A stretch of DNA of 64,000 nt from Toxoplasma gondii ME49 (lineage: Eukaryota; Apicomplexa; Conoidasida; Eucoccidiorida; Sarcocystidae): positions 3,442,043 to 3,506,042 of the forward strand of contig NC_031477.1 of the NCBI RefSeq assembly GCF_000006565.2, given 5' to 3'. The position numbers and the translations under genes were made by a program. Of the stretch, positions 1-64,000 are shown in pieces (the first letter of the stretch is position 1; the number at the start of each line of letters is the position of its first letter). Below the pieces are notes generated by a model. That model ran no database searches. It saw only the letters and a list, made by a program, of their open reading frames with translations, and was not told where the DNA came from.

Positions 1-408
1 ATATACATACAGAGATTCTCTACGTACACACAGCAGTCAACACGTGGGAGGGAAGGGATGTTGAGACACTAAAAATAGGCGTGAAGTGGTCCGTATTACG
101 AGACTTGCGGAGCCTAACGAGAAAGGCGCAAAGAAACAACCCAACGAAGAGGAAAAGGATCTCAGAAAAGGATATGGAGGAGGGCATCCTGTAGGGAGAA
201 CAAGAAGCACGAAAACGTGCAGAGAAGGAAGCGCGATAAAGTAGGGAAAAAAGTCTCTCGAGCAACACGTCTTACAACCGCAGCATGTACATATATATAA
301 ACACACGCATACACATATGTACAAACATATATATATATATATACATATATATATACATATATGCACATATACATGCATATGCATACACATATATCATATG
401 CATATATT

Positions 409-448
<40 letters not shown>

Positions 449-514
449 TGTATATATATGTATATATAAATGTATGCAGACGTGTGATGCATTGATGTGT
501 AAGACGAGTCTTAC
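1..514. other. 3' intron of hslU with AT microsatellite
   Basis: This stretch follows the donor of the last visible hslU exon (minus strand, GCG|GTAAGA at 515). It contains a TATA/CATA-rich microsatellite near 288-472 and no reading frame resembling the HslU C-terminus. It is most simply read as intron, with the terminal exon beyond the window. Confidence 0.6.
288..472. repeat. AT/CATA microsatellite
   Basis: Interrupted (TA)n and (CATA)n tract in the last visible hslU intron. Confidence 0.85.
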
Positions 515-3500
515 CGCGTTCCAGGAGCCATCGAGGGGGCTGCGAAGTTGATGTCTTCCATGATTCTGCGGGAGCAAAGCCACAGACGAGACAAAAATAG
601 TAACGCGAGAGAACAAGTGAGGAAGAAAAGAGGAACAAGACGAACCTGGAGAGGAAATGTCCCAGAAGAAAAGCCAACTGGACTAGAAAGAGCATGAGGC
701 TGGAAGCCCGAAGAAAGTTGTGAGTCGGCTGTCTGCATTGAATGCACAAGCGAACTGTTTAAATCCAAGCATTTCGCTGTCTTCTTGTCTTTTTCTCTGG
801 TCTCTCCTGTGGTGTTCCCTATTGATGCTTGAGTCTTTTGTCATTCCCTGCAAGTTGCTCGAGCCAACGAAACGGAGTGAATAAAACCGTTCCTCATCTC
901 TCTCCTAACCACGTGAGGGCCATTGAAGTGCACGTGGTGCACTTAACATGAGAGCACTTAACACGGCGGTCACGAAAATAGAACTGGGATCCGGTAAACA
1001 GGGACATTCAAGATCGAAACAAAAACTGAAACTCGTCAAAGCAATTCCCCCAAAGAAGCTCATAAGTAATCCCGTTCCGGAAAAAACGGCTCCCTTCTTC
1101 AGGAAAGGCTCGCATGCAGATGCTTATTGCTTTCTTTGAACCCACATCGCAAAGACTTTCTTAGTGCTCCACATTTGTGCTTTCGCCACGCGTGTACCGT
1201 CGCGTTCCGGTCGTTTGCTTCGCGAGCTTTCTCCGGTCCGGAAGAATGTCACTTGCGGCGTACGCACACCCCACCACGCAAGCAAAGAAGGATGAAGAAA
1301 GAACGGGGTCTCTGGTCTTTTGCTTACTTTTCAATGATGGTGTGTAGACGTCGGGCACCAATGTTCTCGACACTCGCGTTCACTTCGCAAGCAACTGAGG
1401 GGAAGAAAGAAAAACGAGCTCTGTTCTTCTTTCAAGACTTGGCGAAGTGCATGCACATGTCTGTTCAGGTGTACATACACCCACCTCCAGACTAGCCACG
1501 CGGGCGTGTACATACACCCGAGGATTCTCGAGACACAGAGACAAATCGTGAAATACCGTTGTGTGCACAGTGCCTACTCTCTACGAGCCCTTCGCCGGTC
1601 GTCTTCGTGTTTGATTTTTGCAGTACAGTTTTACAGAACTACGCTGATTGCCAGTCACTTAAGAAAGTTCAGATGTAAGTAAGAAAGTCCTACTGGATTA
1701 TCGAGAGATTCAAATGTATCAGTTCTTCCGTTAGCAGACAATTGAGGACACGCCGAGTCTAGTGATCTGTGGCACGACGAATTTCCTTGTTCCGGTGTAC
1801 ACACACCTCGAGCGATTTCGTTTACTGCCTCTTCGGTGAAGTGGAGTTCCACGTTCTCGGTGCGCAGGAGCGCTGCATAAAGCCACACGTGGAGTCAGGA
1901 AATGTAGATGAATGAACACTTGGATAATGCGAAATCTGGAGACATCCGGTAGAGCGTCGTGCGGCTGCGGGTTGCGGCGAGGGCGAATGCCAAGGAAAAC
2001 AACAAAGTAACGGAGACACTGTCGGCCACTCCGCCCTCCTCAGATCTCCCATGTGGCCCTAAGTCGCAGGAAATGAAACTCTACTAGTCTTGTCTGCCTC
2101 AAAGATCTTGGGCGTCTCTGCAGCTCGTAACTGGGCGGGGTTTTATTCTCACTGGCGCCTCTATCTGCGACCGGTTCTTCTTCTGAAACGCTGACTTCAG
2201 TGGACCCGTTTGAGGCAGGCGTACCTGTGTTCTGCGCAAGCAGATTGTTTTGCGTCTTCGTCAAAATGTCTCTCAAGTCGTTTTCTGTCAGAGATTTGAG
2301 AGTGACACGAATGGGGAGACGCCCCTGCAGTTCCGCCAGCAGGTCGCTCGGCCGCACGCAGTGAAACGCGCCTGCGGGAAACCGGGTACAGAGAGAGAGG
2401 GAGACATCCAGGAACGTAAAACACGAAAGCCACAAATTTCCTCTCTCGCCGATATACACGAAAGACAGAGAGTTTCTTCTTTCAAACACTCGACAGAGGC
2501 CTCTCCAAAACGCGGGACCCCGAGCACTTCAGTGCGAAGAATCCGGTTTCCCCTGGAGCACCGCACATCTCTCCTATCCACACTCGAGGAGAGGAGAAAA
2601 CCTCGAGAGGGGAACAGAGAGGGAGCCGGATCGACACCGACACACATTTACGCAACCCACAACCCCGTAACTAAAAAACGAATCTTTTAAAAGAAGTAAG
2701 CGAGGCGTTTGACACTGCCTTCGCAGACAAAACGTGGAAGGGACGTGTTCGCCCTTTCAAGCGTTACTGACTCTCGATTTTGTAGTGACATATAGCAGGT
2801 AAGATACTGACTAGAGTCCATTCGCCTCTTCTCCGTGGTTGTTCGGTTCCGCCCTCAACTCTTCTGTAGTGTCTCGACACTGGAGAGCGCCTGTTCAGAG
2901 TTCGATAGAAAGGCGTCTCTTTCGCCGCAGTGGACTGCAGACGACAGAGGCATTTGTCGAAGTAGGAAAGCCTTTTTTACCCGAAGCTATGAAGAGGATG
3001 TAATCCGTCTTCACGTCTCCGTAGCGAGTGCTGACGGTTGTGCCCTCAATCAAGGGAAGCAAGTCGCGCTGGACTCCTTCGTCTGAAGCATCAGGATTGT
3101 AGCCGTTCCGACCGCCCTGAGAGAGGACGAGGAGTCACCGGAAACGGAGAGACAGAGTCGAGAAAAGAGAAGGAGACACCACGAAAGAAGACACCGAAAA
3201 ACTTTCAAAAGGGAAACGCCCACAGAGAAGAAAAAAGAGACACCAGGGAAGGAGAAACGTTTGCTTTCTACATTCGGGAACCCATGCACAAAACAGCGAA
3301 ATAGCCCAACGCAAAAAATATGCACATTCTCCACATCTCGACGACTCACCAGTCTCCACACTTGCAAGTATCTACGACGCACGATCACATGCATTTATCT
3401 ATGCACATACGCATGTGTATGTAGGCTTGTGTGGAGTAATTAATGTACGTATGCTATGTATGTATGTTATGTATGTCTGTTATGTGTGTAGTTAAGAATG

Positions 3501-4671
3501 CATGCTTGCATGTATGTAGGTATGCATGCGTGTATGTATGTATATATGTATTTGTTTGTATGTATGTATTTGTATGCATGCATGTGCATGGATGCATATG
3601 TATGTATGTATGTATGCATGTATGTATGTATGTATGTAATAATGTATGTACTTGTATGAGTGCATGCACGTATATATTCGCTTGTTTTCTGAAACGTACC
3701 TTGCTGCAGATTTTGTCGATTTCATCAATAAAGACGATGCCTTCTTGTTCGACGGCCTCGAGTGCTTTCTGGACAACCAGGTCCTGGAAAACCGAAGAGA
3801 AAAGTGGAGAAGAAGAGTCGGAGGTTGCTCTGTGTGTGTCCGTGAGATTGCGAGAAGCAGAGAGACGCTTTCCACTCCGTGTTGCTCTCTTTCCGGTCCC
3901 TCTCTCTTTCTCCGCCCTGTTTGTCCCTGCACTTCCCGTCCTACCTTGGTGATCATGGAATCCAGTTCTGCTTGCATGAGCTTTTTTCGCGCTTCCTTCA
4001 CTGTCAAATTCCGACCCTCAGAGCCTCGCCCGCTGCGACCTGCCACCATCAGGCACACGATCCACAGAAAGGAAAAAGTGAATCTTCACGCAAAGAGAAG
4101 AAAGAAAAACAGAACAGCTCCTTCGCCACCGAGGAGAGACATGGAAACATCATGTTTACCTCCAAGAAATTGAAAAACGGCGCTGTGGAAGTGCATTTAC
4201 CACAGAGAGAAGAAGAAAGTCACGTTCGTAAAGAGCGCTGCCGCCACAAAAAAGCGAAAAAGACGGGAGAGACTGTGCGTTGCGTATCGTAACGGAAAGC
4301 GCAACCAGTTTTCCGTGAAAGAGACAGGACAAGACAGCCCACAGAGAGTCGAGAGACACAGCCCGAACCTGCAGTGCGAAGACCGATTCAGGAAAGACAA
4401 GCAGAAGAGATAAATCAAGAAACAATGATTCATGAAAAGCGCCCACTACTTCTGCTTCCACAAAAACATTGAAGAACAAGGACAACTGGAGCAGAGAACA
4501 AGTACTCTCACAGAAGGCGGGATAAAAACAAACAGATTTAAAACTATTTCGTAGTCGACAAGTCCGTCGCCCCTCGTCGATAGGCGTGTCTCCCTCATTT
4601 ACATAAACACCTACTATGCATACTTACGTAATATAAAGAGGCATATGTACAGATGTCCATACGTATATACA

Positions 4672-4718
<47 letters not shown>

Positions 4719-7700
4719 GGATAATGAACGCTTGTATATGCGTATATATTTTAACATGTGCACATACATGTGTATCCGTGTATGAATGCTTCTTTGTTTC
4801 TACGTGTAACTTGTATGCAGATAGTGAGGTAAAACTTGCGTAACTGTGTACTGTGAGTGCATCTGAGAATACGTTTCGAGATTCGATCGGAAATCCAGGC
4901 GTACGTGTTGTAAAGAAGGCAGGACGGGGCCGGTCGATGTCTCGAATAATGCTTTCCAAGTCGGCCACAACTGCGCAACGGAAAACACTAGAAAAACATG
5001 CCGCAGCATTCTCCCTTTTCCTTTTTCTGTTCATCCTCTCTCTTCTGTCAAACTCCCCAGAGTTTCCTCTCTTCTTCCCGATCTCTGCTTTCTCTCGTGT
5101 ATGGTTCGTCCATTTTGGCTCTCTCACGCTCTCGGTCTTTCTCTGCATATCCCTTTCTTTCTTTCGCTCATTCTCTCTGTGTTTTCCACCAACTGTCTGC
5201 CTTTCGCCTCTCCGTCTGTCTCTTCCTTCCCCCGCCCCAGCTCGTCCACAGCCTTCCCGAAAACTGCAGCCTCTCTGATCTCTTGCGATGCTCCTGTCCA
5301 ACGCCTCCGTCGCGCTTTTTGCTCTCTTCTTCCCCACCTCTGGTCCTTCTTTGTCTTCTTCTCCGTCCCTGAGTTCTGGAGTTCTCTTGTCTCCAGCGAC
5401 AGTGGCCGTCTCCCCTCTTTTCGAGAAGCCTTCACTTGCGTCTGTGTCTGCTGAAGAAGCTCACTCGCATCTCTGTTTCCTTCCTCCGTGAAGGATCCAC
5501 CTGAGGCTGCGCCGCCGCTCGGCCTCTGGGGAAAGTCCACGTGGACGCGTCGCGCGTCAAGAGCCCCGCAGCGCAGGTGCCGAAGCCAGTGCTGGTGCTC
5601 CTCAGCCTGAACGGAAAATTGGAAAGTGCACCTTTGCGCAGGAGAACATTTCAACCTGTAGACAGACGGGAGACAGCGCTGCTGCTCCTCTGCCTACAAT
5701 TGGAGAAGCCACAGTTCCTGGGAGAAACCCAGGGTGAATTCTGGATTTGCTCCGACGCCCGAGGCAGCCCCCTCTGGAGTGCAGCATTCTCAGGGAACTA
5801 TGCTTTCCGAAAGCAAGAGTCACAGTGCAAGATTCTCTGCCAGCTACACCGACCAGGAAATAGCTGCGGTCGACGCTGTGGCACACACTGTGTGTATAGA
5901 GTATGGTTCCTACGTCGTTTCTATAAAACCCTGCCTTTCTCTCAGAATGGAAACAACCTGCAGATACGCGCTGCCCGCGCCGAACACCATCTTGTTGACG
6001 CTTTCGAGCTCTACTGATCGACACAAGTGCGTCTCCCCCTTTGTCTCTGCTGGCTAGCGGTGTCTGGGGTCCAGGTGTACATACGCTCGAGAGACGTACA
6101 GGCATTTTGCCGAGAAGAGCCTCAAGAATTTTCCTCTCTGCGCGGTGCTCGGCCGCCGGCCTCATCACCTCCTGCAGTTTCGTTCGTTGAGTCTTTACTG
6201 CCACTTCCACTAAGTCTCTGAAACGCGGACAGAAGAAAGAAGAAAGAAGTTGAGCACGAAAGAGAAGAGAGTGAAGAAGACCATAAAATGAAGAAGAGCA
6301 ACGAGCAAGGAGGAGAAGTAGTTGAGCAAGTACCCACAGAGACCAGGCACGAGAGAACCGACACTGTCCAGTTCGCTGGGTTCAGCAAAGTGCGCATTAA
6401 ACTCTGAACCCGGAACGAGAAAGCGAAAGAAAGAGACCCCACCGTACGAGGCGGTGGAAAAAGAGACGAGAGGATAGAAAAGGCGACAGAGCGAGAGGGT
6501 AAAACATGTAGAGAAAACGAACGAAATCGATGAGTGATGGAGAAAGACAGAGAAAGAGGGACAGCGAGAAGAAAGGATGGAGAAAGATACAGAGAACGAG
6601 CGACAGCTACACTGGAGGCGAAGAGGAAGGCACAGACGCAGATGCACAGGTGGGGGCGTCGGAGAACCGCAAGACGAAAAGCACAAAGAAGGCGAAGAAG
6701 GAAAAACATGCCCGATGCGAAGAAGACTCACTTGATGATCTGGTCGACATCTCTTCCGTGAAACCCAACTTCAGTGAACTTTGTCGCTTCCACCTAAGCA
6801 GGAGAACCCAAACACCGTCGTTATGCAGAACAGCAAAGATGCATAAGCACCGAACACAGGGGAAAGCGACGAAGAACGGAAGAGAGAAGGAACCAAGGAG
6901 ACGAAGTGACAGGCAAACGAAACACGGGAGAAGAAAAAGGAACGAAGAGAAGGGAAGGCGAAGACACGAAAACAGAGGAAGAAGAACAAGCAAGACGGTT
7001 TAGCCGCGAGAGAAGAAAACACAGCAGGCCCTCGAAGAATTCAGAAAAGCGACCTGCAGAGACGCATGCCTGGAGGACGCAAAAAGCACGACTAAGACGC
7101 CTCAGGAAAAACCGAGATGACAGAAAAGAAATGCAGGCTTCCTTGGAAAAAACGCGCAAATAACGGACATCCCAAGAGCCCCGACAAGACAGTCGCCAAG
7201 CGCGCTGTACCCTCCCCCCTCCCCCCCAGTGGAGTGCTGTTTAGAATTCAAGCTCCTCGAAGTCCGGAGAAACTACACTCAAGTGGAAGAGAGCCTCGAA
7301 GAAGTCGATGAACCGTGAAGCAAATCCGATTTTAGCGCGAAACCGTTTGACGTTAACGCCTTATCCCGTTCCTATCTCGACCAGAGAAAGGAAATAGACG
7401 CTCTCCAGGACCGGTACCCCGGCTGTCCATCGTATTCCAAGTTTGCTTCTTTTGGTTCTCTTGAAGCGAATTTACGAGTTTCACGAGTTCGTGTACAAAC
7501 CCAAGAGAAGGCTCCAACGTGCAAACAGCGAGAGCACACGGGGGATCTGCAGGGCTACAGAGACGAAAAGCAACACAGACGAATTCCTGAAAAAAGGAAA
7601 CCGCTGTTCCGGAAGAAGAGGACGCAAAAGAGTTCGGGTCCTCCGAAACAGAAGAACAGACAAAAGGAAACAACATACCTTGATGAATGGTGCGTCGAGA

Positions 7701-10168
7701 CGCTTTGCCAGACGCCGAGCAACTTCCGTCTTTCCAACACCTGTGGGTCCAATGAGAAGAATGTTTTTCGGCGTTATGTCTTCTCGCAGTCTCTCGTCTT
7801 CAATCTGCAGACACAGGAGACAGAAACGGAGATAGAAATAGAGACACGAACGCGCGCGCTTTCAGGCGTGGACGCAAAGGAAGGCGGAACACGGGGCTTG
7901 CTAGAAAACACCAGAGGCTCTTGACGAGGAGACAGGAGACAGTTCTTTCGAAGAAGAGTCATTTTCAGACTTGAAAAACACTCTGCTCTGCATGCGTTTG
8001 TTGGCCTGCGCAGAGGCCAGCCTCCCGATGCGACGAATCGCTATCGAGGTCTCAAACCTCCCCCTCAGTGAGGCGATTGTTGGGCGGGATACAGAGGGAT
8101 GAAACCAAGTATCAGTTATAGTCTAAGTGGCAGACACTCCCGCCGTCCGATTCCGAAAAAAACATCATTCGACATTCGACCTCATATTTCAGAAGCCTCT
8201 CGGTTCTTCGTGGTCTGCCTGCTTTTCTACTACGCTCAGCACTTGCACCATCTGTACAAACTTATAGAGGTAAATACACACATATATATACTCACACGTT
8301 TATACCAGGAACAGCTTACCACTTATTCATGTGTGTATGCGTGTCTATCAGGTTTGTTGAAGCATATACAGAAATATACATATGTATGTATATACATATA
8401 TATATATATGAGGTAGTATCTCTCTACTTGTGTATGCACACATAAATCTACAACTACACATAAATATATACCACAACATTCGTGGGTATGCGCATTATTA
8501 CGTGCAAACATGAATATATAATTAGATATATTTATACATGAGTATACATGCATACATGCATATATGTATACATGTGAATGTGGGGTGCAGACTTACATGC
8601 CTGCGTCTCCAGCGCTGTCTGAGAGCAACGGCGACGGCACGTTTAGCCTCCACCTGTCCGACGATGAATCTGTTGAGATACTCAACCATGGCCTGGGGAC
8701 AGAGACTGTGAGACTTGTCTCTTCTTTCGGAGGTAGTTTGTGGGGTGAGACTCGTAGGTCGCGAGGAGGGGAGAGACGGTGGAGAGGCGCCGGAGCAGGG
8801 AGGCGCAGAAGAAGCAAAGAAGCGAGAAGAGGAAGCAGTGAAGGAAGGCGAAGAAGAAGAGACAGACATCACGGGGAAGAGCGAACAACACACTCGCCGA
8901 GCAGAGTAAGAAGAAGGTATACAGGAAGCAGACGAGCAGTAAGAAGAGAAGCAAGAAGAGGAAGAAGGGGGGAAACAAGACAAGCAACCTCTGTGGATTG
9001 ACGCAGACGGCAAGTCAGTGTTCCGGGTGGGGAGCGCGCTTTGAAAGGAGTGGCAGAGAGCCGGAGAGAAGTAAGAATAAGAAAAAAGAAGAGCTGAGGA
9101 AGTTTGAGGCGAACGCGCCTGCGACAGCAAATGCGTGATTCCGACGCCTTGAGTGACAGATCGACTCTGCGTCTCCGGCACTTCAACAGCGAAAATGAAC
9201 AGTCCACCTTGCGACGAAAGTCCTTGTTGCTCTACGACGACGCACGACGCACTTCCCTTGCCCGCAGACTCACAGAACCCGCTCCCCGAGTCTCCCTCGC
9301 AAGGAGACAGGGAGGAAAGAGAAGAAAGAGGGGATGAAAGAGGGGATGAAGAGAGAGAAGAAGGAAAGAGAGAAGAGGAGGGGTGGGACGGGGGGCTTTG
9401 CGGGCCAGTGTGGGGTGGCTGTGATGTGGTAGTGCAGAGCTGTCTCTTTTGCGAGATGCAAGTTGGAAAAAGCGAGGAAGAAGCCGCTCCGGCCAGCCGT
9501 TGTGAGGAGGTCCACGCGCGTTCTTTCCCCGCTATCACGGCGTCTTGATGTACACAGAAAACACCGCGGCGAGAGTGAGCTGAAAACGCGTCACCACAGG
9601 AGGCGGGGTGGAGGTACACCTGAACGCTTCCGCCTCTCATGTGCGAGACACGTTTTCCCTCTCTGTCTCCTCTACGGTACGGAGACCCGCGCGAAGGGTG
9701 CTGAATATATGAACGGAAAGAAAAAAGCATGGGAGGACAAGTCAGAAGAGGTGAACGCGACGAGACAGAACAAGACAGACGCGTGGTGCGTCGGAGTCCA
9801 ACTTCGTCGCTGACGCCCGTCGCCCCTTGAGGACCCCTGGAGGCGAGAGCAAGAGAGACAGTGGAGACAGAACGGGAGACGCGGAGACACCCGAGAGACA
9901 CGCACTTCCTGTCGAGCAAAGAGACGTCTCTCAGTGGAGACAGAGACGACACGGAAGGAAGAGGACAGCAAACAGACCCCACACACAAAGTCGAAGACCA
10001 AATCTTTCTCTCTCCTCTCACTGGAAGGAGCAACAGAGCCGGACCAGAGGAATCCGCGTAAGGTTTTGAGAGCGACACTGTGCAGCTTGGAGAGTGCCGT
10101 CCAGTTATAGAAGAAGGCCGCAGAGGCCCCACTGAGGGGCGCGTCCTGCCGGAGAGGAGGCACCGCAT
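515..10168 (-). CDS. hslU: HslU, ATPase subunit of mitochondrial HslUV protease (3' end off-window)
   Basis: AAA+ unfoldase that feeds substrates to the HslV peptidase, expected in the mitochondrion in apicomplexans. Exons in transcription order: 10168-8597, 7804-7679, 6793-6732, 6217-6100, 5606-5465, 4970-4905, 4039-3945, 3783-3700, 3116-2981, 2371-2225, 1872-1807, 1394-1328, 565-515. All have GT-AG borders and compatible phases. Visible motifs are [20 protein letters not shown] at the N-domain start, Walker [25 protein letters not shown], an I-domain with [10 protein letters not shown], Walker [34 protein letters not shown] and the sensor-2 segment [10 protein letters not shown]. The C-terminal ~30 residues (normally ending near SRYIL) are not in the window, so the last exon lies left of base 1. 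The first exon adds a Ser-rich extension of up to ~490 residues. The ATG at 9730 begins [15 protein letters not shown], which resembles a mitochondrial presequence, so the true start may be there. HslV is not in the window. Confidence 0.93.
1468..1518. repeat. tandem pair of the GGTGTACATACACC near-palindrome
   Basis: One copy at 1468-1481 and a second (GTGTACATACACC) at 1506-1518, in an hslU intron. Related copies are scattered through the window. Confidence 0.75.
3443..3660. repeat. (TATG)n tetranucleotide microsatellite
   Basis: About 220 bp of imperfect TATG/TGCA repeats in the hslU intron between the Walker-B exon (3700-3783) and the 2981-3116 exon. It is the only long tetranucleotide tract in the window. 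Confidence 0.9.
4661..4717. repeat. (AT)n microsatellite
   Basis: Uninterrupted AT run at about 4686-4715 within an hslU intron. Confidence 0.9.
8376..8409. repeat. (AT)n microsatellite
   Basis: Imperfect TATG/(AT)n tract in the first hslU intron. Confidence 0.85.
9840..9990. promoter_or_regulatory. cluster of AGAGACG/CGTCTCT motifs upstream of the 9730 ATG of hslU
   Basis: AGAGACG occurs at 9920-9926 and 9942-9948, and the reverse form CGTCTCT overlaps at 9925-9931, with further GGAGAC repeats around them. WGAGACG elements are an established promoter motif class in Toxoplasma. If hslU starts at 9730, this cluster sits about 200 bp upstream as promoter or 5' UTR. If it starts at 10168, the cluster is coding. 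Motif presence is observed; function is inferred. Confidence 0.4.
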
Positions 10169-13100
10169 TTCCGCCAGAGAAAATCCCAACAATAGTTCAT
10201 CAATTTCCCTGTATCAGATACGGTGACCCCGTGACGATGGCGGCGACCGAAATCCTAGCATCTGAGAAGTCGTTTTCCCTGAAAAAGCAGGAGCATTCGC
10301 CTAATGAACTATCCCTGCGTTTTCTCCCAATCCGTTTGCTGGGGGGAAGAAAAGGTTGCATGTGACAGCGGCAAGACAGGCGAGTAAGTGCCAAATTTCT
10401 CGGGGAAGAAACGACAGAAAAGTGCAGGAAGGACAGGAGGGACAGAGCCCTACGGAGAGCGAAAAGAAGGCGTAGGAGAGTTAGGCAACACGAAACAGAG
10501 CGTCTCGCAGACTGCTCTTTCCTGGAGAGTCTGTCGACGCCTTGTTCGTTCTCAGACAGAAAGAATGTGAGGCAAATAACCAACGAGAAACACGCAGAAG
10601 TCTTTCCAGTCCGGCACGACAGTCAGATTCAGTGTGTTCCGTATTTTATTCTTCTCTTCACGAACGTTCTAAAATTGGCCTTTGGCAAATGCGAAGAACG
10701 CCGTCTTGACGCTCCGTCTGGTGTCGAGAAGTTCAGAGCAAGAGACGGAGAAAATCTGCACTTTGAAAGAATACACCTCTCCCACGAAGTTCTGTCGCGT
10801 GTGCCTCGATAGGGGAAAAAAGTTTGGAGACGGGCGGCCGCAGTTACAAGAGGAACTCCTCCTTAGTGTGGTGGGTGTTCAACACATTCGTCATTAAGAT
10901 GTTGTGAGGGCCGAGGTAACTTTGAGTGTGGACATCTATCGTCTAAACTGGTCACGAGATACATTGGAAACCGAGAATATGCGGGCAGAACACCGGGTAC
11001 GTAGGGTGGTAAAAAAATTCTTGTGCAATGCGTCTCTGATCTCTGTCTTCTGCAGTCGCGGTGAGTCCAGTCTGTTGTTTCTCCCCTTGCACCTCGTGCT
11101 GGTCGCGAGTCAAGAAATCTGGTGACACACGAGACACGGTTCACTCAAGAATGGAGCAACGGGTGGAAAGAATCAGAAGACAACTCTTGAAGGTGGCAAG
11201 TGTCGTCAAGACAGACAGCGCCTCAAAGAGCAGTCGAAGTCATCAAGACGAACTCGGCAAGAGCCCGGTTCCACGACACACGGAGAACACAAGGGCGCCA
11301 GGAGGTGGGAACGAGACGTGTGTTTCGTTTTTTTCCACGAAGAGAAACGCGTTTTCCATGTGGAGGAGACAAAGTCAATGTTTTGTCTCAGTTACGCGCT
11401 CGTCTGGCAAGGCCGAAGACGCGGTTCCAGATGTGTGCACAAGCAGACAGGACGGAGAAGTAAAGGGAATTTTCGGAACTACAGGAAAATGCGCCTTCGA
11501 CTGAAATTGAGGAGAGAGAGAGAAAGCCAGAGACACACGTTTCGTCTTTTGACTCTCGGCGCCGCACTCATTTCCGCCGCGATCGAAAGGAGAGAGCCAG
11601 AGCGGTGCCTGGTTAACACTGAAGAGATAGGAAACGAGAAAGACAGAAAAGCTGGGACTCGCAAGACGTCCGAAATGCGCTTAGTCAAGAAAGTCTGGTG
11701 ATACCGCTGGAGCGAGGCATTTCCCGGCCAAAAAACACGAGTTCTGGCGCGAAAACGCGACAACCGAAAACGCGACACCTCTTGGTGCGCCTGTGCTGAG
11801 AGCGCTCGCTCGTTCACAATCTTTTCTCATCACGAGAGGGGTGTGTGTTTTACTCGCACGTTCGCATCTTCTCCGCGCACACGAAGCGGCTTTGTGAGTT
11901 GATTCGCCTTGGTTCGTCCAATTCGGTGTTTGTAGAATCGCTTTTACACACTCCTTCCAAGCACATTTGCACGCTCCGGCGCATGCGCGCAGTTCACTCA
12001 CGCTGGCTGCCGGAGAAAAGTTACCGACAGAACGAACTGCATTCAGAGGAGCGTACTCTTACGACACCGTTCAAATCTCTTCCGCACCCAGGCGAAGGGC
12101 TGTTCGCGCTCGAAATGAGTTTTCTTTGTCATTTGCACACTAAGCACGGGACCCTTCGCCGGTTAGATGATGCTTCCAGGGGTGCTTCACAAGCGCTCCG
12201 GTTGAGTACGCACGCGCCATATAGCTAAAAACAGGATCCGCGCCGAAGGTGAAAGGCGCTGTGAGCGCTGTGTTTGCTTGGACATAGGAAATCATTTCCT
12301 TTTGACGAAACAAGGAAGACCCTAAGAGAAACTTGGGCGTCAAGGAACGGCCCACCATGCGCAAGGAGTGCAAACGCCAGAGCACTGTAGTGGCATTGGT
12401 GCAGCGGAGTGAACGAGTGCGAGAGAAAGAACATCTCAACAGACGTCTTGAAACATTACACCCGTGCCGATCAATCCGACGACACAAAGAAGAGATCAGA
12501 GCAAGAGTCAGAAAGACACAAAGACGGAAACTGCCGCGGCAGGCTGACAGGTCTAGCGGACGTTATTGGTTGCCGGCGTTACACCGATCTTTTGTTGAAA
12601 CGGGGAGTCTTACGGATTCGTTTGATTCTTCTCACCGCGAATGCCTACATGTAGAAGGCGTCTTTTCCACTGTCTACCAAAACGAACAAGTGTGCAGATG
12701 CTCGCCGGGGTACCCCGACTGGCGTCCCAGCGAAACTCAAGCGTCACACCGCTGAAGGGTCTCTGTTCCTTCTCGTGGTAACACCCTAGAGTGTAAATTC
12801 TCTAGAGATTGCGTGCGTCTGGAGAGTGCTCCTGGGGTTGTGCCACGAAATACAGGATGGCTTTCTCCCTTTTCACTCTAAGGCACTTGCGACCTCGTTG
12901 TGACAGCCGGGGAAAGTGGAAAGGCATGTTCCACGCGGCTCCGAACGTCACGGCAGAGAGGCAGTTCTTGTCCACCTGCGCAACAGGTTGGACAAGCCTA
13001 GAGGAAAAGTGCGTGCATGCCTTCGGGACAAAGTCGCTATCCACGCAACCGCATACACAGCTTCAGAAGTGCGAATGAAATGCGAAAGGGGAATGCACAC

Positions 13101-13658
13101 AATCTTCGATCCTTGTTGGCATAACGCTGTGTTGTTAGATGCTGCGCACACTGCTTCATATCTTGAAAACGCTGCCGCATCTCTAACTCCGCACACAACG
13201 CTTGCAAATGCACAAGCTGCCTCTAATTTGTATCTAGACAGAAGAAAAAAAATGTCACCTGGAAAGGTGGCTTTGCGCTGGTTAGATATCCTTACGTCCA
13301 AAACAACTTCGCACGGCAGCCAATTTCCACTTCCGTTCGTATTTTTCACGTGCGGCTTATGCAGAAAAGTAGACGGGAGGCGAGCTCTTGTAGGGAATGC
13401 CAGTTCCAGTTTTTGAAAGATGCCTGCGATATGAGTGCTTGCTTTCGACAAAACATGAGCGAGTTCTACCTTCTTCCCGAGAAACTGGCCGCGGCCTACG
13501 AATTGCTCCCTCCACGGAATTTCTCTCCTTTCTTCGTATCAAAAGACGCTGCTCTTCTCAGTTGTCCTTCAGTAGCTCACCGTTACTTCATTCCCTGCTC
13601 CCCCCCCTCCCCGGTACGCAGCAGGTTTACTAAACTCAAGAAGGCGACACAGACTCAC

Positions 13659-13680
13659 ATATATATATATATATATATAT
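13659..13680. repeat. (AT)n microsatellite
   Basis: Pure AT run in the gap upstream of hslU. Confidence 0.9.
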
Positions 13681-14195
13681 GCATATGTAGATAACATATG
13701 TGTCTCTGTAGAGATGTCACCCACTCAAATTGCAGACATCTACGCATCTGTGGGGGTCTTCGAATTCGCAGCATCCATCGAGTCTCGTGTGTTCTGCCCT
13801 TTTTGACTTTCTGCCAAAGCTCCACTTTTTTCTTTCCGGTTGCTGTACTCGGGAGTCTTCAGCACATGGAGAACAATGCTTTATTCGGCCCGTCTCCGTC
13901 GCGGAAGAGGCTGCTGCCGCATGCACGACCCTAACTTCCCACCCTGATGCTACTTCTCTAACTAGTTGCTGAACAACTCCACTCTCCTGAAAAAGCCTGA
14001 GAAAGGCCGCATCCGAAAGACAGGGTCGTGAAACTCAAGTTGTGGCAAAACGATGAGGTTTGAGAGAACTTTGCAGACCACGAAAAACCTGCTAAACCGA
14101 AAATATCCTCGAAAACCGCCCCCCTCCCAACACTCTTCCCACAGCAGCTCCGCACACCTACATGCACCCCACTACATACGCACATACATATAAAC

Positions 14196-14319
14196 ACCAA
14201 TTTATATATAAATATATAAATATATATATACATGCAATGTACTAATACAGGTACATATATACATTAGTACATGAACAAATACGTAAATCTTTACTACTCC
14301 ATATATATATATATATCGA
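14196..14319. repeat. AT-rich microsatellite pair
   Basis: Two (AT)n-like tracts (14196-14232 and 14301-14319) just downstream of the stop codon of the minus-strand gene at 14489. Confidence 0.8.
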
Positions 14320-14488
14320 TGTGTATGCATATACTTGTATGGAGATATGCCCGCCAAGTATCCGACTGTCCGCGTGCACAGTGTCGGAGCGGCCTGCGTT
14401 TCGACGTGTATCCGCGCCCCCCGCGTTCAGAAGTGGGTGTTTGTGCCAGTTGTCGCCGCGAAGGAGAAACGCGACTGGAGAAAAGAAG

Positions 14489-17400
14489 TCAGACGCAGTT
14501 TGCGTTTGATCGTTTTTGATCCCTCCCTTGCTTTGACAGAGGATCCAGCATGCGGAGAGTTGCCTCAGAGAGTCCGAGACGCTTGAGCAGAGTGCGTGGG
14601 GAGTGACTTGCCGAGTCTCTCTTCCGCGCCCCTCCGTCTTCCGCCGAACGCTGTTTGTTCGCTGCACAGTTCTCTCTGGGAAGCAGAGAGTCGCGAGAAG
14701 AAGAACTGTCTTCGATAGAAGAATCCGCTCCTGCCTGTGCAGGTGTCCTCCACAGCCGGGGAACCGAAGACGCGCAAGGAGCGCCGGGTGACGCCCCCTC
14801 CTTCTCAAGACAAGAAACGCCTGCCGACGCGGACGGGACGAGGCTCAGACCAGAAGAAACGGCTTCTCCGGCAGAGGCAGAGACGGGAGAAGGCAACGAG
14901 ACGTTTGAGGCATCCAAGAACTTTTTTGTCATCGAAGACTCACGCACTTCCGACACCTGAGAAAATCCGACAGACGGGGCGACACCCCGAGACGCGGGTG
15001 CAAGGAGAAGGACGGCGGAGCTATGGAAACCTGGCAAGGAAGTCCGGAGATCTTCGAATCTGAGGAAGTGGAGACGAAGAAAATGACAGAGCAGGACAAA
15101 TAACTCGCTAACCCGGGACCAGTCGGAATCGCACACAACTGCTTTTCACATGTTCAGAAAAAAGAAAGAAACTGGACGGCGACGAAAACTCAGATGCCGC
15201 CACGAGTGCCCAGAGCTGAACTTGCCTGACTGGAGAGTGTACAACGGAAGGGAAAGGTTTGAGCAAGTTCGAATCGGAACACATTAAAGGAGACCTTTAC
15301 TGAATGAATTTCCTTTTGCCTGTTCTAGCAGAAGGCACGGAACCCTATGCAGCTCAAAATCGGCTGTCCTGAGCGTAATGGCTATGCACAACATGGACAG
15401 ACGGGCATCTACACGTATAATAAACAACGCACATGCGATTGCGCATGTTTCTACGACACTACTTTGGATTTCCCGAAACGAAGGTGTCCTTGTACCTGTC
15501 TGAGAGAGCGAGAGCTGCATTTCCTCCCTTCTTCGCAAGGACTTGCAGAAGGTGTTCGAGTTTCGTTTCGTTAGCGACGTGGAGGGCTTCAAGAAATCCC
15601 CGAAACCTCTGGAGAGTCACGTTTGTCGACTCTTCTTTCTCTCCGTCTTCTGACCTCATCAAGTCAGCTTGTTCTCTCTCGCTGAATGCCTGGTCCTCGG
15701 AAGAAAGACGCTCCACCTGCTCTTGAAGATGACAGCACTGGCGCCCAGCTGCGCGAAGGAGACACTGGAGAGACTTGGGCCTCACAGGTGTCAAGACGGC
15801 GTCTCCTCGAATAACTGAATCTGGTTTTTCCACTAGTCCTTCTTCCTTCCCTCCTTCCTTTTCGCCTTCTCTTTCTTCTTTATCTCCTGCTCCCCCACCT
15901 GCGCCTTTGCGCTCGTGCCCCGGACGTTGCTCTCTGCAGAAAACCGCTCTCCGGTCCTCTGAGTACAGAGAAAGGAACGACGTGCAGATAGGACACCGAC
16001 AGGAAGGCGACGAGGAGACAGAGGTAGCAAACAGAGACTGGGTCGTCCTTTGTTCGGCTCCGAGGCGGCCTGGCGCTGAACTTCTCTCTGTTTCGTTTAA
16101 GAGAAAAGTTTTTTTTTGTGGAGAAAACGCGACTGCACGCGTCAGGCTGCGAAGATCTGAATGGAACCCGGTGGCCAGGAGGCGCAGGTCATCGAAGAAG
16201 GACTGTATGTACACCCGACTTCGACACGCGTTGCACTGCAGCCGCGGATCTGGTTCCGCCGAACAAGTATCTCTTTCCCGGGACTTCTCTCTCTTCTGTC
16301 TCCCAAAACCTTTCGCTTCGAGTCCATTTCGCGCTCCATTTTCCTCGTCTGACCCGCGACTCTTTTCCGCCTCTTCTTCAGCGCCGCGCTCTCCTGTCAC
16401 TGCTTCTCTCTCCATGCATCTTCTGGCCTTCCGGGGCGTCCTTCGCTGCCTCTCAAGAGCAACCTCCAGCGAAGGAAAAAGAATTCTGCACCCGCAGGTC
16501 CCGCACTTGTCCACACGGCCTGAAGAGGAAGAGCACGATTCGGAAGAAGGAAACGAGGAAGACGGAGAAGAGGAAGATGCAGAAGAGGACGAGGAAAACG
16601 GAGGCGATCGAGGAGAGGACACTGCACAGGTGGGAGGGAGAGGCTTTGTCTCTTCTTTCGCAGACTTCGACACTGTTTCTGTGGTGGGTCGCGACGGGTC
16701 AAGAGAACCGGAACGAGAAGGGAAGCCGGAGATATCAGCTGCTTCCTCTCGTAAAGACTCGGCGGCGCCGGGGCGCCCACGTCGAGCAATCAGCGGAGAC
16801 AACGCAGGGAAGTTGGAGTACCGCGGAGAAAACGAAAGACAACGAGAAAGAGGAGAGACCGGCCATCGTGAAGAGGAACGGGGGGAGGTCGCGACAAGCG
16901 AATGAGGTCCCTCTAGAGCCGACGGGGAAGCTTCTTCAGGGGCGACAGACACAGGGAGACATTGGCGAGAAGTCTTCTCTCCTGCTTCTTTCAGCGGGAG
17001 AAAAGACGAAGGCAAGGCAGACCGCGAAACAGGCGATGCAACAGCCGGTGAAGGCAGCGTTAAAACGGCATCCGTCCTCTCCTTTCCGGGGATTGAAGGG
17101 ATGGAAAAACAAGAGGACAGAGCCTGAGGCGAAGACTCGTGACTGCGTGTCTCTTTTCTTCTCTTTGGACGACTGCCGTCACTCTCACTGTGTCCGCTTC
17201 GCCTTCTCTTGGGAGACTGCGCATTCGAGGCCTCCTCTTCCAAAGGCCCCCCGGCAGCGCCGAAGCCAGAAGACGCAGTAGGGGGTCCCGCAAAACTCCT
17301 GTTCTTCAGAAAAGATAAACTCACAACTTGATTCTCCGTCAAGCCTCCCACGCCCTCGCTGCCGAGAGACGAAAAAGACGACCGAGGAGACGAACGCCAC

Positions 17401-17672
17401 CCGGCAGCAGACCTGCGCCTGCCTTCACAAGCGACTGGTGCAGAGCGCTTCAGGGTCTGGTGGGAGGAGGTAACTTGAGAAGAAGCAACAGAAGAGGAAG
17501 AGAATGAAGAGGCTCGACCGGCGGCACAGATCGGCAGGAGAGAGTCTGGCGGATACGGAAAACTTGCTTGGTCTGAAAAACTTGACGGCAGGGGTAGAGG
17601 CTCGTCATCGGTGTGACGCCTTCTAAGAGGAAACTGCATTTTCGCGGTGGAAGGAAGAAGCGCATGCAGCAT
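14489..17672 (-). CDS. hypothetical Ser-rich Cys-motif protein, two exons
   Basis: Exon 1 is 17672-15496 and exon 2 is 15059-14489. The donor is GACAG|GTACAA, the acceptor cctcag|ATTCG, and phase 2 matches on both sides, giving about 915 residues from the first in-frame ATG. The frame stays open upstream of that ATG, so the start could be further 5'. The protein is dominated by Ser/Pro/Arg tracts. It carries a basic nuclear-localisation-like stretch (SPKRRRSG...RPKRRKE, about residues 153-175) and three Cys pairs in the middle: CGTCGC near 390, CNAC near 480 and CRCPIC near 558. These could form a degenerate zinc-binding unit. A helical segment (LQEQVERLSSEDQAFSEREQ) suggests a coiled coil, and the tail RTLLKRLGLSEATLRMLDPL looks like a short amphipathic conserved end. 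I do not recognise the family. A nuclear role is only inferred from the basic patch. Confidence 0.68.
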
Positions 17673-19220
17673 AGGCACAGCTGGCACGTTGGTAGCCAAA
17701 TAATTCAAACCTCTCAGGTCCTTGACATGGACGGCAGTCCACTACGCGAAACCCAGGTGTGCATACACCCAAGCACACACACGGGGCAGGACTCGCAGCA
17801 TCTCAAGGTCGCCGTATACGGCGTGGCAGACGGACTTTTAAACGGGAAAGAGGCCTGCACGGACCAAATCGATTCGTTTCCAAGGTCATTGACGAGAAAG
17901 GCATCAAGTAAGCATGCGCAGTGTCGCAGTTTTTACCTTTTTCACGGAATGCCCAGGATCCCGCGGAACCCCCAGGACAAGACGTATCGTGACAGGAGGG
18001 CGGTGACACGCCACCGTTCTGCCCACAGCGGACTGCGATCCTTTTTCTGCTTCACGATGCGAGCCCTTCAAGCACTTAATTCTGAAGAAGTGACCGGGAA
18101 CAGGTCATTTACACGGGAACACATTCCTTTGGCCGCCCGCACTCTCTCAGCGGGTTCATCATCCCCTTCTGAACACCTCGGGTGTCTGTACACCGGAGCT
18201 GCGACGGCGACAGCCCCGAGAGCAGGCAGCCGAGAAGAGGGAAGCAATACTGCGAAAGTCGACTTTCTGGAGTCGTTTTCCCAAGGGAAACTCCCGGGTT
18301 CGACGCACACGTTTCGCAAGACACGCGAGAAACATCTCGAGCTTTTCTCCGCACTTCTTTTCGAGTAAAAGCTGGCAGTGCGTCGCCTCTTTTTCGCACA
18401 TGCACAGGCGATCCCGTCTTCTTTGGCTCGCGCGGTCATAGTGCCCCCCGTCCGCGCATGGCGGCGCCTGTTCGGATTTTCTTGAGCGTTTTTGACGTTT
18501 TTTGCCTTCACACAAACGTGTCTGTCTTCACTTTCTGCCGAGTGTCCAGGGAACCACGCCTTCGCGCGTCTAGGCTGTTGCCGCCGTCGTCTCGTGCACC
18601 TGGAAGAGAGCCACCTCTGTGGCGCTCGCGACCTTCTCTTGTCTTGGGAGCTCTTTCCACTTTTCACCGTGGCACCGCTCTCGGAAGGGGCAAGAGAAGT
18701 CGGTCGTTTCTGAACTCCCAGGTTTTCAGCGCGTTTCTCAGTCTCAGTTCCTCTGTGTCGGCGCCTCTTCTCGACCCGTCTTTTGAGGGACAAGGTGTTT
18801 TCCATCAAGGAAAGCTCGAGAGGCGTGCAGCGTTTTTTTGCAGCATTCTCGTTTGCTTTTTGTCTTTCTGAGGTCTTCTTGTCTCGCGAGCGTCCGCTGT
18901 GTGCGATCGCCAGTCTCGTCGACTCCACTTGAATTATCTGGCTTTCCAGTCTCCTCTCTCTGTGTGACCGTCAACGCCCACGCCGTCACACCCCCCGTCT
19001 CTCCCATCGCAGGTCAGAAAGCGCGTCCTCCTCTTCCTCTGTTTCCCCCCTTTCTCTGTCTCTCTTACTTTCTGCCTGAAGCCAACACCTTTCGCCTCTG
19101 TCGCCCTCTACTCTTCTCGTCCTTCTCGCCTCTCCCTCGCTGCACCCGTCGCCCTCTCTGCCGCTCCTCGCATCTGTCCGCACACTCTCTTTACGGCCGA
19201 TACCCTTCCGCGCGCCCAAG
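17673..19220. promoter_or_regulatory. divergent intergenic region between the minus gene at 17672 and p24 at 19221
   Basis: The two flanking genes point away from each other, so this 1.5 kb should hold both promoters and 5' UTRs. The part next to p24 is CT-rich on the plus strand and has a CGTCTCT element at 18996-19002, about 220 bp before the ATG. Copies of the recurrent GGTGTRCATACACC-like motif are at 17756-17769 and, degenerate, near 18183. The long open frames on both strands (18068-18928 minus, 18182-18871 plus) show no conserved content and I treat them as non-coding. Confidence 0.45.
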
Positions 19221-19925
19221 ATGTCTGTGTCTCAACTCACTGCTTCTCGCCGATCCTCTCGGGGATCCCGCGGCCTCTGCTCTTGCCCTCGCTCTTTCCT
19301 CCTCTTCGCCCTCGGTCTCGGCCTGGCGTCTCTGGCGCTGACTCCGCCTGCGGCCGCCTTCCAAGCGGTCATCGAGCTCGCACCCGGCCAGAAGCGTTGC
19401 GTCGGTGAGCAGCTGTCTAGACACGTGCTCGTGGTGGGCGAGTTCCACATCGCGTATCCGGCGGCGGCGACGGCGCAAGGCGGGAACATGCTGGTCGTCG
19501 CGGAGGACCCCGTGAGTCACTCCCCGATCTTCAAGCAACAGGGGAAAGATCACGTTCGCACGGCGTTCACCACGGCGCTCACCGGCACTCACACGTTCTG
19601 CGTGACCAATACTGGACGCCTGAAGCTCGCTGTGGACTTCAAGATGGTGTGGGGTCCCGAGGCCAGGGACTACAGCCAGATCGCGAAGGCTGAGCACCTG
19701 GACGAAGTCATGGTGCAGCTCCTGCGACTCCAAGACCGCCTGAAACTGTACCACGCGAATGTGCTCTACATGCGCGAAAAAGAAAGCAAAATGCGCGAGG
19801 CAAGCGACAGTACCGCCAACCGTCTGATGACTTTCTGCCTCGTCAACATGATGCTCCTCGTCCTGGCCGCCCTCGCCTCCGCCTACTACTTCAAACGCTT
19901 CTTCCGATCCAAGAAGATCATTTAA
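19221..19925 (+). CDS. p24/TMED (emp24/gp25L) family cargo receptor
   Basis: Single-exon gene of 234 residues, a typical p24 length once the long leader is allowed for. An N-terminal signal sequence (LLFALGLGLASLAL...AAAF, about residues 30-50) is followed by a lumenal GOLD domain. Two Cys sit at the expected distance (KRCVGEQ near residue 58 and HTFCVTNTGRL near 130), as in the conserved disulfide of the family. Next come a coiled-coil region (EVMVQLLRLQDRLKLYHANV), one transmembrane helix (MTFCLVNMMLLVLAALASAY) and a short cytosolic tail with YYFKRFFRSKKII. That tail contains the di-aromatic COPII export signal and a C-terminal KKxx COPI retrieval signal. p24 proteins cycle between ER and Golgi and select cargo, including GPI-anchored proteins, the dominant surface protein class in Toxoplasma. 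The start has a good context (AAGATGTC) and no intron is needed. Confidence 0.94.
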   Translation: MSVSQLTASRRSSRGSRGLCSCPRSFLLFALGLGLASLALTPPAAAFQAVIELAPGQKRCVGEQLSRHVLVVGEFHIAYPAAATAQGGNMLVVAEDPVSHSPIFKQQGKDHVRTAFTTALTGTHTFCVTNTGRLKLAVDFKMVWGPEARDYSQIAKAEHLDEVMVQLLRLQDRLKLYHANVLYMREKESKMREASDSTANRLMTFCLVNMMLLVLAALASAYYFKRFFRSKKII

Positions 19926-20748
19926 CTGACTGGGCACAAGCCGCTTCTCATGCGACTGTCGCTCTGCTCCCTCCGGTTGCCGGCGGCGGCGCTCTGCACG
20001 TCGAAACGGCGACGCGCGGCTACAGCGCGACAGCTACCCCGCAACGTTGAAGAATGCGCAGACGAGAGAGTGCCGGGAAGCTGAAAAGAATGGAAAGAAA
20101 GACGACAGGGGGAAGAAAGGAGAAGCAGAGGGGGGAGGGATTCAGAGAGAGAGAAGAAAACGGATCAGAAAAAAGACACACCGAAGCCTTTCGTGTTTCT
20201 CTCGGGAGCCTTTTGTCAGGTTTCCTCTCTTCTCCGGCTGATGGTGTTTCACCTTTCCTTCACTGCAGAAGAAAGGATAGGAAATGTCGGTCGAGTGGAA
20301 TAAACAGAGAACGGACAGAAGAACGGAGACGAACACTTTTCGAGTTTCGTAGACCGCCTCGGTCTCCGCAGATGCTTGCCATGGTTTCTCACATTTCATT
20401 TTTCTCAGTTTGTCTCTCGCTGTCTGGTTCTCGTCTTGCGTGTGGTGACTTCTCTCCGGACTGTCGCCGATGGGGAGGAGGTTTTCAACATCCTTTCAAA
20501 AGACGTCGAGAGAGAATTTCACATGAGGAAGCAGAAACAGATGCGGTCTTCTCTCCCCTTCATCGTGAAACCATCAAAAACATGGAGAGAAAATCTCACT
20601 CACTCTTACAGCTGAACAATGCTGGTCTCTCTCCGCAAACGGGACGACGAAACACGCGGTTGGAAACTCTCAGAGTCAAGCGGAAGTGTGGTGTACAGAC
20701 ACTTCACAGCAATCCCACAATCGAACATCGCAGTTCCCCTTCGCCTGC

Positions 20749-20774
20749 ATATATATATATATATATATATATAT
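20749..20774. repeat. (AT)n microsatellite
   Basis: Pure AT run between p24 and the TBC gene. Confidence 0.9.
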
Positions 20775-21060
20775 GCATTTGTTCACGGTATTTAAGAGAT
20801 GTGGATGGCAGGTCAGCCTTTCTTTTTTTTCGCGTCTTGCTTGAATCTGTGACTTCACAGGTTGCCTCGTTGCTCGACGAGGAACCCCCGTCGTCGGATG
20901 AAGAAACACCGTCTCTATGAAGGAGAGAACGAATTCTTTCACAGTATCCCTACCACAGCCAAAGAAAGGAAAAATCGTCTCACCTTTTTTCACATTTCTC
21001 CATTTATACATGTATTCATATATTTACATGTATATCTGCGTATAAGCATCTATATATAGG

Positions 21061-21086
21061 TATACATATATATATATATATACATA
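21061..21086. repeat. (AT)n microsatellite
   Basis: Second AT run in the same gap. Confidence 0.85.
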
Positions 21087-23293
21087 TGCATGTTCCAACA
21101 CACGGCGTTGTTAACGCCGTTTCTCCCGAGCACTGCTCCTTCCTTGAGTATAGGTTTTTCGTTTCTCTGCATGCTTTCTCACCTCAAAAGGAATCTCCAG
21201 CTCCCGCAGCGTGCAGGCACGCAGCATCCACGAGCGCTGCTCAGAGGCGACTTTTCTCCCTGTCTTTTTTTGTGTGATTTTTCCCCGTACTTCTAGTAAG
21301 TTTTTACGCTGTTAACACTTTTATCGCCTCTGGATATATATGAATATATAAGGATGTGTTCGTGCTGAGCATGCACTGGTGCGCATGTGCGTTGCTAACA
21401 GAAGATCTGTCTTTCCGTTTCTCCACCCTCTCTCCACACAGTAGAGGTTTTATCCTCTTGGCCTCTTCCCTTTTGCTCGCGCACTGGGCGGAGCTGCTTG
21501 TACCCCGAACGCAGATCAGGAGATTCTGAACGAGACATACTTTCAAACTTTGCTGCGTCTCTCGGAGCAATCTGCGCAACTCTGGATATTTCTCCTGTCT
21601 AGGAGTGACGGACTTCGGAGAGTATCGATCTACTGGACGTGGATACAGACTCTTCACCTTCTGCGAGTATTTGGAGGGTCAATTTCTTGCGGAGCACGAC
21701 GTTCGTCTTCTTCGGTTTTCCGTAGAGAAACCAACTCTGTCTTTGCCGCGTGTGTCAGACTGCTTGGCAAGCGTTTGCGTGCTGTTTTGCGGACGAGACA
21801 AGTTGCGCCGAAGACAAGCCTCTTATCCTCCTGTTCTACTGCGCACAGACAGCCGAACGGATGGAACGCGACGCATCTTGAGAGAGAGAAAAGAGTTTCG
21901 TCTCCTTTGTAATTCTTTTTTACTCTTTTTTCGACTGCGCAAGTTGGCGCCGAAAGACCGGATAGCCATAGCGTCTCACCTCTTGTCTGTCAGCGTGTCT
22001 CTTCCTCGACGTGGCAGTCGCGCTTGATCGCGACATGGCTCCCATTTGATTTCGCGCATTTTTCGAAATTCCGCGCGCTCTGGAAAATCCACGTAGGGGA
22101 ATAGATCGCTTCTCTTCAACTCCGCTTGCCTCCGACTGGCTCTATTCTTCTTCGGTGCAAACCGGGGTTTCTTCCTGGGGAGGAAACCGACGTTTCATGC
22201 TCGTGCGAAAAAACAGCGATCCGGGTGGAGTGTCCGTACACCTGAGCTGGAGCTATGACCAGCTCCTCCTTCTCTTATTGTCCTTTTTTCGTCGGCGTGT
22301 CATCTCTCGACTGCGTGCGAGGCTTCCTGCAAGAAGGCGACTGGAGAAACGCGAGGAGGGACAGGAGGGGAAGTCGCTGCAAGAAAGCCTGTAGACACGA
22401 CAATCTGCTCGTCAATAGCTGAGGTGGTGGACTGTCCTTTGCTTTTCAGTGCCTCGCCTTTCCTCTCTTCTCTCGTTTGAGAAGCAGGATACCCAGATGC
22501 TTTGGAGTTTTTGCGTTAGTGGTAATCGGCCTCTGTCTGTTCGGCGTTTCTTCGCGTCTCTCTTCTTTTCTCTCGTCCTCTTGCCCTTCTCACTTCTTCT
22601 TGGGAAGACCGGCCGACTTCAGGATTTGCTCTTCTTGGCATCCTCTTCTGTGTCTCCACTTCCCTCTGTTCCCTCTGTGTCTGTAGGTCTGATGCCCTGT
22701 CCACGTGTTCGATTTGCGTTTTCCCCTCTCATCGGTTCTCCTTTCCTCTTCTCAGCTTCCCTCTGCCTCGTCAAGATCCTCCTTTTCTGAAGCAGCTGCG
22801 TGCGACCTTTTGCCTTTGCTGGATTCAGCTGACTGTACGCTGCATGTGAAGACTGCCTGTCTCCAGGCATGGCTGCCGCCTCACCGCGGGCTGAAAGAGA
22901 CCGCATTTCGAGTTCCGACAGATCTGCCGCCTTCCGAATCTTCTCTCACACGAGGTGTCGATAGACCTGAAGAGCCTTTCCTCGGCGTGAGGAACCGGAA
23001 GCTGTCGCATTTCTCTCTCAACAGAGGAAGCGCTTCACGGGGCCAGGGGATCTGCCGATGCAGTATACTTGCATCCCTCCGTGTCTGTCCTTCGTCTTCC
23101 TTGCATGCGTTTTGCGCCGTGGGCAGTGTGTGGAGGACGCGTTCTGCAGGATACGTTGAAGTCCCCGACACACATGTGAAAGGAGACGTACCACTTTATT
23201 CTCACGTTCATCTCGAGAGAGATTGACGAACGTCTCTTGCAGGTTCCTGTTTACTTTTTTTTATCGTTCCCCAGTGAGTCTCGCGTCTGGCTC

Positions 23294-26200
23294 ATGGATT
23301 CCTCGACCTTTCTCCCGGTGGCTTCCCAGCCTCCGCCACACACTCCCTCCTTCCCCACTCTCCCTGCATCTGCTGCTTCTCAAACACATCCCTCTTCTTC
23401 CTCTTCGTTCTCTGTTTCTTCCTCTTCACCTTCCTCTCCTCCTTCTACCTCTTCTTCTTTTTCCTCACCTCATTCTTCCCCTTCATCTTCACTATCCTCT
23501 TCTTCCTCCAGTGCTGCCTGTTCTTCCTCCTCTGCCGTTCGCTCTCCCCCCTCTTCTGCGTACCCTTCGTCTTTCTGCTCTTCTCCTTCGCCCTCTCCTG
23601 CCGGTTCCTTCTCTTCTTCCTCTTCTCCTCCTCCCTCATATGGTTCTTCTGCTGTGTCTCCTTTCACGGTGTTGAATCATCCACGGAGATTTTCGCGAGC
23701 GCCGCTTGCCGCGTATGAAGCATGCAACCACTTTTTGCCCTTTGCGGCGGTGTCGGCCTCCTGTGCGCCGCACCAGCGCTACGAGGGTGTATGTACACCT
23801 GGCCTCTCGGCGGCCTCTTCGCTCTCTGCGGCCGCTGAAGCAGCGCTGTCTGCGGCTCCCTGCTGTGCCTGCCCGCGAGCTGTGGCGGGAGACTGCAGAC
23901 GTTTGCGGTCTTGGGAGAGAATCGCCAGAGTGGATGCCTTGCAGCTTCCCGGCTTATATGAGAAACTTGTCTCCGTCCTTGAAAAGAAAGTGAGGGTCCC
24001 CCGCAACTTCCACGGAACGGAGGAGAGCGCGAACGGGGGAGGAGACGCAGAGAACGACGGGCGGGGAGAAGAGCGAGGGAGACAGGGAGACACGGCGGGA
24101 AGAAGGCGGAGTTGTGAAGAAGAGCGAGGAGACGCGAGGGGAGAAGATCCGTCAAGCAAGAGAAAGGAGAAGTTTGGAGAGACCAAGGGCATCGATGCAT
24201 TCCGGGAGGCGGGAGAAGGAGACAGTGGGGACGGGAAGTCAACGCAAGTGAGCAGAGAGAATCACGTTTCGACTCCAGATTCTGCGAAAGAATTGGGAGG
24301 CTATGCGACGTCGGAGGAGAGACAGGAAACGCGAGACGACAGAGAAGCCACAGTCTGCGAGCTTCTTCTCGGACCTTCTGTGTACAACGCCATCGAGATG
24401 GACGTCCACCGGACGTTTCCGTCTCTACCGTTCTTCAAAGAAGAAGGACAAACCGCCATGCGTCACATCCTTCAGGCCTACGCTGTCTTCGACCCAGTGA
24501 GACTCTTTCTGCTATCTCCACTTTTTCGAGTCTCTCGATCGACCACCCTTGCAGCCTTCCTCCGTCTCTCTTCCCTGTGTCTTCCTTGCTTGCTTCTCTC
24601 TTTCCTCCATTTGCTTCCGAGCTATGCTTTTCTGCTTAGTCTTTCTCCCCTCTCTCTTCTTCCATTTTCTTCCCTTTCTCCTTTCTGCTTTTCTCTTCCT
24701 CTTCCTGCCCTCTGGTCGCGTCGTTTTCTTTCCTGACCTTCCTTTCCGCCTGTGTCTTTGTGCAGGAGGTGGGCTACGTGCAGGGTATGAACTTCGTCGT
24801 GGGGACTTTGCTGCACCACAGCAACACGAGCATTCACTGGAAGCTGGACGAACACATTCGCGGCGTGATGAGTCTCTTGTTGACTTCTCCGGACGAGGGG
24901 GCTTTGTCTCCTCGTTCGCGCTTCCTCACCTCGTCCCTGGCCTCTCCTTCCCACCCCAAGCAAAGCGGAGACAGTTCGGACCCGAACGGAGACAGTGGGG
25001 GAGTGAAAGGAAACAGTGTGGACCGAAAGTGTGGGGAGAAAGACGAGAAGGGGGGACTCCAGTTTTGCATTCGGACGCGAGAAGGCCGAGTGTTTTGGCT
25101 ACTGGTCGCCATGTTTTACCTCTATGACATGCGGAGGATGTTTCTTCCTTCCCTCCCAGGAATTTTCGAAAAATGCGACAGAATCGAACGCATGATGCAG
25201 ATTGTTCTCCCCGATCTCGCAGAACACCTGGTGAGGAATAACTCGTTACCTCGAGTGTTCTTTCTCTCGCTTTCTTTCTCACGCTCTCGGTGCCCTTACG
25301 CCTGGGTCGCCTAGAGGTCGATAAGTTTTGTTCGTTCCGACTACATTCAGGTCGTTTTTCCAGCTGCATAAGATAACTTTCGAGGAAGTCTCCTTCAAAA
25401 CGGTGAACGAGCGCAGTTTTGATTTCTTCTGGGGAAAGGTGGTTCGCTTCTCTTCTCTTGCCCCCTGTCTCGGTCGCAGTCTCTGTTTTTTTCTGCTGCA
25501 GTTGTGTTCGTTGACGAGAGGGTTCCGCGACTGAATGCGTCGAACCTCCTGCACAAGATCCCGTAGAGACGGTCTTTCTAAAGGCGTGGATCGAGTCAGG
25601 AGTGTTGTGGGATGGGGAGAACAGCAAGGCCTTCCGTTTACCATCAGTAGCCTCCGGCTGTAAACGAGAGCAAACAAGGCCCGAGGAGAGGTCTTCGCCC
25701 GTGTCCCAGGCGTTTAGGCTCTTCTTCTCTCCCTCCTTTTTTGCATGCAGCCACGGTTCGGCCTTCCAATAAAGCTGATTTGCGGTCTCGTGCCTTCTCT
25801 TCTTTGAAACGCGCGCGAGGAGAGCTCTTCTCTTCGTGCTGGGGTACTCTGGAGTGCGCGCAGTCCAGCTTCCTGCTGCTGTCGCGAGTCCGCGTTCACG
25901 GGGCAACCGGTGTTTGTCACTGGTGTGGCCGAGAGGCGGCTTTGACGACTCACTGCTTGCGGCGAGAATTCTGCGCCTGTCTGTTGCCTTCAGAAGTCCA
26001 CCGGCGTCTCCCTCTCGCTCCTCACCTCGGACTGGCTGCTCACGCTCTTCTCCTACAGCGTGCCGCTGGATGTATGTACAGCCGTCTGGACCAAGTTCTT
26101 CGAGGAAGGCTGGGTTTTCATCTACAAACTCGTCATTGCTCGCTTCAAAAAAGTCAAGCGGCAAATGTGCAACCAAACAGACCTCGTCGAACTCGTGAAA

Positions 26201-27907
26201 ACCGCCAAGGTGCGCACGGAAATCGACAGAAAACGCAGTCTCGAGTGTCCAGACACCACCTGAGTCCACAGTCGGCAAAACATGCCTAGACACAGACATG
26301 CGTGCTTGTGAACATATGCACACTTTCTGTGGCAGACGCACTTCCAATTCGACTCGAGGATGCCCTCATTTTGCTCTGCATTTTCTCGAAGAAAAGTGGA
26401 GACACAAGCCGATGTGTCGGGCTGCCGACATAACAGACATCGCGTTTTTCGTCCACCGGTCCTTCGTGTCTTTGGACGCATTTTCCGCTGCGCTCTTCCC
26501 TTTCACTGCGCTCTCTGCAGTTCTCTGCGCCGCAGAACGCCCTTGCCGCCGTTGGAGAGTCTGTCGTGTCATGGCTGTTGAAGCCTCGCGGTTCGAAAGC
26601 GGCTGCAAGTGGAGAGGCGCCAGCGGTCTCCTACTTGACTTCTCTCGGCCTCCTTCTCCAGCAGCAGCTGCAACAAATCCCTTCGCAAGACGCCCTAACT
26701 TCTAGTCTTTCTGTCTCCGTAAGGATCCCGAATTTTTCTTTGCCTTCTTCGTGCTGGGGGAAGTATCTTACACTTTTCCTCTTCCGCACCGGAAGCAGAT
26801 CGACCTGACCCACGACGTTCTTTCGCTCGCGCAGAGATGCCTCGCCGAGCTCCGCTACAAACACGTCATGGGGTTTGACTTTTGCGCTTGTCAATTTCCA
26901 TCATATAGTAACTGGAGCACAAAGTGGTCAACTCTTTGTGTGATTTCTCACCTTCATCCATTACTGAAACTGCAAAAGGTTTTTCAGCAGTGGCTACAGT
27001 CAGTCGTCCACTTTCTCGGTACCCTTCGTACCCTGCAGGCGCGTCAGTGGAATTATACAGAAAAGTTTCTTACGTTCACTCACGTCAAATAGAAAGTTCT
27101 TAGTTCGTCTATAGACAAATCGGTAGATTTCTGACAATACAGTGGCGACCGAGAAACTTGCCTCTGTGTCGCTTTATTGTAGTCGCGTTTCCTTTGTTTT
27201 GAGATTGCCCTGCCTCCCGTCATGGAGTGTCTCGACACCGGTGGTCCCGGGGAAACACTCTTCGGTTTTTGGAGGCGGAAGAAGGTTCTCGAAAGAGAGC
27301 GAGAGGAGCCTTGAGGCGTGTGCAGGCGGAGGGCTTCCACGATCAGAAAGAGGTTTTTCGGTAAATAAATTCAGATACGAGTCACACTGTTTTTTTTCTT
27401 GATGTTGCGCATTTTTCGCGGGTAAAGAGCATTCAGGTCGCCCAGTGTTTTTGAGTTTTGATGTTCAGAACGACCCAAATGTATCCGGCTCGAAGGAGAT
27501 GTGGCGAGACATTATTGAAGATGCAAGCGATATGGACGTCGACAGACGCCTCTGTGAGTTTTCTCCAAATGCTGTTAAAATACCGCACTTTCTTTGGCCT
27601 CGTTTGTGAAATTCAGTTTTTTCGCAAGGTTGCTTTTACACACTGGCAAGCAGGCACACTCATCTTCTCAGACCGTGTATATATGTATAGGTGTGCATTT
27701 GTTTATGAGTAAGTCTTGAATTACTTCATATGCACGTGATAAGATATATGTAAACATCCTCTATAAATCTGTACATTCGTATATATATATATATATATGC
27801 AGGAAAGATGTTAATTGCATTTGATGCACATGATTACGTTGCAACAGGTGACAAGGTGCTATCGGTAATCGGCATGTGTTGTTCTCTCCTGTACATTCTT
27901 CGCTGTC

Positions 27908-27941
<34 letters not shown>

Positions 27942-29042
27942 CATAGACACCCTGCATGTGTGTACTTGTCTCCGTGCGCGCACTGAACGTTCAGTTGAAG
28001 GAATTGAAGAGAAACTTTCCAGCTAATTGCTTTTTCTTGTTTTGCCTTCGTTTTCTGCTTCCCAGTTTTGCAGGTGGAGTTGGAGATGCTGGACCGCGAG
28101 CACGTGCAGAACCGGGCGAAACGCGCTGTACAGACACCTGAGAGGGTTCCCAGCGAAGCGCCCAACGACAGAGAAAAACGGAAAGAATACCGAGGCGACA
28201 GGGGGATAGAAAGAGAACAAAAGGAAAAAGTTGAAAATGAATTGACAGGGGGTGGGGAGACTCGGCGAAGTGGAGACTCGAAACTCGCAAACTCCTCGGC
28301 GAATGAAGCGGGCGATGTGTGTCGAAAGAAGACAGTCGGTCTCTGGAGGCCAGGTGTAGGAGCTGAACGCGAAGAAGATGGGCGCGAATCCTGCAGTCAA
28401 AGGCATGCAAAGAAGACGGACTCTGGAGAGAAAATGAACGAGACGGAAGGTCCGCGGGGCGAGCGGAGGAAGGAAGAAGAGCACAGAGGAGAGAGAAGGA
28501 ATGAATCATGTCAGGCATATTATCTCCAGAGAGGCACATGTCGAGGAGAGAAGGGAGATTTCTTGAAGACTCCGGATCTTTTCACAGGCGATGAAAGATC
28601 TTATGAAAATACACGGACTTCGCCTACAGCTTCGTCGACCAGCGATCCCTCTGTCGGAGCAGGGAGCCCGGGAGAACGTGGCGCCAGTCGAGGCAAAAGC
28701 GAAAAAGAAATAGTGCCTCCAAACGTTATCTCGGCCTGTACAGACAGCTCAGGATGCGCAGACAGCTTAGAGTGTAGAGACAGCAGGCGTCTAGCCTGTT
28801 CACCTCTCCTTCATGTTGAGAAATGTCTGGCTCTGCTTAGAAGGGCGGGAGACGAGGAACTGCGGACGGAGACGGAGGAACTTTGCGCAGAGTGTTTTGC
28901 TCACCAGAGGCTGCTTTTCCACGTCGCTGAACAGAGACAGCATCTGCAGCAACTCGCAATCGAGGCTCTGAAAAAACCGAAACAAGTTCCAGAGACCCTC
29001 AGACACTGGACAGCGCGGGGTGCAGACATCTACGACGAATAG
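23294..29042 (+). CDS. TBC domain protein, probable Rab GTPase-activating protein
   Basis: Accelerates GTP hydrolysis by a Rab GTPase in vesicle traffic; the target Rab is unknown. Exons: 23294-24496, 24766-25230, 25364-25402 (tentative), 25994-26209, 26521-26718, one starting at 26799 with unresolved end, 27469-27553, and 28066-29042. Phases agree except around the 26799 exon. The TBC domain starts late. IEMDVHRTFP carries the arginine finger (about R373) and EVGYVQGMNF carries the glutamine finger (about Q407), so both dual-finger residues are present. It continues with REGRVFWLLVAMFYLYDMRR, IERMMQIVLPDLAEHL, DWLLTLFSYSVPLD and TKFFEEGWVFIYKLVIARF. A ~75-residue charged insert (after SLLLTSPDEG) splits the domain. 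The N-terminus is a long Ser tract, and the last exon encodes a ~325-residue Glu/Arg-rich tail with a helical end. The first ATG after the 23239 acceptor was taken as start; an upstream coding exon is possible. Confidence 0.88.
27780..27938. repeat. two (AT)n microsatellites in a TBC gene intron
   Basis: AT runs at 27780-27798 and 27911-27938 in the intron before the last exon. Confidence 0.9.
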
Positions 29043-29081
29043 TAAATACATGTTTTAACAAAAACGGGGAACAATCGTCCA

Positions 29082-29083
<2 letters not shown>

Positions 29084-29112
<29 letters not shown>
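29084..29112. repeat. (AT)n microsatellite
   Basis: AT run about 40 bp after the TBC gene stop codon, probably in its 3' UTR. Confidence 0.9.
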
Positions 29113-29115
<3 letters not shown>

Positions 29116-30730
29116 GAATGTTGGTGGTGGATAAATATTTTCAAGTTTCATCACTCAGGACGTATGCAGGAAGAGCGGGGCAGCGAACTGTGCGTGCGAA
29201 TGTGTGTGGGTGACATATCGAGAAACTCTGTTCAAGTGTGTTTGTCTGCATGTGTATGTGTGTGCATCGTGGTGTTTTTAATTACTGAGGAAAGCTGTTT
29301 GTTGCGGGGTGACGAGAGTCGAGTAGAAAGATGAATTTCCTCCCCATGAATTTCTTTGGTCCTCTGGAGGTTGAGCCAAGGGGGATGTGTCCGGAGGAAT
29401 TTTAGACGCGAGAGAGCGGAAGTCTGTGGCTGTGGTGCCCGAGAATTTTGGACCTGTTCCTCAGAAATGGGAGAAGATCCGATCTTAAACAAGGGATGCG
29501 TGTTCAATCGCCTGTGTGCATGTTTACGCGTGAAATACCCACAGTATCTGTGCGTGTTTTTTGGTGTAGAAGAGGTCGCAAATTCGTGGATTTTTACAAC
29601 ACTGCGTGAGTGAACGCGTTTGGGGGCGACGGGACACGTGGAGAGTCAGAGGGATTCGCTGGCCTCTCCGTCTCTCAGCCCCTCCTTTTGTCTTCGGAGA
29701 AAGGTAAAGCAGGTTTTGGGCTTGGAACATTCTGTGAAAAAAGTGCATGCGCGACACTTGCGTCCCGCCCACACGTGTTGACCCCTACGTGGGTTGTTGG
29801 TGAGGCTCGCGGAGACAGACACGAACAGAAGTACTTTCGGAGAGTGAAGACTCGCTCTTCTTTGGCATCATTCAGTGAGGGTTCTACCGCTTCTTAATGC
29901 TGTCCGAGAGGTGCCCGGACGTCGCAAGAAACAGCCAGAGAACTTCTCTTTTGCGAAGATGGAAATGACAGACGATCATCAGTCGAAATGGGTTTGAAGG
30001 TTTCCCAGAAAAGCAGCTGCGGGACCGTTGTGGACTTCCACATGCCCAAAAACAACGATGTGTGCAGAAAACTCCCTCTGTCTGTCCGCTCGAATGTGCA
30101 CAGATCACAGCTAAGCAAGGAATAGAAAAAGTACCCCATTGTAAGTGGATTGCCAACACACGTCATGGTCTACACAGTGCTCTCATTACTTGTAAACGGC
30201 TCACTTTGGGAGAGACGCCCACAGGGTCTGGGGTAGCAAGCAGGTTATCTGAGCTGTTGAAACATGCTTTTTGTTTCGTTGCAAATACGCGTCCATCTAA
30301 CTTCTCTTCCCTGATGCTTGCGAGGCTCGTGAGGCGTGGGTGAGAGACTGCGGGAGCAAAGTGGGATATTCTTCTGTCTCGGAAACAAGACAGTTCTGAC
30401 TTTTCTGGGGGTGTCTGTTCTTTCCCTCGACAGTCTGTATCTTGCATAATAGGAGCGACACACGAGTAGCCAAGGAAATGCCACGGAGGGCATGTCAAAC
30501 CAGAAATTCTCCTGGATCCAAGAGAAGGGACCTCTAAACCTATTTAGAGTCGTCCGTTCTGTGCAGATTCAAAGATGGAGGATCTCTACGAAGTCCGTTT
30601 ACTTCCCAGAAACTCTGCTTTTCCGCGAGGGTGCATCCTTGCACTTTTCCCCCCTTGGTGTGGAAACTGGGGACTTCTCTGCGGCAAATCTTTGCATACA
30701 GGCGCTGTAGAAAAATGTATAGACGGGATA

Positions 30731-30783
30731 CATATATATGTATGTATATATATATATATGCATATATGTATAGGTGTATATAT
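30731..30783. repeat. AT-rich microsatellite
   Basis: Interrupted (AT)n/(TATG)n tract upstream of eIF3i. Confidence 0.85.
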
Positions 30784-31606
30784 GTGTGCATCTCTATAAT
30801 GTGTATCTGTGGAGCAGTGCAGCTTCATCCGTTTTGCACTCCCCAGTGCACTTTCCACCCAGCTTGGTTTCCCTTGTTCAGCGACGTGCCTGTCGCGGAC
30901 GGGGCAGCAGCTGAGACACGCCTCTTGGAAGTGTTGCTTTTTTCTAGCGCAGAGAAGGAACAGATTTCACGAGAACTTCAAGAAGGCGGAGAGGGAAAAG
31001 TCTGAGGCAGTCAAAAAGACCAGGTCTTGCGGCTTTTTCGCCTGCGAAAATGTGCACACCCCACACAGCTCGAGGCGCGCGAGGGTGCCCTTCGGCCTAT
31101 AGACGGCGAACGCGTGGTCTCCAGTTCCCCCCCTTGGGTCCCGCGTCGAAGTTTCTTGGGTTTTTCCCTTTTCTCTGGAACATTCGGGTGTCTCATCGCT
31201 GGAAAGGCGACACGGCCTCTAAACTTTGACGACGTTTTCTGCTTTCTTCGCTTTTTTTCCTCTGAGTTGGCAGTGGAACTACCGGGGTCGATTTTGGCAG
31301 AAGTACCCAGGAGAGTCGGGAGACAGAGTCTCTGTGGACCTGTGCGCTTTTCTCGTCCTCGATCGTTTTCTCGTCTTCCCTGCTGCGTCGTCAGTCTCTC
31401 TCTCTTCTCTCATCTTTACCTCCGTCTCTTCCTCCCTCCGGCAATTTCCTCCTTCCGTTCGCTGCGCCTCGTCCATTTGTTCCGTTCCCGAGGATCCAGT
31501 TTGAGCAGTTGAGTTTTTTCCTCTGTCTTTGCTCGTTTCTTCTCCTCTGCTTCCTGCAAGCTCCTTCTCTTTTCCGCAGCTTCGTTCCGACCATTTTCCC
31601 CTGAAA

Positions 31607-32414
31607 ATGAGGCCGCTTTTCCTCATGGGCCACGCTCGTCCCCTCACATGGGTGACGTTCAACCGCGACGGGGACTTGCTCTTCACCTGCGGAAAGGTAC
31701 GTCCGGGGGTTCTGAGGTCAACGCTCAGCCGAGAGAAACGACGAGGCAAGTTTGCTTGGACTGCGCGGGACAGAGGAATTCCAGCTGCTTCCGCTCCCCC
31801 ACTGCCCTCAAGAAAATCCTCAAAGGAAGAGAAACCTCCGTAACCGTGACGGTGCGCGGTCGCATGTGCGGATGGACGGCCACCTCGCGGCAAAAAGTCA
31901 CTGGGTGTATGTACAGCCCGTGACAGCGGCCGTTCGTTTGTCGACTGAGGCGATGTTTCTGCGCATCCGCGAACCCCCGGAGAGAACGCGCACTCTGTGG
32001 CAGGTTTTGCTTCCCCTTTGCACATTCGGAGCTGTCTCGGGTGCTGCTGCTCCGCGCGAGATGCCCGAGAAACGATGGCGTCCGGGGGAAGCGTCAGGAC
32101 AAGCGCTGGGTTCTTGCCAGATGTCCTGCTGTTCTCGAGGCTGTTCGTGTCTTCAGGATGCTCGTTTGGCCGTCTGGTTCTCAGAGAACGGCGAACGTAT
32201 CGGTAAGTCCCTGAAAAACACGTACTTTCTGCCCTGCAGTTCCCACCCAGCTCGGGAGGCCTTTGACGTGTCTACGAAGAAGACAAAGGGAATGCGTTTC
32301 AGAGAACAAGGACTTTCAGCCGGAAAGGTGTCGTTTTCAGGACTTCCAGCTCACTTGATCTCCACGATCAAAAACGCTTGGTCTGCAACTTTCTCACAGA
32401 ACATCGCATATGTA

Positions 32415-32445
<31 letters not shown>

Positions 32446-35400
32446 GTATATATATGTACAAACTCTCTCCTTCCGGTCTACATGTAAAGACATAGGCGTT
32501 GACATGGATGAATAGACGTAGGCATCCTAAAGGCGTGCTAGCGGATATAACTTTGCTCTGGTGTCGTCGCTCGTGGCAACGCGCCCGTGAATGCGCATTC
32601 CTACATTTAGGTGGGGTAGGTATTTCTTTATTCGTTCAAAAAGGGAGAAGACAGTTTGCGTGTTCTTCGGTCTCGGTCGTCGGCATCTGTGCCTGGAGGG
32701 ATCTCGCGTCTGTGAAGAGACACGCACTGTGGATGAGAAGACGAAGGACTGTAGGAGCAGCGGCATAGAGGACGTGACACACCCGGCGACCCGGTGTATG
32801 TACAGCGAGTGATATGAATAAGAAATCCAGTGCGTTTTCACCGATGAAGCGAGGGAGAAGACGTCGTTGTTCGATCTTCTGGGTGGATGTCTGCCACATT
32901 CGAAAATTGTTGCGTACTCTTCGATGGACTCAAATCGAAAATATCCGACACTCAAATCCGAATACTCCAGATTTCAGCAACCTAAAAAGTGTTGGAATTC
33001 AATGTTCTTTGCAACTGGGTTACTCCACATCGGTTATCTCCGACAGGTAACCTATGTGGAGTGCCGTCGTCACTCGCAGTAACACCGAGAGAAAGACTTC
33101 AGATGCCCGCGAATGGGGAGACGCTGAAGACACACGAGAGAATTCCAAAGATTTTTCTACGATGTTTTCTTTTCAGGAACTTACGACTGCGGCAAGGGTG
33201 TGGTTTGGAACTGCGATTGCACGCTGGACAGCAAGCGTCTGATCTGCGCGTCGGCTGACCAAAAAGTGATGATTTTCGATGTCTGCACCGGTGCCATTAT
33301 CCACGAAATTCCTGAGGGCGGACCTTGCAAGTAAGAGGTTCTTGCGTGTGGCTTTCTTCGATTTTTAGAGAGAAGAGCACTGCAGGCGACAGACACCTGA
33401 TTCCTCAGGTTTTCTTGTCGTTTCTGAAGTGTAGTTTCAGTTCAGACACTCGTATGCATGTGTACATGTATGTGTAGCTGTACATCGACACATGCAAACA
33501 ACTTCCTCTTCACTTATACGTTTTCTACGTTTATATTCTCCATGTATACAGAGATGTTCAACTTTACATCTGCACGTCGGCAACTTCGTTTTCTTCACTT
33601 CTACACTTATATCTATCTATATATATATATATATATATATATGTTTATGTGTGTCGAAGTTTGTGGTACAAGGATGATTTTGCAGCGACGAATGGTGTAT
33701 CACCATGCGGGTGCCTCTTTATTCTGAAACACAGCTTCTGATATGTTGAGAAGACGCGCAAAGGAGTCGTGAACCTTTTTCGTAGTTCGCTCAGATAGAT
33801 CACGAATTTGAGTGGACCGAATGAGCTGGCTGTGCGCTGCGTACGCAAATCTCCAAGTTTTGTGGTGTTCCTTCTTCCCAGGTTCGTGGAGTGGAACCGG
33901 AAGCCGGGAGAGCAGAACAAGTTCGTCGTCGTCCACGACGCCTTCGGGTCTCAGTCCACCAAGGCCATCAAGGTTTGGGAGGTAAGCCCCGATGGCAAAG
34001 CTGGGCGACAAGAACCCAGAGACAAGAGATTTGACGATACATTCTGGGACCTATGAATGCGTATATATATATATATATATAGATTAATAGATAAACAGAT
34101 AGATAGATACGCATGTATATGCATGTAGCTAGACAGAGAGATAGATATACATATGTATATGTGCGTACGTAGATATGTGCATATGTGATCTGTCCAGATG
34201 TTTGCCGAGTAGTCGCTGGTGTTTTCTGAGCACCTTTCGTTTCCTCTTCAGCTGTTTGGTTACGGTGACGCTCTGTCTCGACAGAGGCGCCTGCTAGGTC
34301 ATCATTTTCTCAGCACCGCCTTCCGCATTCCTCCGCTCAGGGGTTGCTGCTCGAAGTATTTTCTTTTCATTTTCTTCCATCTTTTTCTTTCCAGCTGGAT
34401 GGTCCGAACGGAAAGCCGCGACGCCTCTGGTCTCAGGATGACTACGCGAGTCGATGCGTCCAAGTTCGCTGGGGTCCCTACGATCAGACCATCATCTCTT
34501 GCCACGAAAACGGAGACATCATGGTAATGTTTTGAAAAAAGGCATCGATGGATTAATCCAGAATTGGTATTTCTAGTAGTACCATTCCATCTGTGGGGAC
34601 GGGAGGGGGGGTAAGGCATAAAATGGATATACACATATATGTTTACGTAAATTCGTACATCTGCATCTGCGTATTGCGGGGAAATGTTTTTTTGACGGGA
34701 TATATATATTTGTATACGTACATGTATATAAATGTGTACATGTGTGAGTTTGCGTATGGGGAAAATGAGCCGACGGATACACATGTCTTTATATGCACTT
34801 GCGGCGGGTTGTGTTAATTAAATAGAGAGACTGCATCCAAGATATATGCGTTTTGAGACAACGTTGGAAGGAGTTGATTTGAACGGGTGTTTGTCCTCGC
34901 GGAAAGGTTCGTGAGGTCAGGGGACGCAGAGCGGCTTGGGCAGATCGTGGTGCCTTGCTAGCAGGCATCCTGTGCGAACCGCAAGTTGTTTTACATCGAA
35001 TCGATTATGAAGATATAGATAAACAACACAGAGCACTGCTGGAAGCCTTTCTTTTCGTGCATGTCGCGTTTTTTCCAGATCTGGAATGCCGAGACTGGCG
35101 AGTACATCAACGAATTCCGAGGCCACAAACAGTTCATCACGTGCCTGAGCTTCTCTGATGACCGTCTTCTCATGCTCTCGGTGAGACAGAATTGGAAGAA
35201 AAGTAAAACAGGATAGAACAGATAACACGCACGAGCCGCGCCTAAACCGTGACTTGAAGATGGAGAAGACAAAAGTGTTGTCGCGTGTATCGGAGCAAGC
35301 GCAAAAAAACGTCTCGTGTTGTGCGTGGATTCTGGAGCGACATTCTTTTTTCCACGACATTTGCTCGGTTTTTCTGGGCAGAAACCAGAGCTTTGGTGGT

Positions 35401-36855
35401 AGTAATATGTACAGCTTGCACACTGCAGATGTAGAGAAGTCAGTGATACAAACTGTGTCGAAGAAACTGAAATTTGTGTCCAACGTATGTCATTTGCCTC
35501 GTCTCCATCGAAAAGCCGGCACTCTCAAGATATATATATATATATATATATATCTGTGAATATATATGTATGTGCATATGTATGTATATGCTTATACAGA
35601 TATGTGTGTCTTTATGACTGGATGTTGTCAAGTTATGTATGCGCATGTGGTTTTCGTTAGAAACTGTGTTGATTTGCAGAGCTGCTCCGACGGGTCAGCG
35701 AAGCTGTGGGATACGATCGACTTCAAGTGCCTCAAGGTACGCTCGCCATCAAGGAAAACAAGGGAGGGGGTGATAAGAAAGGAATTTATTTTTGCCGAGG
35801 ACTTCCGATGTCACCCGGAGAGACGCTTGGTGTCGGTCCTATGGTCGTGTGTGGCGCGTTTTGTGGCGTTGGGTAGCTTGTACTGTCACAGTCAGGAACA
35901 AAACGGTATTGCCGTTGGTCCTGTGTGTCCACAGAGTGTAACTCACATCGATTAAACAGAGACACGAGAGTACCTAGGATACTGGATGGGATTCCTGTCG
36001 TGAGATGCAGACAACCCCGATTTCAGTTTCGTGGCGTGTTTCATTTGTTTTTTGAGGCTGCGGCCCATGTTTTTGCGATGCCGAACAACTTCTCTCCACA
36101 TAGTTTCGATATCTAGTGGCTTTCCGTTTCCTGCTGTCTGCAGACTTACCAGACAGATCGCCCTCTGAACGCATGCGGTATTTCGCCGCGCTTCAACAAG
36201 GCGGGCGAGGAGCGGAAATGCCACGTCATGCTCGGAGGTGGCCAGGCTGCGGAGGATGTCACAACAACGGGTATGCTTTCAAAAGAAAAGTTCAAGAGTG
36301 GTACCTGTTTCCCTGTTGTGTTTACCTCTGTGCGTTTCCGTGAAGAGAAGCAGAGTGACAGAAGATATCTCGTCGCAGAGAGCGCCACGAAAAGCGAGTG
36401 GTCACCGTTGCTCGTGCCCGAGGGAGGTTGTCAGCAGCGTTTGTCAGGGCCCCCGAGTCAACCAAGCAGCCAAGCCGCAGATAACTAAGTATCCCTATGA
36501 CTCCAGATACACAATCCTGGAGTCACTTGACTTCAGTACGCAACAGGAATACGAAAGAGGCGCCTTCGCAGGTTGCGAAGATGTCGCTCTCTGCGTGCGC
36601 ATACAGTTTCTACGGTGGAGATTTTTGACTTTCCCGTGGTGTCTCTTTGCAGCAAGTGGAGAAGGAAAGTTCGAGGCGCTCATCTACCACATGGTTTACC
36701 AGGAGGAACTCGGAAGCTGCAAAGGTCACTTCGGTCCTTTGAACACTCTCTGTTGGATGCCGGACGGCAACGGCTATGCGTCTGGAGGAGAAGACGGTTA
36801 CGTTCGTATCTACCACTTTGACGAACCATACTTCACTGACAAATTCGAGCCGTAG
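31607..36855 (+). CDS. EIF3I: translation initiation factor eIF3 subunit i (WD40 protein)
   Basis: Scaffold subunit of eIF3, which organises the 43S preinitiation complex on the 40S ribosome. Nine exons: 31607-31696, 32157-32202, 33177-33330, 33882-33981, 34395-34523, 35079-35180, 35680-35736, 36144-36270, 36653-36855. All borders are GT-AG, all phases fit, and the total is 1008 nt or 335 residues; human eIF3i is 325. Family landmarks in order are [117 protein letters not shown] and the C-terminal signature [19 protein letters not shown]. This is a seven-bladed propeller with nothing missing. Introns hold the AT microsatellites at 32407, 33609, 34060 and 35530. The next gene converges on it from the right. 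Confidence 0.97.
32407..32458. repeat. (TA)n/(GATA)n microsatellite
   Basis: Compound tract in the second eIF3i intron. Confidence 0.85.
33609..33642. repeat. (AT)n microsatellite
   Basis: AT run in the third eIF3i intron. Confidence 0.9.
34058..34170. repeat. (AT)n/(GATA)n microsatellite
   Basis: AT run followed by degenerate TAGA repeats in the fourth eIF3i intron. Confidence 0.85.
35530..35552. repeat. (AT)n microsatellite
   Basis: AT run in the sixth eIF3i intron. Confidence 0.9.
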
Positions 36856-38237
36856 ACGAGGGGTGCGCTAGGTTCTGTGTCTCGTCAAACGAAGAGAAGC
36901 GTTGACTCGGGAGACGAAGGGAAGGAACGAATGAAGGAGTCCATCTCGTTCTTGTTTCGCCTGTTTCGGAAGGCACTTGTCGCGTCGTCACTTGTTGAGA
37001 AACTGAAACCCGGCGCCGTCGGCGCGCTTGCGGATGGCGGTCGCCCCCCGGTCTCGAACACGAGTGTGTGAGAAACGGAGTGGAGAGCGGAACCGCTTTT
37101 ACTTTACTGTCAGTCTGTTTTCTGTCCTGTGCCTACTAGGTCGTCTTGTCTCTGCCCTTTTCTCTCTCGGTATCTGTCTTTTCCAACTCCTCAAACCATG
37201 TAGTAAACCTTCGCTGTATCAAACCGGCTCCAAGCTTGCCAAGGGACGCGGGGGAGGTATGGCTCTTTCGAACAAGGGAAAGCAGCGCCCCGTAAAAGGA
37301 GAGAGCGACCTGTCCACAGGAAGCTCAATGCCGGAGCATAGCGTACCAAAAGATAGTTCTATGTACAAGGTGAAGGTGTCAGGATTGCTGCGCGCGAAAC
37401 AATTTCTCCCGTACTTTTTTGATTAGGGGGCCCCTTCACTGAAGTGCGCCCAGGCCATTTCTGTAGCGCAAAACTGTCAGAGGCATGATTGTCACGTCAG
37501 CGTACAAAACACACCGGGGATGTGACAAGCGACTTTCCCAGTTGGGCGACCACCAGAACTGGGGAAGAACAACCCTCTCGAGAAGTCGGGGTTTTAATGG
37601 ATGAACCGATCGTAGTCAAAACTGTCGTGTGAGCACAACGGTTGGGCATCTCTCTGGGCACGGCCCTGCCGTAATACACGTATATTTTTAGGCACTGAAT
37701 CGTTTCTCCTTCAACTAAACTGGAGAAGTTTCAAAAGTACACTGGCGTTACTGGTCGGTCTCAAAAGATGCGAAGTATTAATGTCAGCGCCGTGCTGGTA
37801 GAGCGTGCGACAACTCCTTTTAGAGAACAGACGGGCACGACAATACTTCTAGTCAAAGCGAGACTTGGCTGTTTGTGATACATTCGAAATGGCTAAGAAT
37901 TCAGGCAGCGTGCCCGTGCTCTGCGAGCACATCCAGTCCAAGCAAGTTCCCGTTGGATTAAACAGAGAGGAGATAGAGAACACGCAGCGGACAGATGCCA
38001 GCAAGTCTGCGACGCAAGAGATTGCGAGCAGGAGTTTTCTTGCCCTAGAATAGCTATTTTCCGTTTTTAGGAACGAGCTCCGCAAGAGGACCCTCAGTAA
38101 TCCATCCTCATGTTTTGTCAGAGATGCAAGTGTCTACAGATCCAAAACTGCATTCATTTTGCAGACAGCGATGATATCACTGGCAAAAGCAGGAAGACTA
38201 GAAATAAGCACTACGTCGGGAAAAGCAGAGTACACTG
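36856..38237. other. convergent 3' intergenic region
   Basis: Separates the eIF3i stop codon (plus) from the stop of the large minus-strand gene at 38238, so it should contain both 3' UTRs. No conserved frame was seen. Small frames such as 37028-37426 (plus) are not supported by family similarity. Confidence 0.5.
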
Positions 38238-41200
38238 TCACATCTCTGGAGCAGCAAAGGCGGGGGTGTCGATGCTGGGGAAGGGACACATCGAACCGAG
38301 AGAAGCAAAAGCTGAGTACTGCCGTTGAATTCTTTCGCTCAGACGTTGAAGGTGTTTTTCCTGTCCCTTTATTCGCTCTTGTGCATCGCGGAAATCGCGG
38401 AGGAGCTTTGCTCTAGGTGTGAACCGTTCGAGAGTCGACTCGACTGCTCTTTCCGAGTAACTGTGGCCCTGTGACCTCTGCATTTCGACCGACGTACAGG
38501 CGGTGCTATCAGTCAAGTTGGTTTGTTCACAGAAAAACATTCTCTTGCTGGTCTCTGCAGCTGGTGAAAGGTCGCAATTGGCAACTGTGTGGGATCCCAC
38601 CGACCCGCGGATAAAGCACCGTGGATCGGTTGTATGTGTCCTGCTAGACCGTTCAACGCATCTGTCTGTTCCGTGGCATTCACCGCCCGAAGTAGATGAG
38701 GGTAACGTCACCACTCGAAAGCTGTGAGCCCTCGGAAAGGTGTGTTTCTTTGTCTCGGGAGCAGGCGAAGATGGCAGGAATTCGCGGCCAATCGTGGTTT
38801 CCAGAGCCGACTGTGGCGGAAGCTCCGCCATTGGCGTCTTCACCTGTTTGTACCGCGACAAAGTGTCAGACGGAGAATCCCACAGAATGCGCGTGTCCCC
38901 GTAGGCAAGCTGGTGACACAAGCTGCTCGTTTTCTTGCCAAATGGCTCCGCTTCGCTTGTCGCTGCTTCGAGGCCTGACAGCTTTGCGCCGCACGAACTC
39001 TGCCCGAAAGGCTGGACGACCGGGGTGCTGGTTTTCAGTGATGAGCGTTGCGCACTTGATGGACACAAACCAGAAGAGAAGATCGTGGGAACGACCTCTG
39101 TGCTCCTTGTGTACAAGGAAGAGCTCTTTGCGAGATCCAGCGGACTATACGGGGGAGGCTTTCGGTACTCGCGAGTGATGCTCACATTCTCTTCTAGCGG
39201 CACCATGAAATACGGTGACCTATATTCCTGTCCCGCATGGAGGCTGACCGGTGGCGAACGGTGTGAAGTGGCATTACAGCGGAGTACCTGATTCAAACCG
39301 TTGTGTTGCGCCGCGATATCTTCCGCCTCTGTTTTGTCAGGAACGTGAAAGCTGCGAGGCGGGCAGCCGTACGCTTTTCGATTGCAGTGCGACGAGGCGG
39401 TAAGGCCTGTGTCGATTTCTGTGGAACAACTGTGGAACGGTTCAGCTGCCGGTCCCGAATCGTTAAAGGGAGCAGGCATTGCGGTGTTGCTTGAGTTGCA
39501 GGTTTCTTGAGGCCCGCGAGGCGGATCCTGGAGCGTTCCCGTATTCGTGTAATTTCCTGCTGGTTCACAGAATTCCCCCGCACCGGCTGCTGCCCTCATT
39601 CTTTCCGACTCCTGGGGCTTGCGCGCTGGACGCTGTAAGGACCTGTTAGCGTTGAGAGGGGACTTGTGGTAATGAGCGGCATCGGCGGAGGTCATCTTCG
39701 AAGCATTTTTGCTGCACACTAAGGTTTGGTCAGTGCAGGGAGGTGCAGCCTCAACAACTCGGGAAACCGGATCCGGGTCACTCTTTCCACTGCATCTTTG
39801 CTCAGACTGCTCGTTTGTGAACTTTCGCTCTGGACTGAGCTTTGCAACTACTCCCTCGTTTACTTGGTTCGTCCTCGTCGGCCCTTCCTCCGAGTACAGC
39901 GCGGGCGAGTGTGGTTGTTCGCTTGAGCGCTTGGGTGGAAGCACCGGGGTTGCTGGTGTAGGTGGGAGAGACGGTGATCGGAGAAGATTGTCCCTGCTTC
40001 TAGCAAGGATTTCCTGGGCCGTCTGAAGCGAGCGAGAGGCGGCGCGGACTAAGGCAGCGAAGTCAGATCTGTCGTGAGACGGACAAGTTGTCGTGCGTGC
40101 AGTATGACCACCGTCTGGACGGTGCAAGAGGTTCTTTGAAATCAGTGTGGTAGTCGGCAGGCCGCTGTCGTCAGGAAGACCGTTTTTCTCTGAAGAGAGC
40201 GTAGCTGCGGCGCCAGTGTTGTCTTTCGATCCCGCCTTGATGAGGTCAGAGGCGCCGACACTCCGGTACAACGAAGGAGAGACTCCCAGTTGCTCCAGAA
40301 GCAGGCCTTGAGTTTCACCTGCCAGAACGGCATGGTCGATGAGACTGCGTCTGGAATTAGCCTTTGATCGTTGACAGCTCAGGCCAGCAGGGCCACACGA
40401 CAGCTCTTCCTCCGTGACAGCCTCCGCTGAATCACCCGAGAAAGCACGACCAAGGATCTGCTCTGGTCGATGCTTTCTAGGAGGAATGGGAGAAGCGCCA
40501 ACAGCCTCAGAGTCGTCGCCAGGCTGGTCAGACGGAGCTCTACTCAAAGACCGTGTTTGGTTTCCATCTCTCTTCCTAGACTGTTTGCTGTCTTCTTGTG
40601 GGTGGTCACTGCTACTGCTAGGAAGAGAAGTACACAAGTTCTTACTCCCAAGAGGAGTTTTCCGTGGAGATTCCGGTTGTTGTCGGCATCGCTCGAGGGA
40701 CGTTTCCCGCGAGCGCTCCGGCCTTTTTGCTGTCTCGCTTGGGTTCTGTTTGCTAATAGCTTCGGAATTGGGAGGCCTTTGGCTGGCATGGTTTGACGAG
40801 AAAGCCTGTTCCCCCTCGCCGTCCTGTTTCTGGCTATGGACGCTTGCAAGCGTCTTCGGCGGTGATCTTTCGTATCGCCTCCGTGACGGGTCTCTCTCGC
40901 GAGGGTCCTCCGTAGAAGAATGGCGACCTGGATCCCGCGAGCTTCCTCGTGAGTTTGAATTTAAATGCAGGCGTGTCGGTGTTTTCTCTGGTAAATCAAG
41001 GTCCCGAGTGCGAGAGGAGTGTGTTCGCGCTTCGGATTCGGTATGTCTGTCCTTGCCGCAATCGTTGCTACCGCCTCTCCTTCCGTGTTTCTTTTTAGAA
41101 AGCATGGAAGGTGATGCTTGTTTTTCAGGCGAGTTCTCCTTTGACCCCGTGCTGGTATCATTCTTTCGCTTGTATTTACTTCGGTGCTTGTGAGGAGAGG

Positions 41201-44200
41201 TACCACCAGAGTCATTGTGCATCATTTTGGTGCGCGAGTGCTGAGGTTTAACGGTCGCAGTGGAATAAGGCGTTTTCGTGTTTCTTCTCTCTCGAGATTC
41301 TTCACGCAAGCAGCCACCACTGCTGCTCGTTTTTCTAAATGTTTCCAGCGCAGCATGTTTTGTTTTGCCGGGCTGGTTACTGGAGTTTCTTTGTTTGCCT
41401 GAATTACCAGACCTCAGTCCTCTACTGGGACTGGGTGTTCTCTTGCTACTCGAAGAAGGCCGTCTAACTGAGCTGAAGTTTCGTTCTTTTTCTGGAGAGT
41501 GGGGTTCTTCCTCGAGCTTGCTTGTGCTGTGTTGCTTTGTAAACAGTGTTTTCGATCCACGTCGTACAGAGCTGAGGGGCTGCGACGGGCCGCGAGGTTC
41601 CACTGTACTCTTGGAACTGGATCTCTTGGTTTGTTCAGGTTGTTTGAATACGCGTGATCGGGCAGTAGGAACGTCCAACTTGTTTCCGACAGGCGCATGT
41701 CCTTCTGTTCCGGACCGTACTGTGTCAGAAGCCTCCCCTTTTTCGCCATCCTCCTCACCCCGATCTGAAACATCCTCGGCAGCAGGCGCCCGCGAAGAGT
41801 GCCGTGACCACGTTTTCTCTTCGTGCTTTGCACCACTGTTTGCTCTAGAAAAAATCGGAGATTCCTGCTCATTTTGTCCGTCCAGTGAAGCCAGCAGAGA
41901 TCGACTATTTGCATGTCGTTCTGACTCGATGGAACTCTTACCCTCCTCTCGAACCCCTGAGGAGACGTATTTCAGCCTTCTGTCGTCGATGCGAGAGCTG
42001 CTCCGGGACAGTGTGCGGAACGGTACAAGGAAGTGATATCTGCTCTTGGTTCGATGGTCCGCAGTGTCCTGAGAACAGGGGAAACATATGTCAGCTAGCG
42101 TTGTCAACGGTTTCTTGAGAGACTTGCGATTCGCTCTGGATCGGTGTTTGATGCACAAGCTGTCCCGTCGAGACCCCGCTGCGTTTCCCTGTGCTCAAAA
42201 GGAAAAAACTCCTTGGGTACAAGGCAGAACTCAGGACTTCAAGTGTATTACGTGTTATTCCCTGCTACCGTTCGATTCCATTGAAAGTACGCTCGACCAG
42301 TGATCTGCTGCTATTATTGCTCCACCCGTGTGACCGACATGCTACGCTGAAGACCCGCTGACCGCGCTCGCTTGATGGCTGAGGTCTTGCATCTCCACTG
42401 AAGAAAGGAGTCTCTTGCTTCCCTTTGTTGGTGAGCACTTTCCGCGCTGCTTCGTCACACTCGCGTTGCTGCCAAGTTGACCAATTCCACTGAGCTGTTG
42501 ACTGGGCCTTAGCCGCGTGGAACTAGCAGGCCGACAGCTTTGGTAGGACCGAGGAGTGTCAGTGGGAGCAGAATGCTCGCCACGGACGTCGCCCCACGCA
42601 AAGCGCTCCTGCTTATGGCTACCCGAACTTTCTCCCCGCGGTGCGTCCCGTCTATCTTTCGGGTTTGTGGCTGAGAGCTGACCCACCGCGGAACTTCCTC
42701 CCCTCTCGGGCTGTCCAGTTGAGCGGGGCATGCGTGGCCCCGAAGCTTCGGCATTCCTTGTCTGCAGTGCAGAGGGGCCGCCTACGCTCGAAGTCGGAAA
42801 AACCATGAGAAAGGAGTTAGCGGCAGATGAGGGAACTCCGGTCGCTTGGCTCAACATGTCCCGACTCAAAGCAACAGGATCTGCGGACGGCCAAGTCCGC
42901 GAGGGCTTGCCGGGCTGCAGTCGGGAGGCACGAGCGCAGAAAAGATCTGCTCCAGTTTCTCGTGCGTTTAGTGCAGAGGTGTCCTGGGCACTAACCATGA
43001 ATGGCAGCGCCTTTTCACCATCTATTCAAAACGGGCCTTTACGAGTCTCGATCTTCCACAAAGCTTAATTGTGGTATGCAACAAACTCACCCTTTTTTGG
43101 GCGGAGGCTCCTCACCTGGTTCTAGGACTTTCTGTCCGTCGTCCCGTAGTTTTTTCGTTAGAAAAAAGAAGGGCTGATACTCCTGCGCTTCTCCATTGAC
43201 TGATGGACGGCCCAGCTTCTCAGCGGAAGAGCGCTGCTCATCTGCACAGCGTACTTCTGGTCGGTTGAGGAAACTCTGCATCTCTTCACTCCCGCAAACC
43301 AACCGGCCGGCGGATTGGGCAATTGTCCGACTCGCCTCGGCTGCAGCTGCAGCCGCCATATTCGCGGCCATGGCGGCAGCCTGTGCTGCTGCAACTGCAT
43401 CCTGGCTGTGCGCTTCTGCAGCAGACATGTTGTCATCGAGGAAACCACTGTTTTGCAGCCGTGTCCTCGCCCTTCCACAGGCTACAGCGGACGGAGTGTA
43501 TTTAGGGGAGTTGGGAGTGGAGTCGTTCCGTGCACAAGTCCCTGTGCTGGCAATCGGATAAGCCAGGCAACGAGAGGAAGGTAATCCTGGGACAGGAGAG
43601 CCTGCATGCGTTGGTCGAGTGAGACTTGCCGTCAGCGCGGCCTTTTGGCTTGTTTGCGGTTCACGAAGCCGACTGGTCGGCGACCTTGACTGATTGCAGC
43701 AGTGTTCTGGAGACAGCGTGGATTCCACTGACATCTCGAGGGACACGGCATCGTGGTCACTCGGCAAATGTCCACGACGCGCTGGACACTGGCGCCGGCC
43801 TGATTGGGCGTGTCGAACAGCGTACAACCAGAATCCATCTTCATCTGATCTCTCAGTAGATGCTGACGAGGAAGATCTTGCAGACAAGCCACTGTCGCTT
43901 GAATCGCCGTTGTCAGCGGGGCCAGGTGACGCTGCTCCTTGCCCCGCTTCCGGAACGCTTTGCTTCGTTGGCTTCCTTAAGTTGCCACTGTCAAATGCAG
44001 CTAACGCCTGCCTGTGGTCGTCACTACTTTCGTCAGGAGAAAACTCACTGTGAATTCTCGTAATGCGGTCTGCCTGAGCCGGCTGATAGCCGAGTGTGCC
44101 GTGCGAAGGAAGCGGCTGCGTCGTCGGCAAGCCGCCGCCTTGCTGTAACTTCATCATTACCGAATTGCAGACCTTCTCAGCCTTTTGAGGACGTCGTTTC

Positions 44201-47200
44201 ACGGAGCTCTCCAACTCGCGGCAGCTAGATGGGGAAGCCCCAGATCCTTCGTCTCTTCCACAGTATGGTGGCCTGTATAGGACATCCCTTTTGCCCGACC
44301 GTTGGCTCCAAAGCTGAGCCTGAGCTTCATCGGGGCGGTGAACGTAGTGAGATTGAACCAAGCGAGGAATCCCAATGGACACCGGACCTTCTGCAGTTGA
44401 CACTTGCGGAAACGAGCCATTCAGTTTTGCGTTTGCATCAACCACTTTCGCGTCACAGGAGCGCTGTTGTACAGCGAGATTTTGAAGTATGGCAGTCACA
44501 AGCTCTTCAGGTGTCTGTCCGTCGGCAGCAGTGGGACCGTCTGTGCAGCTACTCCGACTCTCCCTGTTGTCTTTGTTACTCTTCTCCACTTTGGTGCTGC
44601 TCTGTTGGTCATTCAGTGACCGCGATTCCGATGAGTGCGGTGGAGAAACTTTATTCCCCATATGAGGCCTAGGAGGACAAAGACTTCTCGTTTTCCGTCC
44701 ACGGCGAACCGCGCTTCTTGACCGTCTACGCCCAATGGGTAGTTTTCCCAAGAAGTACGCGTCCACACCCTTCTGGGAAAGCATCTGTGGAATGTCTCCC
44801 TGCCAAGGAGAAGAAGGACGCTCCTTGTCGTGTCGGAGATGGTTCGAGCAGGGAGGGACGCAGACAGTGCCCGCCACAGGCGAGCTTCTGGAAACGGCGG
44901 CAGCCTTAATTTTGATACGTCGTGACATGCTCTCAACATCTACATTCTTCGAATGTGGCTCTTGCGACTGTGTTTGGACACGAGTAAAGTGGTTCGGTCC
45001 ATCAGATGGAGAAACCCCACCGTGTTTGTCGCTGTGCCTTGGCTCGTCTCTTGGACTCGGTCGACGGTGGCAGCAGTGCCCACCTTCCCCGTGTTCGGAC
45101 GGCTTATCTTTTTGACTTTTTCCACAGACATGTGGATGAACATCTGAATCGAAGAGAGCCAGTAACTGGTAGCTACACTTGCTTGGAGAAGTGCATTCTT
45201 CTTCGCGTCGGTTGGCAGTGGACGGCCGTGGCACAATCCCCTGTTGGGACGTGACTGTCTTGCTGCAGGCTTCCGCTTCATTGAAAAGCTGCTCTAGATG
45301 CTTTTTCATTGTGGCTCGTAGTGATTCGATCACCAGGTGTTTGCTGCCCTGCTCCGGCTCGCGGCCATTCACGCAAGCTAGTGAGGTGTGGGAGGCTCTG
45401 GCGGCAACGGCTTCACACTTTGATTCCGCCAGATCGTGGTCTTGCTCAACACGCTGCTGGTACTGGCCGAGGGCACTCAGAATCTGTTGTAAATCAATCC
45501 AATCCTTCCGCAAAGCCAAGTCTTCCGCGGTGTTTCCCGTGTGGGAAGTGCTTGGCAGTTGGTACGACTGGCCACAGTGCAGTGTTGCAGCATTTGCCTC
45601 ACCACATGCGCCCACACAGTCAGTTTGCATCTCTGCCTTCACCTGACTCGAGATCGCCTTACCACCAGCTATTTTCAGAGAATTAATTTCGCCAACTGCA
45701 TTAAGAGACTTCTGTACCCGACTCTCGGCAGGTCGAAGATTGCCTGAAGGTTTTGCAATCCTTCCGCAGTAGCAGCACTCCGACAAAGACACTTCGCCGA
45801 TAGACACCATAATTGAACATACGGGACAGGTGTCTTCTACCAGTCTGCATTGCGGAGAGTCTGCCCTCTCACTGTTGCCACCAGGCCCTGTTACTAAGCA
45901 TCTGACGTGGCTGGGCTCCTGCCTTTGCATCCCTTGTACGGAAACCAGGTCTCGCATTGCTGTCATTCCTAGCGTGGTCTCGGCGGAAGACAAAATACCA
46001 GGATTACAAGTGCTGTGGCGTGGACTAGTGCGCTCGGTTCCGTGTATCCCTCGTGCTCTGGCCACCGCGGACGGTGATTCTGGGAGTTCCTGTTTCATGC
46101 TTGCAAGAAGCCGATTTTCGGTCGGTAGACACTGTGCTGCACAACATTCGATGTTGGTAATTTTCTCTACTGCGCTCCGCTGGACTACTTCCAGTGGCTT
46201 AAAGTCTTCGAAATTTTTAGAGTCAGTTGATAAAGATCCACTGTAAAGTGCATTCGAAGACGCTTCACTGGAGGGCCGTGAGACTGCCCGCCATGAGCAG
46301 GACCCCCACTCGAACGCGCTTGCACACGGAGGTGGGGAGTTATGTGGTTCACTGTTTCGATAGGCAAATTGAGGCTGGTGCTGTAGCTCGGAAATTTGCC
46401 TGCATGATCTTGATTCAACGACGACAGCTTTGTCAGGGATTGCTTTCTTGACCCCCTGCTTCGCTGCTGCGTTCCCAGGCGAACTGCTCTCCTTTGTCCG
46501 ACGAAGAACGCAACAAGGTGACCGGGACCCGGACGATAACTCATTATGGCATGAATTATTCGGGACTGGGAAAGAGCGGTCTGCCACCAATGAGTCTGCG
46601 GTCTCAGATCTAGATCTGCTCCTCAAGGGTAGAGAAGACGCGGGCGTTTGCTGACGTTTGGGTAACAAGCGGGGGCTCTTAGAATTGGTTTCCTCCTGCG
46701 GTGACGATGCCTGACTAATCTCTTCGCGGGATTTCTGCGTGTTCACTGGCTGCTGAGTTTCGGGCACACTCACTGTAACAGTGGCAGGGCACCCCACCGG
46801 CCCACCAGCAAAAGAATGTGTATGCGGAGCATTCACGCAGTTACCCATGGATTGGTAAGACTGCACATCAGGCCCTGGAGAAGCAGAGGCACAGTGGTTT
46901 TGCCTCTGAGACGCGAACGTGGACTGAACCTGTTCTTTGGCAAATGGATCGACTGTTGCAGTGCCGTCAGAAAATGACGCATGCCCACAGTCAGGCTGTG
47001 GCATTGGGCAACAACTCGAAGTGAGAGGTGTGCCGATTGCCACACTGGGTGGTTGGCTTTGCCGCTGATGCTGCTGGATCTCCTTTCGTAGCAGCCTCAA
47101 CTCCTCGCACACCTGAAAAATTGCTTCAGAATTGGTGACATGACTAGGTATTGCTTTCGTGGCTGCGTCCTTGCACCGTTGGCGGACGCCAACATCTTTT

Positions 47201-47853
47201 GATAGCGATGTAGAGCGGCACGGCTGAAGACACGGAAATGGATGTTCAGGTGGCGAACTCGGAGTAGAAGCCGATGCCGCGCGTTGGTCGAATGTGACGG
47301 AGCCGAGTCGGCTAAGGGAAGAAGTGGTGTGATGTAGCGGTAGCAGTAATACCGCAGCTGCACGCCTTATGTTCGAATCATTGTCCATCTCTCTGGAGCA
47401 GTCACCTGTCTGTCCGTTTCCACCATGGACGCAGTAGTGGCCGTGAGACGATCCTGCAACTGGAGGATTTATTTGTTGCTCTACCAAAGAATATAACTGG
47501 TACCCGCTTTCCTTCCTTGCCTTGCCTTCGGCTCTATGCTTTTTTCTCCTGCAGAAATCTCGCAGATCCCTCAGTGCAGACCGACATCGGAAAGTCTTCT
47601 GTCTCTCGTCGCCTGCAGACGGTTTCTGTGAGGCCACCAATCGCTGTGGTGAAGATATTCCTTGCACTGTGGCGTTCTGCGGTGAAGCATTTTCTTGGGG
47701 CTGGCCCGCCCCCCGAGAACAACCAGATGACTCGAGCTTCAAAGCGTAGACGGTCCTAGTAAACGGGCTCTCTTTCGCTTCGGCGTCCCGAATTAATGTC
47801 TTCAAGCCACGATTTCCATGGCTAGTAGCGGATGAAGGACTGGCATCATCCAT
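38238..47853 (-). CDS. large low-complexity protein of ~3075 aa, unknown function
   Basis: Three long exons: 47853-43116, 43021-42363 and 42068-38238. The first junction (CCAG|GTGAGG to gaatag|ATGG, phase 1) and the last acceptor (gttctcag|GACAC, phase 0) are clear. The end of exon 2 could instead be at 42399, which is also in phase. The predicted protein is rich in Ser, Arg, Lys, Gln and Pro throughout. Exon 1 contains a possible zinc-binding motif, CPVC followed 15 residues later by CCYCG (about residue 675), a helical stretch DLQQILSALGQYQQRVEQDH, and an Ala-rich run with heptad spacing near residue 1490. Exon 3 is Arg/Ser/Lys-rich, like SR or chromatin-associated proteins, and ends with a predicted coiled coil (LLRDFRDAQERIKGQEKHLQ). 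The start is the first ATG of the frame (47853). I do not recognise the family; it may be lineage-restricted. Confidence 0.7.
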
Positions 47854-48697
47854 TATGGCAGGTACATGTCGCTGATCATCAACGCAGCACACCCAGAGAC
47901 CACTGGGTCGATATACAGAACAGCTCTGGAAAGGATAACGGGTGCAACCTGGCGACCTAGTGATTGGAAGACATCAGAGAATTACTTTCCTGGCACCGGG
48001 GCTCGATGTCACCGTCAGAAGATTCTCCAGGGTGACGAGCCACAACCCAACGAAGCTGGACTGTCGTTCCTCAGTTGAGGGGCAAAGCTATAAAAGCAAA
48101 CATGTCTGACTCTGTTGCTTCTGGATGGCTGTGGGATTGCATGCAGCAATTCAAACCGGTACAGCAGCGTATCTCTGCACATTTATCGTGAGGTACCTGC
48201 TCGCGGCGAATTATGCCAGGGACTGAATCACGGCTTCTGTACTTCGTCATAAAGGTTGAGGCTCCTAACAGCAACTATCGTTAAGCCTGACGCAGGTCTC
48301 TGTTGCTTGTGTGTGAAGGCATTGAGGGACATCGTGGCACCGGACAAAGTCGCTGTGGTGCCAGGCAACTAACAAATACCCGCGCAAAGGAAAATTCTAG
48401 AGGAACCAAAACGTGTGTTTCTTTGTAAACGCTGCACATTCCATAACTATGCCACATTGTGGAGCGACAATAATTGTACCAGAAATACGGGTGCGAATAG
48501 AAAGTTGGCATTCAGAATATCTGCTGAATTCCGCTTGTGGGTTTCGAATTCTGCTCATGTTCGCCGCAGCAGAATCCATACACATAACTCAGCAACGGAT
48601 AGCCTCTACGTTACTGTTCCGTGTCAGGCTCGAGCATTGATGTTTTTAGGGCATTGTCCAGCGGTAGGTGCATCGCTAATCGGAATCTGAGGTTTGC
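47854..48697. other. gap between two minus-strand genes
   Basis: Runs from the start of the large gene (47853) to the stop codon of the small membrane protein gene (48698). It should hold the former's promoter and 5' UTR and the latter's 3' UTR. No conserved frame was seen on either strand. Confidence 0.45.
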
Positions 48698-49460
48698 TTA
48701 CCAAGCTGCTTCCGGATCCAACACTTGAATACCCAGTCGATGCACATATAGGGATGCAACGTCAAGACTAGAACCACTCAAGTACTGCAGTCTGCAGCCT
48801 TCGAATAGTTCTCTCTGTTGCCGAGCATGGGCTGGAGTTTCAGAGGCGAAGATGAAGTAGATCTGCCCGCCCGCTTTGAAAAATGCTGCATGATACGGTG
48901 GAATGGTGCCGCTGGTGACTAGGTTTGAGGTAGGCTTTTACCTGGCGTCTTTGATTGCTTCATCCATGTGCTGATGAAGGACATAAGGCGATCGGAAATG
49001 CACTTTCATCGGTAGGAATAACTCACCACCGTTGTGAGGAAGAACAGCAAGAATAGGACTACCATGACGATAGTGGCAAAAAGAGCAACTGATCGCTTGT
49101 CATCTTGCAGCCTATTGGTACCACTTAGCGTGAATCATATAGCGCACATTTAAAAACGCTTCTACCTGTCCTCCTCTGATTGAAGGCACGCAAGTTCTTC
49201 GGCTAGGCGGGCAATGTCGTTAGAATCAACTCCAGCAAAACTACTGGCAGAGCTCTGGATCGTCGTTGCTTTGTCCGTTGAAAAAGGACACGTCAGCCCA
49301 CACTTACTTCGGACGCCTTCGCGATCTGTTCTTTGAGTTCTGCGACACGCTGTACCCGCATATCATGAACCCACTTGGGCACGTGGCTGAGACATTGAAC
49401 TGATTGAGTGAACGCTATGACAACTGCCGCCACACAGGCAGCAAGCACTAAAGGTCTCAT
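48698..49460 (-). CDS. small secretory-pathway protein with one internal transmembrane helix
   Basis: Five exons: 49460-49308, 49254-49166, 49111-49027, 48970-48942 and 48911-48698. All are GT-AG and in phase, for a 189-residue product with stop TAA. The first exon starts MRPLVLAACVAAVVIAFTQ, a clear signal peptide with likely cleavage near SVQC. A short, mostly helical lumenal region (RVAELKEQIAKAS, DIARLAEELACLQSEEDR) is followed by a hydrophobic helix (VALFATIVMVVLFLLFFLTT, about residues 91-110). The ~80-residue C-terminal part is compact and less charged (IYFIFASETPAHARQQRELF, LASLYVHRLGIQVLDPEAAW-like end). I do not recognise the family. Signal peptide, coiled segment and single TM would fit a secreted-organelle or surface protein of the parasite, but that is inference. 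It shares a 216-bp divergent promoter with the gene at 49677. Confidence 0.66.
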
Positions 49461-49676
49461 CTTGGCGCCACGGTTATCAACACAGGAAGCGCCAACAACA
49501 GTTTTCAGTTCATTTAGAAGTGAGCACTGTCAGCTGAAAGGCCGCGTTGTTTGCCTCCTTGTGTACGTACACTGTCCGGCCACCATCGCACGCCTCAATG
49601 TTTCCACGATGCTGCATAATAGGAAGCATCGTACTTCTCCAACGCAGCCGTGTTCAGTTGAGTGAGCGAATCTACA
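49461..49676. promoter_or_regulatory. bidirectional promoter between two small secretory genes
   Basis: Only 216 bp separate the two divergent ATGs. The region contains a perfect 12-bp palindrome, GTGTACGTACAC at 49561-49572, related to the GGTGTATGTACACC motif that recurs in the window. It also holds an inverted repeat, CGATGC at 49607-49612 and GCATCG at 49626-49631. Two copies of GCGCC lie near the minus-strand start. No TATA box is evident. Sharing of the promoter is inferred from distance and orientation. Confidence 0.5.
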
Positions 49677-50385
49677 ATGAAGGTCAGCAGAAGGACACTG
49701 TTTTTGATTGTCGCACTGACAGCTGGATTAGAGGTAGCTGTTGAGGTGAACAGTGTGAAGACGAAAAGTGGTAAGAAACACTTAGGTACGACGTCACTCG
49801 AGTCAACGGCGTGGAGTTATAATAAACGAACCAGGACAGTTTTCCTCTGGACTAGGCAGTGAGGCTAGCCAATTTTCAAGACAAACCCTCCCTGGTTTGG
49901 TGGGCTCTGCTTCACGATGATGATAGTGGTGCCTAACACACACTTGGCTCCAAGACTCTCGAGGTCCAGCCCGATGACGATGACGAGGATGACGGTAAGA
50001 GGACAGACGAGCAGCTATAGCATTTTCTCAACCACGCTTCCATTTAGACTTGTTTCCGGATGAGCTTGGCGCGTCGTACGAGGGAGTTCTCAGCTCCATG
50101 ACAAGCCTGTCCCCTGAGGTAAAATGACTCTACATCAGACGATATGCGTTTGCAATATGGGGAAGACAGGAGATGACAGCGGCTGAAGTGAGCGGCCTCC
50201 TTTCCTATGTCTAGTTACAGGTTTGAACCCACTCCCGTCTCGTAGGACAATATCTTTGTGCCTCAGGAGGTACCTGGCGCCAAGGAGGTGAGTAGCATTA
50301 ATCATTACTGTGAATCCTCGGGCGCTGAGACGGACACTGACAGGAGTACTCTCCTCACTCACTGCGGTTTTTGGAACGAGCATAG
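49677..50385 (+). CDS. small secreted acidic protein, signal peptide, five exons
   Basis: Starts MKVSRRTLFLIVALTAGLEV, a strong signal peptide. Proposed exons: 49677-49745, 49955-49994, 50048-50118, 50246-50287 and 50344-50385. Exons 3 to 5 are well supported: G|AC joins across phase 1, GAG|GTAAAA and GAG|GTGAGT are good donors, and the product ends RFLERA-stop. The exon 1 to 2 junction is less certain. A stronger donor at 49770 (GTG|GTAAGA) would put exon 2 out of frame unless another exon intervenes. The mature peptide would be about 65 residues, acidic (VQPDDDDEDDDLFPDE), then SYEGVLSSMTSLSPE and DNIFVPQEVPGAKE. I know no matching family. Small acidic secreted proteins of this kind are common among apicomplexan dense-granule and other secreted proteins, but no assignment is made. 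Confidence 0.5.
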
Positions 50386-50409
50386 CAAAACAGCGGTGGT
50401 GTGAATTAC

Positions 50410-53400
50410 CTAACATATGTGCGCACAACTCCCTTTGGTGATGGCTTCGTACACGCAATAGCCGTCATCATTTTCCATTCGCTTCGGACCTATTTTGGTT
50501 GCTGACACATTCTCGACCCTGTCTACAGTGTATTGAATCTGTATTCCAAAGCCAGCTAAGATTCCGCTTGACAACCATGCGCGCAATTTTTTGCGCACCT
50601 CTTCTGTCTACCCTCTATACAAATTTCGAGTAGCACTGGACCTTCCAGCCTCTTCTTGCACCGATTGCTTCTCGGAAAAGCTCTTTTCTTTCATACAGCA
50701 GCTTCTCTTCTTAGTTGCCTGCCTGAAGATCCAGGAAAATCCTTGGGGCAGGTACATGATGCCGCCGGGTAGTGACACCAGGTTTCCCGAATCTATAATA
50801 ATGTACAGTGTAATACACATGCAGCCTGAGATCCTTCCATCACACCGCACGTGGCGCTGCCCCAGAGCGCAAAACAAAAACGACACGGACAGAGGCTCAG
50901 GACACCTCAGGTGAAGCATACTACTCATACCATTTCGTAGTCCACAGCGTTTTTTTCGCTTCTCCAGCGGCACCAGCCCAATTACTGTCAAAGTGTTAAC
51001 TGCTAATGGCACAGAAAGGTCATTCTTTCACTTGCGCCTACACGGCTTCACTTCCTATTGTCAGCAGAGAGCTACCCCAGCAGCGAGTTCAGTAATGCTT
51101 CCAATGTACATGGGGAGTAGGTTCTTCGCGACAAAAGCCAAAGCAAAAAGAATTGCCACTTGACAAAACTACGCCACAGGTGCTCGCAGCTTCGTCAGAC
51201 TACACATCCCACCAATAGCGACGCAATTCCACAACAGCTGAGTCGCATGGAAAAAGCAGCACGCAAAGCCGAAAAACACATGGTACCTGAATCTACCGCA
51301 AGTGGGAACGTGACTGAGTATTTCTACCGTTACTAGCATGACCAGACGAGCGAAGACACACAGACCGTCATTGATCAGTGTATAGAGCGTCAAATATCGC
51401 TGTCAAAAATAGAAGTGAGCGAAGAAGGCGCCACCCGGTACACCCACACGTTTCCTTCACGTCGATCGAGACGTGAAGTTCGTTGACGCGCTCTCTTCCT
51501 TGTGACTACAAGCTCCCTGCACCATTCACACAAGAATACAAGAGTCAACACATTCATACAGTTTGTTCGCTCGTGTGTCACGTAACCTCTGGCAACGTGC
51601 AATTTGTTCGGCGGAAAAAGCTGTAGAACTCTGAACTGACTCAAAACAGAGGCCCCCAAGCACCAGCTGCCGCGACCACAGAGCCAATAACGCCACATTG
51701 CACCACGCGGTGTCATCACCTTACACAAAAAGTCATGGCTTACCGAATGTCTTCAATAATCTCGCGGTTCAGGGGCCAATATGAATGCCTCATTGAGTGG
51801 ACATTATGACCGAGCCACGTCATATCAATGACGTCCAGATCTGAGACACAAATAACGCCAGCACTGCTTTCGTGATGGAGGAAATTTCTTACGACCGAAA
51901 AATGCTAGACAGCAGGTCGCCGCAACTATGACTGAATCACCATAGTGCGTCCATGGGTTCCTGTAGAAGTCGCGTGGTAATGGTTGTGACAGTGAAGCGC
52001 TCACCTAGCCAATCTCTGGTATCAGATTTGAGATAATCCGGTTCATAACCTTGAAAACATGCCATTGTTTCGGCGAATACGGGTGGAAGCTTTGGAGGCA
52101 CATCACTCGCCGATTCGTCCTCCCTAGGTCTTGTGTAGAGACCAAAGACACTACGCCCCAATGCCTGCCGTCCACTGAAGAGCTCTGACCACCAGAGCGC
52201 CTGGTACACAGCAGGGAGAGCAGATACGAATCATAACGCGTCATGTAATGTATATATAGATATACACGCAAATCTACCACTCGTCTATGAATTTGGACCA
52301 TGGCCATCTGCTTGCAACCACTGAGCACTCAGTCTCCCACGCGCTGCAGTCGCCCAAAAACCCGCTCACATATGTCTTAAATTTTGCTTGTCTAACGCGT
52401 GTGGGCGGCAAGCCCAGTAGCGCAAGTGTCTATCAACAAATGAAAGTACACACAGTTGGCTGGATTAACATGCAAACAACCTCAAACATGCTTGATATGT
52501 AGATTTCCAGGAACAAGTCAGCTCAATGGGATATGCGCGGGGGAGACTGCCCATCAGCCTCTCTCCCGGTCTTGCCTCCGTGCCACAGCTCCACTGCAAT
52601 AACAGAGTGAGGCACCAGAAGCGGCCTATCAAGGTGATAGATACGCAAATGCCTTGAACGCTAACTAGTGCAGCGACTTACCCCGTCATGAGCATCACAG
52701 AATAGCGAAATGTTGCTGCAGTACTGCCGCAGAAACGAGTATTCCTGCATCAGACGAAGGGAGACTGCCACAAAAAACGCATTGGAAGGCAGCAAATGTT
52801 CCCTTTCATTAGCTCACCAATACTGAGATACGTGAATGTCAGTCTCAGTGAATCACTTCATGAAGCCAAGGAACTTGCCCATATAGGATCAGATCATTTC
52901 ATCGACGTCTTCCACAACAACAAACACTAACATCAACACTAACGGATGCACTGTCTGTGCTGTCTCCTCGTGTTCACCACCACTGGGCGGCCCGTGTCCT
53001 TGCTTCCCAAACTCCGCTGCGCTATGCCCCATGATGTCTTACCCGCAAAACGAAATCATCCAAAAAGAATTCTGGGTTCAAGAAGATCAACGAAACCAGT
53101 TGCATGCGGTCTTGAAACTGCGTTGGAAGTTTGCCGTCATTTTCTGTGTCCAGTGACTTGCTGAAGGTGCTGGAGCATCCACGCAGGCAAATGCCACAAA
53201 ACGAATGTTTGAAGAACGGAGTTATGAAGTGTTTTTCAATAGTGTTAGTGACTCTCCGCCATCATGATAAACCGGTGCTGCACAGCCACACCGATCAACC
53301 ATCGGAAAGGAGACACTCGAATTTTCTCCTCACTCGAATGTGATCTGGGACCTACAATTCTGCCATGCCACGAAGGCTGTTCATTAAGAGCCGAGATCCG

Positions 53401-56400
53401 AGACTGTGCGCCATGATGTGAATCTGCCTGATGCCTGTAGACACACCAAACGAAACCAGAAACACTGACAACGCCGTCCATCGCATGTTTACCCAAGGGT
53501 ACACGCTTTCCCCCCACCTAGCCAGAGGAAGTTGGGGAGAGGGGAGATAGAGTCGGAGAACCAGCAGCACCCTGTGTACGTCCCGCTCGTGTCGGCCTCG
53601 ATCAAAACAAATTTGTTTCCAGCTGTCATTCCAAAGAAGGTTCAAAACAGTAGCCGTACCGTTATCTCGTAAAGAGACGATGAATTCATGAAAGCACTGC
53701 TGAATTTTGGGGTTGTTTGCGTTTTCACGGGCTTCAAAAAACTCTGTAAAGTTGCGCCCTGCGGGCCACGTGAAGAGGAATGGCTTGATATAGCTGGGGA
53801 AGTTTCCAAAGGAAAGCATTTGCGCCATGATCTGCAACGACTGTACATGGTTCGTGTTGTATCCGTGAATGAAGATAAGCGCCTCAGGAATCCCAGCCAC
53901 CTCTGCTCGCCGCCAGCCGTCGATATGAAGCTCCGGAGCGCTCTGCAAACACCAGACCATTTGCTAACTTGATATACTATTGAATTATTATTTCCTAGGG
54001 TACGCCACGGAGACAGATTATTCTTTTAAATGTTCAGAACCGGGGCAAAGAATAATAAACAACTGAGGTAAATACTTTCACTTTAAGTACAAGTTTTTTC
54101 CTAATCCAACTATTAGTATTTGAAGGACAGTTGAAGCTGAAGGAAGTAACGAACTTTGCCAAGTGAAACCTGGAACAGCTTCTGAAATACGTCGTTCAAT
54201 TCCAGAGACAAATTAACGAGAGTTAGAGGAAATCCAGAGAAGCCGGTTTTCAAGATGCCCGGGTTGGTGCTCGAGCGTAACGATGTTCCACAGATCCTTC
54301 TAAAAAAAAAACTCAATTCGACCTCCACACGGCAACTCTTGCTAAAACGCAAACGCGGTTTTGGAATCTCGTCATTGCTACCTGTCAGAACGCACAAATA
54401 AAACTTGACGTCAGGGACCGTCCCGAGGCGACGGACAGTGTCAGCACAGCCGAGTTCCGCGCAGCAGTCGAATCTTGAAACGCTTACGGTCATCCAGTTG
54501 AAACCTTTCATGGGATCGTCATCCGGAGCCAAAGGGTCATTCGGGGAGAAGGAAACACCATGCTTCAGAGTTTTCGCCATTATGGAATGCGTGCTCGGTG
54601 TGTTGCTCAGAGGCTTCGACCCCGACCCTCGCGCGTTTTGTGTTTTCCGGTTTGCGTTATTCCGAATTCGCACAACCAGGCGCTTTGATTCTCCATCGTA
54701 CGTTTGACGCCGGATTCGCGGCCTCTCGTAGAAGAAATCCCCGACAACAGTGTTGCGCAGACCCCCCTTTCCTGCCTTTCGCTTGATCATCATCTCCGGA
54801 CCGTGCAGCGCAAGACCGAACCTACGAACAGACCAGTTCAGGGACTCGCTCAAGAAAGTGAACAGTTGGTTGTAAATTTACATCTGTCTACATATTGTCC
54901 ATATAGAAAATACAAAGTTGTGAATAAGAAGGTATGCAGTGACTCATGGGACTTCGAGTTCCTGCATGTATGAACAAAGATATACAGGTGCATGCATGTG
55001 TGCGTGTATGTAGAGATAGATTTAGAGAGATGTAGATTTCGGATGGACGTGTATGCGTTTCAGGTTCTCAAAAAAAAAATCAACTCACGATTCCACATCC
55101 CCTGTCTTCCCCTACACCGGAAAACGAACAAAAAAATCACAGCTTCACGTTCGTTTCTCTACCTGTTGATACGAGCGACACATGTAATCCATACATATCA
55201 TGCCTACAACAACCAATGTGGAATAACCTTGATGCGGTATGACATTGAACGCCAACGTTTTTAGCTGTCTCAAGAATACTAGCGGGTTCTCCGAGGCTAC
55301 ACCAAGTCTGAAACCCGTCTTCCGACGTTCCTTGTGACACTGAAGAAAAGCAGGAGTCTCCGTCCTCAAGGGTGAATCCTTTTCAGGAAATCATCGACAC
55401 ATTTACACACTCATTTCCTGACTTCTTCACGGAGGAATCAACACGTTATCACTGCAAAAAGTGTTGAAAGATCAACGACGCACACACATGGGAGAATTTG
55501 GACGGAAAGAACAAACACAATCAATTTCTGTCTGTGATACCTTGTTTTTTATCGGCGTGACCTAAAGTTTAATTCATCTGGCAATTTCGATCTCCCCGGT
55601 CGCAATGAAACGTACGTCTGTCTCTTTTTCCGCCCGCACAGTACAACTAAAATGACGCGGTTTACAAATCGCGATCACGTTGTTTTCAGTTCTAGGGGGA
55701 CCCCCCTGAATATATTTCCAGCTTAACACAGAGACAAGAGGGTTTTGAACCTCCATCATGATACCAAATGCAGGCGTCTCCCTTGAAGCGACAAAAACCG
55801 ACATAATCGCCCTTCCACTGACTCCATTTCGATCTCGAATTGTCGACGAAGTAAAACATTCGGGTATTCAAAGCGCGACTCTCAGGAATCCTATTCGGAA
55901 AGAAAGACTGCCACAGATACGAATGAATCCCTGGCTCTGGACAGAATGACTTTGAATAACGTGTAGTATGCGGGAAAATAAAGAAACGTACTTTTTTCGA
56001 AAACAGAACCCGAAAAAGGAGCTGCACGCGTCATTCAGAAATTGTAACTTACCGCTGGTGGAAGCCCCGGGCGCGCAGCTGCGACTCTGACATTTGTCGA
56101 GTTTTCTGTTTGTCACGGGGCCCTCTGATGTCTGAAAGCAGCTCGTCGTCTCGAGGATTTCCTGCATTATCTGAATCAGAGGCTGCATGCTGCGGCAGCA
56201 GTCTCGGCTTTGCCGCCTCCACGGTTCCGAGTGGAAGCACTGCTGACACCGGCACCCAGCCTGCGATGTAGAGACCTGAGCACGCAGACCCCACCAGCAA
56301 AACGGACGTTCTACGAGCCTCAGTCACTACAGGAGCAGCTAGTACATCAGAGAGTCGCGACAACTGTTTTTGGCCAAGACAAGGCCGCGAGAACCATGAC

Positions 56401-59357
56401 ACATACGCGCGAAACTCCGTCCCTGTAAATCTCCTCGAGGGTGGCTCGTGGAATCCTATCGAGGAGACTTTTGTTAAACTCTCAGAAGGCGAACGCGTTG
56501 TGAAGCTCCCGCATGAAGCCTCCAGCCTGTGTGCGACATCCGTTTTCATCGCCCAAGTCCGTGCCTCCTTGTCTACGCTCTTCCAGTCAACTCACCGTCG
56601 GCCTCACTCGCTGATGTTTCGTCTCCATCTCATAGAAGCATTCAAGGTGACCCACGTGCATGCAGTGTGCGTGGCCGTCAACGTATAAAAAGTGAAAAAG
56701 AGACGCACCCCGTTGGTGTTCTGTCTTTCGAAGGGACTTCATTTTCCTGCATGCAATGGCTTTTGGGTCGGCTCTGTCTCAAACTTACCTCGCTCTGGGT
56801 CGACTGTGATGTGGAGCTCCGTTGTGAATAGCAACCCGAAGTTGGGGAGCTGAGACAAGCGCACAGAAACTCGCGTTCTTTCTGGGTGTTTGCTTCAAGC
56901 CGAAACCTCTCTCATGGAAGACGCAGTACGATTTTTTTCGATAAAAAACTGAAAACTTCAACTGGAGAGCTCTTGAGGAGGCAGGGCGTGCGACTCAGAC
57001 ACACAAGTGCACTCGAATCCGCCTTGACGGAGCACAGACTTAACCCTGGCAATCGTTGTTCCCCCCTCCGCCTTTTGCACAACCGAGAAAAGGGCAAGGA
57101 AGTCTGAGGCTCAAAAAACACCGGCGAAATTCACGGCGCATGCAGTCGTATTTTCGGTCCTTACATGAGGCACCATTCGGCTAAGGCACAGACGCTGACA
57201 TTCCTTGAAGAAGGCCTCCCGCGTGTCACTGTCGAAGCCCTCTGATCTCCGTTTGAAGAACAGATGGGCACGCTGGATGACCGAGCCCCGCATTCTCTGC
57301 AGACGGCCGCCGATATCGGCAATGACTGCATGCGCAGAGGGAAACTCAACTCAGCACTTTCACTTGAGAGAAACCCGCTTCCAACGGCCTCGTCAGCCAC
57401 ATCACACCGGCAGAGTAGGGTGCGTAAACCCCAGCTCTGAGTTCTCTGAATCTACGCGCAATCAGATGCGAGGATGAAACCGCTCGTGCTGGGGTACATG
57501 ATTCTGATCCTTTTCGTTCATGTAATTTTACCGCAGGTTTAAGCAAAGAACTACTGAAAGGGGCAATATCCTTCAGAAAGAGGTGCGTCTTGTCGATCAA
57601 TCGAACCCGGGCATCTAGTCCCATTTGCTACTTCAACTCTCGGCCTCAAATCCTAGAAATGTTCTGTTCACAAATATTTGTCCCAGCAGTTATGGTTATT
57701 TATAAAAGAGTAAAGAGACAGTTGGCAGCGCTGGTTTTCAAGATTCTACGGCGTTAAGGTTATTCCATGTCGGTTATGTTCTCTGCGTACAAAAGTCGCC
57801 CCAGATCCTCAAGAGCTGTTAACGGCTTTTCCGTGACTCTATATGAAAGAAAAAGCCTGATGTTACCACCACCAATACACCATATACAGTCCCAGCAGGA
57901 GACGTTACACTCCAAAATAGTTACTATCTCTGTTTCCTGAAAAAGCAACAGTAAGAAAAACTCACTGTCGTCGCTGCCGCGACCTAATTCTCCGTAAGAC
58001 CTGGAGGGTAAATTGTCGTTGCCAACACTCTCCAGCGATCGCGTGTGTTGTGGAGCGCTGTACACAGAGTAGATTGAAAGAGATCCAACGAGTGTTGGAG
58101 ACAGAAACAAAAGAAAAGAGCACTCAGACGCTTCCCTACTCCACGCATGCAATACCACTCAGACCACAACCGAAGCTAGATTCCAGGGTTCTACGCACTC
58201 TAAAATGCGACTCCTAGGTTTCTCGAAACTACCGTTTTGAAAAGTCGAAATTCACGGGGTGCTCGCATCTTGCGTAAACGCTGAGTTTCGGGTGACGCAG
58301 GCATGCAGAATCTATCAGACCACAAACGAAGCGAGACTCCAAGTTCCGCCAATTGTGAAGTGGGATTCCTACGTTCCGCTGTAACTGATCAAACATGGCC
58401 TACGCCCTGACCACAGAGTGCTAAGCGGGGGTCCAGTTCCGTCAATCCTCTAGGCGGAGACTGACCTGGGTACACCTAAGGCACGCGATTCGTGGGTGTA
58501 GCTGAAGTTGGAGAGCCGGGCGACGGCAGCACCTTTGTTGTCGTTGGCAACTGCTTCGTCGAGACCATGACGATACCATACACTCCCGAGCTCAGACTGT
58601 TCCTTCGCCCTCAGGGGGTAGAGTGTGACTCGCGGAAAAGTCCGGAAAAATGCGCCGCTGACGCAACACTCGGCGTCTCCGATGCCTGAAGAAACGCACG
58701 CACGGTCGCGCAGGGTGGACATGGGGAAACAAAGCGACCCTGCACGGCATTTTCGACCAGACTACGGACCTCGCGATTCACGAAAAAATCCTTTCAGCGA
58801 CACCAATGAATCCCAGAGTGCCCTGACTATCCATCTACCAGTGGTGTGTGGTGGTCAGGGAGTTCTGTTCGTACACGCATTGTCGGTCTCACTACTATGC
58901 TCATACTACACACTAAGACTTGGAGCTGATCCTTAAGGCCCAGGATGCTGAATTCCAACACGTTTAGCTGTCTTGAGCAATCACACTCCCCGACTGTTGG
59001 CTCAACGAATTATGAAGGATTGAAACGATTCTTGGAAAGAACACACTTTAACGAAATATTTAGTATGTTGCAAGAAGCCATGATGAGTTATATTCTTATA
59101 AAAATGATATTAAACAACTCCAAACGGCTTGCTCGACTTTCTCACTCGCTTAGCCACTGAGGCTGTTCCAGGAGAAACGCTACGAGAGTGAGTCTGCAAG
59201 GGCTAGCGACAGAGGCATCTCGAGGGGAAATAGAAATCACGACGGAAAATGCACTTGAAGAAAGTCTATTTAAAATCCAAAACGGAAGGTGAGGGGCCGA
59301 CACGGAAAGTCAGAGTCGAGTCAATGTCGGCACACTGCAGCTTCTGTCAGGGCTGAA

Positions 59358-59396
<39 letters not shown>

Positions 59397-61373
59397 GAAT
59401 ACAGAACGAAGCGTAGACCGTTGCCTTCTGGGATTCTTCTTGATAAGAATGCAGGCCTCGCCATGGAGTGAGACAGAGTCGGAATGTTAGATGCAGAGAA
59501 AAAAGCGTTTGGGGATGTCGAGCGACAAAGCGAGGACACAAAATCCATGAAAAAACCTACCGAGTTGCATTTCGGGTCGAAGGGGTCCTTTGGTGACTTT
59601 GCACCAACCAATGCGAATGCACATGAAACCTGACCCTGTGCCAAACTCGCGGCTCTTGAAGGGGCCAACGGGAATCCCTGAAAAAGCAAATGATAAAGGC
59701 GTTCTGTGCCGAGGCGACATGGCAACCGGGCTCGACAGCACGCTCTACAGTTACCGGAAAACTCTGTACCTCTGAGCAAATGAAAGAGAGCACGTCACTG
59801 GGTGCTGAAGCCAGTGCTCTGCACTGGGCATTGAAACGCATCAAAAAATCAACTTTGGATGTTCCTCGCCACCAAAGAATCTTCATGAACGCCGCGCTTC
59901 TCGGGTAGCGGCCGGAAGACGTCCGCAACATTTCTATTCCTACTCGGTCGCCAACTGGAAGGAAAGATCTATTTTCTTTCGAGGACTACAGTACTCAACT
60001 CTCCACGGAAATCCTTCTTTAGAAACGAGTTCTGAGATTCTAGCACCAATGTTGAGGCTGCGCCACTTTCGATAACGGCGCCAGCAGACACTTAGCCTGA
60101 TGCTGTAGAGCGGATCTTGAGCCCTCTGTTTTGCTTCGCTTTCCTTCCACTTGTCTTCTACCTGAGAACCGTGAGGAAAGGCGGGAGAACCCCCTTTTCA
60201 GCACGAAACAGCCGTCAAGTCAGAAGAAACGGAAGTGCGAAGAATACCTCCCTGTAAAGAGCACTCTTTTACTGTCGAGAACACTTTGCACTGAGACCGT
60301 GTTCCTGCAGAAAACACATACCGTGGTCCCAGTATCCAACGATGGATTCTCCGTGGTAGGCCTCGGATCTCCAGCGTCCGAATCCATGTGGTAGACCTCT
60401 TGAGTCAACTTGCCCCACGTAGAATACAACGGAAACAGACGGCTTGAGACTCGCAGGGAGAAAACGACTTGGAACTGCCCACGTCAACAGGCGCCGCAGC
60501 CAGTCCATGAAAGAAAAGCCGTGGACCTCGATGTACTCTCCGTCTGCGTTGATCACCCGGCCGTCTGCCAGATCTGTGAAGAAAAAACCGAAGCACGCAG
60601 CCTCAAACGAGGTATTTGAGTTTTGGTAAACTGTGCGTCACTCGGGAACCTCGGGTCGTAAACATGAGATGCATGGGAAGACTGCGCATCAACTTTGCCT
60701 TATTGAATGTTACATGTGGTGTCAGATTGGGCGTGGTGCATCGAATAAAACTACGCGCTCCTCCAAAGCTGAGGGCATACAAAGCACGCTGCGTTTCCAG
60801 AAGGCGAGGTCCATTCGAGAAACCAACGCTTTTGTACAAAAGCTGTACGAATACGATGAATACGATATTTACTGTGGCCGTTTTTGCTGCCGATCGATAT
60901 CCAGTGAAGAGTTTAAAGGAAGTGCGGCTTAATTTTTGTGTTTCCTTGGCTCGTCAACAAAACGCGCCTGCACGAATTCCGCACGCAGGTCGAAGGTGAT
61001 GTATGCGACATCCCGTCGATAGATGAGATCCCACACACGTAGTGCCTGAACTAAATTGCTTTTTATTTCAGAGACATGTATGACAGTTTCCGACCCTGAT
61101 CATTCACAGCCATGTACGTGACATCTCAAGTTTAGAATTGCAACTGCGATAGGAAGATGTTATTCTGAGCAACGGATTTTACCGCCACACGACCGCCGAC
61201 GTGAAGATGTGTGGCTCACTCACCACCCACTCCGTGTTTGCGGATGTATGCATACAAGTACACCTCCCTAGAAAAAGGCAGTTTACTTAGACCTAACAAT
61301 CGTACTTTACAGAATGTAGCACGGAGTCTAGCTTCACTTGCCATCTGGCTGGGACTGCACACCTAAATTTACA

Positions 61374-61412
<39 letters not shown>

Positions 61413-63203
61413 TTGCATACAGCGTAGTGATCAATGCTGTTTGTTCAGTGCACCAGTGAATAGCAAACCTACTGAATCATCCCGGCAGTTTCTCTCGTCA
61501 CCTCCGGTTAGTGTGTACAAAGACGCAGAGCCATGCGCAAACTGAGTCAGAAGCTCTTCTGTGTGGAATTCCAGAACTCGCCCGAGGACGCGACTTCCTC
61601 ATCAGCTGCCGGAGTGTCCGTACACCGTCGAGATTCAAGCGTCGTCCACCGTACCTCTCTCGGAATGATGGTGAGTGTTGAGAGCCTTTTCGATGGGTTG
61701 GGGGATTTGCAGTTGAACTTTTTGTTTCTTGACGATGTTCCAGAGCTTGACGGAGTGGTTCTGGAACCAGTACGCGTGGAGTCTGCCCCAGAAGAGGCAG
61801 TTGAACATGCTGCAGATGAACATGAGCAACTGCAGCTGGGTGAAGATGCCGTTGAAGAGGACCATCCCGTTCAGTTGGAGAGAGTCAACGTAGAGGACAG
61901 TCGTGCAGATGGCGTCGCCACGCGCAGACTCTCGAATTTGTATAGATGGAGCCAAGATCAGAAGCACAGCGCAGGCGAGTTTGGACAGCCTGACCGACCA
62001 CATAAGCATGAGAGGCCCCGCGAACTTGAGCGCCAGGATGGCCGTGAGCGCGAGCGAGCAGAAGAAGTAGACGCAAACGCGTCCAACCGTCTTGTTCAAA
62101 TCGACGAAGCTGCGTCGGTGGGTGTTGGACTCCGGGTCTGTGTGGCAGGTCATGAGCGCGACAGTGATGACAAGAAACTGGCATCCGAGAATCCACCAGA
62201 TGCAGGCACTCGCGGTCGTGGTGCCGAACACGCCGTGGTGTCTACGGACGTATTCGCGGAACTTCATGTACGTCAGCGTCTCCTCGAACGAACCGAGCGG
62301 CTGTTTCACACAGCGCACTGAGCCTAGTTGCTGGATGCTGCTGATGGCATCGCTGACGCTGTCGCTCCTGACCGAGACCTGCCCGGTGCCGTCTTCGTCC
62401 TCCGGCCTCGGTCTTCCAGACCTTTCTTCCTTCACCTTGTCGCACGGATCTGACAAATCCCTAAAGTCGTCCAGCTTGCTGTTCGCAGGGATCAATGACC
62501 GCGGATCACCGACCGGTTCCCTTCCCTCTGCCTCGCCAAACTCCTTGAGAGTTCGCGAGTCTCTCAACTGGAGGCCGCTAGAACTCCCTGTCTCTCGACC
62601 ACCATGGTTTTTAAAAGTACCCCTTTGCTCTTCCGAAACTCGACTCGGAGCCACAAGCTCTGAGGGAGAAAGTTCTTCAAAAGACCGCGAGCGCTCGGCG
62701 GCTGTCCCATCCGGCTTGCCTGCAGCGCTCGACGGCGTCAATGCGCCCGTCGGAGCGGAACTGCTCCCTGGAGTATGTTGCGGGAGCTCGACAAGGAGAC
62801 TGTCGTTCTGACTGGCTGAATGCGCAAACCGCAGGCGACGAGCATCTGTCGATCGCTGGTCAGGAGCTGGGGATGCCTCTGGTGCCGCAGGTACACCTAA
62901 CGCAGATGCTTCCGTTTCTCTGTCTACGGTCCCTGGCACGCTTTCGCTGGCGTTCCATTGTTCACCGACGAGAGAAGCTGACAGCAAAGGCACTGACACA
63001 AACTCGGGGCTGCCGGTTCGTAGGACCCACTGTTGTTCTTTGGAATGGCCGGAGTTAGGGTCGCAAGTGGGATCTTCCGGTTCAGAGTGCGGATGTGAAC
63101 AACCTGGAACACCCGCGTCTTTCTCTTCTTCGATGGAGTCAACAAGAGGAGTTCGGTGGTGCGAAACCACGCGAACACCTGAAAACCGAGGCGCCATGCT
63201 CAT
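50410..63203 (-). CDS. multi-pass membrane protein with MORN-like repeats and DUF900-type alpha/beta hydrolase domain
   Basis: Exons: 63203-61655, 60573-60322, 59677-59561, 58685-58466, 58057-57966, 57325-57165, 56849-56789, 56628-56596, 56480-56407, 56363-56053, 55890-55765, 54821-54488, 53942-53660, 53434-53356, 53160-53043, 52744-52682, 52200-52005, 51840-51744, 51498-51435, 51399-51287 or to a stop at 51169, then probably 51002-50931 and 50522-50410. Phases fit as far as 51287. Order in the protein: disordered N-terminus; four helices (about residues 332-352, 373-393, 409-423, 449-473); MORN-like repeats at 567-605 (GLPHGFGRW); a further hydrophobic segment; then the hydrolase with LIFIHGYN, nucleophile AHSLGS (about S1215), SLIFLNPEFFLDDF and catalytic-His candidate HSYW (about H1375). 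More hydrophobic segments follow. The family (PF05990-like) suggests a serine esterase or lipase; the substrate is unknown. The first exon could be a separate gene. The 3' end is uncertain. Confidence 0.8.
58142..58455. repeat. degenerate intronic tandem repeat, about three copies
   Basis: Copies start near 58144, 58301 and 58409 and share the order GCATGCA (first two copies), GACCACA, CGAAGC-like, TCCAGTTC-like and GACTCCTA-like blocks. The tract lies in the hydrolase gene intron between the 58685-58466 and 58057-57966 exons. Confidence 0.55.
59361..59393. repeat. (AT)n microsatellite
   Basis: AT run of 33 bp in a hydrolase gene intron. Confidence 0.95.
61224..61267 (-). other. orphan 44-nt exon-like segment in the first intron of the hydrolase gene
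   Basis: It is flanked by ttttctag| and |GTGAGTG, both excellent splice signals, and reads EVYLYAYIRKHGVG in one frame. Its length breaks the phase between the 61655 and 60573 exons, which join cleanly without it. It could be an alternative or poison exon, or the first coding segment of a separate shorter transcript. Confidence 0.35.
61372..61410. repeat. (AT)n microsatellite
   Basis: AT run in the first intron of the hydrolase gene. Confidence 0.95.
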
Positions 63204-64000
63204 GGTGGCAGCTGAAACTTCGCGTGTACAGACAGGTTGGAAAGACGACCAAAATGCTTTGGTAGGCAGTCATAAAGGGCTTGTTGCGATCCGGAACTCG
63301 CCCGAAAAAAAACCGGTACGACAAGTCCGGAGCAAAGCCAATGTGGAACTGTGGCAGAACTGCAAACGATGGAGTGCGCAACAAAGTTTGGACGCACAAG
63401 TGGAAGAAAAACGTGGAGATAAAGCATGAACATGCATATTCACATGCGCAGCGAATCCCGGTGCCACAGGTCGAGGAACATCGAAGACGTAAAGACTCGC
63501 GACACGGCCCCAGATGAAATGCCTGACAGCCGTCGAACATTGAAACCCAGGTCTTTTAGCTGGGGTAAGCAGCGGCAGCCAGAAAAGGGAAGAAAAAGAC
63601 TGTCGCTCTTCAAGATTCCGAGAGTGCGGTTAAGTCTGAACGATGCGAGTGGTTCTAACGTTGAAGACAGAGATGAGACTTGGACTCTGTCATATTTTTA
63701 GCGCAAACCTCAGGCAGCAAGTTGTAGTGAGCAGGAGTTCCTGAACGCAGCTACGACCAGCTTGACAAGTACCAGTGAAAGTGAAGTTTGCTTAAACAAT
63801 CAGACGATTAAGCATGCATACTATGTGAACACCGGTTCGGATGTGTGTAGCGGCCTCGCTGAACACACCTACCTTTCCGTATCTACAAGCATCAAACTTC
63901 AGGGACGCGATGGGACATTCGGTATGAGTTGGAACATACGTTTAGGCAAAGCAGAAATACACAAGAAGAATGTGCATCCGCGGAGAGTTCGTAACGCAGA
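63204..64000. other. upstream region of the hydrolase gene
   Basis: Lies 5' of the ATG at 63203, which has the strong context GCCACCATG. No recognised coding sequence. It is presumably 5' UTR and promoter. The plus-strand frames (63040-63429 and 63426-63701) have no family likeness. Confidence 0.4.

What the first reader, a model, noticed from the sequence alone, without database searches (positions are those of the whole stretch)
49308..50385. Divergent pair of small, intron-rich secretory genes sharing a 216-bp promoter
Both strands show a signal peptide immediately beside the shared gap (MRPLVLAACVAAVVIAF on minus, MKVSRRTLFLIVALTAGL on plus). Each is followed by a chain of short exons in consistent phase. 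One product has an internal TM helix (189 aa); the other is a very small acidic peptide (~87 aa precursor). Such genes are easy to miss because no single exon exceeds ~215 nt. Neither resembles a family I know. The pair could be co-expressed parasite effectors or surface proteins.
Basis: partly seen in the sequence, partly recalled or inferred. Interest (0 to 1): 0.75.

Follow-up and report, generated by a model that had tools for sequence, protein, structure and literature searches.

The report
Two ordinary head-to-head Toxoplasma genes
Two small back-to-back genes of the parasite Toxoplasma, both already in public databases without a known function, share a short promoter; one makes a small membrane protein kept in related parasites, the other an acidic secretory protein found so far only in Toxoplasma, and nothing shows them to be joint effectors.

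Summary
The pair is real but mostly known and partly misread. The start codons diverge across exactly 216 bp and both products begin with a signal peptide. Relatives exist in Neospora, Besnoitia and Cystoisospora; conservation jumps at the predicted cleavage site (2 of 23 positions before, 21 of 27 after). Chains of 87 aa arise in 119 of 500 shuffles, so homology carries the case. Co-expression is unsupported: published TSS mapping puts about 25% of Toxoplasma genes in bidirectional pairs without evidence of co-regulation (PMC7854901). Best reading: an ordinary bidirectional pair of a conserved helical type-I membrane protein and an acidic secretory protein. Most unusual is the palindrome GTGTACGTACAC in the shared promoter: 525 genome copies against 35 for its reversed control. 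It resembles two inverted AP2-G-type half-sites, but I could not show that its copies mark promoters.

The parts
49308..49460 (-). minus gene exon 1: ATG, signal peptide (1-23), start of conserved ectodomain LSHVPKWVHDMRVQRVAELKEQIAKASE
   Evidence: same start in P0001, P0002 and P0003; P0004 begins five residues earlier
49166..49254 (-). minus gene exon 2 (second ectodomain helix)
   Evidence: matches P0001
49027..49111 (-). minus gene exon 3, transmembrane helix SVALFATIVMVVLFLLFFLTT
   Evidence: hydropathy maximum 2.93 at residue 89
48942..48970 (-). minus gene exon 4 (HMDEAIKDA)
   Evidence: same in P0001, similar in P0002 and P0004; absent from the Besnoitia model P0003
48840..48885 (-). 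minus gene exon 5, corrected: SIFQSGRADLLHLRL, stop
   Evidence: RADLLDLRL also ends Besnoitia P0003
   Evidence: in none of the 5 relatives found; codon score like random
49461..49676 (.). 216-bp divergent intergenic region (shared promoter, inferred)
49561..49572 (.). palindrome GTGTACGTACAC (two inverted GTACAC half-sites); only TGTACGTACA in the window
49677..49770 (+). plus gene exon 1: signal peptide and start of a basic S/T-rich segment (the 87-aa model, as I rebuilt it, leaves at 49745)
   Evidence: against P0006 and P0007
   Evidence: in P0006 and P0007
49955..49994 (+). plus gene exon 3 (TLEVQPDDDDEDD)
50048..50118 (+). plus gene exon 4
   Evidence: spliced in P0006, read on to a stop at 50214 in P0007
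   Evidence: not decided

Best explanation
An ordinary Toxoplasma bidirectional gene pair. The minus gene makes a 133-aa type-I membrane protein: the signal peptide is removed near residue 23, about 64 residues of two-helix ectodomain follow, then one TM helix and a 25-residue cytosolic tail. It most likely works as a small helical partner or assembly subunit in an endomembrane or surface complex of sarcocystid coccidia (inferred). The plus gene (TGDOM2_289870) makes a soluble secretory protein with a basic S/T-rich segment and then a probably disordered acidic region (charge -17 over 70 residues in the 123-aa model). The two share a promoter region, not a function (inferred).
For: Shown: relatives of the minus product in T. 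gondii, Neospora, Besnoitia and Cystoisospora plus one unnamed record (the same 5 proteins in both searches; Cystoisospora is Sarcocystidae). Invariant positions among four relatives: 2/23 in the signal peptide, 21/27 just after it, 0/10 in the linker, 18/27 in helix 2, 13/21 in the TM. No second place in the genome better than E 1 for either protein. Published: about 25% of genes in bidirectional pairs, no evidence of co-regulation (PMC7854901, passages).
Against: The minus codon score (-0.009) is not above the 95th percentile of random frames (0.025). The tail RADLLDLRL is seen in 2 of the 4 aligned relatives; the other two models stop before it (0 of 25 tail positions invariant for that reason). 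AlphaFold models are poor (A2 mean pLDDT 60.5, pTM 0.28; P0006 alone 40.2), so helix layout and disorder are tentative. No localisation, expression or interaction data were reachable; the partner-subunit role rests on shape and conservation only.
Confidence: 0.6

Rival explanations
1. The plus 'gene' is not protein-coding: it is the divergent antisense transcript of the minus gene's promoter, annotated as a hypothetical gene.
Against: Codon score above the 99th percentile of random frames; the region's longest open chain is reached by 4 of 500 shuffles (2 of 200); signal peptide with an upstream in-frame stop; five or six GT-AG introns of similar length; four member sequences in the P0006 cluster.
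Confidence: 0.3
2. Co-expressed secreted effectors or surface antigens.
For: Both carry signal peptides; head-to-head arrangement; shared palindrome.
Against: No RRL/TEXEL-like motif in the models tested, no Pfam surface-antigen domain, no evidence of co-regulation of such pairs in general (PMC7854901), strong conservation of the minus ectodomain.
Confidence: 0.08
3. The plus product is an apicoplast-targeted protein with a bipartite leader: signal peptide, then residues 24-53 as transit peptide.
For: The corrected model has a basic, S/T-rich segment after the signal peptide (charge +2, 9 of 30 S/T).
Against: The acidic remainder has no Pfam hit, and the 87-aa form has no PDB match of note (best E 0.033, no stretch significant on its own); the segment is short.
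Confidence: 0.15

Closest known systems
T. gondii bidirectional gene pairs (PMC7854901; 745 pairs reported)
   Same: head-to-head genes with a short shared intergenic region
   Different: the gap here is measured between start codons (216 bp), not TSSs; whether this pair is on the published list could not be seen (supplement)
'Putative transmembrane protein' family P0001-P0004
   Same: the minus gene is the T. gondii member, 131 of 133 residues identical to P0001
   Different: nothing found; function undescribed in the searches made
TGDOM2_289870 hypothetical protein (P0006)
   Same: 147 of 148 residues identical to the window's model
   Different: 3' end may differ
P. falciparum AP2-G binding motif GTACNC (PMC7083873, passages)
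   Same: each half of GTGTACGTACAC reads GTACAC outward from the centre
   Different: here two half-sites are fused as a perfect palindrome; no binding protein was identified

Membership tests
Sarcocystidae 133-aa putative transmembrane protein | sequence homology over ectodomain and TM | tested here: met
   E 9.0e-66 to P0001; Neospora 77%, Besnoitia 74%, Cystoisospora 67% identity over 58-62% of the 189-aa query
Sarcocystidae 133-aa putative transmembrane protein | signal peptide plus one TM | tested here: met
   hydropathy peaks at the N-terminus and at residue 89; conservation step at residue 24; SignalP and TMHMM were not available
SRS/SAG surface antigens | SAG domain, several disulphide cysteines, C-terminal GPI signal (definition recalled) | tested here: not met
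   no such Pfam hit; after residue 23 the minus product has one Cys, the plus 123-aa model none, the P0006 ending two; no hydrophobic C-terminus
Dense-granule exported effectors | TEXEL RRL motif after the signal peptide (recalled) | tested here: not met
   regex RRL and RxLx[EQD]: none in the 133-aa minus and 123-aa plus models; effectors without TEXEL exist (recalled), so this does not exclude an effector
Co-regulated bidirectional pair | shared TSS region and correlated expression | not testable with these tools
   no expression data; the general finding in PMC7854901 is against
Apicoplast bipartite-leader proteins | signal peptide followed by basic S/T-rich transit peptide | tested here: inconclusive
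   plus residues 24-53: charge +2, 9 S/T of 30; no localisation

The most novel reading that the evidence does not exclude
The 216-bp promoter carries one copy of an unreported Toxoplasma-wide cis-element, the palindrome (G)GTGTACGTACAC(C), made of two inverted AP2-G-type GTACAC half-sites and bound by an ApiAP2 dimer. It would switch this pair together with hundreds of other loci, possibly in a stage-specific, even sexual, programme.
Probability: 0.2. Interest if true: 0.6.

Novelty: new member of a known kind. Interest (0 to 1): 0.25.

Why it matters
For the genes: corrected models and a membrane-protein family found only in Sarcocystidae (plus one unnamed record) make tagging straightforward, and show how short introns (51-64 nt) and a microexon mislead gene reading. 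For the palindrome: if functional, a 14-bp element with 319 perfect copies against 1 for its reversed control would be a handle on Toxoplasma gene regulation that I did not find in print in the searches made (lists were cut at 25 of 465 and 25 of 127 papers, and figure logos cannot be searched).

Tried and rejected
Internal duplication in the plus protein (DLF-PDEL / NIFVPQEV): score reached by 16.8% of 2000 shuffles, rejected. Weak Pfam hits (best E 0.011, FlgM; the three shown for P0001 lie below their cut-offs) and PDB hits (best E 0.13, 0.033 and 0.14) were treated as chance. Palindrome copies as promoter marks: GCATGC, a published promoter motif, occurs at 0.77/kb within 300 bp of 39 copies, 0.83/kb further out (19 of the 39 loci are long enough) and 0.56/kb in the window; GAGACG/CGTCTC 2.26, 2.50 and 1.28/kb: no local peak. 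Stop-free stretches at 21 copies were not shorter than at 500 random window positions (mean 202 against 169 codons). So these tests did not show that the copies lie in promoters. Fold search was not run: models too poor. A first, narrower splice simulation (200 shuffles) could not reach the true minus model and was replaced; it gave 30 of 200 above 87 aa on each strand, 2 of 200 reaching the plus maximum of 204 aa and 31 of 200 the minus maximum of 83 aa. Literature: gene identifiers gave no paper on these two genes (three papers, all for the neighbour 289880); one search was noise. In the listing, PMC4326188, PMC11417369 and PMC4537280 hold 'GTAC' and were not opened. Supplements could not be read.

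Full report
What was checked. The window lies in a 65.28-Mb genome of 1959 contigs. The minus model differs from a T. gondii record at 2 of 133 residues and the plus model at 1 of 148, so this is T. gondii or something extremely close; contig sizes fit an ME49-type assembly (recalled).

Minus gene. A protein search found five relatives at E <= 1 among 202 candidates: T. gondii 133 aa 'putative transmembrane protein', Neospora 119 aa, Besnoitia 143 aa (BESB_020220), Cystoisospora 123 aa (partial), and an unnamed 130-aa record. A profile of the first four found the same five proteins at E <= 10 among 2540 candidates, so no Eimeria or Plasmodium counterpart was found at this sensitivity. With the acceptor at 48885 the window gives a 133-aa protein that differs from P0001 at two residues (L100V, H130D). 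Besnoitia ends in the same RADLLDLRL, which supports this frame; the Neospora and Cystoisospora models stop before it, so the tail rests on 2 of 4, and the Besnoitia model lacks the HMDEAIKDA exon. Invariant positions by segment: signal peptide 2/23, first ectodomain helix 21/27, linker 0/10, second helix 18/27, TM 13/21, tail 0/25 because of the truncated models. The low-confidence AlphaFold model is all helical (2-24, 29-52, 61-132). Codon scoring did not by itself separate this gene from random frames (-0.009; 95th percentile 0.025), nor the 133-aa from the 189-aa model (-0.012).

Plus gene. Two T. gondii records match: P0006 (148 aa, TGDOM2_289870) and P0007 (VEG, 104 aa). The endings differ by keeping or removing a short intron; intron retention is the commonest splicing variation in T. 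gondii (PMC8561664, passages). No relative outside T. gondii was found, but only lengths of about 48-152 aa could be seen, so absence is not shown. The 123-aa, 148-aa and 87-aa models score 0.138, 0.097 and 0.127 on codon usage against a 99th percentile of 0.056 for 5000 random frames of 48-56 kb with stops skipped; training was on five long ORFs of the window, themselves unverified.

Chance. With lax splice rules and introns of 45-70 nt, keeping the first 20 codons, 119 of 500 shuffles on the plus side reach 87 aa, 52 reach 123 and 28 reach 148; on the minus side 77 reach 133 and 25 reach 189. The longest chain that the real plus side allows, 219 aa, is reached by 4 of 500; the minus maximum of 178 aa by 32 of 500.

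Pair. TSS mapping in T. gondii reports 745 bidirectional pairs (1490 of 5868 genes, 25%), no evidence of co-regulation, and about 15% artefacts among manually checked pairs, some from hypothetical models on antisense promoter transcripts (PMC7854901: abstract, passages, section 35). That makes the arrangement ordinary and the co-expression claim unsupported, and it supplies the main rival for the plus gene. Right of the pair, the minus-strand exon 53355-53963 has a DUF900 alpha/beta-hydrolase hit (E 3.7e-13). [quoted passage not shown] gondii homologue is TGME49_289880 (PMC11809919, passages), numbered next to 289870, so this exon is probably that gene. The minus gene's own identifier was not seen; 289860 would fit the numbering (inference).

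Palindrome. The gap contains GTGTACGTACAC at 49561-49572, the only TGTACGTACA in the window. In the genome TGTACGTACA occurs 966 times (reversed control 382), GTGTACGTACAC 525 (35), GGTGTACGTACACC 319 (1). Flanks of 21 of the 525 copies, all from C1 and C2, are unrelated beyond the palindrome's edges, so it does not look like part of a longer repeat. The copy here lacks the outer G and C. PfAP2-G binds GTACNC (PMC7083873, passages); each half of the palindrome fits that. No held paper has both 'Toxoplasma' and TGTACGTACA (10 of 10 listed); two further string searches showed none, cut at 25 of 465 papers. The strings GTAC, ACGT and TGTA do not occur in the text of PMC2688925, and the motif is not named in the passages seen of PMC2928733; logos in figures cannot be searched. 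Two attempts to show that the copies mark promoters failed. I found the motif by looking in this gap, so its position here is post hoc; the genome count is independent.

Verdict. A real, already annotated, uncharacterised bidirectional pair with corrected models; interest low for the pair, moderate for the palindrome.

Noticed in passing
49561-49572 and genome-wide: Palindrome GTGTACGTACAC, 525 copies in the genome against 35 for the reversed control; 14-bp form 319 against 1; flanks of 21 copies unrelated.
   Followed up: partly
53355-53963 (minus): Exon with DUF900 alpha/beta-hydrolase hit, probably the homologue of the malaria quinoxaline-resistance protein PfQRP1 (TGME49_289880).
   Followed up: partly
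48840-50404: All ten introns (four minus; six plus in the 123-aa model) are 51-64 nt by the coordinates, shorter than the 80-4000 bp expected range used in one RNA-seq mapping of these species (PMC3310773, passage).
   Followed up: partly
49606-49632: Imperfect inverted repeat ACGATGCTGCATA / TAGGAAGCATCGT (13-nt arms, 85%) in the shared promoter.
   Followed up: no
minus gene residues 100 and 130; plus residue 66: Amino-acid differences between the window and the T. gondii records P0001 and P0006 (L/V, H/D, D/Y); H130 alters the DLLDLRL tail that P0001 shares with Besnoitia.
   Followed up: no
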